Source: an uncultured Bacilli bacterium
GTDB lineage: Bacteria > Bacillota_I > Bacilli_A > RF39 > UBA660
Reading direction: 5' to 3'
Assembly (NCBI GenBank): GCA_947628565.1
Contig: CANRAH010000001.1
Coordinates: 62,001-126,000 of the forward strand
DNA: 64,000 nucleotides
In this document: positions 1 to 64,000 of the stretch, in pieces
How the letters are laid out: every line of letters starts with the position of its first letter
Position numbering within the stretch: the stretch's first letter is position 1
Position numbers and translations under genes: made by a program
Notes under the pieces: model-generated
Told to the model about the DNA's origin: nothing
Seen by the model: the letters and a program-made list of their open reading frames with translations, nothing else
Databases searched by the model: none

Positions 1-1
1 A

Positions 2-262
2 AAAGGTGCTCCTTCTTATTCTAAACTTCTTGAATATTTATCTGATGTGTTAAATGATTATGTCTTAAGTGACAAAGAGAATAACTCTATAGAAGTTGGT
101 GAAAAAAGAATTTTTGCTCCTAACTTTATATATATTAAAGATGGTAAAGCTATAAAACTTGTAGAAGGAATATCAGAATTGCAAGAAAATTCAAGAGATG
201 AATTAACAGAAGAAATATTAAAGGATGAAGAAAAAAAATTTAATGAATTCTTTAAAGGATAA
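2..262 (+). CDS. C-terminal part of a thioredoxin-like protein (5' end outside window)
   Basis: The frame is open from the first bases of the window to the TAA at 260-262, so the true start lies upstream. The visible 86 residues contain FAPNFIYIKDGK followed by LVEGIS, the pattern of the central and last strands of a thioredoxin fold, where the cis-proline strand precedes a KDGK turn. The CxxC-type active site, if present, would lie upstream, so redox activity cannot be judged. A GTG at 47 is in frame but has no clear ribosome binding site and is not needed. The VanZ gene begins 2 bases after the stop, so the two are probably cotranscribed. The thioredoxin-like assignment rests on a short stretch. 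Confidence 0.5.
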   Translation, partial: KGAPSYSKLLEYLSDVLNDYVLSDKENNSIEVGEKRIFAPNFIYIKDGKAIKLVEGISELQENSRDELTEEILKDEEKKFNEFFKG

Positions 263-264
263 TT

Positions 265-1008
265 ATGAAATTAAAAGTAATAAAAAATATAATATTATCT
301 TTAACTTTAATAGTATATTTGTATATAGCATTGAGTTTAAAAAACAGAATGTATTATGATATAGCAGAAATAAGATCTATAGTAATTATGTTATCATTAT
401 CTTTAATGGTATTTGCATATGGATTAATAGAAAAAAGCGATAAAGAATTTAAAAATAATATAAATTGTTATATACTGATATATTTTGTACTTTTATTTAG
501 TATAACTATGTGCATAAACAGATCAAACATAAAAATAAGTTTTGAAAATTTAAAAAATATTAATATATACAATAATTTAAGACCATTTAGAAGCATTCAT
601 CGTTTTATAACACATAATGTTTCAACGAAAACTAAAGTATTAAATATAATAGGTAATTCAGTTATGTTAGTGCCTTTGTCATTTTTACTAATATTAAAAA
701 ATGATAAATATAAAAAGATAATAAATCAAATAAAAATAATTTTGCCGGTTACTATATTTATAGAATTGCTGCAAGTATTAATTAGTGTTGGAAGTTTTGA
801 TATTGATGATATTATATTAAATTTTATAGGATGCATTGTATTTGTCATATTTATTAGAATGTTTAATATGGTAGATAAAATAAAAAGGTTATTTTATAAA
901 GATTTTAAATTAAATATTTATTTTAAGTATACATTGTTTTACATTTCTATAATAATTCCTATATTATTTATAATCGATGCAGTAATAACATTGACGATTA
1001 AAAGATAA
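265..1008 (+). CDS. VanZ-like family membrane protein
   Basis: A 247-residue integral membrane protein with about six hydrophobic segments. The central block (about residues 118-200) holds the features of the VanZ family: NIIGNSVMLVPLSF, then FIELLQ and SFDIDDIILNFIG, matching the conserved N.xxFxPlg, Exx Q and DxDD.xxNxxG pattern. VanZ proteins are membrane proteins of unclear mechanism; one confers low-level teicoplanin resistance. The C-terminal pair of hydrophobic segments is an extension beyond the core domain. It starts 2 bases after the preceding stop. A resistance role is not implied by the sequence; there is no van operon here. Confidence 0.8.
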   Translation: MKLKVIKNIILSLTLIVYLYIALSLKNRMYYDIAEIRSIVIMLSLSLMVFAYGLIEKSDKEFKNNINCYILIYFVLLFSITMCINRSNIKISFENLKNINIYNNLRPFRSIHRFITHNVSTKTKVLNIIGNSVMLVPLSFLLILKNDKYKKIINQIKIILPVTIFIELLQVLISVGSFDIDDIILNFIGCIVFVIFIRMFNMVDKIKRLFYKDFKLNIYFKYTLFYISIIIPILFIIDAVITLTIKR

Positions 1009-1041
1009 TGTTATATACTTATGCTAGAAAAGAGGTTATTT

Positions 1042-1446
1042 ATGGAAAAAAATAAAAATTTACTAGTAATTGCTTTAGTATGTATAGTTTTTATACTATC
1101 AATTTCAAGTGTAATATTATATCTTAAATATGAAAATTTAGAGGACAAATATGACGATGATAGATTATATAATAATTCTAACAATAATAGTAGCAATAAT
1201 GATATTAACAATAATAATGACAATAATAATGATCAAGGTTATATAGGAAATAGTAAAGCATTAGATATTGCTTTAGGTAATTTAAATATAACACAAAATG
1301 ATATTGCTGATTTAAGCATCGATTTAGATTATAAATATAATACTACTGTTTATGAAATTGAATTTAAATACAACAGGTATGAATATGAATATTATATAAA
1401 TGCTAATACTGGTGATATTTTAAGGTCATTTAAAGAATGGGATTAA
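1042..1446 (+). CDS. Membrane-anchored PepSY-domain protein
   Basis: A 134-residue protein starting at the ATG at 1042, chosen because GAGGT sits just upstream (about 1032-1036); an earlier in-frame ATG at 1021 has no such site. Residues about 5-27 form one membrane anchor, followed by an Asn/Asp-rich low-complexity linker (about 40-70) and a C-terminal PepSY module (ALDIALGNLNI near its start, YEYYINANTGDIL at the end). PepSY domains are typically extracytoplasmic and are thought to modulate proteases or other surface enzymes. The gene ends in an intrinsic terminator. It stands directly upstream of an ABC exporter and two-component system, but with its own terminator it is probably a separate unit. 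Confidence 0.8.
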   Translation: MEKNKNLLVIALVCIVFILSISSVILYLKYENLEDKYDDDRLYNNSNNNSSNNDINNNNDNNNDQGYIGNSKALDIALGNLNITQNDIADLSIDLDYKYNTTVYEIEFKYNRYEYEYYINANTGDILRSFKEWD

Positions 1447-1469
1447 AGATAGGTAATACTATCTTTTTT
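1445..1469 (+). terminator. Intrinsic terminator after the PepSY gene
   Basis: Perfect 8-bp stem AAAGATAG (1445-1452) / CTATCTTT (1459-1466) with a 6-base loop, followed by a T run to 1469. The left arm overlaps the PepSY stop codon. Confidence 0.85.
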
Positions 1470-1491
1470 AATTTTTAACAAAAATATAAAA

Positions 1492-1525
1492 TGTAACTTA
1501 CTTGTAACTTGATGTGTAATATAAT
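1492..1525 (+). promoter_or_regulatory. Putative response-regulator-controlled promoter of the ABC operon
   Basis: TGTAACTT occurs twice as a direct repeat at 1492-1499 and 1503-1510, an 11-bp period, immediately upstream of a perfect TATAAT (1520-1525). The region where a -35 box would fall is occupied by the repeats and has no good TTGACA match. Direct repeats with an 11-bp period near the -35 position are the usual binding mode of OmpR/PhoB-type response regulators, and such a regulator is encoded at 4886. That this regulator binds here is inference. Confidence 0.6.
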
Positions 1526-1545
1526 TAAAAAGAAAGGAGTTAATT

Positions 1546-2214
1546 ATGGAAATTTTAAGAGTAGAAAATTTAACTAAAATTTATGGAAAAGGGTCTACTA
1601 AGGTAGTTGCTTTAGATGATGTGTCATTTAAAGTTGAAAAGGGAGAATTTATTGCAATTGTTGGCGCATCAGGTAGTGGTAAGTCTACTTTACTTCATAT
1701 AATAGGTGGAGTGGATAGACCAACAAAAGGAAAAGTATTTATAGATGGTGTTGATATATTTAATTTAAATGATGATAAATTAGCTATATTTAGAAGAAGA
1801 CAAGTGGGATTAATTTATCAATTTTATAATTTAATACCAATATTAAATGTTGAAGAAAATATTACTTTGCCTTTATCTTTAGATAATAGAAAAATTGATG
1901 TATTAGAATTAAATGAAATGTTAAAATTGCTTGGTCTTGAAAATAGAAAGAAACATTTACCTTTTGAACTTTCAGGGGGACAACAACAAAGAACAAGTAT
2001 AGGAAGAGCTTTGATAACAAATCCAGCAATTATTTTAGCAGATGAACCAACAGGAAATTTGGATTCCAAATCAAGTGATGAAATAGTAGCTCTTTTAAGA
2101 AAATCCAATAAAGAATTAAATCAAACAATTATCATGATTACACATAATCTTGAAATAGCTAAATATGCAGATAGAATTATAAAAATAGAAGATGGAAAAT
2201 TATCTGAGGTATAA
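1546..2214 (+). CDS. ABC transporter ATP-binding protein (MacB/LolD type)
   Basis: A 222-residue ABC ATPase, complete. Visible motifs are Walker A GASGSGKST (residues 40-48), the signature LSGGQQQR, Walker B AIILADEPTGNLD and the switch histidine in MITHN. The length and the EPTGNLD sequence place it in the LolD/MacB/FtsE-like subgroup that powers FtsX-type permeases. It pairs with the permease that begins 2 bases after its stop. The ribosome binding site AAAGGAG lies at about 1532-1538. A strong TATAAT and an 11-bp repeat lie upstream. The exported or sensed substrate cannot be deduced; in Bacillota such systems next to a two-component pair often handle antimicrobial peptides or cell-envelope stress. 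Confidence 0.93.
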   Translation: MEILRVENLTKIYGKGSTKVVALDDVSFKVEKGEFIAIVGASGSGKSTLLHIIGGVDRPTKGKVFIDGVDIFNLNDDKLAIFRRRQVGLIYQFYNLIPILNVEENITLPLSLDNRKIDVLELNEMLKLLGLENRKKHLPFELSGGQQQRTSIGRALITNPAIILADEPTGNLDSKSSDEIVALLRKSNKELNQTIIMITHNLEIAKYADRIIKIEDGKLSEV

Positions 2215-2216
2215 GT

Positions 2217-4841
2217 ATGAATTTACTAAATAGATTAACTTTGAAAAATTTAAAATTAAATAAAAAAAGAACTATAGTTACGATAATTGGAATAATTCTT
2301 TCAGTCGCGCTTATTCAAGCAGTTTCATCGATGTATTTTAGTTTGATATCGTCACTTGAAACTTTTGAGATAAATGAAAAAGGTAATTACCATGTAGCAT
2401 ATTTAAATGTGCCAAAGGAAGATTTATATATATTTGAAAATAATAGAGACATAGAAAAATATTATTTGACTAAAGATATTGGTTATGCATTAATAAACTC
2501 TAAAAACGAATATAAACCATACGCATTTGTAAAAGGATTTACTAAGGAAGCGTTAGATAATTTAGCAATTCAATTAGTCTCAGGAAGGTATCCAAAAAAT
2601 AGTAATGAGATATTAATTCCTACTCATCTAAAAACTAATGGTGAAGTAGATATTAATATTGGTGATACTATAACTCTTGATGTAGGGACTAGAGTTATTA
2701 ATGGAAATCCTATAAATATAAATGATCCATATATTTTAGAATATGATGATTTGGGTAATGTAATAAATGAAGAATTATTAGAGGATACAAAAATTATGAC
2801 CTACAAGGTTGTAGGTATTATTGAAAGGCCGACAAGTGGTGTTGAAAAATATGATTCACCAGGATATTCATTTATAACACTTATGGATAATATTGATGAT
2901 ATAGATGATACTGTTAATATATATACAAAATATACTAAAAAAGGAGTTAAAAATAATTTAAGTTTAACAGCAGGTATTTTAGGGGTTGATAAAGAATCTT
3001 TTATAAAATATAATAAAGGCGATTATTTGTCAGGCGATGAATTAAACTCATTATTAAAAAAAATGGGTAATTTTAAATATGAATATAATGAAAATTCATA
3101 TCTAATAATGTTGCAAAAAAATCCATTAAATAATTCTCCTGTTGGAAGTTTAATGCCTGTTGTAATAATAGTATTAATTATAATAGTTTTTACATCAGTT
3201 TTCTGTATTAAAAATAGTTTTGATATTTCTATTACAGAAAAAATAAAACAATATGGTATGCTAAGAAGTATTGGTGCAACAAAAAAGCAAATCAGGAAGA
3301 ACGTATTATATGAAGCGTTGATACTTGGTGCAATTGGGATTCCATTAGGTATAATATGCGGACTTTTTGCATCATACATTTTAATATTCATAAGTAATTA
3401 TTTATTAAATGAATCTTTGGTTGAAGAATTAAAATTAGTATTTTCATTTTCATATATTACTATAATACTTTCATTTATATTAGGCTTTATTACTATATAT
3501 TTGTCAGCAATAAAAAGTGCATTTAAAGCAGCGCGTGTATCCCCTATAGAATCTATTAGAAATAGTGCGAATATAAAAATAAATAAAAAGAAAATAAAAT
3601 GTCCTAAAATAATTAGTAAGATATTTAAAGTCGGTGGTGAGATATCATATAAAAATTTAAAAAGAAACAAAAGAAAATATAGAACTACTGTTATTTCCAT
3701 TATTGTTTCAACAGCTACATTTATAGCTTTATCGTCATTTATGGGAATGGCTTTTCAAACAGTCAGAGATGAATTAGATTTAACTGATTATAACATATCA
3801 TTAAGTGTAAATGATAAGGATACATTTTCTTTTGTAAATACTAAATTAAATTATAATAATATTAATGATTATACGAACATGAGAAATGTTTATGTATCTA
3901 TTGACAGCGCTAAATATAATAGTAAATATAAAGAAGCATTAAATATAAAAGATAATGAATCTAGTGCAGGTATAAATTTAATTGCTATTGGAGATTATCA
4001 ATATAAAAAATATATAAAATCTTTAGGATTGAAATTTGATGACGTAAAAGATAAAGGTATATTATTTGATAAAGTAAAAGTTAGTGTATATGATGAAAAA
4101 AACGAAAAAACTATTTCATATAATATAAGAAAATTAGATTATGAAAGGGGTGATAGTGTATCATTATTGTATGATGATAGTACTATAAATCTTTCTTTAG
4201 AATACATAACTGATACTTTACCTTTTGGACTAAAAAATAGTTCGTACAATTCTATTTTCATTATAGTTAGTGATTCTTATTTTGATAAATATATCAAAGA
4301 TGTTGATGATTTTATGATCTATTTTGATGCTAAAGAACCAGATAAATTACAAGATGAGATTAAAATAATTTTAAAAGATAAGAAATATAATATTAATAAT
4401 ATATATGAGAATGTAAAAATGATGAATAATTTATTTACTTTAATAGGAATATTCCTTTATGGATTTATAATTGTAATATCACTTATTGGAATAACTAATA
4501 TATTTAATACGATAACAACTAACATGAACCTAAGAAAACAAGAATTTGCAATGCTAAAATCTGTTGGAATGACTAAATTAGAATTTAATAGAATGATAAG
4601 ATTGGAAAGTGTATTTATGGGATTAAAATCATTATTATTTGGTGTTCCTATAGGAATAGTTTTATCAATTTTAATATTCATTGCATTCAAAAGTAATGGC
4701 GCTATATATACATTGCCAATTAAAGCAATATTAATATCAATAATTGTTGTATTCCTATTAATTACTGTTATAATGAAATATTCTATTAATAAAATTAGTA
4801 AACAAAATATAGTTGAAACTATAAGACGTGAAAACATATAA
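2217..4841 (+). CDS. ABC transporter permease, two FtsX domains
   Basis: An 874-residue permease of the MacB/FtsX superfamily. A first transmembrane segment (about 15-38) is followed by an extracellular domain (about 40-305), then three helices (about 307-435) that form the first FtsX module. The pattern repeats with a helix near 495, a second extracellular domain (about 520-730) and three final helices (about 735-865). The cytoplasmic coupling motif appears twice: KQYGMLRSIGATKKQ after the first set and KQEFAMLKSVGMTK in the second. This duplicated eight-helix layout differs from the ten-helix BceB layout. It acts with the ATPase just upstream; substrate unknown. The gene ends in a terminator at 4841. 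Confidence 0.92.
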   Translation: MNLLNRLTLKNLKLNKKRTIVTIIGIILSVALIQAVSSMYFSLISSLETFEINEKGNYHVAYLNVPKEDLYIFENNRDIEKYYLTKDIGYALINSKNEYKPYAFVKGFTKEALDNLAIQLVSGRYPKNSNEILIPTHLKTNGEVDINIGDTITLDVGTRVINGNPININDPYILEYDDLGNVINEELLEDTKIMTYKVVGIIERPTSGVEKYDSPGYSFITLMDNIDDIDDTVNIYTKYTKKGVKNNLSLTAGILGVDKESFIKYNKGDYLSGDELNSLLKKMGNFKYEYNENSYLIMLQKNPLNNSPVGSLMPVVIIVLIIIVFTSVFCIKNSFDISITEKIKQYGMLRSIGATKKQIRKNVLYEALILGAIGIPLGIICGLFASYILIFISNYLLNESLVEELKLVFSFSYITIILSFILGFITIYLSAIKSAFKAARVSPIESIRNSANIKINKKKIKCPKIISKIFKVGGEISYKNLKRNKRKYRTTVISIIVSTATFIALSSFMGMAFQTVRDELDLTDYNISLSVNDKDTFSFVNTKLNYNNINDYTNMRNVYVSIDSAKYNSKYKEALNIKDNESSAGINLIAIGDYQYKKYIKSLGLKFDDVKDKGILFDKVKVSVYDEKNEKTISYNIRKLDYERGDSVSLLYDDSTINLSLEYITDTLPFGLKNSSYNSIFIIVSDSYFDKYIKDVDDFMIYFDAKEPDKLQDEIKIILKDKKYNINNIYENVKMMNNLFTLIGIFLYGFIIVISLIGITNIFNTITTNMNLRKQEFAMLKSVGMTKLEFNRMIRLESVFMGLKSLLFGVPIGIVLSILIFIAFKSNGAIYTLPIKAILISIIVVFLLITVIMKYSINKISKQNIVETIRRENI

Positions 4842-4860
4842 AAGAGGTTATCCTCTTTTT
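4841..4860 (+). terminator. Intrinsic terminator between permease and response regulator
   Basis: AAAGAGG (4841-4847) pairs with CCTCTTT (4852-4858) around a TTAT loop and runs into a T tract. An extended -10 box begins 2 bases further on, so the regulator genes can be transcribed separately from the exporter. Confidence 0.8.
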
Positions 4861-4861
4861 G

Positions 4862-4870
4862 TGGTATAAT
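4862..4870 (+). promoter_or_regulatory. Extended -10 promoter for the two-component system
   Basis: TG-G-TATAAT at 4862-4870 is a perfect extended -10 element, 16 bases before the response regulator ATG. No convincing -35 box is seen at the correct spacing, because the terminator occupies that position. Confidence 0.6.
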
Positions 4871-4885
4871 AAGTGTGGTGATTTG

Positions 4886-5533
4886 ATGAATATTTTACTC
4901 ATTGAGGATAATTTAAATATAGTAAAAGGATTAGAATATGCTTTTTCAATAAACGGATATGAACTTAAAAATAAAACTACAATAAAATCAGCTAGAGAAT
5001 ATTTAAACACTAATCCTAAAATAGATTTAATTATATTAGATGTAACATTGAGTGATGGTAATGGAATAAATTTTCTTGATGAAATTAAGCATATTCCAAC
5101 TATATTTTTAACAGCAGATGATGAAGAGGATGATATAGTTAAATGTTTAAATAATGGAGCAGAAGATTATATAACAAAACCATTTTCAACAAAGGAATTG
5201 TTGGCTAGGGTAAATAAGATATTATTAAGAAATAAAAATAAAAGTATTATTAAAGTTAGAGATATTTATTTTGATATGGATAAGATGATTGTAAAAAAGG
5301 ATGATAAAATAATAGAATTAACTCCTTTAGAATTAAAACTTTTACAAATCCTTTTCTTAAATTTAAATAAGGTTGTAAGTAGAAATACAATACTTGATAC
5401 GATTTTAGAAAATACGGGTAATTATGTAGATGATCATACTGTTACTGTTTATTTTAATAGATTAAGAGAAAAGCTTGATACTGATATTATTATCACTATT
5501 AAGAAAATAGGGTATAGAATAGATGAAAAATAA
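4886..5533 (+). CDS. OmpR-family response regulator
   Basis: A 215-residue two-domain regulator. The start is placed at the ATG at 4886, preceded by GGTGA; an in-frame codon at 4859 overlaps the promoter. The receiver domain has the acidic pair ED at residues 7-8, the phosphoacceptor D52 in LIILDVTL, T in FLTADD and K in ITKPF. The C-terminal winged helix shows ELTPLELKLLQIL and ends TIKKIGYRID, typical of OmpR/PhoB proteins. It overlaps the histidine kinase gene by 11 bases. It probably controls the upstream ABC exporter through the 11-bp direct repeats at 1492-1510 (inference). Confidence 0.93.
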   Translation: MNILLIEDNLNIVKGLEYAFSINGYELKNKTTIKSAREYLNTNPKIDLIILDVTLSDGNGINFLDEIKHIPTIFLTADDEEDDIVKCLNNGAEDYITKPFSTKELLARVNKILLRNKNKSIIKVRDIYFDMDKMIVKKDDKIIELTPLELKLLQILFLNLNKVVSRNTILDTILENTGNYVDDHTVTVYFNRLREKLDTDIIITIKKIGYRIDEK

Positions 5534-6737
5534 ACAAAAATTTAAAAAAACTTTAATTTATATATTAATATTTTTTATAATATTTTTAATTCTTTTTATA
5601 ATAATAAATAGATATCAATATAAAAATTATATAATTAATACGAATAGAAAAATATCAGGAATAGTATCAAAATTGGAAGAATTTTATCCTTATTTAAATG
5701 AGCAAGATATAATAGAAACATTAAATAGTGAAGATGATTATGAAGGTTCGATATTTAAAAAATATGGAATTGATATAAATAATGATTCAATTATTTTAAA
5801 AAATAACAAAGTATATAATAAATTTTTAATTATAAACATAATGTTGATTGTTATATCTTTTTTGACACTCATATATATTTTTATAAAATATAATACTAAA
5901 AAAGATAAAGAATTAAATAAAATAACAAAGTATATAAAAGAAATAAACAGAAGAAATTATTCTCTTAAAATAGATGAACTTTCTGAAGATGAGCTTTCAA
6001 TATTAAAAAACGAAATATATAAAACTACAGTTATGTTGAAAGAAGGTGCGATAAATTCACTAAATGATAAAAAAAATCTTAAAAATTCTCTTGTAGATAT
6101 ATCACATCAATTAAAAACACCTTTAACTTCTATACTTGTTATGCTTGATAATTTAATAGACGATCCTAATATGGATAACAATATAAAAGAAGAATTTATT
6201 TTAGATATTAAAAGAGAAGTAGTAAATATTAATTTTTTAGTTCAATCTTTACTTAAGTTATCTAAATTTGATGCAAACACTATAATATTTAAAAAAGAAA
6301 ATGTTTTAGTTAAGGATGTGTTAAAAGAGACAATAAAAAATTTAACTTATCTTTGTGATTTAAAAAATATTAAAATTAATGTTATTGGTGATAATGATAT
6401 ATTCATAAATGTAGATTTTAAATGGCAAGTAGAAGCTATTACTAATATAGTAAAAAATTCTATTGAACATTCAAATATCAACACCAATATAACTATTACA
6501 TACGAAAAAAATAATGTATATACTAATATAATAATTGAAGATAATGGTTGTGGAATTTCAAATAAAGATTTGCCACATATATTTAAAAGATTTTATAAAA
6601 GTGAAAATTCACTTGATGATAGTGTAGGTGTTGGACTTGCTTTAGCAAAATCTATAATTGAAAAAGATAATGGAAGTATATATGTAAAGTCAAGTAAAAA
6701 AGGAACAATTTTTGAAATAAAATATTTTAATGTCTAA
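5523..6737 (+). CDS. Sensor histidine kinase
   Basis: A 404-residue membrane kinase. Two hydrophobic segments (about 9-29 and 100-122) flank a sensor region of about 70 residues outside the membrane. After a HAMP-like linker comes the dimerisation helix with the phosphoacceptor in DISHQLKTPLTS (H195), then the ATPase domain with N box NIVKNSIEHS, G1 box IEDNGCGI, F box FKRFYKS and G2 box GVGLALA. All catalytic boxes look intact. It overlaps the response regulator and is the obvious partner. The sensor is longer than in the intramembrane-sensing BceS type, so it probably reads an extracellular signal itself. Confidence 0.93.
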   Translation: MKNKQKFKKTLIYILIFFIIFLILFIIINRYQYKNYIINTNRKISGIVSKLEEFYPYLNEQDIIETLNSEDDYEGSIFKKYGIDINNDSIILKNNKVYNKFLIINIMLIVISFLTLIYIFIKYNTKKDKELNKITKYIKEINRRNYSLKIDELSEDELSILKNEIYKTTVMLKEGAINSLNDKKNLKNSLVDISHQLKTPLTSILVMLDNLIDDPNMDNNIKEEFILDIKREVVNINFLVQSLLKLSKFDANTIIFKKENVLVKDVLKETIKNLTYLCDLKNIKINVIGDNDIFINVDFKWQVEAITNIVKNSIEHSNINTNITITYEKNNVYTNIIIEDNGCGISNKDLPHIFKRFYKSENSLDDSVGVGLALAKSIIEKDNGSIYVKSSKKGTIFEIKYFNV

Positions 6738-6740
6738 TAG

Positions 6741-6769
6741 TTGAAAATTTTCTTAATTTGTGCTATTAT
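6741..6769 (+). promoter_or_regulatory. Strong sigma-A-type promoter
   Basis: TTGAAA (6741-6746), a 17-base spacer and TATTAT (6764-6769), with TG one base before the -10 box. It precedes the 364-residue unknown gene, whose site AGGGGGAAGAG is at 6781-6791. Confidence 0.75.
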
Positions 6770-6794
6770 ACCCATTAATTAGGGGGAAGAGAAA

Positions 6795-7889
6795 ATGTTA
6801 TTTGATACGGATATGAAATTAATTTTTGATTATATTCAAGGCAATGCTTTAAAAAATATAGAAGTTTTAGAAGATAATGTTAGTTTTATGATTAAGGTAA
6901 TAGAATATTCAAATGATAAAAGAATGTACAATTTATGTAGTGAGAATGTAAAAAAGGACTTTAAATTTGTAAAATATATTATACAAAAATTTAAAAAAGA
7001 TATAAATTTTATAAGTATGGTAGCGGATAATTATATTGATTTAAATTATAACAGTGAAGAATTTTTTAATTCTATTGAAATTAGTATAATAATGGAAAAT
7101 ATTATAGGAGATACAAGTGATTTAAATTTATATAAATATAAGATGAATAATTTGAACTTATATGAAGATTTAATAGCTCAAGCACAATTAAGTATATCAA
7201 ATAGTAAATTAAATAAAGATGATAAGGAATTTTTAGGTTTAGGATTTTATCAAATTAACAATTATTTTTTAGGAAGAAATGAAATTTTAAGATATTTTGC
7301 TAAAAAAATGACCTATCAAATATTTTTTGAGGATGAAAAGTTAACTTTTGAACAATTAATTCATCAAAATGTTGATAAATATGAAAAAATAGAAAAAATT
7401 GGTGTTAATAATTTTTTAATTAATTTTATTGGATTAAAAGATATTAATTTAGCTGGATACATTTCAGCCAACATAAGTTTATTAAATGATGTAAAATTAG
7501 AATTAGAAAAAGTAAAGAAAAGATTTAATACATATAATGAAAATATTATCAGAAATAAACTTTATATATTTGAAGAGAGAATGCTTAGATACTATAGAAT
7601 GCATGAAGATGAAATTTTTTCTTACGATGCAATAGTTTATAGTTTGATGGTTAATTTTAATTTGGTTGATGTGTATAAAAAATATTTATTTGATCATAAT
7701 GATAGTAATAAATATTTTGATGAAGAATTTTTAAATCCTAAATTTCTTTCACTAGGAAGTTATAAATTTTACAAATATGGATATAGTCAATTGGACAGAT
7801 TGTTTAGAAAAAATTCAATATATAAACCAAAAAAGATTCCTAAAAATAATAAAGCTAAAATATTAAAATTAAATATTAAAGATAATTAG
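6795..7889 (+). CDS. Hypothetical protein, 364 residues
   Basis: I do not recognise this protein. It is soluble with no signal peptide or membrane segment, predicted mostly helical and rich in Lys, Asn and Tyr. Around residues 45-80 a stretch of the type CSENVKKDFKFVKYIIQKF resembles one unit of short helical repeats in which a region of the protein is scored by position, but I cannot assign a family. The C-terminal tail is basic (KPKKIPKNNKAK). It is a single-gene unit with its own strong promoter, an excellent ribosome binding site and an intrinsic terminator, which supports it being real and well expressed. Confidence 0.75.
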   Translation: MLFDTDMKLIFDYIQGNALKNIEVLEDNVSFMIKVIEYSNDKRMYNLCSENVKKDFKFVKYIIQKFKKDINFISMVADNYIDLNYNSEEFFNSIEISIIMENIIGDTSDLNLYKYKMNNLNLYEDLIAQAQLSISNSKLNKDDKEFLGLGFYQINNYFLGRNEILRYFAKKMTYQIFFEDEKLTFEQLIHQNVDKYEKIEKIGVNNFLINFIGLKDINLAGYISANISLLNDVKLELEKVKKRFNTYNENIIRNKLYIFEERMLRYYRMHEDEIFSYDAIVYSLMVNFNLVDVYKKYLFDHNDSNKYFDEEFLNPKFLSLGSYKFYKYGYSQLDRLFRKNSIYKPKKIPKNNKAKILKLNIKDN

Positions 7890-7891
7890 TT

Positions 7892-7913
7892 AATACCATT
7901 TGTATGGTATTTT
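7892..7913 (+). terminator. Intrinsic terminator
   Basis: Perfect 8-bp stem AATACCAT (7892-7899) / ATGGTATT (7904-7911), 4-base loop, followed by T residues. Confidence 0.8.
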
Positions 7914-8013
7914 CTATTGCCTAAATATATTAAATTTGATATACTTATAAAAAATATTTTATTTACTAATTATTTTTTTGTTTTTTGAATAAATATATAA
8001 TAGGTTGGTGTTT

Positions 8014-8874
8014 ATGGAAAGATTTAAAAGTGTTAATATAGCAAGTATTTTAGGAATCGTTGGTAATTTATTTTTGCTTATTATAAAATCATTGATAGGA
8101 TTTTTGTTAAATAGTCATGCTATGATTGCAGATGCGTTTAATAGTGCAGGAGACATAATATCTAGTGTTATGACATTTATAGGCAATAAAATAGCAAGTA
8201 TTCCGTCAGATGAAGATCATAATTTAGGTCATGGAAAAGCTGAATATATTTATTCTATGTTAATAAGTATTGCAATGATATTAATGGGAATTTTTGTATT
8301 TAAAGATTCTTTCAATTCTATAATTAATCATAGTAAATTAAGTTTTTCAATATGGTTTGTAATAGTTTGTATTATAACTATTATAGTCAAATCATTACTT
8401 TTCTTTTATACTGATAAGCTTTATAAAAAATATAATAATCTTCTTATAAAAGCTAATTCAAAGGATCATAGAAATGATATATTTATTACATTTTGTACTT
8501 TAATATCTGGTTTACTTACTTTATATAAAATATATTTTTTTGATGGCATAGTAGGATCATTTATTGCAATATGGATGATTATAACATCGGTTAAAATTTT
8601 TAAAGAAAGTTATGATGTACTTATGGATAAATCTATATCAGAACAAACTAAAAACAAAGTTTATGACATAATTAAAAGTCATAGTGAAATAAAAAAAGTT
8701 ATACACTTTAATTCAACTCCTGTAGGTTATAAATATCAAATATCTTTTACAATATATGTAGATGGCAATTTATCTACTTTTGAAAGTCATGAAATTGCTG
8801 ATAATTTAGAAAAAGAAATAGCAAAAAAACTTGATGAAATATATTTAACTGTAATTCATGTTAATCCAATGTAG
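8014..8874 (+). CDS. Cation diffusion facilitator transporter
   Basis: A 286-residue CDF-family protein, which moves divalent metal ions out of the cytoplasm in exchange for protons. The ATG at 8014 is chosen over an in-frame TTG at 8005, because AGGT at 8002-8005 is correctly spaced for 8014. Five or six transmembrane helices cover about residues 10-200. The metal site in the second helix is visible as HAMIADAFNSAGD, and the family signature GHGKAEYI follows. The C-terminal cytoplasmic domain (about 205-286) has the usual CDF dimerisation fold, with histidines in TFESHEIAD and VIHVNP. The metal (Zn, Mn, Fe) cannot be decided; the next gene is a ferritin-like protein, so iron or manganese is plausible. 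Confidence 0.93.
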   Translation: MERFKSVNIASILGIVGNLFLLIIKSLIGFLLNSHAMIADAFNSAGDIISSVMTFIGNKIASIPSDEDHNLGHGKAEYIYSMLISIAMILMGIFVFKDSFNSIINHSKLSFSIWFVIVCIITIIVKSLLFFYTDKLYKKYNNLLIKANSKDHRNDIFITFCTLISGLLTLYKIYFFDGIVGSFIAIWMIITSVKIFKESYDVLMDKSISEQTKNKVYDIIKSHSEIKKVIHFNSTPVGYKYQISFTIYVDGNLSTFESHEIADNLEKEIAKKLDEIYLTVIHVNPM

Positions 8875-8924
8875 TAAAAAGTATTAATTATAATTATATT
8901 TCATAAAATTTATTAGGTGATTAA

Positions 8925-9431
8925 ATGGATTGTAAAATTAATAAACCATATCCTAAAGTACAAGTATTAAGAAAAAATACTTATTATGCAAATTTATTAC
9001 TTGAAGACTACAGTGGCGCTATTAGTGAACTTTCTTCAATCACACAATATGTATACCAAAAATTTAATAAATTTGATGTGGATTTGGAATTTGCTAGTAT
9101 TTTGTCTAGTATAGCTATGGTTGAAATGAAACATTTAGAATTGCTTGGTGAAACAATAAAATTACTAGGAATAGATCCTAAATTTGTTTATAGTAATTAT
9201 AATTTATCAAGTTATTGGAACGGAAGTTTTGTAGATTATACAACTAATATCATAAATATGCTTCAAAGTGATATAAAAATTGAAAAAGAAGCAATAGCAA
9301 AATATAGTTATGACATAAGTGTGATAGATGATGAATATATAAAAGCAACTTTATATAGGATTATTGAAGATGAAAAACAGCATATAAAATGTTTCGAATA
9401 TTTATTAAATAAGTATAGTTTAAATTGTTGA
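8925..9431 (+). CDS. Ferritin-like di-iron protein
   Basis: A 168-residue four-helix-bundle protein of the ferritin/rubrerythrin superfamily. Ligands for a di-metal site are visible: E in LLEDYSGAISE, EMKHLE with the ExxH motif in helix 2, EKEAI in helix 3 and EDEKQH with a second ExxH in helix 4. It lacks a rubredoxin CxxC domain and a signal peptide, so it should be cytoplasmic. Similar proteins take part in iron handling or peroxide defence. It follows the metal exporter at 50 bases and its stop overlaps an intrinsic terminator, so the two probably form one metal-related unit. Confidence 0.8.
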   Translation: MDCKINKPYPKVQVLRKNTYYANLLLEDYSGAISELSSITQYVYQKFNKFDVDLEFASILSSIAMVEMKHLELLGETIKLLGIDPKFVYSNYNLSSYWNGSFVDYTTNIINMLQSDIKIEKEAIAKYSYDISVIDDEYIKATLYRIIEDEKQHIKCFEYLLNKYSLNC

Positions 9432-9450
9432 TTTATATCAACTTTTTTTT
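9427..9450 (+). terminator. Intrinsic terminator overlapping the ferritin-like stop codon
   Basis: GTTGAT (9427-9432) pairs with ATCAAC (9437-9442) around TTAT, followed by eight T residues (9443-9450). Confidence 0.85.
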
Positions 9451-9457
9451 ATTTATA

Positions 9458-9466
9458 TGCTATAAT
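9458..9466 (+). promoter_or_regulatory. Extended -10 promoter of the XRE gene
   Basis: TG-C-TATAAT at 9458-9466. The leader of about 100 bases that follows carries GCAACC twice (about 9485 and 9529) and an AACAA / TTGTT inverted repeat; these are candidates for autoregulation by the XRE protein, unproven. Confidence 0.55.
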
Positions 9467-9571
9467 AGTAGAAAAATTTAAAAATGCAACCGAAACTATA
9501 CAAAAAACAACTTAAAATTGGTAGAACGCAACCAGTGTATTAAATATAATTGTTGTTAGAAAGGAGAAAAT

Positions 9572-11095
9572 ATGAATTTAAAAGATAATTTAAAAAAAAT
9601 AAGAAAAGATAATAACTTATCACAAGAGCAACTAGCGGAAATGCTTGGCGTGTCTAGGCAGTCAGTATCTAAATGGGAACAAGGGCTAGCATATCCTGAA
9701 ATGGACAAAGTTATACAAATATGCCAAATGTTCAATTTAAATATAGATGAATTGCTTAATCAAGATATAAAACAAGTAAAAGAAACAAAAGAATCAAAAT
9801 CAAATATAAATAAATTTATGGATGATTTTTTGGGTTTCATAACAAAGACATTTGATATGTTTTCAAGCATGAAATTAAAATCAAAGCTAAAATGTTTATT
9901 CGAACAAATTATAATAATTCTATTACTTACAATATTTTTCTTTGTATTTAAAATAATATTTAATATTATATTAGATAAAATATTTAATAGTTTTGATTAT
10001 ATCGGACATTTTGGATATTTTTTATACAATATTATAGATGCATTTTACATATTAATTTATCTTATATTAGGAGCACTTATCTTCTTACATGTTTTTAAGA
10101 TTAGATATTTAGATTATTATGTAGTAATTAAAAATAAAAATTTTGATAACAAAACCCAAGAAATATCTAAAGATTCAAGTGAAAATGAAAAATTATATGA
10201 TAATAAAAAGGAAACTATAATTATAAGAGATCCAGAACATTCCGAATATAGATTTATAAAGGGACTTTTAAAATTAATTTTATTCATTTTCAAATGCTTT
10301 TTAATTTTTATAACTCTATTCTTATTATTTATATTAGTTTTTCAATTCATTGCGTTTGTTTTATCATTTTTAATTATTAAAACAGGTTTATTTTTCATAG
10401 GATGCTTTATATTTATAATTACTACAATATTTTTAAATTTGTTATTATTATATATTATATACAATTTAATATTTAATAAAAGAGTTAATAGGTTTAAAAC
10501 TATAATTATGTTTGTTATGTCGATAATAATAATAGGTATTTCAATTGGTATAATGATTTTATCAATTAAAGATTTTAATTATATACGTGATTTGGAATCT
10601 AAATATTATTTGACCGATTCTAGGATTGTACCGATGAGAGATGATATATTATTTAGCGACTATTATGATATAGAATTTATAGAATCAGATCTTTTTAACG
10701 ATTTAAATATAATTTGTAAACATTCCAAAGATTATAAATTTGAAATAAATTATATTGGCGATGGATCAGTTGATTTTTCAATATATCAGGATGATTCTAA
10801 TTTAATTAGTTATTTAAGAGGAATTATAAAAGATTTTAATAATAAAATTATAGTCGATGATTCAATATATAAAATATATGTATATACAACTAAAGAAAAT
10901 ATAGAAAAAATTCGTGAGAATAGAAAGAATGCTTACGAATCAAGGCAAGCAATTTATGATGAAATAGGAATTTTAGAAGATAGAATAAATGAATATGAAG
11001 AACAAGTAGACAATTTAAATGAAAAATTACAAGAAAAACAAGATAAAGTAATAGAATTAGAGCAAATAATAGAAAATTACATAAAGCAAAAATAA
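9572..11095 (+). CDS. XRE-family regulator with large membrane domain
   Basis: A 507-residue fusion. Residues 1-68 form an XRE helix-turn-helix (LSQEQLAEMLGVSRQSVSKW) ending in the LNIDELLN extension common to Bacillota regulators. A linker leads to about six hydrophobic segments between about residues 110 and 345. The C-terminal 150 residues are soluble and end in a coiled coil (about 450-505, heptads of Ile, Leu, Glu). This is the layout of a membrane-tethered DNA-binding protein that could respond to envelope state. AAAGGAG precedes the ATG. The gene shares a bidirectional terminator with the convergent FtsK-like gene. Target genes are unknown. Confidence 0.85.
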   Translation: MNLKDNLKKIRKDNNLSQEQLAEMLGVSRQSVSKWEQGLAYPEMDKVIQICQMFNLNIDELLNQDIKQVKETKESKSNINKFMDDFLGFITKTFDMFSSMKLKSKLKCLFEQIIIILLLTIFFFVFKIIFNIILDKIFNSFDYIGHFGYFLYNIIDAFYILIYLILGALIFLHVFKIRYLDYYVVIKNKNFDNKTQEISKDSSENEKLYDNKKETIIIRDPEHSEYRFIKGLLKLILFIFKCFLIFITLFLLFILVFQFIAFVLSFLIIKTGLFFIGCFIFIITTIFLNLLLLYIIYNLIFNKRVNRFKTIIMFVMSIIIIGISIGIMILSIKDFNYIRDLESKYYLTDSRIVPMRDDILFSDYYDIEFIESDLFNDLNIICKHSKDYKFEINYIGDGSVDFSIYQDDSNLISYLRGIIKDFNNKIIVDDSIYKIYVYTTKENIEKIRENRKNAYESRQAIYDEIGILEDRINEYEEQVDNLNEKLQEKQDKVIELEQIIENYIKQK

Positions 11096-11115
11096 AAGGC
11101 ATGCTGCCTTTTATT
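11091..11115. terminator. Bidirectional intrinsic terminator
   Basis: Perfect 11-bp stem AATAAAAGGCA (11091-11101) / TGCCTTTTATT (11105-11115) with a 3-base loop, flanked by A and T tracts. It overlaps the stop codons of both convergent genes. Confidence 0.9.
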
Positions 11116-11851
11116 TTAATATTTTTTCTATTATTTTATCATTAAATTCAAACATTTTATATTTTTTAGGTAATCTTTGTTTTCCTATTTCAATTAAAAA
11201 AGTTCTATTTTCTAAGTTTTGACATTCTTCAATATTATTCATCAATGCATCATCTCTTGATACAAAGTCAAATGATATTCTAATTGTAGCTTTTTCGTTA
11301 TTATTTAAATCAAAAAAGTCATTATAGATATCATTAGTATTCATAATTATACTAATACCTGTTTCAAAACAAGAATAAATTGCTTCAAGTAACTCATTAT
11401 TATTATTTTTTAAAATATTAGTAGCTTCATCTATAGCAATTATTATAAAAGGAAGCTTTTCTACTTTGTCAAGTTTATTATAAGAATCAAAATTTTCTAC
11501 ATAATTATTTTTAAATAATTCTTTTCTTTCATTAATTAGCTTTTGAATAACTGTAATTGCAACGTTACTGTCACTAATTAATCCAGAATAATTATAGCTA
11601 GATTGCGCATAACAGTTAAGTTCTACTTTAGTAGGAGTTATTGGAATTATTTTTAAAGATGAATTGTCGTTTTTATTTATAAGTTGTAAAAGTATTTCAT
11701 GAGTTAAAATAGATTTACTAGTACCAGTAGAACCTGTAATTATTATACTTGGATTTTCTTTAATATTTATAATTAAATTTTTATCGTCTTCATATCCTAA
11801 AATAATATCGAAAGGATCGTTTTTAATTTTAATTATATCATCAAATTTCAT
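11111..11851 (-). CDS. Small stand-alone FtsK/SpoIIIE-like P-loop ATPase
   Basis: A 246-residue protein consisting only of an FtsK/HerA-type motor core. Walker A is GSTGTSKS (residues 40-47), with Thr where the family has Gly-Gly/Ser-Gly, preceded by the strand PSIIITG. The segment PITPTKVELNCYAQ corresponds to the VDPKKVELSIYNG segment of the full FtsK encoded at 16114 in this window. Walker B is FIIIAIDEAT, with an intact acidic pair. No transmembrane domain and no gamma winged helix are present. Monocistronic, on the minus strand, starting with ATG just after a GGTGATAA site. It could move or bind DNA, or be a divergent regulatory paralogue; function unknown. Confidence 0.75.
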   Translation of the reverse strand: MKFDDIIKIKNDPFDIILGYEDDKNLIINIKENPSIIITGSTGTSKSILTHEILLQLINKNDNSSLKIIPITPTKVELNCYAQSSYNYSGLISDSNVAITVIQKLINERKELFKNNYVENFDSYNKLDKVEKLPFIIIAIDEATNILKNNNNELLEAIYSCFETGISIIMNTNDIYNDFFDLNNNEKATIRISFDFVSRDDALMNNIEECQNLENRTFLIEIGKQRLPKKYKMFEFNDKIIEKILK

Positions 11852-11929
11852 ATTATCACCAATATAATTATAACATTATAATTCAAATAAATAAAGAAAA
11901 TATGATATAATTAAAATGGAGTTGACAAA

Positions 11930-12820
11930 ATGATTTTAAATGTTAGTGGAAGAACTGATATACCTGCATTTTATTCAGAGTGGTTTTATAATAGATATAA
12001 AGAGGGATTTTTAGATGTTAGAAATCCATTTTATCCTAAGAAAGTAAGTCGAATATATTTTGAAGATGTTGATTTAATTTTATTTTGCAGTAAAAATCCA
12101 ACGCCTATTATTAAATATTTAAAGTATATTGATAAAAAAATTGTATTTCATATTACTTTAACACCGTATAAAAAGGATATTGAACCTAATATTCCAGGTA
12201 AAGGTAATGTTATTAATGCAATAAAAAAAATATCAAAAATATTAGGTAAGGATTATGTTTATGTAAGATATGATCCAATTTTTTTAAGTGATAGATATAA
12301 TATAGATTATCATATAGAAGCTTTTGATAATATGTGCAGATTATTAAAAGGATATGTAAATCACATTATAGTATCATTCATAGACGAGTATAAAAGTGTT
12401 AAGGATAACAAGGATATACTTAAAATAAAACCTTTTAGTGAAGATGATTTTAAAAAAATCGGAATAAATTTTTCTAAAAGCGCTAAAGAAAATTTAATGA
12501 CTGTAAGTACTTGTTCAGAAAAAAATAATTTAAAAGAATATGGATTTGTAAAAGATGATTGTATGAGCTTTAATTTAGCATTTAAATTAACTGGCAAAAC
12601 TAATTTTAAAAAATGGACATCAAGAAAAAATAAATATTGTAATTGTGTTAGTATGGTAGATATAGGTGCTTATAATTCTTGTTTACATTACTGTAAATAT
12701 TGTTATGCTAATTTTGATTCCAATAAAGTATCTGAAAATTATTCAAATCATATTAAAACTTCAACGCTTTTAATAGGTGAACTAGATTCTTCAGATATTG
12801 TTGAAAGAAGAAAAAATTAG
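11930..12820 (+). CDS. DUF1848 family Fe-S protein
   Basis: A 296-residue protein recognisable as DUF1848 from its start, NVSGRTDIPAFYSEWFYNR, and from DVRNPF, LFCSKNPTP and YVRYDPIF. The C-terminal third carries a cysteine cluster, NKYCNCVSMVDIGAYNSC and then YCKYCYANF. This resembles a CxxxCxxC radical SAM cluster moved to the C-terminus. The family is widespread in anaerobes, with no firmly established reaction; an Fe-S dependent, possibly radical, enzyme is the usual guess. It is preceded by a GGAG site and follows a divergent promoter region shared with the FtsK-like gene. The family assignment is confident; the function is not known. Confidence 0.85.
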   Translation: MILNVSGRTDIPAFYSEWFYNRYKEGFLDVRNPFYPKKVSRIYFEDVDLILFCSKNPTPIIKYLKYIDKKIVFHITLTPYKKDIEPNIPGKGNVINAIKKISKILGKDYVYVRYDPIFLSDRYNIDYHIEAFDNMCRLLKGYVNHIIVSFIDEYKSVKDNKDILKIKPFSEDDFKKIGINFSKSAKENLMTVSTCSEKNNLKEYGFVKDDCMSFNLAFKLTGKTNFKKWTSRKNKYCNCVSMVDIGAYNSCLHYCKYCYANFDSNKVSENYSNHIKTSTLLIGELDSSDIVERRKN

Positions 12821-12859
12821 TAAAATACATTATTTATAAACTTAAATAAAAATATAATA

Positions 12860-12888
12860 TTGATTGTTATATTTTTTTCTTGTATAAT
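12860..12888 (+). promoter_or_regulatory. Promoter for the small membrane-protein genes and enolase
   Basis: TTGATT (12860-12865), 17-base spacer, perfect TATAAT (12883-12888), 17 bases before the first ATG. No terminator is seen until after enolase, so this may drive 12906-15847. Confidence 0.7.
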
Positions 12889-12905
12889 ATATTTAAGGTG
12901 ATAAT

Positions 12906-13280
12906 ATGAAAAAGAAATATATTATATGTATAATATTTGTCGTTTTAATTGTTTTATTGGTAACATTAAAATTTATGCCAATGGGTACAAAAAAGGCAGT
13001 AATGGGAGCTTCTCTTGTTACACTTGATGTTCCAAAACTTTCTAATTTGGAAAGTGAGTGTTGCATGTATGAAGCTAATTTTAAAACGATTAGATCTTCT
13101 TCTATAATAAAAAAGGAATTAGAAAAAATTATGAATAGTAAAAGTAAATTAAGCTGTAATGGAAAAACTTATTACTATGATAAAGATAGTGATGTTACTA
13201 TAACTGAATATAGTATAGATGGTGGCTTGTTATTTACCAAATTTAAGATAACTTATGTTAAAGGTAATGCATGTAAATAA
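12906..13280 (+). CDS. Hypothetical membrane-anchored or secreted protein
   Basis: 124 residues, not recognised. An N-terminal hydrophobic segment (about 4-24) without a clear cleavage site suggests a signal anchor with the rest outside. The outer part has four cysteines (a CC pair near residue 52, one near 79, one near 123) and a C-terminal KITYVKGNACK, which could form disulphides. GGTGATAAT precedes the ATG. It heads a run of four short genes ending in enolase with gaps of 4-12 bases or overlaps. Confidence 0.65.
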   Translation: MKKKYIICIIFVVLIVLLVTLKFMPMGTKKAVMGASLVTLDVPKLSNLESECCMYEANFKTIRSSSIIKKELEKIMNSKSKLSCNGKTYYYDKDSDVTITEYSIDGGLLFTKFKITYVKGNACK

Positions 13281-13291
13281 AGGATGTAGAT

Positions 13292-13738
13292 ATGAAAATA
13301 ATAAAGCTAAATATAGAAAATAAATCAGATTTATATGAAAAGTATAGTAATAATTTATCAAAGGAATTGATTAATTACTTAATAAAAGAAACTAAATATG
13401 TAAAAGACGATATAACAATAGAAGTAACGATAAAATTTAAAGTTGATAATTTAGAAGAATTTATAAAAGAAGGGTTAATAAAAACTCATAATAATTATAA
13501 AAAGATAGATAAAATAATTGACAATAAACAATTGATATTTTTTATAGTTGGCTTAACTTTTCTTGTTATTTCTACTTTAGTTAAACAAAATATTATAAAA
13601 GAAGTTATACTAATAGCTGGATGGGTTGCTATTTGGGATTCTATCGACATGAGCTTTAATGATGCAAATGAATTAAAGTTGAATAGTAGAGTTATAAAAA
13701 AAATTTTAAATAGCGAAATAAAAATAAAAGAGGAATAG
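13292..13738 (+). CDS. Hypothetical protein with two membrane segments
   Basis: 148 residues, not recognised. The first 75 residues are charged and probably soluble. Two hydrophobic segments follow (about 84-98 and 102-115), and the tail is basic. The layout suggests a small inner-membrane protein with both ends in the cytoplasm. It lies 11 bases after the preceding gene and 6 before the lipoprotein gene, inside the same probable operon. Confidence 0.65.
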   Translation: MKIIKLNIENKSDLYEKYSNNLSKELINYLIKETKYVKDDITIEVTIKFKVDNLEEFIKEGLIKTHNNYKKIDKIIDNKQLIFFIVGLTFLVISTLVKQNIIKEVILIAGWVAIWDSIDMSFNDANELKLNSRVIKKILNSEIKIKEE

Positions 13739-13744
13739 AAATTC

Positions 13745-14194
13745 ATGAAAAAAATTTTAATTATATTATTTATTCTTTTAATAGTAGGTTGTAAAAATAA
13801 AAGTGAACTTATTTGTACATTTGATATTAAAAATATGGATAATTATAGTTTAGATGCTAAATATACAATTACTAATGAAGGTAATTTTGTTAAAAAAATT
13901 ATAAAAGAAGAAATATATGAATCTGAAAATGAAGAAATATTAAAATATTTATATAACTCTAAAGATTTAGAATATATGAATTTAAAAGATTTATATGGTG
14001 GATATAATTATGATTTAAAAATCAATAATGATAAGGTAGTTTTAAATGCCGTAATAAATTTAAACGATGTTAATTTAGAAAAAATGGTTAAAGATAATTA
14101 TATAGATGAAGATTATATATTGTCAAATAAACTTACAACAAGTGGTATTAAGAAAATATACGAATCTAAAGGAGGAACTTGCAATGAACGATGA
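13745..14194 (+). CDS. Probable lipoprotein (possibly DUF1307-like)
   Basis: 149 residues with a type II signal peptide: MKK, a hydrophobic core and the lipobox LIVGC, so Cys16 should be lipid-modified. The mature part begins with a Lys/Ser stretch and then paired beta-strand-like segments (DAKYTITNEGNFVKKIIKEE), a pattern seen in small lipoproteins such as YehR/DUF1307; that family link is tentative. The last 11 bases overlap the next gene. It is likely anchored on the outer face of the membrane. No functional hint beyond its neighbours. Confidence 0.7.
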   Translation: MKKILIILFILLIVGCKNKSELICTFDIKNMDNYSLDAKYTITNEGNFVKKIIKEEIYESENEEILKYLYNSKDLEYMNLKDLYGGYNYDLKINNDKVVLNAVINLNDVNLEKMVKDNYIDEDYILSNKLTTSGIKKIYESKGGTCNER

Positions 14195-14621
14195 CATAAA
14201 TGAGGAAGTTATATATGATAATGAACAGTTTCCAAATCTTAACATGACAGTAGATGAAAAAAATTTCTATTTAAATGAAATTGTAAGAAAATGTAAAGAT
14301 ATTTGTGATACTGAAAACAAAGTTGCAAATAAAAGTAAATGTGATATTTTAAGAATGTGGTTTAAAAAAGAGAATGATATTATATATATCGATGGTTATT
14401 TGACAATTGGCGATGATAAGACTCATGAAAATAGATATGTAACTGGTAGTATATATAGAACTGAAGATGAAATAGTATCTAGTATGGATATTACAAGATT
14501 ATGTGTAGATGATGATAATAAAGAGTATACTGTTATTGATAAATTTAAGCCTATTAATGGTAAATTAAGTAGAGAAAGTGAATATTTTTATAAAGTAATA
14601 AGTAAAAGGAGGCATTTATGA
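14184..14621 (+). CDS. Hypothetical protein, 145 residues
   Basis: Starts at the ATG at 14184, preceded by a strong AAAGGAGGA site that lies inside the end of the lipoprotein gene; an upstream in-frame ATG at 14106 lies wholly within that gene and is rejected. Acidic at the N-terminus, soluble, no signal peptide, and a beta-rich centre ([11 protein letters not shown]). Not recognised. Its stop overlaps the enolase ATG (ATGA), so translation of enolase may be coupled to it. Confidence 0.7.
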
Positions 14622-15847
14622 AAATAAAAAATATAATAGGAAGAGAAATATTGGATTCAAGAGGAAATCCTACAGTAGAAGTAGACGTTATACTTGAAGA
14701 TGGAACTGTTGGTAGAGCAAGTGTTCCAAGTGGGGCTTCAACAGGTGTTAGGGAAGCTTTAGAAATGCGTGATGGTGGAGATCGTTACCAAGGCAAAGGA
14801 GTATTAAACGCAGTATCAAAAGTAAATCATGAATTAAGAGATTTAGTAATTGGTATGGATGCTAAAAACCAAAAAGAAATAGATTATGCTATGATTGATT
14901 TGGATGGCACAGATAATAAGTCAAAATTGGGAGCTAATGCTATTTTGGGTGTATCTATGGCTGTAATGAAGGCAGAAGCAATTAGTGAAGGAAAACCTTT
15001 ATATAAATATATAGGGGATGGTAAGACATTACCAAGACCTATGATGAACATAATTAATGGTGGAGCTCACGCAGATAATAATTTAGATTTTCAAGAATAT
15101 ATGATAGTACCTAATAGGGATACGATTAAAGAAAGAATAAGAGTGGGATCTGAAGTGTTCCATACATTAAAAAATGTATTAAAAGAAAAAGGTCTTGCAA
15201 CTAGTGTAGGTGATGAAGGTGGATTTGCTCCTAACCTTGATAGCAATAAAGAAGGATTTGATCTTATAGTACAAGCTATTAAAAAAGCAGGGTATATTCC
15301 TGGAGTTGATGTCAATATAGCTATTGATGTAGCAGCATCAGAGTTTTATAAAGATGGTAAATATATATTAAAAGGAGAAAATAGAATATTGACCTCAGAA
15401 GAATTAATAAGCTTTTATGAGAATTTAATAAATGAATATCCAATTATATCGATTGAAGATCCAGTAGATGAAAATGATTGGGAAGGATTTAAATTGATTA
15501 CTGAAAAATTAGGAAATAAAATACAACTTGTGGGGGATGATTTATTCGTAACAAATAAAAAGTGCTTACAAAAAGGAATAGATATGAAGGCTGGAAATTC
15601 AATATTAATTAAAGTTAATCAAATAGGCACTATTACTGAAACATTAGAAACAATAAATTTGGCTCGTAAAAATGGATATAAAACAATTATTTCTCATAGA
15701 AGTGGAGAAACAGAGGATACTACAATTGCAGATTTAGCTGTAGGACTCGATTTAGGTCAGATAAAAACTGGATCTATGTCTAGAACTGATAGAATGTGTA
15801 AATATAATGAACTTATTAGAATAGAAGAGGAATTAGAAAGAAACTAA
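14618..15847 (+). CDS. eno: Enolase
   Basis: 409 residues, covering the whole enolase fold but about 20 shorter than the usual bacterial length. It converts 2-phosphoglycerate to phosphoenolpyruvate in glycolysis. Visible signatures are the N-terminal [16 protein letters not shown], the loop SGASTG, the catalytic GDEGGFAPN, the metal ligands D in [11 protein letters not shown] in SIEDPVDE and D in LVGDDLF, the catalytic lysine in LIKVNQIGT, and [18 protein letters not shown]. The AGGAGG site is in the end of the preceding gene and the start codon overlaps its stop. A weak GAAAGAAA/TTTTTCTTT hairpin follows. Its position downstream of four small unknown envelope genes is unusual. Confidence 0.97.
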
Positions 15848-16083
15848 TTTTTCTTTTTTTATATTTAATTATAAAAATACAAATTTTAAAAAACTGATTA
15901 AATAAATATATGATATTTATATTTTTTTATGTATTTTTTAAATTTTAACAAAAGTATATTTATAATTTATTAAATTTGTATAATTGAAATATTTTTATAA
16001 TTTGATAAAATTATTTTATCTTTAATAAATTTACAACCTTTAAATAGAAATTTATAAAAAAAATTTAGTTTTAATTTCAAATA

Positions 16084-16092
16084 TGGTATAAT
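16084..16092 (+). promoter_or_regulatory. Extended -10 promoter of ftsK
   Basis: TG-G-TATAAT at 16084-16092, 22 bases before the ATG, with a GGAGG site between. The 266-base gap before it (15848-16113) is almost pure A/T and shows nothing else I can support. Confidence 0.6.
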
Positions 16093-16113
16093 GTTTATAG
16101 TACGGAGGTATTT

Positions 16114-18297
16114 ATGGCAAAGAAGAAAAAAAGAAAAGAAGAAAATGTAGAAGAAAAAGGTTATATAGTTGAATTAAAAGGAATCCTTCTTGTTTTAATT
16201 GCAATAATTGGACTTTGTCCGTTTGGTATTGTCGCGGAATTTATAAAGGGTTTTTCATGCTTTTTATTTGGTAGTTTATGGGCTGTATTTTTAGTATTTA
16301 TAGGTATAATCGGCCTTTTAACTATCATTAAAAGAAAGTATCCAAAAATCTTAACTGGGAAAACAATAGGCCTTTTTGTTATTTTGATTGGTATTCTTAC
16401 TTTACTTCATATATCATATATAAAAAAGGATGGAATAGATCCTAATAATTTTAAAATATTGGATGATGGTATGAATGTATTAAGACAAACTGTTGATAAT
16501 GTAATGACATATATTAAAACTAATTTAGATTCACCTAATACGGGCGGAGGTATAATAGGAGCAATCTTTGTATGTATATTTACATCTTTATTGACATTAA
16601 ATGGTACAAAGTTTATTTGCTTTGCATTAATAGTTTGTGGAATTATAATATTTACAGGGCTTTCAATATATGAGTTATTTAGAAAGACTGGTAATGAGGT
16701 TAAAAAAGTTGCAGATAAAATACATATAGGTAAAAAGGAGATAAAAGAAGAAGAAGAGGAAAAAGTTATTGAAGAAAATGTAGTCGAAGTACCTCCAGTT
16801 GTTGTAAATAGCATTGATAATACAGAAATAAAAGAGGAAAATAATATTAGGAAAAAATATGTATTTCCTCCAATTACACTTTTAAATAAACCAGCAAGAA
16901 CCGATAATAAAGAAAACGAACTCTTAATAAAAAATAATATACCTATTTTAATTCAGGTTTTAAAAGATTTTGGTATTGAAGCTGTTGTTAAAGATACTCA
17001 TGTTGGACCGGCAGTAACACAATACGAACTAGAAATAAAAGCCGGTACAAAAGTAAGTAAAATACTTGGATTAAATAGAGAAATTGCTTTAGCTTTAGCG
17101 GCCAAGGATGTACGTATTCAGGCACCTATTCCAGGTAAAAATACGATAGGTATAGAATTACCTAATAAAAATATATCTATGGTAACAGTAAGAGAAGTTT
17201 TATCCAGTGTACCTGCGTCTAAGTCCAATTCGAAATTGCTAGCTGTACTTGGAAGAGATATTATGGGTAATCCTCAATGGATGGAAATTAATAAAACCCC
17301 ACATCTTTTAGTTGCTGGATCTACAGGGTCAGGAAAATCTGTGTGCATAAATAGTATAATAGCATCAATACTTATGAGAACTAGACCAGATGAAGTTAAG
17401 TTGGTTCTTGTTGATCCTAAAAAAGTAGAATTATCTATATATAATGGCATACCACATTTACTTGTTCCTGTTGTTACAGATCCTAAAAGAGCTAATATAG
17501 CGCTTAAAAGAATTGTTTCAGAAATGGAACGTAGATATGATGTTTTTGAAGAAAGTAAAACTAAAAATATTGAAAGCTATAATGCTTATATAGATAAAAA
17601 AAATGAAGGCTTGCCTTTGGAAGAACAGGAAAAGCATATGCCTTTTATAGTTGTAATAATCGATGAACTTGCTGATCTTATGCTTGTTGCAGCTAAGGAA
17701 GTAGAAGATTCAATTATGCGTATAACTCAAATGGCTCGTGCTGCTGGAATTCACTTAATCGTTGCAACTCAACGTCCATCGACTGATGTAATTACTGGTG
17801 TTGTAAAATCTAATATACCGTCTCGTATATCCTTTGCAGTGTCAAGTGGTATAGATTCAAGGACAATATTGGATATGATTGGAGCAGAAAAATTACTAGG
17901 TAAAGGAGATATGTTATTTTTACCTCAAGGTGTAAATGCACCAATGCGTATTCAAGGTACGTTTATTTCTGAAGAAGAAACTAAAGCTATTGTTGACTAT
18001 GTATGCAATCAACAAAAAGTCCATTATGATGAAACAATGCTTATGGACGAAGAAGAGATGGGCGCTACTACGATGGTAGAAAAAGAGGATAATTACGAAG
18101 AACCACTTTATAATGAAATTGTGGAATTTGTAATAAGTCAAGGCAAAGCAAGTGCTTCACTTCTTCAAAGAAGATTTAGACTTGGATATAATAGAGCTGC
18201 AAGATGCATTGATTTACTAGAGGAAAGAGGAATAGTAGGGCCACAAAATGGTTCAAAGCCTCGTGAAGTTTTGGTTGATAAAGAAAAACAGTCTTAA
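16114..18297 (+). CDS. ftsK: DNA translocase FtsK/SpoIIIE
   Basis: 727 residues. Four transmembrane helices (about 20-180) anchor the protein at the septum; a Lys/Glu-rich linker follows, then the motor. Walker A is AGSTGSGKS (residues 401-409), preceded by WMEINKTPHLLV; VDPKKVELSIYNGIPHLL and Walker B VVIIDELADLM are intact, as is the ATQRPSTDVITG motif. The last 65 residues form the gamma winged helix that recognises chromosome orienting sequences (QGKASASLLQRRFRLGYNRAARCIDLLE). The protein pumps chromosomal DNA through the closing septum. Length fits the SpoIIIE/SftA-like Bacillota type. Confidence 0.96.
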   Translation: MAKKKKRKEENVEEKGYIVELKGILLVLIAIIGLCPFGIVAEFIKGFSCFLFGSLWAVFLVFIGIIGLLTIIKRKYPKILTGKTIGLFVILIGILTLLHISYIKKDGIDPNNFKILDDGMNVLRQTVDNVMTYIKTNLDSPNTGGGIIGAIFVCIFTSLLTLNGTKFICFALIVCGIIIFTGLSIYELFRKTGNEVKKVADKIHIGKKEIKEEEEEKVIEENVVEVPPVVVNSIDNTEIKEENNIRKKYVFPPITLLNKPARTDNKENELLIKNNIPILIQVLKDFGIEAVVKDTHVGPAVTQYELEIKAGTKVSKILGLNREIALALAAKDVRIQAPIPGKNTIGIELPNKNISMVTVREVLSSVPASKSNSKLLAVLGRDIMGNPQWMEINKTPHLLVAGSTGSGKSVCINSIIASILMRTRPDEVKLVLVDPKKVELSIYNGIPHLLVPVVTDPKRANIALKRIVSEMERRYDVFEESKTKNIESYNAYIDKKNEGLPLEEQEKHMPFIVVIIDELADLMLVAAKEVEDSIMRITQMARAAGIHLIVATQRPSTDVITGVVKSNIPSRISFAVSSGIDSRTILDMIGAEKLLGKGDMLFLPQGVNAPMRIQGTFISEEETKAIVDYVCNQQKVHYDETMLMDEEEMGATTMVEKEDNYEEPLYNEIVEFVISQGKASASLLQRRFRLGYNRAARCIDLLEERGIVGPQNGSKPREVLVDKEKQS

Positions 18298-18348
18298 AAA
18301 TCGACAAAATAAGACCACTTATTAAGCTACAATAAAATTGGTGATAAT

Positions 18349-18813
18349 ATGAAGAAATATTTATTAACTTTTCTTATAGCTTTAATAATAGGTCTTTTTC
18401 TTTTAAATTTTTCTTTAAAACAATATAATGATTATAGTGGAATAAAAGTATCCTCAAAATATGATGAAGTTTATTTTATACAGTATGGTGTTTTTTCTAG
18501 TGTAGAAAGTATGGAAGAAAATACAATTTCTCTTCAAAACTATGTATATACAATGGAAGATAATTTGTATTATGTATATATTGGTATTACTACTTTAGAA
18601 GAAAACGCTTTAAAATTACAAAAGTACTTTGAGAGTAAGGGTTATAAAACAATATTAAAAAAATTTGGAATATCTAATCAGGAGTTTATTAAATTGTTGG
18701 ATAATTATGATGAAGTTTTAAAAAAGACTGATGATGAAACAGCAATTTCATCTGTTAACAATCAGGTTTTATCAAAATATGAGGAGGTAGTTATAAATGG
18801 GAGTAAAAATTAA
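18349..18813 (+). CDS. Membrane-anchored SPOR-like protein
   Basis: 154 residues with one N-terminal membrane anchor (about 5-24) and an extracellular module that reads VYFIQYGVFSS, YYVYIGITTLEENALKLQKYFESKG, which is the pattern of a SPOR domain (binding of denuded peptidoglycan at division or spore septa). The domain assignment is from the alternating strand pattern and the Q-x-G-x-F-like start. The last 17 bases overlap radC and contain its GGAGG site. The position between the FtsK translocase and mreC/mreD fits an envelope role. Confidence 0.7.
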   Translation: MKKYLLTFLIALIIGLFLLNFSLKQYNDYSGIKVSSKYDEVYFIQYGVFSSVESMEENTISLQNYVYTMEDNLYYVYIGITTLEENALKLQKYFESKGYKTILKKFGISNQEFIKLLDNYDEVLKKTDDETAISSVNNQVLSKYEEVVINGSKN

Positions 18814-19486
18814 AGATATACCTCTTATTGATAGACCATGTGAAAGACTTATATTGAACGGAGTTGAATCTTTAAGTAATGAAGAACTGCTTGCAATTAT
18901 ATTTAAAACAGGTACTAAAGGATTAAGCTCAAAAGATTTAGCAGGTCAAATATTAAGTGATATAGGCAGTATAAAAAAATTCAAAGACATAAAATATGAA
19001 AATTTAAGCAAAATAAAGGGGATAGGGCAATCTAAAGCTTGTAATTTAATAGCGGCAATAGAGCTTGGTAAAAGAATTAATAAAGAAGTGGATTATATTA
19101 AAGATGTTAAGTTAACTAGCCCAGAAATAGTGTATAAATTTTATAAAGAGAAAATAGGTGATAAAAAGCAAGAATATTTTTATGCTGTTTATCTAGATAC
19201 AAGAAAAAAAATAATTGATGATAAATTACTATTTATCGGTACTGTAAATTATAGTATAGTTCACCCAAGAGAAGTTTTTAAGGAAGCATATTTACTTGGT
19301 GCAAGCGCGATATTATGTGTTCACAATCATCCAGCTGATAGTGCACTTCCAAGCAAAGAAGATTATGATATCACAGCTTCTTTAGTAGAAGCTGGAAAAT
19401 TGCTTGGAATAAAGGTTTTAGATCATATAATTATATGTAAAAATAATTATTATAGTTTTCTAGAAAATAAAGATATGTCCTTTTAA
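18797..19486 (+). CDS. radC: RadC/MPN-domain (JAB) protein
   Basis: 229 residues, complete. The N-terminal helix-hairpin-helix region (KIKGIGQSKACNLIAAIELG) is followed by the JAB/MPN metalloprotease-like domain with HNHPADSALPSKEDYDIT, holding the two histidines, serine and aspartate of the zinc site, and the family signature FIGTVNYSIVHPREVFKEA. RadC is conserved, but its repair role has been questioned; the biochemical activity is uncertain. It overlaps the SPOR-like gene and precedes mreC by 39 bases, the same order radC-mreC-mreD seen in many Bacillota. Confidence 0.93.
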   Translation: MGVKIKDIPLIDRPCERLILNGVESLSNEELLAIIFKTGTKGLSSKDLAGQILSDIGSIKKFKDIKYENLSKIKGIGQSKACNLIAAIELGKRINKEVDYIKDVKLTSPEIVYKFYKEKIGDKKQEYFYAVYLDTRKKIIDDKLLFIGTVNYSIVHPREVFKEAYLLGASAILCVHNHPADSALPSKEDYDITASLVEAGKLLGIKVLDHIIICKNNYYSFLENKDMSF

Positions 19487-19525
19487 AAAAGTCAAATATG
19501 ATATATAATAAAAATAGGTGATTAA

Positions 19526-20371
19526 ATGAAAAAGCATCAAAATAAAATAAAATATATAATAGCAGTTATAGTTTTTGTCTGTATTTTAATTGCTTATACA
19601 GCAAGGACTATAAATAAAGAAGGAGATTTAAACTTTTTTGAAAAGGCTATAAAAGACTCTGTTAATTTTAGTGCAAAAATTTTTTATTCACCAATAAAAT
19701 TTGTAAAGGATAAAGTAGAAATATTTAATGAAACAAAAGATTTATATGAAAAATATACTGCTTTAAAAGAGCAAGAAGAAAAAACAGAACTTTATTATTC
19801 ACAAATAGTGGAACTTCAAAAAGAGATAACAGAACTTAAATCTGTATTGGATCTTAATGCTACTTTGAGTGAATATACTTATGTAAATGCAACAATAATT
19901 AATAGAAATATTGGATATTGGTATGATACATTAGGTATTGATAAAGGTTCAAAAAATGGAATAAAATTAGGTGATGCGGTTATAACTTCAAATGGCTTAA
20001 TTGGTAAAATTTCTAGTGTGAGTAATTTTTCTAGTACTGTTAAACTGCTTACTACAGCCGAAATAAATAATAAAATTTCAGTTAAAATAAATAGTAAAGA
20101 TATATTTTTATATGGATTACTTGTTGGATATGATAGTAGTAAAAATGTGTATAAAATAGAAGGAATAACAAATTATGATATTATTAATGAAGGTGATATA
20201 GTTACTACAACAGGTTTAACAGATTATTTTCCAAGTGGTATTATAATAGGAAAAGTATCTAAGATTGTTAAGGACGAGTATGATCTTGAGGTAATAATAG
20301 AAGTAACTCCATCTGTTGATTTTTCAAACATTGGGATTGTTACTGTCTTAAATAGAAAGGCTAAAGAATAA
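19526..20371 (+). CDS. mreC: Rod shape-determining protein MreC
   Basis: 281 residues. An N-terminal membrane helix (about 9-26), a coiled coil (about 65-110, LKEQEEKTELYYSQIVELQKEITELKSVL split here by function) and a C-terminal double beta-barrel with the signatures VTSNGLIGKI, TTAEINNKIS, and GDIVTTTGL. MreC links the MreB cytoskeleton to peptidoglycan synthases on the outer face of the membrane. Its stop overlaps the mreD start (TAATG). The presence of mreC and mreD implies a walled cell with lateral growth. mreB itself is not in the window. Confidence 0.93.
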   Translation: MKKHQNKIKYIIAVIVFVCILIAYTARTINKEGDLNFFEKAIKDSVNFSAKIFYSPIKFVKDKVEIFNETKDLYEKYTALKEQEEKTELYYSQIVELQKEITELKSVLDLNATLSEYTYVNATIINRNIGYWYDTLGIDKGSKNGIKLGDAVITSNGLIGKISSVSNFSSTVKLLTTAEINNKISVKINSKDIFLYGLLVGYDSSKNVYKIEGITNYDIINEGDIVTTTGLTDYFPSGIIIGKVSKIVKDEYDLEVIIEVTPSVDFSNIGIVTVLNRKAKE

Positions 20372-20856
20372 TGATTTACTTTGCCTTAGTATTTTCTTTT
20401 TTGTTAGAAATTTCTTTTTCTAATATAATTCCTAATGACAGTATATTTATACCATTATTTTTACTTACCTCATTATGTATAATATATAAATATTCTAATA
20501 ACAAAAAAACTAATTTTTTATTTATATGTATAGTTTTTGGATTAATATATGATATTACATTTACTAATTCTGCATTTTTAAATACTTTGTCATTTTTAGC
20601 ATGTGGATATTTAATACAAATTGGATATCGTTATATAAATCCAAATATAATTAGTTTAAATATTTTAAATATATTAGTAATAATCGTATATAGATTTATA
20701 AGCTATATTTTGCTTGTAATGTTAGAATACATTGATATGAATCCATTATATCTATTAAAAGGTATATATTCATCGATAATTTTCAATATAATATATGGAG
20801 TATTATTTTATATAATAATATCAAAAATATTTAAATTAAAAAATGATAGTAAATAA
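20371..20856 (+). CDS. mreD: Rod shape-determining protein MreD
   Basis: 161 residues, almost entirely hydrophobic with about five membrane helices. It contains the typical MreD features: an early conserved Pro in the first loop (IIPNDSIFIPLFLL), FGLIYDITFTNSAFLNTLSFL and the C-terminal YGVLFYIII. MreD works with MreC in the elongation complex. It starts within the mreC stop and ends just before a perfect terminator, so it closes the operon. Confidence 0.88.
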   Translation: MIYFALVFSFLLEISFSNIIPNDSIFIPLFLLTSLCIIYKYSNNKKTNFLFICIVFGLIYDITFTNSAFLNTLSFLACGYLIQIGYRYINPNIISLNILNILVIIVYRFISYILLVMLEYIDMNPLYLLKGIYSSIIFNIIYGVLFYIIISKIFKLKNDSK

Positions 20857-20861
20857 TTTAC

Positions 20862-20887
20862 AAATCCAAAATATTTTGGATTTTTTT
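20862..20887 (+). terminator. Intrinsic terminator of the mre operon
   Basis: AAATCCAAAA (20862-20871) pairs perfectly with TTTTGGATTT (20874-20883), followed by a T run to 20887. Confidence 0.9.
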
Positions 20888-20896
20888 GTTTGTTTG

Positions 20897-20925
20897 TTGT
20901 TCTAAAAAAAATCGTATGTTATAAT
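20897..20925 (+). promoter_or_regulatory. nifJ promoter
   Basis: TTGTTC (20897-20902), 17-base spacer, TATAAT (20920-20925) with TG one base upstream of the -10 box. Confidence 0.75.
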
Positions 20926-20972
20926 AAATATATAATGAAAGGAGAATCTATTATATAGATTTGTGTGATTTG

Positions 20973-23900
20973 ATGAAAAAGATAGTTACAATGGATGGAT
21001 GTGAAGCATGCGCTAAAACAGCGTATCTATTTACAGAAATTGCAGGTATATATCCGATAACTCCATCAAGCCCTATGGCAGAGCATATAGATGAATGGAG
21101 TTCTTTAGATGAAACTAATATTTTTAATGATAAGGTAAAGGTTGTTGAAATGCAAAGTGAAGCAGGTGCAGCTGGATTTATACATGGGGCTTTGCAGAAT
21201 GGGACTTTAGCAACTACATTTACAGCAAGTCAAGGACTTTTACTTATGATACCAAATATGTATAAAATGGCTGGTGAAATGTTACCTTGTGTTATGCATG
21301 TAGCATCACGTAGCTTGTCAACTCATGCGTTATCTATATTTGGAGATCATCAAGACATATATGCTACACGACAAACAGGTTTTTGTATGTTGGCATCATC
21401 ATCAGTTCAAGATACAGCATACTTAAGTGCTATAGCTCATATGTCAGCAATAGAATTGAGGCTTCCTTTTTTACATTTTTTTGATGGATTTAGAACAAGT
21501 CATGAAATAGACAAAATACAAATTTTAGAAAAAGAAGACTACGAAAAAATATTTGATAAAAATTTAGTAAATAATTTTAGGCAAAGAGCTTTAAATCCTT
21601 CTAAGCCTAATACAAGAGGAACAGCTGAAAATGATGATATATATTTTCAAGCAACAGAAGTTAGAAATAAATTTTATGATAAAGTGCCTGATGTAGTAAA
21701 TAGATATATGCAAAAACTTAATGAACTTGCAGATACGAATTATAAACCATTTAATTATTATGGAGATAAAAATGCTAAAAAGGTTATAATTGCAATGGGT
21801 TCAGTTTGTGAAACTATAAAAGAAACGATTGATGCTTTAAATTCAAATTTAGGATTGGTTGAAGTACATTTATATCGCCCTTTTTCAACTAAATATTTAT
21901 TAGATGTATTACCTAAAGAAGTTGAAAAAATTGCAGTGTTAGATAGAACAAAAGAATTTGGCTCAAGAGAACCATTATATTTAGATGTTGTAGCTGCATT
22001 AAAAGATAGAAATGTTAAAATAGTTGGTGGAAGATATGGATTATCTAGTAAAAATACAAATCCATCTCATATAAAAGCAATATATGATATGCTTGATAAT
22101 CCAAAGGATAATTTTACTGTAGGTATAGTTGATGATGTTACTAACTTAAGTTTAAAAGAGACTGATTTTAAAATAAAAAATAGTAAAGAAATATTAATTT
22201 ATGGATATGGTTCAGATGGAATGGTTAGCGCATCTAAATCAATAATTAAATTAATTGGAGATAATACAGAAAAATTTATACAAGGTTATTTTCAATATGA
22301 TTCTAAAAAATCTGGAGGAGTGACGGTTTCCCATTTAAGGATAAGCAACAATAAAATCAGATCTACATATTATGTTGAAGATCCTGATATTGTGGTAGTA
22401 TCTAAGGATAGTTATTTTAATGATTTTGAATTATTAAATAAAATAGGCAAAGATTCTATTATGATTATAAACACATCTAAAACTGCTGAGGAATTAAATA
22501 CTTTATTTTCTCCAAAATTAAAAAGATTGATTAAAGAAAATAATACTAAAGTATATACTTTAAATGCATATGATATAGCAACTAAAGTTGGTCTACTAAA
22601 CAAAATAAGTATGATTATGGAATCGGCAATATTATACATTACTAATTTAATAGATTATAAATTTGCTAAAGATAAACTTATAGAATATATTAAAACTAAG
22701 TTTTCTAAAAAAGGTGATGATATAGTAAATGCTAATATAAAAGCATTAGATATGGTAGAATTTGCTATTAAGGAAATTAATGTAGATTTTGATATTAAAC
22801 CAGATGAATCAAAAAATTTAAATATATATGAAACAATGATGAAAAGAGAAGGAAATCTACTTCCAACATCTGCTTTTTTAAAAATGCCAAGTGGTATATT
22901 TGATGGCGGATTATCTAAAATAGAAAATAAATATGTAAGTGAAGTAGTCCCACATTATATAAAAGAAAATTGTATAAGTTGTAATAATTGCGCTTTTGTA
23001 TGTCCTCATTCAGTAATAAGACCTTATCTTTTATCATTAGATGAATATAATAAAGCACCAGAATATGTTAAAGTAATGTGTAAAAAAGTAGAAGATTATT
23101 ATTTTACTATTGGTATATGTATCAAGTCATGCACAGGTTGTGGACTTTGTGTTAAAACATGCCCAGGATTTAAAGGAAATAAAGCATTAACATTCAATAA
23201 TTTAAATAACGAAATTAAATCTATGGAGCAAGAAAGGTTTGATTATTTAAATAATAATATAACAGTAAAAGATAATATAAATAAAAATACAATCAAGGGG
23301 CTAGGATTTATACCTCCTAAATTTGAATATTGCGGAGCTTGTATGGGATGTGGAGAAACTTCATATATAAAAATACTTACTCAACTTTTTAATGATAATT
23401 TGATAATTGCAAATGCAACAGGATGTTCATCTATTTATGGAGGAAGTGCTCCTTCAACTCCATATACACTTCCTTGGGCAAGTTCACTTTTTGAAGATAA
23501 TGCTGAATATGGTTATGGTATGCTTATTAGTAATAACTTAATTAGAAATAGAATAAAAAAAATAATGGAAGAAAATTTAAATAGTGAAAATAAAGAATTA
23601 TATAAAATGTGGCTTGATAACTATGATTCTTATGAAAAAACAAAAGAAGTATATGATAATTTAAAAAATATTCCAAAAGAACTTGAGGAAATAAAAGACT
23701 ATATTATATCAAGAAATTATTGGTGTATTGGTGGAGATGGTTGGGCATATGATATAGGATTTAGTGGAATTGATCATGTCCTTGCAAGTAATGATAATAT
23801 AAATATATTAGTTTTAGATACACAAGTTTATTCAAATACAGGAGGACAATCAAGTAAGGCTAGTGAAATAGGAAGTATTGCTTCATTTGCAACTAGTGGT

Positions 23901-24347
23901 AAAAAAACTAATAAAAAAGATTTAGCTAGAATTAGCATGTGCTACAAAAGTGCCTATGTAGCTCAAGTATCTTTAGGTGCGAATATGATGCAAGTAATTC
24001 GTGCATTAAAAGAAGCAAGTGAATATAATGGACCTTCTATAGTAATAGCTTATTCACCTTGTATTTCACATGGCATAAAGGGTGGAATGAGTAATACTTT
24101 AGCTATGGAAAAGAAAGCTGTAGAATGTGGATATTTCCCTATATTTAGAAGACATCCTATAAATGGATTTACTTTAGATTATAAAAATGTTGATTTTGAT
24201 AAATATGAGGAATTTTTAGATCTTCAAACGAGATATTCACTTTTGAATAAAGTAAATAAAGATTATGAGGCATTACTTAAAGAAAATAAAGAAAATGCAA
24301 AAGAAAGATTTGAATATTATAAAGGTTTGGAAAAGGTTGAAAAATAA
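20973..24347 (+). CDS. nifJ: Pyruvate:ferredoxin (flavodoxin) oxidoreductase
   Basis: 1124 residues from the ATG at 20973, giving the family start MKKIVTMDG; an in-frame TTG at 20961 would add four residues. The enzyme oxidises pyruvate to acetyl-CoA and CO2, passing electrons to ferredoxin. All parts are present in one chain: the pyrimidine domain with GIYPITPSSPMAEH, the transketolase-C-like and EKR domains, two 4Fe-4S motifs (CISCNNCAFVCP near 667 and CTGCGLCVKTCP near 719), then the thiamine diphosphate domain with CGACMGCGETSY, the NATGCSSIYGGSAPSTPY loop and the GGDGWAYDIGF / NTGGQSSK cofactor motifs. This marks an anaerobic or microaerophilic lifestyle. Confidence 0.97.
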   Translation: MKKIVTMDGCEACAKTAYLFTEIAGIYPITPSSPMAEHIDEWSSLDETNIFNDKVKVVEMQSEAGAAGFIHGALQNGTLATTFTASQGLLLMIPNMYKMAGEMLPCVMHVASRSLSTHALSIFGDHQDIYATRQTGFCMLASSSVQDTAYLSAIAHMSAIELRLPFLHFFDGFRTSHEIDKIQILEKEDYEKIFDKNLVNNFRQRALNPSKPNTRGTAENDDIYFQATEVRNKFYDKVPDVVNRYMQKLNELADTNYKPFNYYGDKNAKKVIIAMGSVCETIKETIDALNSNLGLVEVHLYRPFSTKYLLDVLPKEVEKIAVLDRTKEFGSREPLYLDVVAALKDRNVKIVGGRYGLSSKNTNPSHIKAIYDMLDNPKDNFTVGIVDDVTNLSLKETDFKIKNSKEILIYGYGSDGMVSASKSIIKLIGDNTEKFIQGYFQYDSKKSGGVTVSHLRISNNKIRSTYYVEDPDIVVVSKDSYFNDFELLNKIGKDSIMIINTSKTAEELNTLFSPKLKRLIKENNTKVYTLNAYDIATKVGLLNKISMIMESAILYITNLIDYKFAKDKLIEYIKTKFSKKGDDIVNANIKALDMVEFAIKEINVDFDIKPDESKNLNIYETMMKREGNLLPTSAFLKMPSGIFDGGLSKIENKYVSEVVPHYIKENCISCNNCAFVCPHSVIRPYLLSLDEYNKAPEYVKVMCKKVEDYYFTIGICIKSCTGCGLCVKTCPGFKGNKALTFNNLNNEIKSMEQERFDYLNNNITVKDNINKNTIKGLGFIPPKFEYCGACMGCGETSYIKILTQLFNDNLIIANATGCSSIYGGSAPSTPYTLPWASSLFEDNAEYGYGMLISNNLIRNRIKKIMEENLNSENKELYKMWLDNYDSYEKTKEVYDNLKNIPKELEEIKDYIISRNYWCIGGDGWAYDIGFSGIDHVLASNDNINILVLDTQVYSNTGGQSSKASEIGSIASFATSGKKTNKKDLARISMCYKSAYVAQVSLGANMMQVIRALKEASEYNGPSIVIAYSPCISHGIKGGMSNTLAMEKKAVECGYFPIFRRHPINGFTLDYKNVDFDKYEEFLDLQTRYSLLNKVNKDYEALLKENKENAKERFEYYKGLEKVEK

Positions 24348-24369
24348 TATTAATCTTTTTTTTGTTATA

Positions 24370-24378
24370 TGCTATAAT
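24370..24378 (+). promoter_or_regulatory. Extended -10 promoter
   Basis: TG-C-TATAAT at 24370-24378, ahead of the gene at 24404; the site AGGTGA precedes that ATG. No clear terminator separates it from nifJ. Confidence 0.55.
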
Positions 24379-24403
24379 TAAATAGTAGGTAAGTAGGTGA
24401 CTT

Positions 24404-25396
24404 ATGGGAATAAAATTTTTTAAAAAAGATTTAAAAAAATATAGATTAAAACTATCAAAGAAATTAAAAGGCAATGGAGGATATAGTATTCTTAGAAGTA
24501 GTAAGTCATTAAATGAAAATGAAGTTTTAATAGATTTATCCAAAGAATATGATGAGGTAGGCTATATGCCACAAGAATTAGGAGAAGAACTTGATCATTT
24601 ATTTTTAGCTGATGATTATATAATAGGAATACATAGAACTGGTTATACTCCAATGGATGATGAAATGATTAGTAGCACATTTTCAAAAGGATTAATAAAC
24701 AATGGAGATGTTATGCAGGGTGCATTTGGTAGTTTTGGTAGTTATATTAATATTGAAAAAACAGTAACCATTTGTAGTAATTTTCCTATTTTAAATATTC
24801 AACTTAAAAGTGCTAATTCGTATAAGGGTTCTGATGGTTGTATAATTATTAAAATACCAAAATCATATTTAGGTAAAAAAGATGGGGATTTAAAACCAAT
24901 TTACTATAATGATAATGGTCAAATTAAATTACTGCCAGAATTTATTTATGGATATGTTAAGGTAGATAGTGAAGGAAAAATTAGTAATATTATTCATAAT
25001 CCAAATTATAGTGATATACATGATTTAGATAATACTAATCTTTTATATGACTCATCAGCTTTGGATAAAGCAAAAAGGCAAGGAATTAATTTAGAAAATA
25101 ATGATATAAGCTTAAATGATAAATATTTAATAATAAAAAAAGCATATCAAGATACATTAATAAAAAATGGAGATAAACAAGCACAAGCAGCATTAAATGT
25201 TTTAATTAATAATAATGATGTTAAATATTTTACAGGTAAAGAAAATAAGGCATTATTAAAAAAATATATAATATATGGTCAAATACTTAAAATACTAGAA
25301 TTTGGTATGGATAATCCTAGTAATAATAAAAATGATATTATTAATAGTTTTATAAACGATAATAAAATAGAAAATAAAAATGTTATTAGTAGATAA
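24404..25396 (+). CDS. Hypothetical protein, possible ADP-ribosyltransferase-like fold
   Basis: 330 residues, not firmly recognised. Soluble, basic N-terminus. Residues about 70-100 read YIIGIHRTGYTPMDDEMISSTFSKGLINNG: a strand ending in H-R-T-G (77-80) followed by a helix and ..GLIN. This arrangement resembles the first active-site strand of several ADP-ribosyltransferase families (H-x-T/S then a helix leading to a GL turn). The next conserved-looking block is TVTICSNFP... GCIIIKIPKSYL (about 124-163), which could supply further core strands. The C-terminal third (about 225-320) is helical. The fold link is a guess from motif shape, without an alignment. Confidence 0.6.
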   Translation: MGIKFFKKDLKKYRLKLSKKLKGNGGYSILRSSKSLNENEVLIDLSKEYDEVGYMPQELGEELDHLFLADDYIIGIHRTGYTPMDDEMISSTFSKGLINNGDVMQGAFGSFGSYINIEKTVTICSNFPILNIQLKSANSYKGSDGCIIIKIPKSYLGKKDGDLKPIYYNDNGQIKLLPEFIYGYVKVDSEGKISNIIHNPNYSDIHDLDNTNLLYDSSALDKAKRQGINLENNDISLNDKYLIIKKAYQDTLIKNGDKQAQAALNVLINNNDVKYFTGKENKALLKKYIIYGQILKILEFGMDNPSNNKNDIINSFINDNKIENKNVISR

Positions 25397-25451
25397 TTTA
25401 TTTATTAATAAGTATAAAAATAAAGTGATCAAATTTTTATATAATTAAATG

Positions 25452-25482
25452 AGGAAATTATTATTTAAAAAATTTCCTTTTT
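25452..25482 (+). terminator. Intrinsic terminator upstream of rny
   Basis: AGGAAATT (25452-25459) / AATTTCCT (25471-25478), 11-base loop, T-rich tail. The remaining part of the 175-base gap holds the GGAGG site of rny (25561-25565). Confidence 0.75.
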
Positions 25483-25571
25483 ATTTTAGTATTACAATCT
25501 TGATTTATTTTAGAATAACTATTATAATAATATTAGAGTTAAAAACTCGTTTTAGGAAATGGAGGAATAAT

Positions 25572-27125
25572 ATGCCAAATGTTATAAGCTCCATTTTGCT
25601 AGTCCTTTTAGGACTTATTGTTGGAATAATCGGAATGTTTATATTTAATCTTATTAGAAAAAATCAGGCTACAGATAAATCTCGTAAGATTTTAGAGGAT
25701 GCTCGTATTGAAGGCGAGAAAATAAAAAAAGATTTTATTGCTGAAGCAAAAGAAGAAGCTTTAGAAATAAAAGCAAAGAGTGAAGAAGAAATAAAAGAAA
25801 AAAAATTAGAAATTAAAGAATCTGAAAATAGACTTTTAACTCGTGAAGAAAACATTGATAGAAGAGATGAAAATCTTCAAAAAAGGGAAAATTTATTGGA
25901 AGAAAAAGAAAAAAATATTTTAGATAAACAAAAAGATATTCAAGAACAAGAAGCAAATGTGGAGAAAATAAAAGAAGAACAGATAAAAGTTTTAGAGAAT
26001 ATAAGTGGTTATACTAAAGAACAAGCAAAAAAATTAGTAATGAAACAAGTAGAAGAATCTATGTCTTTAGAAATTGCATCATATATAAAAGAAAAAGAGG
26101 CAGAAGCTAAATTAGAGGTAGATAAAAAATCAAAAAATATGCTTGTTGAAAGTATGCAGAAGTATGCAAGTGATGTTGTTGAAGAACAAACAATAACAGT
26201 TGTTAATTTACCAAATGATGAAATGAAAGGTAGAATAATAGGTAGAGAAGGAAGAAATATACGTACAATAGAAGCAGTTACTGGTGTTGATTTAATAATA
26301 GATGATACCCCAGAAGCTATAGTTTTATCTTCATTTGATCCGTTAAGAAGAGAAATCGCACGTATTACTATAGAGACATTGATAAAAGATGGAAGAATTC
26401 ATCCTGCAAGAATCGAGGAAATATACGATAAAACTTGTAAGGAAATTAAGGAAAAAATAATTGAATATGGGCAAAATGCCTTATTTGAATTAGGCCTTAC
26501 AAAAGTGGAACCTGAGATAATAGAATTAATAGGTAAGTTACACTTCCGTACTAGTTATGGCCAAAATGCCTTAAAACATTCTATTGAAGTAGCGCAATTA
26601 TGTGGAATAATGGCAGGAGAAATAGGTGAAAATGCAACACTTGCTAAAAGAGCTGGTTTGATGCATGATATAGGTAAAGCTATTGACCATGAAATAGAAG
26701 GTAGCCATGTCGAAATAGGTGCAAATATTGCTAAAAAATATAAGGAAAATGATATAGTAGTAAACGCAATTGAATCTCATCATGGAGATACAGAACCTAA
26801 AAGTGTTATTGCTGAATTAGTTGCTATTGCGGATACTTTATCAGCAACTAGACCTGGAGCAAGAAATGATTCTTTAGAAAATTATGTACAACGACTTCAT
26901 GATTTAGAAAATATTGCGAATGAACAAAAAGGTGTCGATACAGCCTTTGCAATGCAAGCAGGAAGAGAATTACGTGTCATAGTTAAACCTGAAGAAATAA
27001 GTGATGTTGAAAGTTATAAGATTGCTCGTGATATTAAAAATAGAATAGAATCAGAATTACAATATCCAGGTACTATAAAAGTAACAGTGGTAAGAGAAAC
27101 AAGAGTTGTAGAAGAAGCAAAATAG
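25572..27125 (+). CDS. rny: Ribonuclease Y
   Basis: 517 residues from the ATG at 25572, chosen because GGAGGAATAAT stands right before it; the upstream open frame runs through a terminator. N-terminal membrane anchor (about 5-26), a long coiled coil (about 35-190, Glu/Lys-rich), a KH domain with [15 protein letters not shown], and the HD domain with LKHSIEVA and [11 protein letters not shown]. RNase Y is the membrane-bound endonuclease that starts mRNA turnover in many Bacillota. Length and order of domains are standard. The gene ends in a terminator formed by its last codons. Confidence 0.97.
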
Positions 27126-27134
27126 CTTCTTTTT
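27112..27134 (+). terminator. Intrinsic terminator of rny
   Basis: AAGAAGC (27112-27118) pairs with GCTTCTT (27125-27131), 6-base loop, T tract to 27134. The left arm is within the coding sequence. Confidence 0.85.
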
Positions 27135-27224
27135 ATATAAATTTCATTTAATAATTTAATAAAAGTATTGTAAATATCATAAAATTATGATATCATTAAT
27201 AGCGTGATCCGCTGATTTTAAAAT

Positions 27225-27233
27225 TGGTATAAT
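27225..27233 (+). promoter_or_regulatory. Extended -10 promoter of rplS
   Basis: TG-G-TATAAT at 27225-27233. Upstream lie a perfect palindrome-like TATCATA/TATGATA (about 27175-27192) and a short AGCG/CGCT hairpin (27201-27212). Confidence 0.6.
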
Positions 27234-27271
27234 TAATTATGATCATAAATTTAATAAAGGAGAGTGACATT

Positions 27272-27628
27272 ATGAATTTGATTGATAAGATTACTAAAAA
27301 GCAAATAAGAACTGATATACCAGAGTTCAGAGTTGGTGATACAGTAAGAGTTGATATAAAAATAGATGAAGTAGACTCACAAGGTAATAAAAAAGTTAGA
27401 ATTCAAGCATTCGAGGGATTAGTAATGGCTATTAAAGGTTCAGGAATTAGTAGAACTTTTACAGTTAGAAAAGTTTCTGGAAATGTTGGAACAGAAAAAA
27501 CTTTACCAGTTAATTCACCAAAAATTGATAAAATAGTAGTTGTAAGAAAAGGTAAGGTAAGAAGAGCTAAATTAAATTATATTAGAAAGTCTTCTAATAA
27601 AACACCAAAGATTAAAGAAAGAGTATAA
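27272..27628 (+). CDS. rplS: 50S ribosomal protein L19
   Basis: 118 residues from the ATG at 27272, preceded by AAAGGAGAG; an earlier in-frame ATG at 27239 would overlap the promoter spacing and is rejected. L19 sits at the subunit interface of the ribosome. Signatures include [38 protein letters not shown], and the C-terminal RRAKLNYIR. It stands alone, separated from its usual rimM-trmD neighbours, with its own promoter and terminator. Confidence 0.97.
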
Positions 27629-27649
27629 GGCTTTTATGCCTTATTTTTG
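27625..27649 (+). terminator. Intrinsic terminator of rplS
   Basis: ATAAGGC (27625-27631) / GCCTTAT (27638-27644), 6-base loop, then a T-rich tail. The left arm overlaps the stop codon. Confidence 0.85.
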
Positions 27650-27662
27650 TTAGGGTGATATA

Positions 27663-28163
27663 GTGAAAAAATTTATTAAAGAAATATATCCTTATTTAAT
27701 AATTATATTGATTGTAGTATTTTTTAGAACTTATATAGCAACACCAGTTCGTGTTGATGGTGCTTCTATGAAATCAACTTTGCTTGATGGTGATATTCTA
27801 GTATTAAATAAATTAGATAAATCATTTGAAAGGTTTGATATAGTTGTAGTGAGTGTAAATAATACTAAAATAGTAAAGAGAATAATTGGATTACCAAATG
27901 AAAAAGTAGAGTATAATGATAATGTGTTATATATAAATGATAAACCAATTACTCAATTCTTTTTTGAGACAGATGATTTTTCATTAAAAGAATTGTACAA
28001 TATAGAAACGCTGCCAGATGATTATTATTTTGTAATGGGAGATAATAGAAAAGTTTCATCAGATAGTAGAGATTATAGAATTGGACTTATAAATAAATCT
28101 CAAATATTAGGTACAACTTCTATAAGGTTATATCCCTTTAACAAAATTGGAAAAGTTAAATAG
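27663..28163 (+). CDS. lepB: Signal peptidase I
   Basis: 166 residues, starting with GTG at 27663 after an AGGGTGAT site. One membrane helix (about 8-26) and an extracellular serine protease domain. The nucleophile is Ser in DGASMKSTL (about 36) and the general base Lys in KIVKRIIGLPNE; the later box MGDNRKVSSDSRDYR fits family box D/E. It removes N-terminal signal peptides from exported proteins such as the secreted and adhesin proteins encoded in this window. The short Bacillota-type length is normal. Only a terminator separates it from rplS. Confidence 0.95.
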   Translation: MKKFIKEIYPYLIIILIVVFFRTYIATPVRVDGASMKSTLLDGDILVLNKLDKSFERFDIVVVSVNNTKIVKRIIGLPNEKVEYNDNVLYINDKPITQFFFETDDFSLKELYNIETLPDDYYFVMGDNRKVSSDSRDYRIGLINKSQILGTTSIRLYPFNKIGKVK

Positions 28164-28187
28164 TACTGTTATAGTACTTTTATTTTT
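28162..28187 (+). terminator. Weak intrinsic terminator
   Basis: AGTACT (28162-28167) / AGTACT (28173-28178) with a 5-base loop and a T-rich tail; the stem is short. Confidence 0.5.
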
Positions 28188-28276
28188 AGAAAAAATAGTA
28201 TATAATTTACTTAAGTCAAATTAGTATAATTAAATTAATTATAAAAACAAATAGAAAGGAATTAATCAGTGATTAT

Positions 28277-29914
28277 ATGGATGGTAATAGAGGAGCAAAA
28301 GGATCTATAAAAGATAGATTAATTAGTATGTTATATAGGTTAAGATATAAAAAGAAAAAGCTAAAAGAAGAAGATTATAAAATACCTAAAAAGCAAAAAC
28401 AAGTTAATTATTTAAATAATTTACAAAAATTTAAAGAAACTGAAAATTTAGATGTATTAGATAAAAAAGACATAAATACTTTAGAAAAAGTTAAATTAGC
28501 TGTGCAATTTAAAGTTGGAATAGATGAAGATACTAAAGAAATTTCTTCTATAGAGCAAAATTCAAATAAAAAAATAGAAATAAAAAATATAAATGAGGTT
28601 AACAATCAACCAATTCAAACTTCAAGCACAAAAAATTTTATTGAAACAAAAAAAGCATCTTCTAATAAAATTAAAACTAATTCAGTAAATAAGGTTGAAA
28701 AGGAAGAAAGTCATATTATATCAACAGTAAATGAGGTAACTTATGTGCCTAAAAAAGTAGGAATCCAACCTAAATATGAACAATTAGATATTAAATTGGC
28801 TAATATAGAAAGTAAAACAGATGAATTAACATTCCCTATAGATTTGAAAAAAGAGGTGAAAAAAACAACTGCTGAGATTGTTATATTGAAAGAAGTAAAT
28901 GACTTTGTTTTAAAAAGTAAAGAAGATATTTCCGATATAAAAAAAGATGTTGAAAATTTAAAAAACGATGTTAAAGATAAAAATAAAGATTCTAAGGAAT
29001 TAGAGGAAAAATTTAATAAACTAAAAGAAAAAATTGATAAACTTAAAGCAAAATATAATGCAATAAAAGAAAAATATGATTTTAGTGAATTTTATATATT
29101 TGAAAGTATAAAATTAATGGACGGTATAGAAGACTTTAAATCCACTGCAAGTTTAAATGAAATGGATATGATGATTAATATTTGTAAGGATGAAATAAAC
29201 AAAATAGACAGTATAGTAATACTTGAACAAAGTAAAAAAGAAGTAGGTTCTCTTGTTGATAATGAAAAAAAGGATCAAAAAGATGTAAAAATAAAGTTTA
29301 TAAAAAGTAAAGAAAATGTAAAGAATATATCAAATATAGAAGAAACAATATATAATGAATTAAAAATGCAAGAACAGATAATAAATGAAATGTATGATGA
29401 AGCATCATATTTAAAAAAAGAAGTAACTAGACAAGTAGAAAAAATAGGACATAGAAGAATATTATCTTCAATATTAAATATCTCTTTTGGAATATTAACG
29501 CTTCCTTTTAATGGTAAAAATTTATTTGGAATAGCTTTAGGTGAAACTATGATAAATAAAGGATTAAAGGAAATGAATAGAAAAATAGAGACGCATGAAA
29601 AGATAAAAGTAAGTTATAAATATAAAGATATATCTGATTCTATAAGAGCTGTAAAAGATAAAGTTGAATATATTAATTTAGTTATATCTGATTCATTAAA
29701 TGAAATAAATAAATTAAAAGAAAATTTTAAAAATCAATATAGTCAATATGAGAATTTGCTAGAAGAATACGATATTGTTTTAGAAAAAATACAAACATTA
29801 GAAAATACGCTTTTAACTGAACAAAATAAAATTAATAGCATGAATAGAAAATTAAATAAAGAAGATGAAATGAATAAACAAAAATTAAAAAGAGTTGAAG
29901 ATTATAAAAAATAG
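28277..29914 (+). CDS. Hypothetical coiled-coil protein
   Basis: 545 residues, not recognised. The N-terminus is strongly basic (RYKKKKLKEED). Residues about 90-170 are low-complexity Ser/Lys/Asn. Two long coiled-coil regions follow (about 205-260 and about 450-540), separated by a helical domain and one moderately hydrophobic stretch near 395-420 (ILSSILNISFGILTLPF) that could touch or cross the membrane. No signal peptide. AAAGGA stands before the ATG. It precedes the E2-like acyltransferase gene by 20 bases, probably in one transcript. A structural or scaffolding role is conceivable but not shown. Confidence 0.7.
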   Translation: MDGNRGAKGSIKDRLISMLYRLRYKKKKLKEEDYKIPKKQKQVNYLNNLQKFKETENLDVLDKKDINTLEKVKLAVQFKVGIDEDTKEISSIEQNSNKKIEIKNINEVNNQPIQTSSTKNFIETKKASSNKIKTNSVNKVEKEESHIISTVNEVTYVPKKVGIQPKYEQLDIKLANIESKTDELTFPIDLKKEVKKTTAEIVILKEVNDFVLKSKEDISDIKKDVENLKNDVKDKNKDSKELEEKFNKLKEKIDKLKAKYNAIKEKYDFSEFYIFESIKLMDGIEDFKSTASLNEMDMMINICKDEINKIDSIVILEQSKKEVGSLVDNEKKDQKDVKIKFIKSKENVKNISNIEETIYNELKMQEQIINEMYDEASYLKKEVTRQVEKIGHRRILSSILNISFGILTLPFNGKNLFGIALGETMINKGLKEMNRKIETHEKIKVSYKYKDISDSIRAVKDKVEYINLVISDSLNEINKLKENFKNQYSQYENLLEEYDIVLEKIQTLENTLLTEQNKINSMNRKLNKEDEMNKQKLKRVEDYKK

Positions 29915-29934
29915 TTTTTTAAATAGGAGATATA

Positions 29935-30786
29935 ATGAAAAATAAAGATAAAAGAATCAAAATAAAAGGGATGAGTCAAATTTTAATAGACATTAAACCC
30001 AATAGATGTGATAGCGATGTATATATAAATCAAAAAATGGATTTAACTAATTTAGCAAATTATATTGAAAATAAAAAAAAAGATGGTTATGAAATATCAT
30101 ATTTTCATGCATTTGCAATGGCATTTGCTAAAACTATTTATAATAGGCCTAAATTAAATAGATATGTAAAAAATCACCACGTATATGAACATAATAATGT
30201 AATTATTTCTTTTGTAGCTAAAGTATCTTTCGATGATAAGAGTGAAGAAATAATGATTATGATAGATGTTGAAAAGGATGATACTTTAGAATCTATAAGT
30301 AAGAAAATAAAAGATAAAGTTAATTCTGTTAGAAACAAAAAGATAAAAAAAGAAGGCGCAAATAATATAGTTGATTTGCTTGGAAAATTGCCTAATATAT
30401 TAAGAGTTCCTATAGTTGGAATATTAAAATGGTGTGATAAGAAAATGATTTTGCCTAGATCGATGATTAAGGATAATTTATATTATAGTAGTATTATTTT
30501 ATCAAATTTAGGATCTATTAAATGTGGTGCAATATATCATAATATAGCTGATTTTGGAACTTGTTCTTCACTTGCAACAATGGGTGAAATAAAACTTGAA
30601 GAATTAATTATTAATGGCAAAAAGCAAAAGAGGAATTTATGTGAATTTGGCATAAATATTGACGAAAGAATTGCTGATGGATATTATTTCGCTAAATCGA
30701 TAAAATTATTGCAATTTATTTTTGAAAATCCAGAATTACTTGAAGAAAAAGCTAGTAAAAAAATTGACATGGATGAAATTAGATAA
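29935..30786 (+). CDS. E2-like acyltransferase-fold protein lacking the catalytic histidine
   Basis: 283 residues of the chloramphenicol acetyltransferase/dihydrolipoamide acyltransferase (E2) fold, with no lipoyl or peripheral-subunit-binding domain. The signs are SYFHAFAMAFAKTIYNRPKLNRYV in the first half, SSIILSNLGSIKCGAIYH, and the final NIDERIADGYYFAK, which corresponds to the E2 active-site motif DHRVxDGxxxxxF. Here the catalytic histidine of that motif is Glu (D-E-R), while the second Asp-Gly is kept. It lies 20 bases after the coiled-coil gene. No 2-oxoacid dehydrogenase E1 or E3 gene is nearby. It may bind an acyl group or serve a structural role rather than standard catalysis. Confidence 0.75.
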   Translation: MKNKDKRIKIKGMSQILIDIKPNRCDSDVYINQKMDLTNLANYIENKKKDGYEISYFHAFAMAFAKTIYNRPKLNRYVKNHHVYEHNNVIISFVAKVSFDDKSEEIMIMIDVEKDDTLESISKKIKDKVNSVRNKKIKKEGANNIVDLLGKLPNILRVPIVGILKWCDKKMILPRSMIKDNLYYSSIILSNLGSIKCGAIYHNIADFGTCSSLATMGEIKLEELIINGKKQKRNLCEFGINIDERIADGYYFAKSIKLLQFIFENPELLEEKASKKIDMDEIR

Positions 30787-30802
30787 AATTTAATTAAAAA
30801 TG

Positions 30803-30849
30803 AATTTACCAAATATAAAAATTTTTAAAAATTATCGGTAAATTTTTTT
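30803..30849. terminator. Shared terminator between convergent genes
   Basis: AATTTACC (30803-30810) pairs with GGTAAATT (30837-30844), with an inner AAAAATTTTT / AAAAATT segment and a T run on the plus strand. It overlaps the 3' end of the minus-strand gene. Confidence 0.65.
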
Positions 30850-31322
30850 ATTTGTAAATAATTTTCATATAATTTATTTTCAACATCTTTAATAGCAAAA
30901 GCAGGAGATGTAGACATAAGGGGTATAGCTTTTATTTTTGTATCCTTAAATATATATTTTTGATACAAATAATATGCTTTTTTTCCTGTTGTGAAAATAG
31001 TTTTAATTTTAGAATTTTTAATTATTAAAGATAAATCATTAGGAATTACATTTTTAATTGAACTATCTTTAGATGATGTAATATCACAACTTTTTATGAC
31101 ATCAAATAGTGCAATATTATGCCTTTTTAAAAATTCTATTTTACTTTCTTTAGTATCCATAATTTCTTCGTTATATACTTGTGATAATATTTTAAAAAAT
31201 CTATTTTTAGGATGTGCATAATAAAAATTGTTTTCTCTTGATTTAATACTAGGCATACTGCCTAATATCAAAACTTTAGAATGTTCATCGTAAATTGGTT
31301 CTAATGTATGATAAACTCTCAT
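30825..31322 (-). CDS. Hypoxanthine/uracil-DNA glycosylase family protein
   Basis: 165 residues of the uracil-DNA glycosylase superfamily. The start region VLILGSMPSIKSRENNFYYAHPKNRFFKIL matches the family often annotated as DNA-deoxyinosine glycosylase (family 6, HDG), which removes hypoxanthine arising from adenine deamination. NIALFDVIKSCDI and the C-terminal MSTSPAF complete the active-site side of the fold. Monocistronic on the minus strand. A high-A genome makes a hypoxanthine repair enzyme plausible, but the substrate is inferred from the family only. Confidence 0.85.
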   Translation of the reverse strand: MRVYHTLEPIYDEHSKVLILGSMPSIKSRENNFYYAHPKNRFFKILSQVYNEEIMDTKESKIEFLKRHNIALFDVIKSCDITSSKDSSIKNVIPNDLSLIIKNSKIKTIFTTGKKAYYLYQKYIFKDTKIKAIPLMSTSPAFAIKDVENKLYENYLQIKKFTDNF

Positions 31323-31437
31323 ATAACCACCACAATAAATATACTATTTTTAAATTAAAAATACAATATTTTATATAAATTTAAGATTTACATAAAAAGC
31401 AATTAATGATATAATTTTATAGTAGATAGGTGATTAT

Positions 31438-32253
31438 ATGAATGATAAAAATGCAAAAATGGATAATAAAAATTATGTATTATTAACTTTAATTCTTTTT
31501 GCAATTCTTATTTTGCTAATAATATATATATTGGATGCGACAAAAAAAAGTGGAGTTAATTTAAATAATGATAAAAAAATAAATAATAGTGTAGCTTATA
31601 ATGTGGATGAAGAACAGTTATCTGAAGCAAAAAGTTTATTATATAAATATATAGATTTATTAGATTCCCCTAATTTTTGTAATCCATTTAATACAGGATT
31701 TACAGATGAATGCAAAGTATACATCGCATATAAAAATTTGAGTGAATCTGATTATATGATAACAAATTGCAATGCGTTATATAATGATATAACGGATAAT
31801 TATGTTCCTAGTATCGGTGGATATTGCAATTTGAATTCAACTATTTCTTATGATGTATTAAATAATTCTTATAAAAATTTATTTGGATTAGATTTAACTC
31901 TTGAAAAATCAGATTATAATTTTAATTCAACATATTTAAATTATAAAGATATTATTGATTCATTTATTAATATAGAATTTAAGGACTATGAAAAAACAAA
32001 CGATTATATAAAATATGAAATTACAGATGTTACAAAAAATGATGATAAATTTACGGTAATAGTAGCATATTCTTTAGTAAACTATGATGGTAAAAACTAT
32101 CATATAAAATTAAATAACAATGAAATTGTTGATTTTAATGATGAAGATTTCAATAATTATGTTAATGATGGATTGGTAGATAAATATGCATTTGAATTTG
32201 CAATTGTTGATAACCAAAAATACTTAACTGATTTTTCTAGTTATTTTAACTAA
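31438..32253 (+). CDS. Hypothetical membrane-anchored extracellular protein
   Basis: 271 residues, not recognised. A single N-terminal transmembrane segment (about 14-32) and an extracellular remainder that is Asn/Asp/Tyr-rich. Cysteines appear in pairs (NFCNPF ... DECK, TNCN ... GYCN), suggesting disulphides. Two related halves are possible: each ends in a region with I-x-Y-x-x-T/V strands, such as YIKYEITDVTKNDDKFTVIVAY, which looks like a repeated NTF2- or PepSY-sized domain. GGTGATTAT precedes the ATG; a perfect terminator follows. Confidence 0.7.
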   Translation: MNDKNAKMDNKNYVLLTLILFAILILLIIYILDATKKSGVNLNNDKKINNSVAYNVDEEQLSEAKSLLYKYIDLLDSPNFCNPFNTGFTDECKVYIAYKNLSESDYMITNCNALYNDITDNYVPSIGGYCNLNSTISYDVLNNSYKNLFGLDLTLEKSDYNFNSTYLNYKDIIDSFINIEFKDYEKTNDYIKYEITDVTKNDDKFTVIVAYSLVNYDGKNYHIKLNNNEIVDFNDEDFNNYVNDGLVDKYAFEFAIVDNQKYLTDFSSYFN

Positions 32254-32280
32254 TTTTTAAATATATAAGCAATTCAAACA

Positions 32281-32306
32281 AAATTAGGAGTATCCTAATT
32301 TTTTTA
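32281..32306 (+). terminator. Intrinsic terminator
   Basis: AAATTAGGA (32281-32289) / TCCTAATTT (32293-32301) around GTA, then T residues to 32305. Confidence 0.9.
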
Positions 32307-32374
32307 AAAGTTAATTAATAATTTCTTTTCTTTTATTACTATAAATGATATAATTGTTTTGAAAGAGTGATTTT

Positions 32375-34660
32375 ATGATAAGATATAATCCTAAAATTGA
32401 TGAAGGATTAACAACATCACAGGTTCAATATAGAATTAAAAATAAAGATATTAACTATAATACAAATATTAAAACAAAAAAAATAAGTGAGATTATATTT
32501 TACAATGTTTTCACTTTGTTTAATATATTAAATTTATGTTTAGGTATTTTAATTTTTATAGTTGGTTCATATAAAAATTTATTGTTTTTAGGCGTTGCAA
32601 TATGTAATACTTTAATCAGCATAGTGCAGGAAATAAGATCTAAAAGAATAGTAGATAAATTATCAATAATTTCTAGTACTAAAGTTAATGTTAGAAGAAA
32701 TTCAAAAATAGAACTTATAGACATGAACGAGGTTGTATTAGATGATATTATATTTTATAATCGTGGTAGTCAAATAATTGCTGATTCAAAAATACTTGAT
32801 GGCACAGTTGAAGTTAATGAATCTTTAATAAGTGGAGAAGAAAATGGTATTATAAAACATCCAGGGGATTATTTATATTCAGGTAGTTTTATAGTAAGTG
32901 GTAAAGCTATCGCTAGAGTTGATAAAGTTGGAGAAAATAACTATGCATCAAAAATAACAAAAGAAGCAAAGTATTTAAAAAAAGTTAATTCAGAAATAAT
33001 GATTACATTTAAAAAAATAATAAAAATTATATCTATATTAATTGTTCCACTTGGCATTGTACTTTTTTTAAGACAATATAATTTGGATAACGATCTATCA
33101 AGCGCAGTTGTTAATAGTGTTGCCGCTATAATAGGGATGATACCAGAAGGATTAATGTTACTTACTAGTACAGTTCTTGCAGTTAGCGTAATAAGACTTT
33201 CAAAAAAGAATGTATTAGTTCAACAGTTATATTGTATAGAAACACTTGCGAGAGTAGATACTATATGCCTTGATAAGACAGGTACGCTAACAGAGGGTAT
33301 AATAGAAGTAGAAGATGTTATAAAGTTAAATGATAATTATGACTATAAAACTATTTTATCAGCTATGTCAAGGGAACTTGTAGATGATAATGCAACTATG
33401 GATGCAATAAGTAGAAAATTCAATGAAAAAACATCTTATACCACCCTTGAATTAGAATCTTTTTCATCAGAAAAAAAATATTCAAGTGTAACATTTAAAG
33501 AAGGAAAATATTATTTGGGAGCGCCTGATATATTAGATCCAAGCAAAGAAATGCAATCTTTAATTGAAAAATATAGTGACTATAGATTAGTATTATTAAA
33601 AAATAAAAAGGATAATATTGCACTTATATTACTTAAGGATAAAATAAGATATAAAGCATCTAGTACGCTTGAATATTTAAGGCGTGAAGGTGTAGATATA
33701 AAAATAATAAGTGGTGATAATGAAAAAGTAATAAAACGTATTGCTAAAAGATTGAAATTTAAAGATATTAAATGTATAGATATGTCTAAAAACAATACTA
33801 ATAAAATTAATGAAATTGTAGAAAATTATAATATATTTACACGTGTTAGTCCTAATCAAAAAAAGAGCTTAATATGTGCATTAAAACAAAATGGTCATAC
33901 AGTTGCTATGACAGGCGATGGGGTGAATGATGTTTTAGCTTTAAAAGAAGCTGATTGTAGTATAGCTATGGCAAGTGGATCATCAGCAGCTAGAAATGTA
34001 TCAGAATTAGTACTATTATCATCCGATTTTGATGCAATACCTAAAATAGTTGAAGAAGGTAGACGTACTATAAATAATATAGAAAGATCTTCATCATTAT
34101 TTTTAACTAAAACAATTTATTCAACTATACTTGCTTTGATATTTTTATTTGTTCCGATGAACTATCCTTTTGAACCAATTCAACTTAGTTTAGTTAGTTC
34201 TATAACAATTGGAATCCCTGCATTTATACTTGCACTTGAACCTAATCATGATATAATAAGTGGTAATTTCTTTTTGAATGTACTAAAAAAATCATTACCA
34301 GGAGGACTTACTATCGTATTAAATGTTATAAGTGTAATGATATTTACATATGTATTTAAAATAAATCCAGAAGAAGTATCCACTATGTGTGTAATACTTG
34401 TTGCTATGACGGGATTTATACTATTATATAAAATATGTGATAAATTTAACATTCTTAGAATTTCATTATTTTTTATATTGATTATTACATTTTTAACTTG
34501 TATAATAGGTTTACGTAGTATTTTTGAAATGGTTGTATTAAAACCAATATCTGTTATATATGTACTTTTAGTATTTACTCTTGATATAGGTTTATTTAAT
34601 TTACTATATGGTATATGTGAAAAGAAACTATTTAAATACAAAGATAAATTAATCAAATAG
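32375..34660 (+). CDS. Cation-transporting P-type ATPase (CtpE-like)
   Basis: 761 residues. The phosphorylated aspartate is D300 in CLDKTGTLTEG; the hinge TGDGVNDVLALKEAD and the membrane motif GMIPEGL (ion site in helix 4) are present. The actuator loop reads SGEE in place of the usual TGES, retaining the key Glu. The helix-4 IPEGL and the short nucleotide domain match the P2-like subgroup that includes CtpE, a calcium transporter; substrate assignment to Ca, Mg or Mn remains open. No N-terminal metal-binding domain. It is followed after 9 bases by a ZIP transporter gene, so the two form a metal-homeostasis operon. Confidence 0.9.
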   Translation: MIRYNPKIDEGLTTSQVQYRIKNKDINYNTNIKTKKISEIIFYNVFTLFNILNLCLGILIFIVGSYKNLLFLGVAICNTLISIVQEIRSKRIVDKLSIISSTKVNVRRNSKIELIDMNEVVLDDIIFYNRGSQIIADSKILDGTVEVNESLISGEENGIIKHPGDYLYSGSFIVSGKAIARVDKVGENNYASKITKEAKYLKKVNSEIMITFKKIIKIISILIVPLGIVLFLRQYNLDNDLSSAVVNSVAAIIGMIPEGLMLLTSTVLAVSVIRLSKKNVLVQQLYCIETLARVDTICLDKTGTLTEGIIEVEDVIKLNDNYDYKTILSAMSRELVDDNATMDAISRKFNEKTSYTTLELESFSSEKKYSSVTFKEGKYYLGAPDILDPSKEMQSLIEKYSDYRLVLLKNKKDNIALILLKDKIRYKASSTLEYLRREGVDIKIISGDNEKVIKRIAKRLKFKDIKCIDMSKNNTNKINEIVENYNIFTRVSPNQKKSLICALKQNGHTVAMTGDGVNDVLALKEADCSIAMASGSSAARNVSELVLLSSDFDAIPKIVEEGRRTINNIERSSSLFLTKTIYSTILALIFLFVPMNYPFEPIQLSLVSSITIGIPAFILALEPNHDIISGNFFLNVLKKSLPGGLTIVLNVISVMIFTYVFKINPEEVSTMCVILVAMTGFILLYKICDKFNILRISLFFILIITFLTCIIGLRSIFEMVVLKPISVIYVLLVFTLDIGLFNLLYGICEKKLFKYKDKLIK

Positions 34661-34669
34661 GAGGATATT

Positions 34670-35452
34670 ATGAATTTTGTTGCACTTTTGCTTACATTAT
34701 TTGTTGGATTATTTATTTTAATTGGAAGCATAGTTAGTATTTATTATAAAAATAATTCTAAAATTACTGATTTTAGTATTGCACTTGCATTTGGTGTAAT
34801 TATAAGTTTAATAATATTTGAACTCATACCTGAAACTTTTAGTATACTAAATGACGAATTAGGAATTTTAAGAAGTATTATATCAATTACGTTATTAATT
34901 TTGATAGGAATAATTGCTTTAAAAATACTTGATTTATTTATACCACATCATGGTCAAGAAACTCATCATCATCATAAAAATAAAAATATAGAGTGCCATA
35001 ATGAACATTTATATCATATAGGAATAGTTTCAGCTATTGCACTTGTTATGCATAATTTAATTGAAGGAATGAGTTTGTATTTAGTTGCATCTAGTAATCT
35101 TTTATCAGGACTTCTTTTATGCATTGGTATTGGACTACATAATATACCTATGGGGCTTGTTATAGCTTTAACATTATCAAGCCATAATCATTCAAATAAA
35201 AAAATATTAAATATAAGTTTAATTGTCTCATTTTCAACATTTATTGGTGGATTCATAATGTTCATCTTAGGTGGTGTTAGTAGTATAACTGAGGGAATTT
35301 TATTAGGACTTACACTTGGAATGTTAATTTATATAGCTATATTCGAATTATTATATCAAGTATATAATATGAAAGATAAACGTCTTTCAATATTTGGAAC
35401 AATATTTGGTATATTTATATTTGTTATAAGTTTAATATTATCAAATATTTAA
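34670..35452 (+). CDS. ZIP-family metal transporter
   Basis: 260 residues, eight hydrophobic segments. The variable loop after helix 3 is histidine-rich (HHGQETHHHHKNKNIECHNEH, about 99-119). The binuclear metal centre motifs are MHNLIEGM in helix 4 and LHNIPMGL in helix 5, both intact. ZIP proteins bring zinc and related divalent ions into the cytoplasm, or in some groups facilitate bidirectional transport. GGAGG precedes the ATG. It is in an operon with the P-type ATPase and ends at a terminator. Confidence 0.93.
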   Translation: MNFVALLLTLFVGLFILIGSIVSIYYKNNSKITDFSIALAFGVIISLIIFELIPETFSILNDELGILRSIISITLLILIGIIALKILDLFIPHHGQETHHHHKNKNIECHNEHLYHIGIVSAIALVMHNLIEGMSLYLVASSNLLSGLLLCIGIGLHNIPMGLVIALTLSSHNHSNKKILNISLIVSFSTFIGGFIMFILGGVSSITEGILLGLTLGMLIYIAIFELLYQVYNMKDKRLSIFGTIFGIFIFVISLILSNI

Positions 35453-35462
35453 TATGAATTTT

Positions 35463-35488
35463 AAGATTGATTATTTCAATCTTTTTTA
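35463..35488 (+). terminator. Intrinsic terminator
   Basis: AAGATTGA (35463-35470) / TCAATCTT (35476-35483) with a short loop and a T run. It marks the end of the core-like block before the variable region. Confidence 0.85.
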
Positions 35489-35489
35489 G

Positions 35490-35552
35490 TATAATTTAGA
35501 TAATAGAAAGAAGGTAATTATGAAAACAAATGTACGCTATGGGGGGGGGTAA
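35490..35552 (+). pseudogene. Broken gene start with promoter, ribosome binding site and nine-G run
   Basis: TATAAT (35490-35495) is followed by GAAGG and an ATG at 35520. The frame reads MKTNVRYGGG and then TAA at 35550-35552, directly after a run of nine G (35541-35549). With one G fewer the frame would read on as GGGNGTLTQ and stop six codons later; the third frame stops after five codons. A promoter and start without a gene suggest a truncated 5' end at an insertion or deletion boundary. A small leader peptide is the alternative. The remaining bases up to 35704 show nothing that I can support. Confidence 0.4.
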
Positions 35553-35704
35553 TGGAACATTGACACAATAATAAAGAATATTGGGTAAATGTCTTATAAT
35601 ACTTAAGGATTTAGTAATATTTTTAAAAGTTAAACTCAATGAATTTTTGTTAATTTTAGACTATATTTAGTGAATTTAGTATTAATTATTTGTATAAATC
35701 ATTT

Positions 35705-35737
35705 AAGATCTTCATATTTAGAAGGTCTTTTTTTTTT
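35705..35737 (+). terminator. Terminator hairpin 18 bases upstream of the methyltransferase ATG
   Basis: AAGATCTTC (35705-35713) pairs with GAAGGTCTT (35721-35729, one G-T pair), 7-base loop, followed by ten T (35728-35737). The site AAGGGGG of the methyltransferase gene follows immediately. Any transcript starting upstream must pass this hairpin. Confidence 0.8.
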
Positions 35738-35755
35738 GAAAAGGGGGAATGTAAA

Positions 35756-36637
35756 ATGAATAATAAAATAATTAAGTTAGGAAGTTTTTTTAGTGGAATT
35801 GGTAGTCCTGAAAAGGCTTTAGAAAAATTAAAAGAAGAAGGGATAATTAATGATTTTAAAATAGAGTTTTTTTCTGAAATAGATAAAAATGCGATTAAAA
35901 GTTATTGTGAAATTCATAATGTAGATGCAACATTAAATTTAGGAAACATAAAACAAATAAAAGGTGATAAATTACCATACTGCGATTTATGGATTGGTGG
36001 TTTTCCTTGTCAAGATATTTCGTGTGCAGGAAAAATGAAAGGATTTAATTTTGAAAGTTCTACAAGATCAAGTTTGGGATGGGAAATTATAAGATTATTA
36101 AATGAAGTAAAAGAGAAACCTAAATTTGTGATTTTTGAAAATGTAAAAAACATAACAAGTAAAAGATTTAAGGAAACATTAAATTTATTTAAGGAAGATT
36201 TAATTAAATTAGGATATAGTGTATTTGATAGTGTATTAAATGCAATAGACTTTAATATTCCACAAAATAGAGAAAGATATTTTTTGGTTGCAATTTTAAA
36301 TACAAATGCAAAATATATTTTTCCAAAAGGTAATAAAACTTTACTAAAATTAAAGGATTTTATGGAAAATGAAGTTGATGAAAAATACTATTTATCTGAT
36401 TCAAACTATATGAAAATTGAAGATAATATAATTTATTTAAAAAACAAAAAAAGTGATAATATTTATGAAATTAATATAGATAAATACTATAATGGTAATT
36501 GCTGTGGAATAGATAAGAATTGTAAATTTCATCAGTCATCAAGAGTTTATTCTGAGCTAGGATATGCACCAACTTTAACTGCTTCAAATACGAGTGAAAA
36601 TTTAAAAATATTAGTAAAAGAGGGGGAATGGTTATGA
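35756..36637 (+). CDS. DNA (cytosine-5) methyltransferase, large part (motifs I-VIII and TRD)
   Basis: 293 residues from the ATG at 35756, with AAGGGGGAATG upstream; an in-frame TTG at 35690 would translate the terminator and is rejected. Motif I is KLGSFFSGIGSPEKAL, motif IV GGFPCQDIS with the catalytic cysteine, motif VI FENVKNI and motif VIII QNRERYF. The target-recognition region follows (about 195-285) and ends in SRVYSELGYAPTLTAS. Motifs IX and X are missing from this chain and are found in the overlapping next gene. No restriction endonuclease gene is adjacent, so this looks like an orphan methyltransferase. The recognition sequence cannot be read from the protein. Confidence 0.9.
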   Translation: MNNKIIKLGSFFSGIGSPEKALEKLKEEGIINDFKIEFFSEIDKNAIKSYCEIHNVDATLNLGNIKQIKGDKLPYCDLWIGGFPCQDISCAGKMKGFNFESSTRSSLGWEIIRLLNEVKEKPKFVIFENVKNITSKRFKETLNLFKEDLIKLGYSVFDSVLNAIDFNIPQNRERYFLVAILNTNAKYIFPKGNKTLLKLKDFMENEVDEKYYLSDSNYMKIEDNIIYLKNKKSDNIYEINIDKYYNGNCCGIDKNCKFHQSSRVYSELGYAPTLTASNTSENLKILVKEGEWL

Positions 36638-36804
36638 GAATAAGAAAAGCAACACCTAGAGAATGTTGGAGATTGATGGGATTTGATGATATAGATTTTG
36701 AAAAGGCAAGTAAAATATGTAGTGATAATATGTTATATCATCAAGCGGGTAATTCAATAGTTGTAAATGTAATATATGAAATACTAAAGATTTTGTTTAA
36801 ATAA
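36634..36804 (+). CDS. DNA (cytosine-5) methyltransferase, small part (motifs IX-X)
   Basis: 56 residues. It starts at the ATG at 36634, overlapping the stop of the large part by four bases (ATGA), with its own GAGGGGG site at about 36620-36625. The peptide RKATPRECWRLMGF is motif IX and YHQAGNSIVVNVIYEI is motif X, the parts that normally close the C-terminus of a C5 methyltransferase. Together the two chains give about 349 residues and a full motif set in the right order. Either the enzyme works as two polypeptides or a single base change split a once continuous gene. Confidence 0.85.
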   Translation: MRIRKATPRECWRLMGFDDIDFEKASKICSDNMLYHQAGNSIVVNVIYEILKILFK

Positions 36805-37078
36805 AGGATAAAAATTTTTTTACATAATATTATAACTTAGATTAGAAAGTTAAAATATGTATTAAATTTACATTTTATTGCTTGAAATGAAAAATATAAT
36901 TTTTTTTATACACCTATTTTAATTTAATGCGCTATATTTATGGTTTCACACATTACATCTTTATTACAAAGAAAAATTTGTTTATAATATATTTAGTGAA
37001 AACTAATACTTGTAAAAGTAAAAAAGTGAGGTGATAAAATAATTATAATAAAAGTTAAAAATAGAATGGAGGAATAAA

Positions 37079-37960
37079 ATGAAAAAAATATTTTTAACTA
37101 TGTTTGTCGCATTATTTTTAATGCCATTTATGGTTTCTGCAAAAGAATTAGAACCATATTATACTAACATGAATGGTGCTGAATTAACAGAACAGCAATA
37201 TAATAATTTATTAAGAGCTTTTAGTAAAGACACGATAGCAACTATGACAGTAGATGCAATAAATCAATTAAAAGATAACGAAAATCTAAAGAAATATGAA
37301 ATTACCAAATATATACAAATTGATGAATTTTATAATGCAAGTGGTTCATTAATTTCTAGGTTAGAAAAAGAAGTAACAGAAGGTGATGCCAAGGAATTTG
37401 TTAATAAGCAAAAAAATCAAGTTAAAACAATAGCAACATCTTATACAGATACTCATACAACATCCATGAAAAAAGTAACTATTACTTTAAGTCCGGGTAT
37501 GGGACTTGAGATTTGGGCAACAGTAACTAATACTTGGTTATCAATTCCTTCAGTTAAGTCGTTTGATGTTGTTGCTATGCGTCCTAGTACAAATTCGAGC
37601 ATTTTAGTTGCTTCAGTTAGCGGATATCAAAAGGCTGACAATACAACACATAAATATGATTCAAAGAGTTCTAATACAAAATTAAATTCAGGAGGATTAG
37701 GAATTTCTATGAATATAGATAATGCAGTTACTTCTACACTAGAATGTTCTATTACTGCACAATTTTCAGGATATAGTACAACGGTATTTGGTGTTTATGG
37801 TACTTATCAACATGCTACTTCTGATGTCTCTTTATCAGATTCTCAAAACTATTCATTTGGTGATGGATATGGTCATGTTTTAAAATTTAATGGTTCCGTA
37901 TCATCTAAATATGATCAAATGGGTGGAGTATATGCTCAGATTGATTGGTTAAATATTTGA
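37079..37960 (+). CDS. Secreted protein of unknown function
   Basis: 293 residues with a clear signal peptide (MKK, hydrophobic core, cleavage likely after VSA near residue 21). The mature protein is Ser/Thr/Asn-rich. After a helical N-terminal region (about 30-115) it appears beta-rich, with repeated strand pairs such as KKVTITLSPGMGLEIWATVTN and ECSITAQFSGYSTTVFGVYGTYQ. No cell-wall anchor. Its composition is richer in Ser, Thr and Gly than its neighbours. AATGGAGGAA precedes the ATG. The 274-base gap upstream is AT-rich with a TTTATAAT-like -10 near 36985. Not recognised. Confidence 0.75.
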   Translation: MKKIFLTMFVALFLMPFMVSAKELEPYYTNMNGAELTEQQYNNLLRAFSKDTIATMTVDAINQLKDNENLKKYEITKYIQIDEFYNASGSLISRLEKEVTEGDAKEFVNKQKNQVKTIATSYTDTHTTSMKKVTITLSPGMGLEIWATVTNTWLSIPSVKSFDVVAMRPSTNSSILVASVSGYQKADNTTHKYDSKSSNTKLNSGGLGISMNIDNAVTSTLECSITAQFSGYSTTVFGVYGTYQHATSDVSLSDSQNYSFGDGYGHVLKFNGSVSSKYDQMGGVYAQIDWLNI

Positions 37961-37974
37961 TAAAGGTTTATTTT

Positions 37975-38000
37975 AGGTTACGAAAAGAGTAACCTTTTTT
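37975..38000 (+). terminator. Intrinsic terminator
   Basis: AGGTTAC (37975-37981) / GTAACCT (37989-37995), 7-base loop, T run to 38000. Confidence 0.9.
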
Positions 38001-38141
38001 TATAAATTTTTTCAATATGATTTTATTGTTTTTATGAGATACACTAAATGTAATGCTAAGAATAAAAACTAAAAACCTTTATTTAAAATGGAATTTATAG
38101 TATAATAAAAATGCAAGATTTTATATGATGGATGTGATAAA

Positions 38142-38825
38142 GTGGATAAAGAAAACAAATCTAAACTTATACCAACTGAAGAAGAGGTAGAAAAACTAAG
38201 AAAAAATATTTTAATTGACTTAAATAGAAACAATAAGGATATAAAAAATGAAAGAAAGAAAAAAATAATATATATTTTATCAATTATCATATTAATTATT
38301 GTTTTTATAAAGATAGTTTTTGGTGCAATATATATTCCTAACGTTTTAAAATATCCATTTAATAAAACTAGATTTTATAAAGTTACATTAAATGATGAAT
38401 TGATTTCTTCAGAGTATTTTTTAACTCAAAAATTACCTATAATTCCATATTTAATATATTTAAAAAGTGAATATTTTGATGGATTTTTGGTAGAAGGTGA
38501 TACCGATAGTATTACATACGATGGAAATGGACTAGATAAATTTATAATAGATATAGAATCATATAGTTGTTATTACAAAGGTCATCAAACTAGGTGTAAA
38601 GATGAAAAACAAAATATGGAAAAAAACTATGATACAAAATACACTAGGTTAGTGATAGAAAGAACTACAAAACCAGCTGAGATAATTTATGATGGTGAAT
38701 TTATAAATGATTTAACTCCTTACATAAAAAATAGAGGAAATGGAATTTATGTTGTTACAATATATGCTAATTATTCATTTATTGAAACAAAAGTAGATTT
38801 TGATATTTCTATTGGGAGAAAATAA
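38142..38825 (+). CDS. Hypothetical membrane-anchored protein
   Basis: 227 residues starting with GTG at 38142 (GATGTGATAAAGTG context). The first 45 residues are charged and cytoplasmic, one transmembrane helix covers about 46-68, and about 155 residues lie outside. The outer part has a cysteine pair (SCYYKGHQTRC) that could form a disulphide and ends with a beta-strand pattern. Not recognised. It is in the same variable block as the secreted protein at 37079 and could work with it, without evidence. Confidence 0.65.
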   Translation: MDKENKSKLIPTEEEVEKLRKNILIDLNRNNKDIKNERKKKIIYILSIIILIIVFIKIVFGAIYIPNVLKYPFNKTRFYKVTLNDELISSEYFLTQKLPIIPYLIYLKSEYFDGFLVEGDTDSITYDGNGLDKFIIDIESYSCYYKGHQTRCKDEKQNMEKNYDTKYTRLVIERTTKPAEIIYDGEFINDLTPYIKNRGNGIYVVTIYANYSFIETKVDFDISIGRK

Positions 38826-39054
38826 AAAATTTTTTATAATAATTTATTATATCAAAAAAAGAACATAAGAGTTTTATTAAGATTCTTTTTTTTTATTTTT
38901 ACATAAACTTATAAAATTCATAATTCTTTTTTAATAGTATATTTTCAAGATCATTAGTAAAAATACTATTTTAATACAGTTTTTTAAATTGAAAAAAGGG
39001 CGCTGACAAATAAAATAAAGCGCGTTATTATTAAATATAGAGAGGAGAGTTCAA

Positions 39055-39318
39055 ATGACAAAATTGGAAGATATGAAGTTTAATTTAACACCAAAGATGA
39101 AAAAAATTCTTTTAAATTTTAATAGTTTAGTAAAAAAGAAATACGAATTATTAAAACTTTATGATTCGACAGAGGATAAAAGTTTATTTGATGAAATGAT
39201 TGAAATTGAAAAACAAAAAGATAAATGCAAATACGAATTTATAAGTGAATTTCAAAAATCCAACAAAAAAGAAATAGACGAATACTTAAAGTTAAAAGAA
39301 TTATTAGATAACAAATAA
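39055..39318 (+). CDS. Small hypothetical helical protein
   Basis: 87 residues, highly charged, predicted mostly alpha-helical, no membrane segment. AGAGAGGAG precedes the ATG. The leader carries a GCGCT / AGCGC hairpin (39000-39004 / 39019-39023), one of the few G+C-rich spots here. Its 3' end lies 19 bases from the 3' end of the minus-strand HTH gene. Not recognised. Confidence 0.55.
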   Translation: MTKLEDMKFNLTPKMKKILLNFNSLVKKKYELLKLYDSTEDKSLFDEMIEIEKQKDKCKYEFISEFQKSNKKEIDEYLKLKELLDNK

Positions 39319-39337
39319 GATAGTCACTTTTGATGAA

Positions 39338-39532
39338 CTATCTATTTTTGTATTCATTAACATATCTTCTAACCGTTGATGGATATGTATTAAAATATCT
39401 TGCAGCAGGTTTATTTCCGTATTTAATAGCATATTCTACCATATTTGGAATTATTTTTAACTTTTCTTCTTTTGATTTGTTTTTAAATAATTCTTTTTCA
39501 TCAACATTATACAATTTAAATTCAGTAGAAAT
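39338..39532 (-). CDS. Small helix-turn-helix protein with a non-AUG start
   Basis: 64 residues. The frame ends with TAG at 39338-39340 and contains NMVEYAIKYGNKPAARYFNTYPSTVRRYVNEYK, the shape of a recombinase- or transposase-type helix-turn-helix. There is no ATG, GTG or TTG near the strong GGAGGG ribosome binding site (39541-39546 on the complement); the best-spaced codon is ATT at 39530-39532. A TG-C-TATAAT extended -10 box lies upstream on the same strand. Promoter, binding site and sensible protein together support a real gene. A TTG six codons later is the alternative start. DNA target unknown; it could be a remnant of a larger recombinase. Confidence 0.6.
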   Translation of the reverse strand: MSTEFKLYNVDEKELFKNKSKEEKLKIIPNMVEYAIKYGNKPAARYFNTYPSTVRRYVNEYKNR

Positions 39533-39614
39533 ATAAATTCCCTCCTATTCTGTACTATTTATCTATATTATAGCATTTAAGCGATTTTTTAATAATAGAT
39601 AGTTTAAAATTAAT

Positions 39615-39642
39615 TTACAATTAAATGTACAAATGGTATAAT
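39615..39642 (+). promoter_or_regulatory. Promoter
   Basis: TTACAA (39615-39620), 16-base spacer, TATAAT (39637-39642) with TG one base before the -10 box; precedes the gene at 39665. Confidence 0.7.
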
Positions 39643-39664
39643 GTAAATGTCAGAAGGTGATTAT

Positions 39665-39898
39665 ATGCTTTTAACTGAACTAAAACAAAGATTAGAAAAT
39701 AACAATGAAGTAAAAATAAAATTATATACATTAGATTATACTATAAGGAAAGAAGATGATGGAATTATAATCTATGCTGATTTATATAGCAGTCAAAAGA
39801 AAAAATTTAATGATATTGACGATTTGTTAAATAATTATTATGTTTATAATGAAAGTATGATTAATTGCCTTAAAGATGTAGTAATATTAGATAAATAA
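39665..39898 (+). CDS. Small hypothetical protein
   Basis: 77 residues from the ATG at 39665, preceded by AAGGTGAT; an in-frame start at 39647 overlaps the transcription start. Acidic and Tyr/Asp-rich, no membrane segment. Not recognised. It lies 22 bases upstream of the acyltransferase gene and is probably cotranscribed with it. Confidence 0.55.
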   Translation: MLLTELKQRLENNNEVKIKLYTLDYTIRKEDDGIIIYADLYSSQKKKFNDIDDLLNNYYVYNESMINCLKDVVILDK

Positions 39899-39920
39899 TA
39901 AAGTGAAAGTAGAGGGTTGT

Positions 39921-40853
39921 ATGAAAAATATAAATTTAAATGACATAAATGAATATTATACTGTTAGAGACAAGTATGATAATTCTTTTTTGGGGAAATT
40001 AACACTTAAACAAAGAAAATTAATACATCCGATTTTGTTAAATGTTATAAAATTAAGAAATAGGGGAAATAAGTTTAAAATTGAAACATTAAATGGGAAA
40101 ATTGAACAAACAAATAGACCAAAAATCTTTTGTATAACACATATAGGGAAATTTGATATAGAAGTGGTATCTGAGGTTATAAAAGAACACTATTATTTAT
40201 TATCAGGTGATTTTGAAAATATAAAAGGAACTCTTGAGGAAAAATTTTTAGGTTTGAACGGTGTAATATATTTAAGAGAAGATGATAGAGAAGATAGAAA
40301 AAGGTCAAAAGAAAAGATGATTCAAACTTTAAAACTTGGTGGAAATATTATGTATTTTCCAGAGGGAACTTGGAATTTATCGCCAAATTTACCTGTATTA
40401 CAATGCCCATTTGGAATAATAGAGGTTGCTCAAAAATCTAATGCAGTTATCGTTCCAATAGGAATAGAACAATATGATAAAACATTTATAGCAACAGTTG
40501 GTAAAAATTTTGATGCTTCTAAATATAGTGAAGATGAAAAGATAAAAGCTATAAATGATTTAAGGGATGCTATGGCAACTCTAAAATGGGATATATGGGA
40601 AAGTGTATCTCCAAATGTAAGATCTCAAATGGATGAAAACGAATTTGATAAATTTATAAATGAAAGGTTAAAAGAATGGCCTAACTTTACTCTTGAAGAA
40701 TTTTATGACAGGGTGTTCAAACCTAAAAATACACAAGAAGAAAAGAATGTATTTGAATATTTAAAAGATTTAGATATAGGTACAAATAATGCTTTTTTAG
40801 CAAAACAACAGTTAGATTATCAGAAAAAGTATGTAAAGAAAAGAGAGAAATAA
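39921..40853 (+). CDS. PlsC-like acyltransferase
   Basis: 310 residues, start at the ATG at 39921 with AGAGGG upstream (a GTG at 39903 is in frame). The acyltransferase motif HxxxxD is seen as THIGKFD (block I), followed by block II-like LNGVIYLRED, block III FPEGTWNLS and block IV IVPIG. Members transfer acyl chains to glycerol-phosphate backbones or other acceptors at the membrane. The C-terminal extension of about 90 residues is not typical of PlsC, and its function is unknown. It precedes the hybrid histidine kinase by 54 bases. Confidence 0.8.
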   Translation: MKNINLNDINEYYTVRDKYDNSFLGKLTLKQRKLIHPILLNVIKLRNRGNKFKIETLNGKIEQTNRPKIFCITHIGKFDIEVVSEVIKEHYYLLSGDFENIKGTLEEKFLGLNGVIYLREDDREDRKRSKEKMIQTLKLGGNIMYFPEGTWNLSPNLPVLQCPFGIIEVAQKSNAVIVPIGIEQYDKTFIATVGKNFDASKYSEDEKIKAINDLRDAMATLKWDIWESVSPNVRSQMDENEFDKFINERLKEWPNFTLEEFYDRVFKPKNTQEEKNVFEYLKDLDIGTNNAFLAKQQLDYQKKYVKKREK

Positions 40854-40907
40854 ATCTTTTCTTTTTTGTGTATTTATAGTATAATTATCTCATAAGGTAG
40901 TGATTGT

Positions 40908-43190
40908 ATGGATGGTATAACAAATATTTATTTTCCTATAAGTGCGTTAATGATAATGTTTTTATTAGTAATTCTATTTTTTAGTAAGAAAAGAGTAAAT
41001 AATATTGAAACAAGAATCTATAAATGGCTTATTATTATAAACTTATTTGAATCCATAATTGCTTGCAGTATTGTTGCTTTTGCAGTTGTAGATGGTTCGA
41101 TATTAGTTTTAAATATTATGGATAAAATAGATTATATACTAATTCTAAGTTGGATATGGTTATTGTTTTTATACACATATATGTTGGCATTTAAAAATAA
41201 AAGAATTATAATGCCTACGGGAATAATAAATATTATAATTTATATAGCAATGTTGTTTACAAATATAATTATAGTAAATAAAAACGGTATTATGAACTCA
41301 TATGGTACAAGTTATAATATTTTATTTTGTTCTATCATGATATATTTATTACTAACGATAATCTTTGTTTTTATTGGTATATGTAAAGATGTATCAAAGA
41401 AAAAATATGTACCTATTGCATCATTGTTACTTTTAATAGTTGCAATGGTACTTATAAGAATTATTAGACCTGAATTAGTGTTGTTATCTTTTATAATGAG
41501 TTTTGTAACACTCATAATGTATCATACTATTGAAAATCCGGATGCAAAATTAATAAGTGAATTGGAACTTGCAAAAAATCAAGCAGAAAAAGCTAATAGA
41601 GCAAAAACAGACTTTTTAAGTAGTATGTCTCACGAGATAAGAACTCCATTGAATGCAATAGTTGGTTTATCAGAAGTAATTAAGAATAGTGACGATTTAA
41701 ATGAAATACACGAAGATGCAACAGATGTTGTTACAGCATCAAACAATTTACTTGAAATAGTAAATGGAATATTAGACATAGGCAAAATAGAAGCAGATAA
41801 AATGGAATTAGAAGAAAGTGAGTATAATCCAGTTCAAATCTTTAATAATTTATCAAGAATTGCACAAAGTAAAATAACAGAAAAAGGGAAACAGTTAGAT
41901 TTTAAATACAAATTTGATGAAAACTTACCAGATGTATTATATGGAGATGGTGGAAAAGTACAGCAAATTATACTTAATCTTTTAACCAATGCTGTTAAAT
42001 ATACTGAAAATGGTTATGTAGAATTTAATGTTAAATGTGTTAATGAAAAAGATAAGTGTAAGCTAAAAATTGATGTAATTGATACAGGTAGAGGAATAAA
42101 AAATACGCAAATGGATAATTTGTTCACCAAATTTAATAGACTAGAAGAAGATATGAATACTACAATAGAAGGAACAGGACTTGGTCTTGCCATTACAAAA
42201 GCACTTGTAGAATTAATGGGTGGTAAAATATTGGTTCAATCAACATATGGAAAAGGTTCAACATTTACGGTTTTTATCGCTCAAAAAATATCTAATCCTA
42301 AGGAATTGTCAAATGAAAAAAATGAAGAACTAGAAAAGAAAGATTATACAGGTAGAAAAGTATTAGTTGTAGATGATAATAATTTAAATATTAAAGTAGC
42401 AACTAAAATTTTGAAAGAATTTAATTTAGATATTGAATCTGCAAATAGTGGTAGAGAATGTATTGATAGAATTATTAATAATGAAAAATACGATATTATT
42501 TTTATGGATATAATGATGCCTGAAATGAGTGGGGTAGAGACATTAAAGAAATTAAGACAAATAGTAGACTTTAATGTTCCAATAGTCGCTCTTACGGCTG
42601 ATGCGATAAAGGGTAAATCTAATAAATATATTGAAGTTGGATTTAATGATTATTTATCTAAACCAATAAAAGAAACGGAATTAATACGTGTATTAAGCGA
42701 ATTATTAGATAATAATGATAGTAATGATATAACTAAAGATGATAAACACAAAGTCATACCAATTACAGATGAAAATATAGTAACATTAAATAAGAAGTTG
42801 GCTGAAATGGATGAAGAAAATAGTAATGATGAATTTAAAAATAATGTTGATTATTTAAAAAAGAATGATATAGATGTGGATGCTTCATTAGAATTACTTG
42901 GAGATATTGATATGTACAATGAAACTTTAAAAACATTTATAGAAGAATCTAAAAATAGGATAACAAGAATGGAAAAAAATAAAAGTGAAAAAAATATGAA
43001 AGATTATTCGATAGATGTACATGCCATGAAAAGTGATAGTAAGTATTTAGGTTTTAAAAAGTTAGCAGAATTATCTTATAATCAAGAAATGAAATCAAAA
43101 GAAGATGATGTAGATTATATTATGCAACATTATGATGAGTTATTAAATGAATATAATAGAGTTGCAAATGTAGTGGACAAGTATTTATAA
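40908..43190 (+). CDS. Hybrid histidine kinase with receiver and HPt domains
   Basis: 760 residues. About seven transmembrane helices (residues 1-215) form the sensor. A coiled linker leads to the HisKA domain with SSMSHEIRTPLN, the ATPase domain with NLLTNAVKYT, DTGRGI and GTGLGLAITKALVELMGG, a receiver domain starting KVLVVDDNNLN with the phosphoacceptor in IFMDIMMPEMSG, and a C-terminal HPt domain with VHAMKSDSKYLG. All phosphorelay residues are visible, so the protein can pass phosphate His-Asp-His internally and needs a separate response regulator, which is not adjacent. It stands just upstream of the nucleotide-sugar operon, whose promoter region carries a repeated motif (43221-43252), a possible downstream target. 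Confidence 0.92.
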   Translation: MDGITNIYFPISALMIMFLLVILFFSKKRVNNIETRIYKWLIIINLFESIIACSIVAFAVVDGSILVLNIMDKIDYILILSWIWLLFLYTYMLAFKNKRIIMPTGIINIIIYIAMLFTNIIIVNKNGIMNSYGTSYNILFCSIMIYLLLTIIFVFIGICKDVSKKKYVPIASLLLLIVAMVLIRIIRPELVLLSFIMSFVTLIMYHTIENPDAKLISELELAKNQAEKANRAKTDFLSSMSHEIRTPLNAIVGLSEVIKNSDDLNEIHEDATDVVTASNNLLEIVNGILDIGKIEADKMELEESEYNPVQIFNNLSRIAQSKITEKGKQLDFKYKFDENLPDVLYGDGGKVQQIILNLLTNAVKYTENGYVEFNVKCVNEKDKCKLKIDVIDTGRGIKNTQMDNLFTKFNRLEEDMNTTIEGTGLGLAITKALVELMGGKILVQSTYGKGSTFTVFIAQKISNPKELSNEKNEELEKKDYTGRKVLVVDDNNLNIKVATKILKEFNLDIESANSGRECIDRIINNEKYDIIFMDIMMPEMSGVETLKKLRQIVDFNVPIVALTADAIKGKSNKYIEVGFNDYLSKPIKETELIRVLSELLDNNDSNDITKDDKHKVIPITDENIVTLNKKLAEMDEENSNDEFKNNVDYLKKNDIDVDASLELLGDIDMYNETLKTFIEESKNRITRMEKNKSEKNMKDYSIDVHAMKSDSKYLGFKKLAELSYNQEMKSKEDDVDYIMQHYDELLNEYNRVANVVDKYL

Positions 43191-43220
43191 GTTTAGAATT
43201 TGGTTTGAAAAAAAAATATG

Positions 43221-43252
43221 TTTCATACATTAAAATGAATATTTCATACATT
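43221..43252 (+). promoter_or_regulatory. Tandem TTTCATACATT repeat upstream of the operon promoter
   Basis: TTTCATACATT at 43221-43231 and again at 43242-43252, start-to-start distance 21 bp, two helical turns. The second copy ends 14 bp before the -35 box at 43267. The arrangement suggests an activator site on one face of the helix. Confidence 0.6.
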
Positions 43253-43266
43253 TTTTTAGAAAAGTA

Positions 43267-43318
43267 TTGACAAAAATGGATAAATGGTATAACATAATTG
43301 TCGATAATTTGAAAAGCG
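43267..43318 (+). promoter_or_regulatory. Promoter of the nucleotide-sugar operon with shared leader element
   Basis: Perfect -35 TTGACA (43267-43272). The -10 is TAACAT at 17-base spacing (43290-43295) or TATAAC at 15 (43288-43293). The 9-mer TGAAAAGCG lies at 43310-43318, near the 5' end of the transcript. The same 14-mer AAAAGTATTGACAA and the same 9-mer occur at the conjugation operon promoter (53141-53191). Confidence 0.7.
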
Positions 43319-43326
43319 GTGATGTT

Positions 43327-43383
43327 ATGCTTTATAATAATGGGTTAACTTGTATTAAAGAGAGACACAATTTGGGGAATTAA
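43327..43383 (+). CDS. Leader peptide of the nucleotide-sugar operon
   Basis: An 18-codon ORF, MLYNNGLTCIKERHNLGN, with GGTGAT at 43318-43323 as ribosome binding site and a TAA at 43381-43383. The ORF runs through the whole left arm of the terminator hairpin (43357-43370) and stops in its loop. A ribosome on this ORF would keep the left arm from pairing. Its position is that of a regulatory leader; no separate function is suggested. Confidence 0.6.
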   Translation: MLYNNGLTCIKERHNLGN

Positions 43384-43412
43384 TTTTCTCTGGGATTTGT
43401 GTCTCTCTTTTT
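43357..43412 (+). terminator. Leader terminator (attenuator) before the UDP-glucose dehydrogenase gene
   Basis: Perfect 14-bp stem AAAGAGAGACACAA (43357-43370) / TTGTGTCTCTCTTT (43397-43410), 26-base loop, T run to 43412. It lies between the promoter and the GGAGGTG site of the first structural gene, so it must be read through for operon expression. Confidence 0.85.
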
Positions 43413-43433
43413 ATCGATTTTATGGAGGTGTCT

Positions 43434-44777
43434 ATGAATATAACAGTTGTTGGAATTGGTTATGTTGGATTGGTAACATCTGTTTGTTTAGCTAATATAG
43501 GTCATAAAGTTATTTGTTATGATATTTCTAAAGAAAAAATAAGTAAATTAAAAAAATTAAATAGTCCTATATATGAACCTGGAATAGAAGAACTTTTAAT
43601 CAAAAATAAGGATAGATTATTTTTTACAACTGACGTTCATAAAGCATTTAAAAACTCCAAAGTAGTTATTATAGCTGTAGGAACACCAGAAAATGAAGAT
43701 GGCTCAACGAATCTGAAATATTTAAATGAGACAATTAAGATATTTTCTGAAAATATAAATAATGATTGTGTTTTAGTAATTAAATCAACAGTTCCAATAG
43801 GTACTAATGATTTAATAGAAGAAATTTTAAAAAATGATAATAATATAAAATACAAAATTTCTGTTGTTAGTAATCCTGAATTTTTATCTCAAGGTACTGC
43901 TATTAAAGACACATTAAATGCTTCAAGAATAGTTATTGGTGCAAATGATGTTAAATCAATGAATATTATAAAAAAAATGTACTTACCTTTAAGTAAAGAG
44001 CCTTATAACGTACCAATTGTTACAATGGAAAGAAGAAGTGCTGAATTAGTAAAATATTCTTCAAATTGCTTTCTAGCAATGAAGATTTCTTACATTAATG
44101 AAATAGCAAATTTATGTGAAAAAGTTGATGCAAATATACATAATGTGGTTAAAGGAATGAAATATGATAGTAGAATAGGTGATAAATTTTTAGAGGCAGG
44201 AATAGGTTATGGTGGATCTTGTTTTCCAAAAGATACAAAAGCATTATATAAATTTTCAGTTGATAATAACTGTGAATTAAAATTAGTTAAATCTACGATA
44301 GATGTAAATCGAAAACAGAAAATTTTGTTGTTAGATAAATTAGAAAAAAATGAAGTATGTCTAAAAAATAAGACAATAGCAATTTTAGGTTTAACTTTTA
44401 AAGCTAATACAGATGATATAAGAGAATCTCCCGCAAATTACATTGTGCCTGAACTATTGAAGAAAAAATGTTTTGTAAATGTTTATGATCCAGTTGGATT
44501 AAATAATTTTAGAAAATATATAGATGATAATTTTAAACAAAATAATATAAAATATTTTACTAATATAGATAGTGCTATCAATAATGCTGATTATGCACTA
44601 ATTATAAATGATTGGGATATAATAAAAAATTATAAATTGTCAAAGTATGTTAGTTTGATGAAAAAGCCTGTTATCTATGATGGAAGAAATTTATATAATA
44701 TTGAAGAAATTAAAAAATATAATATAGAATATTATCCAATAGGAATTAATGTGAAGAGGAATGATTTAAATGTATAA
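43434..44777 (+). CDS. ugd: UDP-glucose 6-dehydrogenase
   Basis: 447 residues from the ATG at 43434, placed by GGAGGTG at 43424-43430. It oxidises UDP-glucose to UDP-glucuronate with two NAD. Signs are the NAD site VVGIGYVGLV, STVPIGT, NPEFLSQGTAIKD, the catalytic cysteine in GYGGSCFPKDTKAL and the C-terminal LGLTFKANTDDIRESPA. Complete, no frame damage. Its last 8 bases overlap the radical SAM gene. In this operon the product would feed the UDP-xylose synthase encoded two genes later. Confidence 0.95.
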   Translation: MNITVVGIGYVGLVTSVCLANIGHKVICYDISKEKISKLKKLNSPIYEPGIEELLIKNKDRLFFTTDVHKAFKNSKVVIIAVGTPENEDGSTNLKYLNETIKIFSENINNDCVLVIKSTVPIGTNDLIEEILKNDNNIKYKISVVSNPEFLSQGTAIKDTLNASRIVIGANDVKSMNIIKKMYLPLSKEPYNVPIVTMERRSAELVKYSSNCFLAMKISYINEIANLCEKVDANIHNVVKGMKYDSRIGDKFLEAGIGYGGSCFPKDTKALYKFSVDNNCELKLVKSTIDVNRKQKILLLDKLEKNEVCLKNKTIAILGLTFKANTDDIRESPANYIVPELLKKKCFVNVYDPVGLNNFRKYIDDNFKQNNIKYFTNIDSAINNADYALIINDWDIIKNYKLSKYVSLMKKPVIYDGRNLYNIEEIKKYNIEYYPIGINVKRNDLNV

Positions 44778-45951
44778 ATATAATATAAGAGAAGAAAAAT
44801 TTGGAGCAACTATATATGATTTAATAAAAGGGAAAAGATTTTATCTTTCATTAAAAGAATTGAATGATTTGTATGATAAATTTAAATTTCCTGATGATTT
44901 AGGATATGAAAATGTTAATAATTCGGAATTAAAAATAACAAAAAAAGAAAATAAAGAATTTCTTAATTGTTTTAGTTTTGCTGATATAGCTTATGTTGAA
45001 CTTACAAGAAGTTGTAATTTAAGGTGTAAGCATTGTTTAAATTCTTCTGGAAGTTCATTAGATAATCAATTAAATTATGAAGAATTTAAAGATATGATTT
45101 TAAAATTTTCTAAAGCTGGTATTCAGGAAATAAGATTTACAGGTGGTGAGCCTTTGGTATTTCCTAAAGTTTTTGATTTAATTAAATTATGTACAGAATT
45201 AGGTATATATACATCAATAGGTACTAATGGTACATTAATAACAAAAAGTATAGCTCAAAAACTTAAAGAAGCAGGTTTGAAAAAAGCTATTGTAAGTATT
45301 GATGGAACAGAGAAAAAACATGATTATATTCGTGGGGAAGGTAATTATAAAAAAGCAATGGATGGAATAGATAATTTAATTGAATTAGGTATTGATGTAA
45401 GAATTAATTCTGTAATTATGAAAGAAAATATGGATGATGTTATTGAGTTTGCAAAACAAATAAATGATAAAAAACAATCTTTATTTATACGTAGATTTAT
45501 AGAATCTGGAAGAGGAATAAATTTAAAAGATAATATGCTAACAAAAGAAGATTATGAATATGTTCGTAAAGAATTAAAAGAAGAATTAGAAACAGGAAAA
45601 TATGTTAATGGTCATTATTTGAGAAATAAAGATGAAGTAGTCGATTCTAGAATACATATACCATTTAAAATAAAAGATGGTTGCAAAGCAGGTGAAAGGG
45701 CTTTAGTAATAACTCCAGATGGTAATATACATTTGTGTGGCTTTCTAGCTGCTCAAGGTTTCACGCCAGTAGGTAATGTCAGGGATGTTACTGATTGGGA
45801 AAATTATTGGTACAGGATACACAATAAAAATTTATTAGAGGATTTGGAATATAGTTTAACAAAATATAATGAAATATCTGGTATTCAAAAAACAAATTGT
45901 TTAGCATATGTTCAGCGAGTTTTAACTTTAGAAGGGAAAAAGAGATTATGA
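44770..45951 (+). CDS. Radical SAM/SPASM-type enzyme
   Basis: 393 residues. The N-terminal 70 residues (YNIREEKFGATIYDLIKGKRFYLS) form a small lead domain like those in front of peptide-modifying radical SAM enzymes. The cluster motif CNLRCKHC follows, then FTGGEPLVFPKVFDLI, TNGTLIT and SIDG, the usual barrel signatures. The C-terminal region (GCKAGERALVITPDGNIHLCGF and NCLAYV) resembles a shortened SPASM domain with three cysteines. Substrate unknown; the lead domain hints at a peptide or carrier-bound substrate. Overlaps ugd by 8 bases and the ATP-grasp gene by 4 (ATGA). Confidence 0.88.
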   Translation: MYKYNIREEKFGATIYDLIKGKRFYLSLKELNDLYDKFKFPDDLGYENVNNSELKITKKENKEFLNCFSFADIAYVELTRSCNLRCKHCLNSSGSSLDNQLNYEEFKDMILKFSKAGIQEIRFTGGEPLVFPKVFDLIKLCTELGIYTSIGTNGTLITKSIAQKLKEAGLKKAIVSIDGTEKKHDYIRGEGNYKKAMDGIDNLIELGIDVRINSVIMKENMDDVIEFAKQINDKKQSLFIRRFIESGRGINLKDNMLTKEDYEYVRKELKEELETGKYVNGHYLRNKDEVVDSRIHIPFKIKDGCKAGERALVITPDGNIHLCGFLAAQGFTPVGNVRDVTDWENYWYRIHNKNLLEDLEYSLTKYNEISGIQKTNCLAYVQRVLTLEGKKRL

Positions 45952-46685
45952 AATTAATAGTATTTATTTCTAATGAGGATGACTTTTATGGAAGTGCAAA
46001 GAAGATTAAAGATTTATGTGATATAGATAGTGAAATAATTTATATTGAAAATTTTATTGAGGAACGAGGATGGGAAGGAATAACTAATTCAGATATTATT
46101 TACTTTCTTTGCAATGGTGAAAAGGTAAATTTTGTTTTTAAAAATATATTAAAAGTGAATCCAAATTGTAAAATAATTAACAAAGAATATCTATTGAAAA
46201 ATGAAAGTAAATCTATAGTTCAGCAAAAAATTAATGAAATAGGTGTTCCAACACCTAAATTGCTTAGTTATGGTGACATAGATAATATTAAGTTTCCAAT
46301 ATTTTGCAAACAAAATACGCATACAGGTATAGTGTTTAAAGCATATACTAAACGAACTATTACAGATTTTTTTCAAAAATTTAATATTGATGATTTTTAT
46401 TTAGAAGAGGCTGTAACAAGTGATTTAGAAAAGCACATTGAATTTAAAGCATATTTTGCTAATGGAAAAACATACCCAAAAGATGATGAAAATAATTTTG
46501 ATAAACAAATAGACCAAATATGTACAAAAATTGCTAGCTCGTTATATAATTTAGATGCATTTTCAGTTGATTTTATAAAAAATAACAATGGATTATATGT
46601 TATAGATGTTAATGTTGCCTCTGGTTTTTATATGTCTACAGGAGCTAGAAAGGAATTCGTAAAAAAATATGTTAACAAAAAGTAA
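45948..46685 (+). CDS. Small ATP-grasp ligase
   Basis: 245 residues from the ATG at 45948 (in-frame upstream codons lie inside the radical SAM gene). The C-terminal two-thirds has the ATP-grasp pattern: PIFCKQNTHTG (nucleotide lysine), FYLEEAV (adenine strand), AFSVDFI and VIDVNVASGF with the metal ligands Asp and Asn. The N-terminal domain (about 1-95) is a small Rossmann-like pre-grasp domain. Such enzymes join a carboxylate to an amine or thiol through an acyl phosphate, as in RimK and D-Ala-D-Ala ligase. The acceptor is unknown. It overlaps its upstream neighbour by 4 bases and its downstream neighbour by 17. Confidence 0.78.
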   Translation: MKLIVFISNEDDFYGSAKKIKDLCDIDSEIIYIENFIEERGWEGITNSDIIYFLCNGEKVNFVFKNILKVNPNCKIINKEYLLKNESKSIVQQKINEIGVPTPKLLSYGDIDNIKFPIFCKQNTHTGIVFKAYTKRTITDFFQKFNIDDFYLEEAVTSDLEKHIEFKAYFANGKTYPKDDENNFDKQIDQICTKIASSLYNLDAFSVDFIKNNNGLYVIDVNVASGFYMSTGARKEFVKKYVNKK

Positions 46686-47646
46686 AGTATTGATAATAGG
46701 AGGAGCGGGATTTATAGGTAGTAATTTTGTTAAATTTCTTTTGAATAAAGGAAATAATGAAATAGTTGTTTATGATAATTTATCAACAGGTAAATTAGAA
46801 AACATTCAAATTTATATTGATAATAATAGTATAAAATTTGAAAATGTTGATATAACAGATCATAATATTGTCAAAAAAATTAAATCTCAATGTTTTGATT
46901 ATATATATAATTTTGCTTGTCCTGCATCTCCAAAATTTTATTTAGAACATCCAATAGATACTTGGAAATCAAGTGTATATGGTGTAAATAATTTACTTGA
47001 ATCAATTTTAGATACAAAAACAAGATTATTTCATTCTTCTACATCTGAAGTTTATGGGGATCCGCTGATTCCATGTCAAACTGAAACTTATTGGGGAAAT
47101 GTAAATCCAATAGGAGTAAGATCGTGCTATGATGAAGGAAAACGAGCTGCAGAATCATTAATATATGATTATATGAGATTATATGATGTAGATGTAAGAG
47201 TAGCAAGAATTTTTAATACCTATGGACCAAACATGGCTGAAAATGATGGTAGGGTTGTTTCAAACTTTATAATGCAGGCATTAAATAACGAAGATATAAC
47301 TATATATGGTGATGGAAAACAAACACGAAGTTTTTGTTATGTAGATGATACAATTAGTTGTATATATGAATTAATGAACTGTTCAAAAAGAATTAAAACA
47401 CCTGTAAATATAGGTAATCCAAACGAAATGGATATAGCAACAGTAGCACAATATATTAAAGACAAACTTAAATCTAGTTCTTCAATAGTTAATCAGCAGG
47501 CTATGAGTGATGATCCAAAAATAAGGCGACCAGATATAAAAAAGGCAAAAGAATTATTAAATTGGGAGCCAAAAATATCATTCTACGATGGTATAGATAA
47601 AACAATAAAGTATTTTGAAAAAAGAGTTGATTTAAGTGAAAGATAA
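46669..47646 (+). CDS. uxs: UDP-glucuronate decarboxylase (UDP-xylose synthase)
   Basis: 325 residues, short-chain dehydrogenase fold. NAD site GGAGFIGSNF; catalytic triad from SSTSEVYGDP and YDEGK; and the segment YWGNVNPIGVRSCYDEGKR together with RIFNTYGPNM and GRVVSNFIMQAL is characteristic of UDP-xylose synthases. The enzyme converts UDP-glucuronate to UDP-xylose, with a UDP-4-keto intermediate and recycled NAD. It therefore continues the reaction of ugd, giving UDP-glucose to UDP-xylose in this operon. The start overlaps the ATP-grasp gene; the end overlaps the metallo-hydrolase gene by 11 bases. Confidence 0.93.
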   Translation: MLTKSKVLIIGGAGFIGSNFVKFLLNKGNNEIVVYDNLSTGKLENIQIYIDNNSIKFENVDITDHNIVKKIKSQCFDYIYNFACPASPKFYLEHPIDTWKSSVYGVNNLLESILDTKTRLFHSSTSEVYGDPLIPCQTETYWGNVNPIGVRSCYDEGKRAAESLIYDYMRLYDVDVRVARIFNTYGPNMAENDGRVVSNFIMQALNNEDITIYGDGKQTRSFCYVDDTISCIYELMNCSKRIKTPVNIGNPNEMDIATVAQYIKDKLKSSSSIVNQQAMSDDPKIRRPDIKKAKELLNWEPKISFYDGIDKTIKYFEKRVDLSER

Positions 47647-48451
47647 GTTTTCAATATCATTTTTAGGAACAGGTCATGGAACAGCTACTGAATGTTTTAA
47701 TTCTTGCTTTGCTATAAGAAAAAACAAAGATGTATTTTTAGTTGATTCTGGAGGCGGTAATGGTATTTTAAAACAATTAAAACAAGTGAATATTGAATTA
47801 GAAGACATTAGAGCAATCTTTATTTCTCACAATCATTTAGATCATATCTTAGGTGTAATATGGATTATAAGAATATTATCAAGGAAATATTTTAAAAATG
47901 AAATAAAATTACCCATTTATATATATGGAAATAATGTTGTTATAAAAACTATTGAAAAACTCGTTGAATTGTTTATACCAAACGACTTTGTATGTATGAT
48001 CAATAAAAAAATTATTTTGGAAGTTATAAATGATAATGATAAAAAAATTATTTTAGGAAATAAAATTAAATTTTTTGATTTGCATGCAACTAAAACATTA
48101 CAACATGGTTTCATATTTGAATATGAAAAAAATAAAAATTTTTGTTTTGTAGGTGATGAAGTATTGTCTCCAATAAATAACAAAAATATAAGAAAATGTG
48201 AATACTTATATGCAGATGCCTATATGTGTGGTAGTGTTGCAGAAAAATATAATCCAATAAAAAAACATCATCATAGTACAGTAAAATATATTTCACAAAT
48301 AGCAGAACAGGAACAAGTTAAAAATTTAATTTTATCACATACTATTGATAGTAATTTATCAAAAAGAAAAAAAGAATTTACAAAAGATGCAAAATTATAT
48401 TATAATGGTAATGTAATAGTACCTGACGATTTGGAAACTATTATATTATAG
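47636..48451 (+). CDS. Metallo-beta-lactamase-fold hydrolase
   Basis: 271 residues, starting with GTG at 47636 inside the end of uxs. The signature SHNHLDH (HxHxDH) is intact, with further ligands in LQHGF, GDEVLS and SHT. The start SFLGTGHGTATECFNSCFAI and the spacing fit the RNase Z/phosphodiesterase-like group more than true beta-lactamases. Two metal ions and a phosphodiester or nucleotide substrate are likely (inference). The tight overlap points to an integral role in the operon. Confidence 0.88.
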   Translation: MKDKFSISFLGTGHGTATECFNSCFAIRKNKDVFLVDSGGGNGILKQLKQVNIELEDIRAIFISHNHLDHILGVIWIIRILSRKYFKNEIKLPIYIYGNNVVIKTIEKLVELFIPNDFVCMINKKIILEVINDNDKKIILGNKIKFFDLHATKTLQHGFIFEYEKNKNFCFVGDEVLSPINNKNIRKCEYLYADAYMCGSVAEKYNPIKKHHHSTVKYISQIAEQEQVKNLILSHTIDSNLSKRKKEFTKDAKLYYNGNVIVPDDLETIIL

Positions 48452-48473
48452 TATTAGAAAGCGAAGGATTAAA

Positions 48474-48992
48474 ATGGAAATATTAGATTTATACGATAAC
48501 AAAAAAAACAAATTAAAGAAAACATTAATTAGAGAAAATGGTGAGCCACTAAATGGGGAATTTAAATTATCTATTCATTTATGGATAATGAATGATAATG
48601 GAGAATTTTTAATTCAAAAAAGAAGTGCTAGCAGAAAGGCAAATCCAAATAAATGGGCTTTTACTGGTGGTGCTGTAGATTCTGGAGAAGAATCATATCA
48701 AGGTGCTATTAGAGAGGCAAAAGAAGAAATGGGAATTTCTTTAGTTCCAGAAGAAGTAGAATTTTTACTTGGTTTTAAAAGAGAACATGATTTTGTTGAT
48801 GTGTTTTTAGCGAAAAATAATATCAATATACAAGATGTAAAAATGCAAGAAGAGGAAGTTTCAGAATCAAAATGGGTTACACCAAAAGAGTTGGATCAAA
48901 TAATTAGTAATGGGGAATTTGTACCTGCTATTAATCTTTACTACGATTTATTTAAAAAATTATTAGAAAAATGTAAAGGGATTAAGTTTTAA
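48474..48992 (+). CDS. NUDIX hydrolase
   Basis: 172 residues. The complete Nudix box is GGAVDSGEESYQGAIREAKEEMGI, broken here only by length limits in my notation as GGAVDSGEES then REAKEEMGI (about 63-86). The lead strand LSIHLWIMNDNGEFLIQKRS and the tail match the IPP-isomerase-like/YfcD subgroup, which hydrolyses diphosphate-linked nucleosides or related compounds. It lies 22 bases after the hydrolase gene, and its TAA is followed at once by the ATG of the next small gene. Confidence 0.92.
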   Translation: MEILDLYDNKKNKLKKTLIRENGEPLNGEFKLSIHLWIMNDNGEFLIQKRSASRKANPNKWAFTGGAVDSGEESYQGAIREAKEEMGISLVPEEVEFLLGFKREHDFVDVFLAKNNINIQDVKMQEEEVSESKWVTPKELDQIISNGEFVPAINLYYDLFKKLLEKCKGIKF

Positions 48993-49214
48993 ATGGAAAA
49001 AAATAATTTACCACTAAATAATGTTAAATTTGAAGTAGCATTAGAAATTTTGTCTATGAAGATAGCTTTAACTATTTCTACAAAAGATCAAAAGGAATTA
49101 GAAAAATTATTAATTGAACAAAATAAATTATATACTTATGATGAGGAAATAATAAATAAAGTTCTTGATGTTTATGGAAGTGAAATAAAAAAACTATTAA
49201 AGGGGGATGATTAA
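48993..49214 (+). CDS. Small antitoxin-like protein preceding the zeta kinase
   Basis: 73 residues, helical, starting directly at the base after the NUDIX stop (TAAATG). It contains two probable helices (VKFEVALEILSMKIALTIST and DQKELEKLLIEQNKLYTYDEEIINKV) and ends three bases before the zeta gene. By position and size it resembles an epsilon-type antitoxin, but I see no sequence likeness to the known epsilon or PezA proteins. Binding to the kinase and neutralisation are inference. Confidence 0.65.
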   Translation: MEKNNLPLNNVKFEVALEILSMKIALTISTKDQKELEKLLIEQNKLYTYDEEIINKVLDVYGSEIKKLLKGDD

Positions 49215-49216
49215 AT

Positions 49217-50107
49217 ATGTTAATTAAAGAATTATCAGAAAAATATAAAATTTCTGAATTTGAATTAAATGGTATAATTTCTAAAATGAAGTCAACGATT
49301 TTAGATACTTATCAAAAAGATGATGAAATCCCAACTGCAATATTTACGGGTGGACAACCTGGAGCTGGGAAAAGTGCTATTGTATTAAAGTCTAAAATAG
49401 ACTTGGCAAGAAATAATAAAGATTCAATAGTTTTTGATCTAGATTCATATAGAGGTTTATTTAGTAAATCACTTGAAATTGCCCAACAATATCCTGAATA
49501 TTTTCAAGTTTTAACTAATCCATATTCTGGAAAAATAATGGAAAAATTGTCTAATATGGCAATAGAAGAGGGGTATAATTTTATAATGGAAGGAACTATG
49601 GGAAAATCTGTATATACTCTTGATGTTCTTTTAGAATCTGGAAAAAAATATAACATTATAGCAAGATTGTTAGCAGTTTCACGTGAAGAATCAATCATTT
49701 CTATGTTTGAAAGGTATATTTTAATGGAAGAAAAGTCAGGATTTGGACGTTTAACAACTATTAAAGAGCATGATGTAAGATATGAAAATTTTCCAAGCAT
49801 AGCCTCAACGTTAGAAGATAAGGGTGTAGAAGTAGAAGTTTATGAAAGAACAGAGGACATTAAAAATCCTAAATTAACATATAAAACATCAAATAAAAAA
49901 AATAACATATATAATTCTGTTGTTCAAGCTATTGAATTAGGTAGGGAAACTAGTAGAAAAAAATGTTATGAAACTTATGAAGAAAGATTAGAATATATTA
50001 ATTATAAATTTAAAGAATTTAATGTAAACAAGGGATTAATGGAAGAATTAAACAAATTAAATGAGATATTCCAATATAATCCTAAAAAGAAAGAAAAGAA
50101 GATTTAA
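49217..50107 (+). CDS. Zeta-toxin family kinase
   Basis: 296 residues. The zeta fold is indicated by Walker A GGQPGAGKS (residues 45-53), the DLDSYR motif (FDLDSYRGLF), NPYSGKIMEKLSNMAIEEGYNFIMEGTM, and the lid-region arginines in VSREESIISMFERY. Zeta toxins phosphorylate UDP-N-acetylglucosamine and related UDP sugars, blocking wall synthesis. Here it is the last gene of an operon that makes UDP-glucuronate and UDP-xylose, so a biosynthetic or housekeeping kinase role on a UDP sugar is as likely as toxicity. GGGGGATGATTAAATATG context supports the start. It ends in a terminator shared with the convergent kinase-like gene. Confidence 0.85.
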   Translation: MLIKELSEKYKISEFELNGIISKMKSTILDTYQKDDEIPTAIFTGGQPGAGKSAIVLKSKIDLARNNKDSIVFDLDSYRGLFSKSLEIAQQYPEYFQVLTNPYSGKIMEKLSNMAIEEGYNFIMEGTMGKSVYTLDVLLESGKKYNIIARLLAVSREESIISMFERYILMEEKSGFGRLTTIKEHDVRYENFPSIASTLEDKGVEVEVYERTEDIKNPKLTYKTSNKKNNIYNSVVQAIELGRETSRKKCYETYEERLEYINYKFKEFNVNKGLMEELNKLNEIFQYNPKKKEKKI

Positions 50108-50129
50108 TATCTAATCTTCTTTTCTTTTT
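50090..50129. terminator. Bidirectional terminator at the end of the operon
   Basis: Perfect 15-bp stem AAAGAAAAGAAGATT (50090-50104) / AATCTTCTTTTCTTT (50113-50127) with an 8-base loop, T tract on the plus strand and A tract on the left serving the minus strand. It overlaps the last codons of both genes. Confidence 0.9.
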
Positions 50130-50931
50130 GATGCTTTTTTACTAGTTCAATTATTTTATCTGCATATTGCTCATATGCAACGTGATTTGTTTTTTTTGTT
50201 TCTAATATTTTTTCTAATTCAACACGTGGAAAAATAATTTCATTATTTGTATATTGGGGAAGTTCTGCTATTAAAAACATTCTATAAATTTCTAAAAATT
50301 GATCTTGGGTTATAATATCTGGAAAATTTAATTTATTGGCTGTTGCTTTCACTCTTTTTATTTTAATTTCATTTTTATTTATAGTTATATTTTTTTCTAA
50401 TGGTTGCAATTTAAAAATCTTTTCGCCATTTAGAATTCGTTCATTTAATAAGAGAAAAGATGAATATTCTTCATAAACATGATTTCTAAAAAATTGTATT
50501 AAATCATTATTTTTAAATTTTAAACCCTTTTCAAAATCAACAAAACAAATTTTTTTATTTTCTTTATTAATTAAAATATTTCTTGGAGAAAAATCTACCC
50601 AATAGAAATCATTTAGCAAAATAAATTCCAGTAATTTATTTAAAAATATAATAGCTTCAGTTCTTGATGAAGTAGAACGTAGCATTTTCTCTAAATTAAC
50701 ACCATCAAAGAAATCCATTTTGACTATTTTTGTGTCCTCATTCCAATTGTGAACTGTAGGTATTTCTATTTTATATTCGTTATTATTAATTTTCGTTGTT
50801 TTTGATGATAAATGTTCTTTAGCCATTTTTAAATTTTCAATTTCTTGTTGTGTAGTTCTTTTGTTTAAATAAGTAACACCTCTATCCATTGTTGTATATA
50901 TTCTTTCACTATCAAAAGAAATAATTTCCAT
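50104..50931 (-). CDS. Protein-kinase-fold protein (Rio/aminoglycoside-phosphotransferase-like)
   Basis: 275 residues from the ATG whose first base is 50931, with GGGGTGAT just upstream; an in-frame ATG at 50970 lies before the site. The catalytic loop is WVDFSPRNILI (Asp and Asn of HxDxxxxN, with the His replaced) and the metal-binding motif is CFVDFEKG (DFE in place of DFG). The N-lobe shows DRGVTYLNKRT and KMDFFDG (hinge). Small-molecule or lipopolysaccharide-type kinases of this superfamily share this pattern. It has its own strong promoter. Next to the UDP-sugar operon and a nucleotidyltransferase it may act on a related small molecule. Confidence 0.75.
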   Translation of the reverse strand: MEIISFDSERIYTTMDRGVTYLNKRTTQQEIENLKMAKEHLSSKTTKINNNEYKIEIPTVHNWNEDTKIVKMDFFDGVNLEKMLRSTSSRTEAIIFLNKLLEFILLNDFYWVDFSPRNILINKENKKICFVDFEKGLKFKNNDLIQFFRNHVYEEYSSFLLLNERILNGEKIFKLQPLEKNITINKNEIKIKRVKATANKLNFPDIITQDQFLEIYRMFLIAELPQYTNNEIIFPRVELEKILETKKTNHVAYEQYADKIIELVKKHQKEKKIRY

Positions 50932-50960
50932 ATATATCACCCCTCGTATAAATTGCTTGT

Positions 50961-50989
50961 ATTCTAACATTTTTTTAACTGTTTGTCAA
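50961..50989 (-). promoter_or_regulatory. Strong promoter of the kinase-like gene
   Basis: On the minus strand TTGACA (complement of 50984-50989), 17-base spacer, TAGAAT (complement of 50961-50966), with TG one base upstream of the -10 box. Confidence 0.85.
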
Positions 50990-51117
50990 TTTTACTTATG
51001 CTAAAAAAATAATAAAATTTATTAATGATGAAATAGACAATAAAAAGAAACAAGAAAGAATAGATGGAGAAAATGAAAAGAAATCCCAGCAAGTTATGCT
51101 TGCTACAAAAAATTAGT

Positions 51118-51318
51118 GTTAATTAATAATAAAATAGAAACTAGGCCAGAAATAGTAATTACATATTTTGTTGCTGATAAGTTGAAAAAAGGAAGTGTAA
51201 AAAAATAGATACAATAGATCAATATGTATTAATGATAGATAAAACTATAATTCCTATAAATGATGTAATATCTATATCAAGTAATGAATTAAAATTAGAT
51301 GAAGAATATAATAGTTAA
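51118..51318 (+). pseudogene. Frameshifted YolD-like gene remnant
   Basis: Two frames together read like the YolD family: INNKIETRPEIVITYFVADK, then KLKKGSVKK up to a run of seven A (about 51199-51205), where the frame hits TAG; in the next frame the text continues IDTIDQYVLMIDKTIIPIND and VISISSNELKLDEEYNS to TAA at 51316-51318. One lost A explains the break. YolD proteins usually accompany UmuC-like polymerases on mobile elements. The N-terminal part is missing and no polymerase is present. The rest of the 450-base gap (50990-51117) holds another open scrap (about 37 residues, TYAKKIIKFINDEIDNKKK...) with no recognisable match. Confidence 0.6.
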
Positions 51319-51358
51319 AGTACGTAAAGATTGTTTTAAAATTTATATTTGTCAACAT

Positions 51359-51388
51359 TAAAAAAATATAATCTTATATGATTATATT
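51359..51388 (-). terminator. Intrinsic terminator of the nucleotidyltransferase gene
   Basis: AATATAATC (51365-51373) / GATTATATT (51380-51388), 6-base loop. On the minus strand the stem is followed by a T run (A tract 51359-51366 on plus). Confidence 0.8.
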
Positions 51389-52161
51389 AAATCTTCATTT
51401 TTTTTACATAAAACTATTCTATGATTATTTTTATCAAAATTAATGTCCTTAATTGTAAATTTTAACAAATTTAATAAATCAATGAATCTATTTTTTACAG
51501 TTGAACTTTCATCCAAACACCTTAAATATAATTTAATGAAATATTCATCTGGATTCTCTTTCTTTATTGCCTTTCTATAATCATCATTTAACATAACTTT
51601 CAGTGCCTTTGTCCTAGAAACACCTGGAAGTCCATTGTAAGAGAAATATAAATCTTTTATCCTTTCCAATGTTAAGTGAAATATGTGATTAGCATATATA
51701 TCATTGTTTTCAATTAAATTTTTTAAATCATCTATAAAATTACTTATAATTGCAATTTGTTCTTTTGTCTCTTCTATATCAAGTTTTGGAAGGGGTTTTG
51801 AATAAACTTCTGTTATAAAGTTTTTAAGTTTATTTATTTCACCATTTCGGTCAAATATTGTATTACCATAAACTATCATAGAAACAACAGCATTACCTCT
51901 TTGCTTATATTCATTAATAGTTTTATCATACATACTTCTTAGACTTTTTTCAAAATATTCTATTCTATATCCATCAATAAAACTTGAACCTCTAATTTCT
52001 TCTTTGATGTTATTATTAAATATTATATGTAAATCTATATCGGAAAATTTGTTAGCGAATCCTGTTTGATTGCTGCCATAAAATATTATTCCTTCAACAT
52101 CTTTATTTTCTAAATACCCCATTTTATTCACAAATTTTTCTATAATATTTGTGAATTTCAT
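51382..52161 (-). CDS. Nucleotidyltransferase-fold protein
   Basis: 259 residues from the ATG whose first base is 52161, with AGGTGG upstream and a TG-C-TATAAT box on the minus strand; the longer in-frame start would overlap the promoter. The polymerase-beta-type nucleotidyltransferase motif is GIIFYGSNQTGFANKFSDIDLHIIF, with Gly-Ser followed by D-x-D (two metal ligands). The C-terminal half is helical, as in aminoglycoside adenylyltransferases and related proteins. It could adenylylate a small molecule or protein. No direct sign of resistance function. It stands alone. Confidence 0.82.
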   Translation of the reverse strand: MKFTNIIEKFVNKMGYLENKDVEGIIFYGSNQTGFANKFSDIDLHIIFNNNIKEEIRGSSFIDGYRIEYFEKSLRSMYDKTINEYKQRGNAVVSMIVYGNTIFDRNGEINKLKNFITEVYSKPLPKLDIEETKEQIAIISNFIDDLKNLIENNDIYANHIFHLTLERIKDLYFSYNGLPGVSRTKALKVMLNDDYRKAIKKENPDEYFIKLYLRCLDESSTVKNRFIDLLNLLKFTIKDINFDKNNHRIVLCKKNEDLI

Positions 52162-52358
52162 ATTGTTACCACCTAACCAAATTATAGCATATTTCAAAAT
52201 ATAAAATAAATATTTTTTGTCTGAAATGTCGAATTTTGTGTTTTAAATTACTTTTTATTGATGTAATAATGAAAAACTTATGAATTTTATTTTAATTTTA
52301 TTGCTAATAAAGTAAATCTGATGTATAATAATATCCTAACTAGAGGAGGTAAGTATAT

Positions 52359-52910
52359 ATGACTCAATTAGTTAATAATAAATTTAATGAAGAAATAGAA
52401 AACATTAGAAAAGAAAAACTTAGTTTAAATAGAGTCGATACAGATATGATTTTTGATATCATAATGGATTACTATAAAAAGAAAATTGTTAATGAATCTA
52501 GGAACATAAAAGGTTACACATTTGATATAGCGATATGTGATATGAATGGGTATAATAAATTAGGTAATATAAGTAATATGTATCAAAAATGGGGAGATTT
52601 ATATTTTGTGGATTTAAAAAATTCAACTTTGATTAAGGTAATTATAAATGATGATGGAGACGAGGAACTGAATGAGACAATAAGTTTTCATAATATTGGT
52701 GAATTAAATGATTTAATTGAATTGAGAGATATTTCATTTTCTCTAAAAGAATTAATCAATATGTGTGAGAAAAATAACTTTAAAGTAGATTTATTTAGTG
52801 ATGATAGTGAAGAAAATATAACAACATTAGAAATAACACCTTATAAACATTTTGACAAGGATAGAAAAAGCATAAATGTTTATATTGACTCTGTTGCAAT
52901 AGATAATTGA
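52359..52910 (+). CDS. Hypothetical protein
   Basis: 183 residues, acidic, soluble, not recognised. A helical N-terminus (about 1-50) is followed by a beta-rich centre (YTFDIAICDMNGYNKLGNIS, WGDLYFVDLKN) and a segment like NFKVDLFSDDSEEN. AGAGGAGG precedes the ATG and a TATAAT lies at about 52323. It is the last gene before the conjugation leader; it may already be part of the element. Confidence 0.65.
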   Translation: MTQLVNNKFNEEIENIRKEKLSLNRVDTDMIFDIIMDYYKKKIVNESRNIKGYTFDIAICDMNGYNKLGNISNMYQKWGDLYFVDLKNSTLIKVIINDDGDEELNETISFHNIGELNDLIELRDISFSLKELINMCEKNNFKVDLFSDDSEENITTLEITPYKHFDKDRKSINVYIDSVAIDN

Positions 52911-53002
52911 TAATTAAGTTACATAAAACAAAAAATTAACAAAATTTACACGAAAAAACATAAAATTTATACAAAACTATACAAAGTTTAAACATTATTT
53001 TA

Positions 53003-53030
53003 TTGCAATTTATTTGTCAAGTGGTAAAAT
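53003..53030 (+). promoter_or_regulatory. Promoter of the candidate small RNA
   Basis: TTGCAA (53003-53008), 16-base spacer, TAAAAT (53025-53030) with TG one base before the -10 box. Confidence 0.65.
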
Positions 53031-53035
53031 ATAGT

Positions 53036-53098
53036 AAACTTGAAAAAAGTGTACCTAAAAAGGAACCAGTTAGTATGGGATTAAAAAATCCTTTTTTT
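53036..53098 (+). ncRNA. Candidate small RNA of about 60 bases
   Basis: A transcript from the promoter at 53003 would hold a first hairpin GTaCCT/AGGaAC (about 53050-53066), the stretch CAGTTAGTAT, and an intrinsic terminator GGATT-AAAA-AATCC (53078-53091) with seven T (53092-53098). There is no ribosome binding site or ORF. It lies directly upstream of the conjugation promoter. Function unknown. Confidence 0.45.
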
Positions 53099-53140
53099 AT
53101 CGCGAATTAATAAAAAATCACTAAAAATCAAAAAAAAGTA

Positions 53141-53191
53141 TTGACAATAATTGGAAAAAGTTGTAGAGTATATCTCCTAATGTGAAAAGCG
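53141..53191 (+). promoter_or_regulatory. Promoter of the conjugation operon with shared leader element
   Basis: Perfect -35 TTGACA (53141-53146), 17-base spacer, weak -10 TAGAGT (53164-53169). TGAAAAGCG lies at 53183-53191, 42 bases after the -35 start. An inverted repeat ATATCTC (53170-53176) / GAGATAT (53191-53197) brackets this 9-mer. The block AAAAGTATTGACAA and TGAAAAGCG recur at 43267-43318. Confidence 0.7.
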
Positions 53192-53243
53192 AGATATCCT
53201 TTACGGCGCTTCTTATTTTAGGGAATAAGGGTGGTGTTGGAAC

Positions 53244-53372
53244 GTGAAAGCAAATTTTAAAAAATTTAGTTATAATAATTCATTTTTATCATTAATTACT
53301 GTCTTTGTTCTTAGAAAAGAGGAAAATACATTGGGTGTATTTCCCTCTTTTTTGGAAATTGAATACGAATGA
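53244..53372 (+). CDS. Leader peptide of the conjugation operon
   Basis: A 42-codon ORF starting with GTG at 53244 after GGGTGGTG, beginning MKANFKKFSYNNSFLSLITV and ending EIEYE with TGA at 53370-53372. It reads through the entire terminator hairpin (53316-53351) and stops on the ATG of the next frame (ATGA). Translation would open the hairpin and let transcription continue, so it looks like a regulatory ORF. The hydrophobic middle could also make it a small membrane peptide. Confidence 0.6.
   Translation: MKANFKKFSYNNSFLSLITVFVLRKEENTLGVFPSFLEIEYE
53316..53353 (+). terminator. Leader terminator (attenuator) of the conjugation operon
   Basis: AAAGAGGAAAATACA (53316-53330) pairs with TGTATTTCCCTCTTT (53336-53350) with one mismatch, 5-base loop, T run to 53353. 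It stands between the promoter and the first structural gene of the operon. Confidence 0.85.
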
Positions 53373-53380
53373 GGCTTAAT

Positions 53381-53863
53381 ATGAATAACGAAAGAGTATT
53401 TGATTTTAAAATTAGTGATTCATTAATTGATAATCCATTAATTTCAAAAAAAGAGTTATTAAATTATGATATAAATGAGTGTTATAACAAAGTAAAGGAA
53501 GAAATAAACAAGTATATTTCTTATCAGTTTAATTATCCATATATTCAAAAACCTAGAATTACATCAAACTATGAAATAAGATATGAGTGTTTTGTTCCAA
53601 AAGCAGTGGATAAGATAGGACAATATGTTGAGAAGGTTTGTACAATGGAGGAAAAAATTGTAAGGTTATACAGTGATATTTCTTTGGGATTAAGTTCATT
53701 AAGTAAAAGTGAATTTACATATTTCTTAAATTGCTTATATTTTAAAAAGTCTGAAAACAGTTGCATAGAAGAATTGCAAACAACAAGATTCTTATTCAAT
53801 CATTTAAAAGCAAGTTGTATTGTTAAATTAGCAATAGCTTTAGATGTAGCAAAACATAACTAA
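53381..53863 (+). CDS. ArpU/sigma-like regulator of the conjugative element
   Basis: 160 residues from the ATG at 53381 (GAGG at 53371-53374); an ATG at 53369, overlapping the leader-peptide stop, is possible and would allow coupling. The C-terminal half, EKIVRLYSDISLGLSSLSKSEFTYFL and NSCIEELQTTRFLFNHLKASCIVKLA split by function, has the two-step helix pattern of ArpU/RinA-type late regulators, which resemble sigma region 4. That family link is moderate. A terminator follows directly, so later genes need readthrough or another promoter. Confidence 0.55.
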   Translation: MNNERVFDFKISDSLIDNPLISKKELLNYDINECYNKVKEEINKYISYQFNYPYIQKPRITSNYEIRYECFVPKAVDKIGQYVEKVCTMEEKIVRLYSDISLGLSSLSKSEFTYFLNCLYFKKSENSCIEELQTTRFLFNHLKASCIVKLAIALDVAKHN

Positions 53864-53882
53864 ACTAGTTATGTTTTTTTGA
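53852..53882 (+). terminator. Intrinsic terminator
   Basis: AAACATAAC (53852-53860) / GTTATGTTT (53868-53876), 7-base loop, T run. The left arm contains the last codons and stop region of the ArpU-like gene. Confidence 0.85.
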
Positions 53883-53933
53883 GTTTATAGGGACCTCGTT
53901 ATAAAAAACTAAAAAGAAAGAGAGGTGAAAAAA

Positions 53934-54167
53934 ATGACAGATTTAAGAATTTCTGTGTCTGATGATTTAAAATCCTTCATTAAGGAAAGAGCGGATGAAC
54001 TAGAAATGAGTTGTTCAGAATATATTAGAACTCTTGCATATCTTGATATTTCTGTTCAAAGATATCAAAATTTAGTTGATTATGTTTTTATGACTTATGA
54101 TAGAATTAATGATATGCAGAATAGGCTAAATATGACTGCAATTCCACTTCAAAAATTAGAAATGTAA
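53934..54167 (+). CDS. Ribbon-helix-helix protein (relaxosome/MobC-like)
   Basis: 77 residues from the ATG at 53934 (GAGAGGTG upstream; a GTG at 53925 is in frame). The beginning LRISVSDDLKSFIKERADELEMSCSEYIRTLA is a ribbon-helix-helix DNA-binding unit: a short strand, then two helices. In conjugative elements such proteins bind the transfer origin or control transcription. The second half is helical. It is the first gene after a terminator, at the head of the transfer genes. Confidence 0.75.
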   Translation: MTDLRISVSDDLKSFIKERADELEMSCSEYIRTLAYLDISVQRYQNLVDYVFMTYDRINDMQNRLNMTAIPLQKLEM

Positions 54168-54223
54168 TTAAGGTGCTGTATTTTTTTTAATAATGCGTTA
54201 TAATGTATGCAAGAGGTGTATCT

Positions 54224-54979
54224 ATGAAGAAAAATAATAAAATATTAGTTGTATCATTAATAGTAATAATAATTTGTATTATTTCTATTATAATATTTAT
54301 GTGTATAAACAGTAATAGTAAAAGTAATGTTCCTAGTGAATCAAAATCACCAACGACTAATGAGGAAAGTCTAAATAAGGATGAAGTTCAAAAAGATATT
54401 TCAGAAACAGCAGATAACAATAATCAGGATGTAGTAAAAGAAGAAAATAAAGAAGAAAGTGATACTACTGATTCAGGTGATAACGAAAAGAGTAGCAATG
54501 ATAAATCAAGTGTAAATAATAAATCATCAACTAATAAACAGCAAAATACTTCTGAACAAAGTAACAACAATCAAACTTCAACAAATTCAACACAAAATAA
54601 TCAACCATCAACTAGTCAACAAACATCTGAGAAAACACAAAAAGAAAAAGATGAAGAATTATGGAATAAGTTTATAAATGATCCATCTACTTTAAAATTA
54701 CTATCTTCAAATCAGATTGACTTTTATTCAAGAGAAAAACAGATAGAAGAAAGAGATAAATGGGTTAATCTTGGATACACAGTAAGGGAACCTAATGCTT
54801 GTTTGCCTTTATCATCAGAAACTAGATGTGTTTATAGTCTTTTAATTTACATTCCAATGGGTTTATGTAATGAAGTAAAAGAAAATATACTTGTAGATTG
54901 GCATGAAAAAAATTATATTGGTGTAGTATCTAAAGCAAAAGAATTAGGATATAGTTGTGAAGGTTATCATGATAGATAA
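54224..54979 (+). CDS. Membrane-anchored surface protein with low-complexity stalk
   Basis: 251 residues from the ATG at 54224 (AGAGGTG at 54211-54217). One transmembrane segment near the N-terminus (about 8-28), a Ser/Asn/Thr/Gln/Glu-rich stalk of about 110 residues, and a C-terminal domain (about 145-251) with four cysteines (ACLPL, RCVYS, LCNEV, SCEGY). Polarity suggests the C-terminal domain is outside the cell. Not recognised; by position it may help mating-pair contact. Confidence 0.7.
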   Translation: MKKNNKILVVSLIVIIICIISIIIFMCINSNSKSNVPSESKSPTTNEESLNKDEVQKDISETADNNNQDVVKEENKEESDTTDSGDNEKSSNDKSSVNNKSSTNKQQNTSEQSNNNQTSTNSTQNNQPSTSQQTSEKTQKEKDEELWNKFINDPSTLKLLSSNQIDFYSREKQIEERDKWVNLGYTVREPNACLPLSSETRCVYSLLIYIPMGLCNEVKENILVDWHEKNYIGVVSKAKELGYSCEGYHDR

Positions 54980-55003
54980 TCTTTTTTTGAAAGGAGAGAA
55001 ATT

Positions 55004-57346
55004 ATGAGTATAAAGAAATTATTTAAAAACACCACATTAATAATTGGTGTTTTATTTTTATTTATTTTAGGTATAAAAAGTGTTTTTGCACAAGAAGAAG
55101 TACCATTTTATACTAGAGCTATAAGAGATGGCTCAGGTCAAGTGCGTTTTCAATATTCTATTTATGGAAAGATTGGAAACTTTGTAAAAATAATGAGATA
55201 TGATAATAATGATATAGCATATTGTATTGAACCAACAAAAGATATCTTAGACTTTTCGCAAGGTAGTTATGCTTATGTAGAAGATTTACCATCAATAATA
55301 GATATATCCAAATTATCAAACGAAACTATCTCAAGATTGCAATTATTATCATATTATGGATATGGATATGGGGATCATTCAGATGATTCTTGGTATGCTG
55401 CTACTCAATTAGAAATTTGGAATACTGTTATGCCCGGTTGTTGTACAATAGCTAAAGGAGATTCTGCTTTAATTGATAGAAATAGAAATGCAATAAATGA
55501 ACTTGTAAATGGGGTTGTTTCAATTCCAAGTTTTCACGGTACAACTAAAAATCAAGTTATAGGTAAAACAGTTGAATATGAAGATAATAATAATGTTATT
55601 AGTAGTTACAAGGTAAAAAATTGTGAAAATTGCGAGGCCAGTATTAAAAATAATAAATTAGTGGTAAAAGGAACTAAAGTTGGTTCTGCAACTGTTGAAT
55701 TAGAACGTGTTATAACAAATTCTAATGAACCTAACATTCTATATTATAATGCTGATTATCAAAAAGTTATGCATTTTGGTTCACCAGATCCAAGAGAATC
55801 TATTATGTTTTTGAATGTAATTGGTGGTACTGTTAAGATTCAAAAGGTTGATAGTGATACCGGTAAAGTTCAAGTTCAAGGAGATGGAAGTTTTGAAGGT
55901 GCAGAGTATGGAATATATGATGCTGAAACAAAAGAACTTGTTGGAACTATAACAACTAATGAATCAGGTTATGGTGAACTTACTGTTGGTATGGGTAAAT
56001 TTATTGTAAAAGAGATAAAAGCACCTAAAGGTTATTTATTATCAGATGAAGAATTTGAAGTCGAATTTACTCAAGAACATATTGAAGAAAGTCTTTATCC
56101 TAAAGAACAAGTAATAAAAGGTCATGCTTTATTGACTAAATTATTTGGAGATGATGAGTTAGGATTTGTAGTAGAAGAAGGAGCAGAGTTTGAAATTTAT
56201 AATTCAAAAGGTGAATTAGTTACGACAATAAAAACTGATGAAGATGGTGTTGCTGTTGCAGATTTAGTATATGGAAGTTACACAATTCATCAAACTAAAG
56301 GTAAAAGTAAATTTTCATTTATTGAGGATATAAAATTTACTGTTTCAGAAGATGGAAAAATTTATAAATTTACAGCAAAAAATTTAAGTTATCCTAGAAT
56401 AGATATACAAAAGAAAGATAGATCTAATAATCAAGCATTAAAGGATGTAACTATCGAGATTTATAAATATAATTCAGATTTAGGGGTTTATGAATTATAT
56501 TATACTGGTGTTACTGACAATGATGGAAAAATAAAATTATCAGATTTAGATTTGGGTAAATATTATTATTTAGAAACAGATGTAAAAGGCTATGTTATAG
56601 ATAACGAAAAGCATTATTTTGAATTAAATGAATATGGAAAAACTTATTATTTTGAATTATATAATGACAAGATAAAAGGTAATTTTGAATTAGTTAAAAA
56701 AGATTCAGAAACGGGAGAATATTTAAAGGGTGCTAAAATAGAAATATACAATGCTGATACAAATGAACTAGTGTATAGTGGTATAACAAATGAAGAAGGA
56801 ATATTACTAATTGAGGATATTGAATATGGTAAGTATTATTGGATAGAAAAAAATTGTCCTGAAGGATATATCTTGAATACAGAAAAACATTATTTTGATG
56901 TATTAGAAGATGGTAAAACATATGAATTTGAATTTGAAAATGATAAAATCACAGGTGAATTAGATTTTACAAAAGAGGATTTATCTACTAGTGAACCAAT
57001 TCCTAATACACTAATTGAAGTATATGATGCAGATACCGATAGTCTAGTATTTAGTGGTAGAACTGATGAAAATGGTAAAATTGTAATTAAGGATTTACCA
57101 TACGGAAGATATTATATACTTGAAAAAGAGACAGCTTCAGATGATTACATTTTAAACACAGAAAGAATGTATTTTGAGATTAAAGAAAATGGTGAAATAG
57201 TTAAAGCAGTTATGACTAATAGTAAAAAAATTGAAGTACCAGATACTTTATCAAATACATATTATCATTTAATACCAATAGGTATTTTTTTAATAGGAAT
57301 TATTTTATATATAATTTCTAAATTTAAAAAGAATAAAAAGGTTTAA
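55004..57346 (+). CDS. Thioester-domain and CnaB-repeat adhesin
   Basis: 780 residues. Signal peptide (cleavage likely after VFA, residue about 30). The N-terminal domain has the paired thioester motifs YCIEP (Cys near 74) and TQLEIW (Gln near 134), which form an internal Cys-Gln thioester used for covalent attachment to host or other targets. Five CnaB/SpaA-type repeats follow (about 285-740), each with a Lys near the start and E in a YxxxE-like strand that can form isopeptide bonds. The C-terminus is VPDTLSN, a hydrophobic helix and basic tail, a sortase-like sorting signal variant. It is encoded inside the conjugation operon, so it probably aids donor-recipient or host adhesion. Confidence 0.85.
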   Translation: MSIKKLFKNTTLIIGVLFLFILGIKSVFAQEEVPFYTRAIRDGSGQVRFQYSIYGKIGNFVKIMRYDNNDIAYCIEPTKDILDFSQGSYAYVEDLPSIIDISKLSNETISRLQLLSYYGYGYGDHSDDSWYAATQLEIWNTVMPGCCTIAKGDSALIDRNRNAINELVNGVVSIPSFHGTTKNQVIGKTVEYEDNNNVISSYKVKNCENCEASIKNNKLVVKGTKVGSATVELERVITNSNEPNILYYNADYQKVMHFGSPDPRESIMFLNVIGGTVKIQKVDSDTGKVQVQGDGSFEGAEYGIYDAETKELVGTITTNESGYGELTVGMGKFIVKEIKAPKGYLLSDEEFEVEFTQEHIEESLYPKEQVIKGHALLTKLFGDDELGFVVEEGAEFEIYNSKGELVTTIKTDEDGVAVADLVYGSYTIHQTKGKSKFSFIEDIKFTVSEDGKIYKFTAKNLSYPRIDIQKKDRSNNQALKDVTIEIYKYNSDLGVYELYYTGVTDNDGKIKLSDLDLGKYYYLETDVKGYVIDNEKHYFELNEYGKTYYFELYNDKIKGNFELVKKDSETGEYLKGAKIEIYNADTNELVYSGITNEEGILLIEDIEYGKYYWIEKNCPEGYILNTEKHYFDVLEDGKTYEFEFENDKITGELDFTKEDLSTSEPIPNTLIEVYDADTDSLVFSGRTDENGKIVIKDLPYGRYYILEKETASDDYILNTERMYFEIKENGEIVKAVMTNSKKIEVPDTLSNTYYHLIPIGIFLIGIILYIISKFKKNKKV

Positions 57347-57376
57347 TATAGATTTTATAAAAGGGGGATTTTAATA

Positions 57377-57757
57377 ATGAATAGTATTAATAAAATATGT
57401 GTTATGGGCCGTCTTACTAAAGATCCTGAATTAAGGGAATTAGAGGATGGAACTAAAGTTACGAATATCACTCTAGCTTTAGATAGAGATTATAAAAGTA
57501 AAGAGGGTAATAAAATTACTGATTTTTTAAACTTTGCACTTTGGAACAAAAATGCAGAGAGAATAGTAAAATATTCAAAAAAAGGCTCTTTAGTATATCT
57601 TGAGGGTTATGTTACTTCTAAAGAGATAGAAACTAAAGAATATAATAATTTAAATATAATGATACCTATTATCGAAGTATATAAACATATAGCAAGTAAA
57701 AAAAATGTTGAATCAAAAGATACAGATACCGTTAAAGATGAGAAGGTAGAAAAGTGA
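57377..57757 (+). CDS. ssb: Single-stranded DNA-binding protein of the element
   Basis: 126 residues with the OB fold of SSB: NKICVMGRLTKDPELRELEDGTKV, FLNFALWNKNAERIVKYSKKGSLVYLEGYV split by length. The C-terminal tail is charged but lacks the DIPF-type tip that binds partner proteins in chromosomal SSB. Element-borne SSBs protect incoming or leaving single-stranded DNA during transfer. AAGGGGG precedes the ATG. Its stop overlaps the next start. Confidence 0.88.
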   Translation: MNSINKICVMGRLTKDPELRELEDGTKVTNITLALDRDYKSKEGNKITDFLNFALWNKNAERIVKYSKKGSLVYLEGYVTSKEIETKEYNNLNIMIPIIEVYKHIASKKNVESKDTDTVKDEKVEK

Positions 57758-58341
57758 TAGATTATAATAAAACTTATACATTAGATGAATTAATTAATCT
57801 ATATAATATGGATAATATAGATTTTAAATTTTATGGAAACAACAATAATGGATCCTTAGAATTTTATATGAAAACAGATGCTGATAAAGTATCTGTTTTC
57901 AAATCCATAGATAGATATATGTCAAAAATGGATTATATAAAACTAAGTGAAGATGAGGCTAGAAAATTAAAATTTAAATTTGATAGGGAGGTAAATGAAG
58001 TGGATTTAGATATAGTTGCAATAGTATTAAGAACAAGTGATATAAATATACCATCAGGAAGATATACTCTTGAAACACTTGATAAACTTACTCAAGAACA
58101 AGATTTAGAAAAAAGAGATGAAAGTGAAAAATCAGATGGTATTGCTTATTTAATAGTAGATAATAATACTGCATGTCCTTTGTATGACAATGTTTATCTA
58201 TTTGGTAAAAATGAAGGTGGACTTATTAATCAATTTGAAACAGAATATGAAACTGAAAAAGATTCTGTTAGAAAAGATAATCTAAATATAATTCTAAAAT
58301 ACTATAATAATTTAAAGAATGATAAAAAATTTAGTATTTAA
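57754..58341 (+). CDS. Hypothetical protein of the conjugation operon
   Basis: 195 residues starting with GTG at 57754, overlapping the ssb stop by 4 bases. Soluble, acidic; the first 75 residues resemble an alpha-beta unit (YTLDELINLYN, SLEFYMKTD), and the rest is acidic and Asp/Glu-rich. Not recognised. Its size and charge would suit an antirestriction or accessory protein, but no motif shows this. Confidence 0.65.
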   Translation: MIDYNKTYTLDELINLYNMDNIDFKFYGNNNNGSLEFYMKTDADKVSVFKSIDRYMSKMDYIKLSEDEARKLKFKFDREVNEVDLDIVAIVLRTSDINIPSGRYTLETLDKLTQEQDLEKRDESEKSDGIAYLIVDNNTACPLYDNVYLFGKNEGGLINQFETEYETEKDSVRKDNLNIILKYYNNLKNDKKFSI

Positions 58342-58369
58342 GTTTTTTATAAAAAGGGGGTAGATTAAA

Positions 58370-58831
58370 ATAAGAACACAAAAAAAGTTAGGAAATAAAA
58401 AGCTCAATAAAATAAATATTCCTAACTCAAAAAATTTCGCTCATATAAATGAGACAGTTCAAATATACAATAAAAATGAATCGTTGTCAATTATAAATGA
58501 TAAAAAATTTAAAATTATGACAATGATTAGTTTTGTTATATCTTTTATGTTTTTATCTATTTCAAGTGTTTTTGCAATAGATAAACTTGAAGGTGGAAAT
58601 ATTACTATTGAATCTTTGGGAGATATAATAAAAAAATTAGCAACTACTATTCAAATATTTGGAATTATTTTGTCATTTATTGCTCTTGTAGTATTTGTAG
58701 TACAATTTATAATAGGTGATGATGAAACTAAACAGAGAAGAAAGAAAACTATACTTTATACTTTAGGTGGAGTTGCTTTATTAATTTTAGTACCATCACT
58801 TATTAATTTCATAATTGATTTACTTGGATAG
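58370..58831 (+). CDS. VirB2/TrbC-like pilin subunit, probable non-AUG start
   Basis: About 153 residues if translation starts at ATA (58370), 9 bases after GGGGG at 58356-58360; the frame is opened by a TAG at 58361-58363, so ATT (58364) or ATA are the only codons close to that site. A TTG at 58484 would give 115 residues but has no binding site. A charged leader of about 50 residues, a hydrophobic signal ending SVFA, then two transmembrane helices (ATTIQIFGIILSFIALVVFVVQF and ILYTLGGVALLILVPSLINFI, given in part) give the VirB2/TrbC layout. It precedes the VirB6-like gene by 2 bases and fits the type IV secretion order. Confidence 0.7.
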   Translation: MRTQKKLGNKKLNKINIPNSKNFAHINETVQIYNKNESLSIINDKKFKIMTMISFVISFMFLSISSVFAIDKLEGGNITIESLGDIIKKLATTIQIFGIILSFIALVVFVVQFIIGDDETKQRRKKTILYTLGGVALLILVPSLINFIIDLLG

Positions 58832-58833
58832 TT

Positions 58834-60492
58834 ATGTTCTTTTTAAGTATATCAAATGACATAAAATATGGTGTACTTGATATCTTACGTGGACTTGGAA
58901 TAGGTATAGTAGATATACTTTATTCTACTATTGATACTCTTTATGAGGTCGCACAAAAAGTAAATAGTATAAATTTTATACAATTACTTGAAAATATGGA
59001 TAATTCTCCATTTACAAAAATATTTAATGCTTTTTTTGTTTTATCATTTGTAGTTTTATTATTATTTGCAGTATGGAAAATTACATTTAGAATATTAGAT
59101 GCGGATAATAATGAACAACCTTTATTTGAAACAGTTAAAGAAATAATTAAATGTGGCTTTTTAATATTTTGTATATATCTCTTATTTAATACAAGTATTA
59201 ATTTAGGTATTAATTTATCTAATGCTATTTATAATAACTTTAATGAAAATTCAAGTATTGGTGATAAGATGAAAACAGCTTATTTATCTGTAAATGATTC
59301 TTGTTATAAAATTGATGGTGGAGAAGATACTGATAAAGAAAATGTTGATGATTTAAAAGATAAGTTAGATGGATATGTAGATCTAAGTAGTGTAAATACT
59401 ATGGAAGATTTTGAAAAATTAATAAGAAATGGAACACTAACAGAAACACATATTTCTGATTCAGGTGCTTTTTCATATCGATGTGGAATTTATAAACCGG
59501 GTAAGTGGAATGATGGTGAAGATTATGCTTTTGATTATAATTTTATATTTGGAATTGTAATGGGTGTAATATTCCTATTTGCTATTGGTTTCGCAGTAGT
59601 AATGTTGGGTAGAAGGCAATTAGAAATTGCTTTTTTAATGACAATTTCGCCACTTGTTATAGCAACAAGTATTGGTAGAAAGGAACAACGCTCAGCATTA
59701 TATCAGCAATTAACTAGTTTAGTATTACAATCAGGAGCAATGATGTTACTTATAGGTCTTACATCAATAATGTTTGGAGCAATTCAAAATAGTGAAGTTA
59801 TAAATAGTATGAGTTATTTCACAAAAATAGTTGCACAAAGTATTCTATACATAGGATGTGCAATGATGTTGCTTACAGGTTGTACATCAATTAATAGATT
59901 TATTGGTGATAATGTATCAGCAAATAGTGGTAGAGATATGATGATGGCAATGAGAGGTTTAACAACAAGTATAGCAGGTGCAGGAGCACTTGGAATAGGT
60001 GCACTTAAAGCAGGAAAAGATACTATAAAAGGTGGATTTAAATCTGGAAAGGGTATTGGAAATATTGCTAAAGGTGGATTTCAATCTGCCAAAGGTCTTT
60101 ATCATGGTGTAGCATCAGTAAATCCTGGTATGAATAGTCGTCTATCTAAAAAAATGAATGATAAGATGGGTAAGGCAGCAGGTAAAATGACAAAAGGTGA
60201 AATGCTTCAAAATAGTTCAAATCCATTTGCTAGAGCTTATGGTAGAATGATGGAAGAAAAAGGTAGAGAATCAATGCAAGATATAGCAAAACAATGGGAT
60301 TTTGCTAATGATAAATATAATCCAGAATATATCAGAAGTGGTGTTCAAAGTGCAAGAGATGGTATTAATAGTATAAAGGATGGTTTTGGTGGTGCGTTCG
60401 ATAGCATTAGAAATATAGCAAGTCCAAGAATAGCAAGATATATGTCAAGACCAAAAATAACAAATGCAAGAGGACAGGGTAGTAGTATTTAA
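58834..60492 (+). CDS. VirB6/TrbL-like type IV secretion membrane protein
   Basis: 552 residues, with six or more transmembrane helices (about 55-75, 105-125, 232-258, 265-285, 300-320, 335-355) and a long Gly/Ala/Lys-rich C-terminal tail (about 385-552). The TrbL signature is the helix pair around GRRQLEIAFLMTISPLVIA, with a large extracellular loop before it. It forms part of the inner-membrane channel. The tail is probably cytoplasmic and may interact with the ATPase. ATG at 58834 follows the pilin stop by 2 bases. Confidence 0.85.
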   Translation: MFFLSISNDIKYGVLDILRGLGIGIVDILYSTIDTLYEVAQKVNSINFIQLLENMDNSPFTKIFNAFFVLSFVVLLLFAVWKITFRILDADNNEQPLFETVKEIIKCGFLIFCIYLLFNTSINLGINLSNAIYNNFNENSSIGDKMKTAYLSVNDSCYKIDGGEDTDKENVDDLKDKLDGYVDLSSVNTMEDFEKLIRNGTLTETHISDSGAFSYRCGIYKPGKWNDGEDYAFDYNFIFGIVMGVIFLFAIGFAVVMLGRRQLEIAFLMTISPLVIATSIGRKEQRSALYQQLTSLVLQSGAMMLLIGLTSIMFGAIQNSEVINSMSYFTKIVAQSILYIGCAMMLLTGCTSINRFIGDNVSANSGRDMMMAMRGLTTSIAGAGALGIGALKAGKDTIKGGFKSGKGIGNIAKGGFQSAKGLYHGVASVNPGMNSRLSKKMNDKMGKAAGKMTKGEMLQNSSNPFARAYGRMMEEKGRESMQDIAKQWDFANDKYNPEYIRSGVQSARDGINSIKDGFGGAFDSIRNIASPRIARYMSRPKITNARGQGSSI

Positions 60493-60502
60493 GGGGGATA
60501 AA

Positions 60503-60769
60503 ATGTATATAACATTACAAAGTGTAAAAAGAAATTTAGGATTATTTAATTTAGAATTAGAAGATTTATTTGTAGGCGCTGGTTTTATACTGGCTTTTAC
60601 AATAATATTTTTACTTCATTTTTATACAATATCAATAGTTGTTATCTCTTTAGGAATTTTATCATTAATTCCAGTTGATTTTTCTAAACAAAATAGAATG
60701 TATAAATTATTTGTATTATTTGTTAAATTCATCTTTAAAGATAGGTATTATTATTTTTATAAAGATTAG
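60503..60769 (+). CDS. VirB3/PrgI-like protein
   Basis: 88 residues from the ATG at 60503, with AAGGGGGAT upstream; in-frame codons before it lie in the VirB6-like gene. Two close hydrophobic segments (about 23-58) and a short basic end. This is the PrgI/VirB3 layout, always found next to VirB4 in Gram-positive conjugation systems. It precedes the VirB4 gene by 8 bases. Confidence 0.75.
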   Translation: MYITLQSVKRNLGLFNLELEDLFVGAGFILAFTIIFLLHFYTISIVVISLGILSLIPVDFSKQNRMYKLFVLFVKFIFKDRYYYFYKD

Positions 60770-60777
60770 GAGGGGAT

Positions 60778-63252
60778 TTGGTTACGAAAAATTTATTTAG
60801 TAAACTATTTAAAAGGAATAGAAAGAAAAAAGAAGAAAAAATAGTGAAAAAATTAAAAAAGAAAAAAAATGATGAATATATAACTAAAACTTTATTAAAA
60901 AAGAAGTTACAAAACTCACAATCATTTATTAATATAAAAGAGATAAGTGATAATGGAATAATAACTTTAAAGTCAAATCAATATTCGATTTTATATAAAG
61001 TTAGTCCAATAGATTTATCTTTAACAAATGAAAATGAGCAAAAATTATTTTTTCATACTTTATCTAAATTATATAGATTACCTTTTACAATTAAGGCCTA
61101 TAAATTTGATGAAAAAATTAATTTAAATATTAACAAAGAAAACTATTTAAATTTATTAGATAATGTTTCTGATAAGGCAAGATATAATATACTTATGGCT
61201 AATCATAATTTCATAGAAACAATAGAAAATGAAAATATGACTTCTGCTAGTTCATATTATTTTGCAATTATATCAAAAACAAAAGAGGCATTAGATAAGA
61301 ATAAAGAAGAATTTGAACTTGCTTGTTCTAATATTGTACCTAAACTTGAAATAGAACAAATAAAGAACAAGAAAAATTTAATAAAGATTTTTACTAATAT
61401 GTATTTTTCAAATAATAATTTAGATCAAATAATATCATATGATCTAATAGACTTAATAACACCATCAAATCTAAGTGAACAAATATCATTTTTAAAATTT
61501 GATGATAAAGAAGTACAATTAGTTGCTATCAAAAATTACCCATTATTTATTGAATATGGATTTTTAGATAGAATAATAAATTTACCAAATGTAAAAGCAA
61601 GTGTAACAATTAAAGATTCTATTGAACAGTATAAATTATTAAATGTTTTAAATAGTAGTTTTAAAGCGGTTTTAGCAGATTATAACTCTAGTAAAAATTT
61701 AAGTGATGTAACAGAAATGCAGTCTCTTATGAGCAATTATAAATTGTTAATAGAGCAAATATCCGCTAACGATGAAAAGATAAAGGATGTAACAGTAATA
61801 CTGGCTATTACAGGAGATAAAAAAACAAGAGATGAGATAGTAAAGGAAATAAAAAGAAATGCAGAACTTTATCAAATAAGAGTTGAAATACCTAAAATGA
61901 GACAGATGGAAGCTTGGCAAAGTTATGATTTAACAGATAAATCATTTAGTGGATATTCAATGTATTTACCAACAGTAACACTTGCATCTACTTTCTTTTT
62001 TACTGAGAACTATCACAACGATACAACAGGATGGTTACTTGGTGAAGATTCTGCTTATGGTTTGCCAAATTTCTTTGATCCATACTATTTGAGTAAGAAT
62101 AGAACTAATCATAATGTAAGTGTAATAGGTACATCAGGAAGTGGCAAAAGTTATTTATTAAAATTGATGATTATAAATGAGTTTGCTAGAGGAACAAAAC
62201 TTTTTCTATTTGATATAGAAAATGAACTTCAGAAATTATGTGAAAGGTGTGGTGGGGAATATATAGACTTATCAAGTAAAAGTTTAGTAAATCCACTACA
62301 GGTAAGATATGTTATTACGGATGATGATGAAGAAACCTCTATATTAGGTAAGCATTTAGGTTTTTTAGAGAACTTTTTTACTACTGCATTTGAAGATATT
62401 TCAGAAAAAGAATTAGTAGTATTAATGGATATAGTAGAAAAATTTTATAATAGTAGGGGCATAAATAAAGGTACTACTTTAGAAGAATTTGAACAAATGA
62501 CTGCTAAAGATTATCCAATATTTTCGGATTTGTATGCTTATTTATTAGAAACTCAAAAAACTTGTGATAGTAAGGATCTATCAAGGATATTAGTAAATAT
62601 AGAAGTCCTATTAAAAAGATTATGTATAGGTCAAGATGCAAATTTATTTAATGGCATTACTACTATTGATTTAACCAATAATCTAATAGTATTTAATTTA
62701 CAAGAATTATTGTTTAATTCAAGTAGAAGATTAATCAATACACAGATGATTAATCTTTTAACATATTTAAGTAACGAGATAGTAGATAATAAAAAGAGAA
62801 ATACTAGATTTGGAGAAGAACAAAAAATAATGATTGCTCTTGATGAATTTCATAATTATATTGATGAGGATAATCCAACTTTATTAAAATATTTCGACCA
62901 ATTAAATAGACGAGCAAGAAAATATAAATTATCAATAGTAATTGCAAGTCAACAACCAAATGATTTTACAAGTAGAGCAAATATTTTAAGACACGCATCT
63001 GCAATATTTAATAATTGTCAGTATCAATTTACTGGTATGTTAAAAGATACTGATATAGAATCTGTTGAAAAATTGTACTCTAATAGTCCACTAACTGAAA
63101 CACAAAAGATGTTCTTAAGTCGTTGTAGTCAAGGTCAATTTTTACTCAATATAACTAATAAGAATAGATTAAGGGTAAATGTTTTTGCAACACCAATCCA
63201 AACCTATTTTATGGGTGAGAGTGATGATGTGCCAGAACTATTAGAGATATAA
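60778..63252 (+). CDS. VirB4/TraE-type conjugation ATPase
   Basis: 824 residues, starting with TTG at 60778 behind AGGAGGGG. The N-terminal half (about 30-400) is the VirB4 family domain. Walker A is VIGTSGSGKSYLL (near 451-458), Walker B MIALDEFHNYIDED, and the arginine-finger region LNRRARKYKLSIVIASQQP matches VirB4 motifs. It powers assembly of the channel and DNA transfer. A basic N-terminus (KRNRKKKEEKIVKKLKKKKND) may bind membrane or DNA. The start has no better alternative. Confidence 0.94.
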   Translation: MVTKNLFSKLFKRNRKKKEEKIVKKLKKKKNDEYITKTLLKKKLQNSQSFINIKEISDNGIITLKSNQYSILYKVSPIDLSLTNENEQKLFFHTLSKLYRLPFTIKAYKFDEKINLNINKENYLNLLDNVSDKARYNILMANHNFIETIENENMTSASSYYFAIISKTKEALDKNKEEFELACSNIVPKLEIEQIKNKKNLIKIFTNMYFSNNNLDQIISYDLIDLITPSNLSEQISFLKFDDKEVQLVAIKNYPLFIEYGFLDRIINLPNVKASVTIKDSIEQYKLLNVLNSSFKAVLADYNSSKNLSDVTEMQSLMSNYKLLIEQISANDEKIKDVTVILAITGDKKTRDEIVKEIKRNAELYQIRVEIPKMRQMEAWQSYDLTDKSFSGYSMYLPTVTLASTFFFTENYHNDTTGWLLGEDSAYGLPNFFDPYYLSKNRTNHNVSVIGTSGSGKSYLLKLMIINEFARGTKLFLFDIENELQKLCERCGGEYIDLSSKSLVNPLQVRYVITDDDEETSILGKHLGFLENFFTTAFEDISEKELVVLMDIVEKFYNSRGINKGTTLEEFEQMTAKDYPIFSDLYAYLLETQKTCDSKDLSRILVNIEVLLKRLCIGQDANLFNGITTIDLTNNLIVFNLQELLFNSSRRLINTQMINLLTYLSNEIVDNKKRNTRFGEEQKIMIALDEFHNYIDEDNPTLLKYFDQLNRRARKYKLSIVIASQQPNDFTSRANILRHASAIFNNCQYQFTGMLKDTDIESVEKLYSNSPLTETQKMFLSRCSQGQFLLNITNKNRLRVNVFATPIQTYFMGESDDVPELLEI

Positions 63253-63253
63253 T

Positions 63254-64000
63254 ATGAAATTATTAAAGAAATTATTAATGACAAAGATAGGTATAATTGT
63301 CCTATGTGTTGGTGGACTTTTAGTGCTTATCCTTTGTTTAGTATGTGCGATAACAGGAGCATCAATAGGTGCAGATTCAGCTTATGGTAATGAAACTTTT
63401 GAGCAAATAGAAACACCAAATAAAGAAGTTGATAATTGCGGTTTATATGTAGATAGATATAAGGAAATTTTAAATAAACATTTACTTTCAGATGGATATG
63501 TAACATTAGAAAGGCTTATATTTTATTTACAACACGATAATGGGGTATTAGATACTAGAAATTTGTCATATGAAGTTTGGGAAGAGGCTTATTTGGCAAA
63601 TCTTGATTTAGAAAGAAAGCAAATGATACCAATAAAAACTATTTGTAAAACAAAAAACTTTCAACCATTTGAACAATGGATTGAAATAAGTGATGACAAT
63701 AATGAATTTCTCGAAATAAATTTATGTAAGGTAGATGGAGTTGACATCACCACATCAAATAATTTTTCAGAAGATTTTAAAAATATGCCATACATATTTC
63801 CTATAAAAGATGACTTTACTATAACATCTTTTATTTTTGAAAGTAGAAATGTTATATTAATGGCAGATCAGTTTTTAGAAGATGTTCATGATGCTTGGGA
63901 TTTAGCAGTTCCAATAGGTACAGATTTTTATAGTATTTGTACTGGAACTATTACTGATATAGTTAATACGCAATTTGATGATAATTCATATGATGTTTCA
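63254..64000 (+). CDS. Membrane-anchored M23-type peptidase of the conjugation system (cut by window end)
   Basis: The frame is open from the ATG at 63254 to the end of the window (249 codons visible). One membrane helix (about 11-34), an extracellular region beginning DNCGLYVDRYKEILNKHLL, and at the end DVHDAWDLAVPIGTDFYSICTGTITDI, which matches the first metal-ligand region (HxxxD, then PxGTxxxxxxxGxV) of M23 (lysostaphin-like) endopeptidases. Conjugative elements of Gram-positive bacteria commonly encode such a wall hydrolase to open the peptidoglycan for the channel. The remainder of the catalytic site lies outside the window. Confidence 0.78.
   Translation, partial: MKLLKKLLMTKIGIIVLCVGGLLVLILCLVCAITGASIGADSAYGNETFEQIETPNKEVDNCGLYVDRYKEILNKHLLSDGYVTLERLIFYLQHDNGVLDTRNLSYEVWEEAYLANLDLERKQMIPIKTICKTKNFQPFEQWIEISDDNNEFLEINLCKVDGVDITTSNNFSEDFKNMPYIFPIKDDFTITSFIFESRNVILMADQFLEDVHDAWDLAVPIGTDFYSICTGTITDIVNTQFDDNSYDVS

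Follow-up and report, generated by a model that had tools for sequence, protein, structure and literature searches.

Why should a short reading frame run through a terminator-like hairpin directly in front of a conjugation operon? The question is raised by a locus in a window of 64,000 nucleotides, the whole stretch of DNA analyzed, which stems from a 1.4-Mb metagenome-assembled genome. Judged by its gene content, the locus is a conjugative element with the leader at the head of the transfer operon (Table 1). The first operon gene, which encodes a putative regulator, is followed by genes for a NikA/MbpA-like protein, an SpaA-domain protein, SSB, a pilin-like protein, a transmembrane protein, and VirB4, the last of which starts about 7.4 kb 3' of the regulator. 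Past the end of the window, an M23 peptidase, a TraG/VirD4-type coupling protein, and a large serine recombinase are encoded. The SpaA-domain surface protein is possibly a mating adhesin.

Table 1. Features of the locus, in window coordinates; promoters and hairpins are predictions
Feature	Position	Strand	Details
Zeta-toxin-type kinase	49217-50107	+	Upstream of transfer operon
Nucleotidyltransferase	51382-52197	-	Weakly similar to MntA antitoxin; upstream of transfer operon
P1, predicted promoter	53003..53030	+	TTGCAA-16-TAAAAT, TG before -10 box, conserved TTGTCAAGTG element
T1, short weak terminator-like hairpin right after P1	53077..53098	+	GGGATTAAAAAATCC and T-run; -6.3 kcal/mol (folding)
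P2, predicted leader promoter	53141..53169	+	TTGACA-17-TAGAGT, 10/12 matches
5' leader hairpin region	53176..53222	+	CCTAAT...AAGCG...CGCTT...TTAGG; conserved blocks in L003, L004
Shine-Dalgarno-like sequence (SD) of leader ORF	53230..53236	+	GGTGGTG, 7 nt 5' of GTG
Leader ORF	53244..53372	+	42 codons, GTG start, TGA stop beyond hairpin; MKANFKKFSYNNSFLSLITVFVLRKEENTLGVFPSFLEIEYE
T2, intrinsic-terminator-like hairpin within leader ORF	53314..53352	+	T-run 53348-53353
ArpU / sigma-region-4-like regulator, first operon gene	53381..53863	+	Alternative upstream ATG at 53369
NikA/MbpA-like relaxosome accessory protein	53925..54167	+	80 aa; matches below curated cut-offs
Surface protein	55004-57346		780 aa, thioester domain and five SpaA (prealbumin-like) domains, repetitive; within conjugation operon
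Single-strand binding protein (SSB)	57377..57757	+	PF00436, 3.4e-23
Conjugation transmembrane protein	58834..60492	+	pLS20_p028 / MMCAP2_0566-like; E ~2e-17, below cut-off
VirB4-type conjugal transfer ATPase	60778..63252	+	NF045975, 8e-137, below curated cut-off

The original prediction had described a GTG-started frame of 42 codons spanning a hairpin with 15-bp arms at 53316-53350, and the leader is indeed built in this way, the arms fitting the hairpin here named T2. The duplex of the leader SD with the anti-SD is computed at -8.3 kcal/mol, and the frame, equipped with these initiation signals, crosses T2 as a whole before reaching its TGA codon at 53370-53372. T2 folds as GAAAAGAGGAAAATACAT(TGG)GTGTATTTCCCTCTTTTT, at about -16 kcal/mol and with one internal mismatch, and is predicted to terminate transcription in the window. 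Its T-run follows the stem and is partly contained in it, which is probably why a simple terminator scan of the window did not call T2: part of the T-run counts as stem. An Rfam search of the leader returned no match above the gathering score, the only matches being chance, microRNA-like ones.

The gene behind the leader, called as an ORF from 53369 to 53863, has its homologous start at ATG 53381, preceded by the SD GAGG, according to the alignment with its relatives. Neither Pfam nor NCBIfam contains a model with a direct match to the window protein. Its aligned homologues match phrog_248 'transcriptional activator' (20/25) and TIGR01637 ArpU (14/25) at E up to 0.1, and PDB profile and predicted-fold matches point to sigma region 4, weakly and with none at E <= 0.001; on these combined grounds the regulator is called ArpU-like. 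A tblastn search of plasmids with the window regulator, at E up to 0.1, found nothing, nor were matches obtained by blastn in plasmids or by tblastn in plasmids and phages. A class-level search at E 1e-12 recovered the regulator family from the window's own family alone.

Whether the arrangement of frame and hairpin is more than a peculiarity of one genome can be judged from the relatives. The search for regulator homologues covered genomes from the order (288) and from the family (386) and led to 85 loci, all from the same bacterial family, whose upstream sequences were taken; a subgroup alignment used as query led to nine plus one loci. These relatives are uncultured Bacilli from rumen and gut, and their loci are numbered with the prefix L. 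In 66 of the 85 loci, T2 is found at the same distance from the gene (between -95 and -8), and it is accompanied by an SD-preceded leader ORF in 57 of these 66. The leader ORF is undetectable in the other nine, among them L006, which has VirB4 downstream. The original prediction had staked itself on the leader ORF being kept in related elements, as it proves to be, and had proposed to compare peptide and hairpin across them; that comparison finds the layout of hairpin and ORF conserved, and the peptide not.

In a strict version of the test, an ATG-started ORF of at least 15 codons with an SD had to enter T2. This was the case in 42 of 53 non-redundant loci, against 2.2 +/- 1.4 (at most 7 across 200 rounds) when the 190 nt upstream were dinucleotide-shuffled, while among the 66 other terminators of these loci only 1 has such an ORF. 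When ATG, GTG, and TTG were all admitted, 44/53 loci passed against 5.5 +/- 2.2; the window, with its GTG start, passes this version only. The locus sequences come from assembled metagenomes, and these counts refer to a family sample from which near-duplicates were removed, without phylogenetic weighting. The terminator and SD criteria were set after the first loci had been inspected, and the same rules were used to judge the control terminators and the loci fetched afterwards, five of five of which show the layout, all belonging to one subgroup and two having the same leader. The layout of leader ORF and T2 is thus real and widely conserved in one family of uncultured gut Bacilli.

The layout also goes together with conjugation genes. 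A co-oriented VirB4 gene lies 7.4-14 kb downstream in 25 of the 57 leader loci, a lower bound owing to contig breaks and with a handful of distances read by hand from search tables, as opposed to none of the 23 loci that lack T2 (Fisher p 3e-5). A different order is found in the subgroup of L011, L017, L019, L026, L037, and L045, with VirB4 18-25 kb upstream; in the single member inspected, the locus of L017 (L096, 9107-10789), leader and ArpU-like gene precede a large serine recombinase gene.

The leader stop falls a median of 15 nt into the T2 stem. Of the 57 loci, 32 have it in the 5' arm, 10 in the loop, and 4 in the 3' arm; in another 10, including the window, it is past the hairpin, and in 1 it is just in front. 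The distance from stop to regulator start is 24-66 nt in most relatives, and the gene has a strong SD of its own. This bears on the proposal that the leader, ending in an ATGA, is coupled to the next reading frame. The overlap exists at 53369-53372, where the TGA shares its bases with an ATG, and it recurs in four loci (L023, L044, L052, L053). However, the conserved gene start is ATG 53381, 8 nt behind the window stop, and the stop position in most relatives shows that the family does not generally have the overlap, which is probably incidental. In the window, in L003 and L004, and in the other loci with a stop beyond T2, predicted RNAs terminated at T2 would contain a frame lacking its stop codon, for which, unlike in most relatives, ribosome rescue should be needed.

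The leader peptides are unrelated between subgroups and share no arrest motif, and pairwise counts of synonymous and nonsynonymous changes indicate weak or no constraint on the peptide, most pairs having many amino-acid changes; L009/L010 are an exception, with 4 synonymous and 0 nonsynonymous changes. Third codon positions nevertheless hold 26 of the 50 differences in five close pairs (binomial p 0.005), an excess which suggests that the leader frame is read. Frame-preserving indels were considered as evidence and found unusable, since the length of any ORF is by definition divisible by three, and the lengths of nucleotide gaps carry no signal (122/484 inside the ORF, 61/280 in the UTR). To judge by these substitution patterns, what is kept is translation into the hairpin and not the leader peptide.

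In silico folding addresses what such translation might do. The minimum free energy prediction for the ribosome-free leader contains T2 in 45 of 45 loci. The ORF segments are complementary to the 5' arm of T2 at no more than chance level (mean z +0.15, p 0.30), offering no support for a general antiterminator, and the complementarity of the upstream sequence to the 3' arm is weak overall (mean z -0.34, p 0.03). Nor do the 45 loci support the idea that the ORF end generally sequesters the leader SD (mean z -0.16, p 0.30); pairing of the SD with the ORF end just before T2 is strong in only a few of them (L011, L017, L037) and suggestive in the window. A modelled ribosome parked at the stop abolishes T2 in 30 of the 32 loci with a stop in arm or loop, whereas one parked at the window stop leaves T2 intact. 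With T2 as the default fold, no competing ORF segment, and a parked ribosome that removes T2, translation should favor readthrough.

The locus is therefore likely to contain a ribosome-coupled transcription attenuator that gates the ArpU-like gene and, by way of this gene, probably all of the conjugation operon in an integrative conjugative element. The best reading of its action would be translation-dependent antitermination of the pyrBI or Tn916 tet(M)-leader type. The RNA polymerase would start at P2, or read in from P1, and transcribe the leader ORF and then T2. With no ribosome close behind, T2 would fold and transcription would end before the regulator gene; a ribosome translating the leader closely behind the polymerase would instead cover or melt the ascending arm of T2 and allow readthrough, so that the act of translation would count and the leader peptide would not. 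In the window, whose stop is past the hairpin and where T2 would survive a parked ribosome, the ribosome would have to be passing inside the hairpin as the polymerase reaches the T-run, and a moving ribosome may suffice. Bacillus-like RNA polymerases outrun ribosomes, so a pause of the polymerase would be needed. The signal that changes the coupling may be a drug, or the nucleotide or charged-tRNA state.

A precedent for this effect exists in E. coli, where a stop codon a few bases from the terminator tR2 reduced termination from ~90% to <10%, an effect that was gone once translation was uncoupled or the distance exceeded ~27 nt; an intrinsic terminator is repressed by ribosomes that stop no more than ~27 nt before it (Li et al., PMC4824070). 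Similarly, tight coupling at the pyrL leader prevents formation of the pyrBI terminator (PMC5021804). The ribosome-state switch of the original prediction is partly supported, by an attenuator layout that heads a conjugation operon and a leader ORF kept in relatives, and has to do without the ATGA coupling.

The region upstream of the leader has a conserved architecture of its own. A promoter scoring at least 9/12 precedes the leader ORF in 33 of 45 loci (12% in shuffles), and the P1 motif reaches at least 15/18 in 36 of 45, against 8 expected from lenient shuffles. In most relatives, the conserved P1 start TAGTAAAATGA is directly followed by the terminator-like hairpin T1, and the T1 hairpins of relatives at this place are stronger than that of the window. 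An inverted repeat, CTTGAC-N8-GTCAAG, covers the P1 -35 box and spacer in several relatives (for example L008, L009, and L032); the window P1 has a half-site only. Seven loci (L008, L009, L010, L015, L032, L035, L042) have an extra terminator-like hairpin before the leader ORF, at about -265 to -200 of the gene and with the shared motif GGGTAGAAGAAGCAGTAT...TACTGACTTTTTCGCCC TTTTTT. Similar ones occur in L005, L021-L023, L062, and L074, and AAGGAAGTAGTA... in others; the window is without it. L003 and L004, in which the 5' leader hairpin region has conserved blocks, are the two closest relatives.

A promoter with an immediate terminator, as in P1 and T1, recalls lambda pR'-tR' or AlpA-type antitermination. 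A two-step switch might exist in the conjugative elements of the family, where a peptide-independent sensor, registering through the leader whether the polymerase is kept up with by ribosomes, would release the ArpU-like factor which, being Q- or AlpA-like, would act at P1-T1 and let the polymerase pass the operon terminators; this extension is rather unlikely. The same architecture can be turned against the attenuator, with T1 and T2 as insulating terminators against stray transcripts, authentic transcription passing them by processive antitermination (through an equivalent of conAn of pLS20 or canT of Tn916, or through the ArpU-like protein as antiterminator) and the leader ORF being a minor matter. 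Such systems operate at the start of conjugation operons in Gram-positive plasmids and in Tn916 (PMC8955417, PMC11658703), several loci have two or three successive terminators, T1 stands directly after P1, and the regulator resembles a transcription factor. This explanation does not, however, predict an SD-preceded ORF that enters T2 (42/53) and hardly ever another terminator (1/66), nor the position of the leader stop, and a conserved antiterminator RNA was not found among the loci, which leaves it rather unlikely.

The other explanations concern the role of translation itself. A drug-arrest attenuator of the ermK, msrD, or trp kind, in which a stalled ribosome yields an antiterminator and normal translation leads to termination, is known to control resistance genes on mobile elements (PMC5418344, PMC4335068), and both of its parts, leader ORF and terminator, are there. 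With a stop inside the terminator arm, however, full translation would block termination rather than favor it. As the peptide is not conserved and an antiterminator was not found, an arrest peptide of the ErmK or MsrD kind is very improbable, and a sensor of how well transcription and translation are coupled overall is the better fit; a plain sensor of this kind would not have to be inducible by drugs. The leader might also serve translational coupling, delivering ribosomes to the regulator or opening its ribosome binding site, with T2 merely in the way. The closeness of the window stop to both regulator ATGs, and the recurrence of ATGA, agree with this, but the more distant stops and the strong SD of the gene in most relatives make it quite improbable. 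Finally, a chance frame lying across a hairpin with an independent terminating or insulating role would be in keeping with an unconserved peptide in a short, AT-rich sequence; given the shuffle and natural controls, the held-out loci, and the third-position excess, it is extremely improbable.

If the attenuator reading is true, a large group of uncultured gut bacteria would have its decision to transfer DNA tied directly to the physiological state of ribosome and RNA polymerase, by a sensor that selection holds as a layout while its peptide drifts. The family would offer dozens of natural variants of how the stop position within a terminator sets readthrough, and drugs targeting translation would have a possible route to alter conjugation.

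Among the systems compared, the pyrL leader ORF spans the pyrBI attenuator of E. coli, and the window, with its stop beyond the hairpin, has the pyrL geometry. Both have a short leader ORF on which a close ribosome would prevent the terminator from folding (PMC5021804, PMC4824070). Unlike pyrBI, the locus described here is without a known link to UTP or pyrimidine genes, most relatives have their stop within the ascending arm, and the leader precedes an ArpU-like regulator in a conjugative element. The attenuators of ermK, msrD, BmrB, and VmlR in Firmicutes also combine a leader ORF with a terminator in the 5' RNA, but they rely on stalling and an antiterminator (PMC5418344), neither arrest motif nor antiterminator being seen in the leaders compared here. 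With conAn of pLS20 and canT of Tn916 the locus shares controlled terminators at the start of a conjugation operon; in those systems a protein and/or RNA acts on the RNA polymerase, whereas the conserved part here is a translated ORF overlapping one terminator. The analogy with Tn916 attenuation drawn by the original prediction is apt. According to PMC9154091, which cites Su et al. 1992, Tn916 is regulated at least partly by transcriptional attenuation that tetracycline and other translation inhibitors partially relieve, and orf12 is named there as the tetM leader peptide. Both cases involve a mobile conjugative element, and attenuation in Tn916 answers the state of translation (PMC9154091). 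In Tn916 the leader precedes tet(M); here the next gene is ArpU-like and not a ribosomal protection gene, the leader directly preceding the regulator of the conjugation operon.
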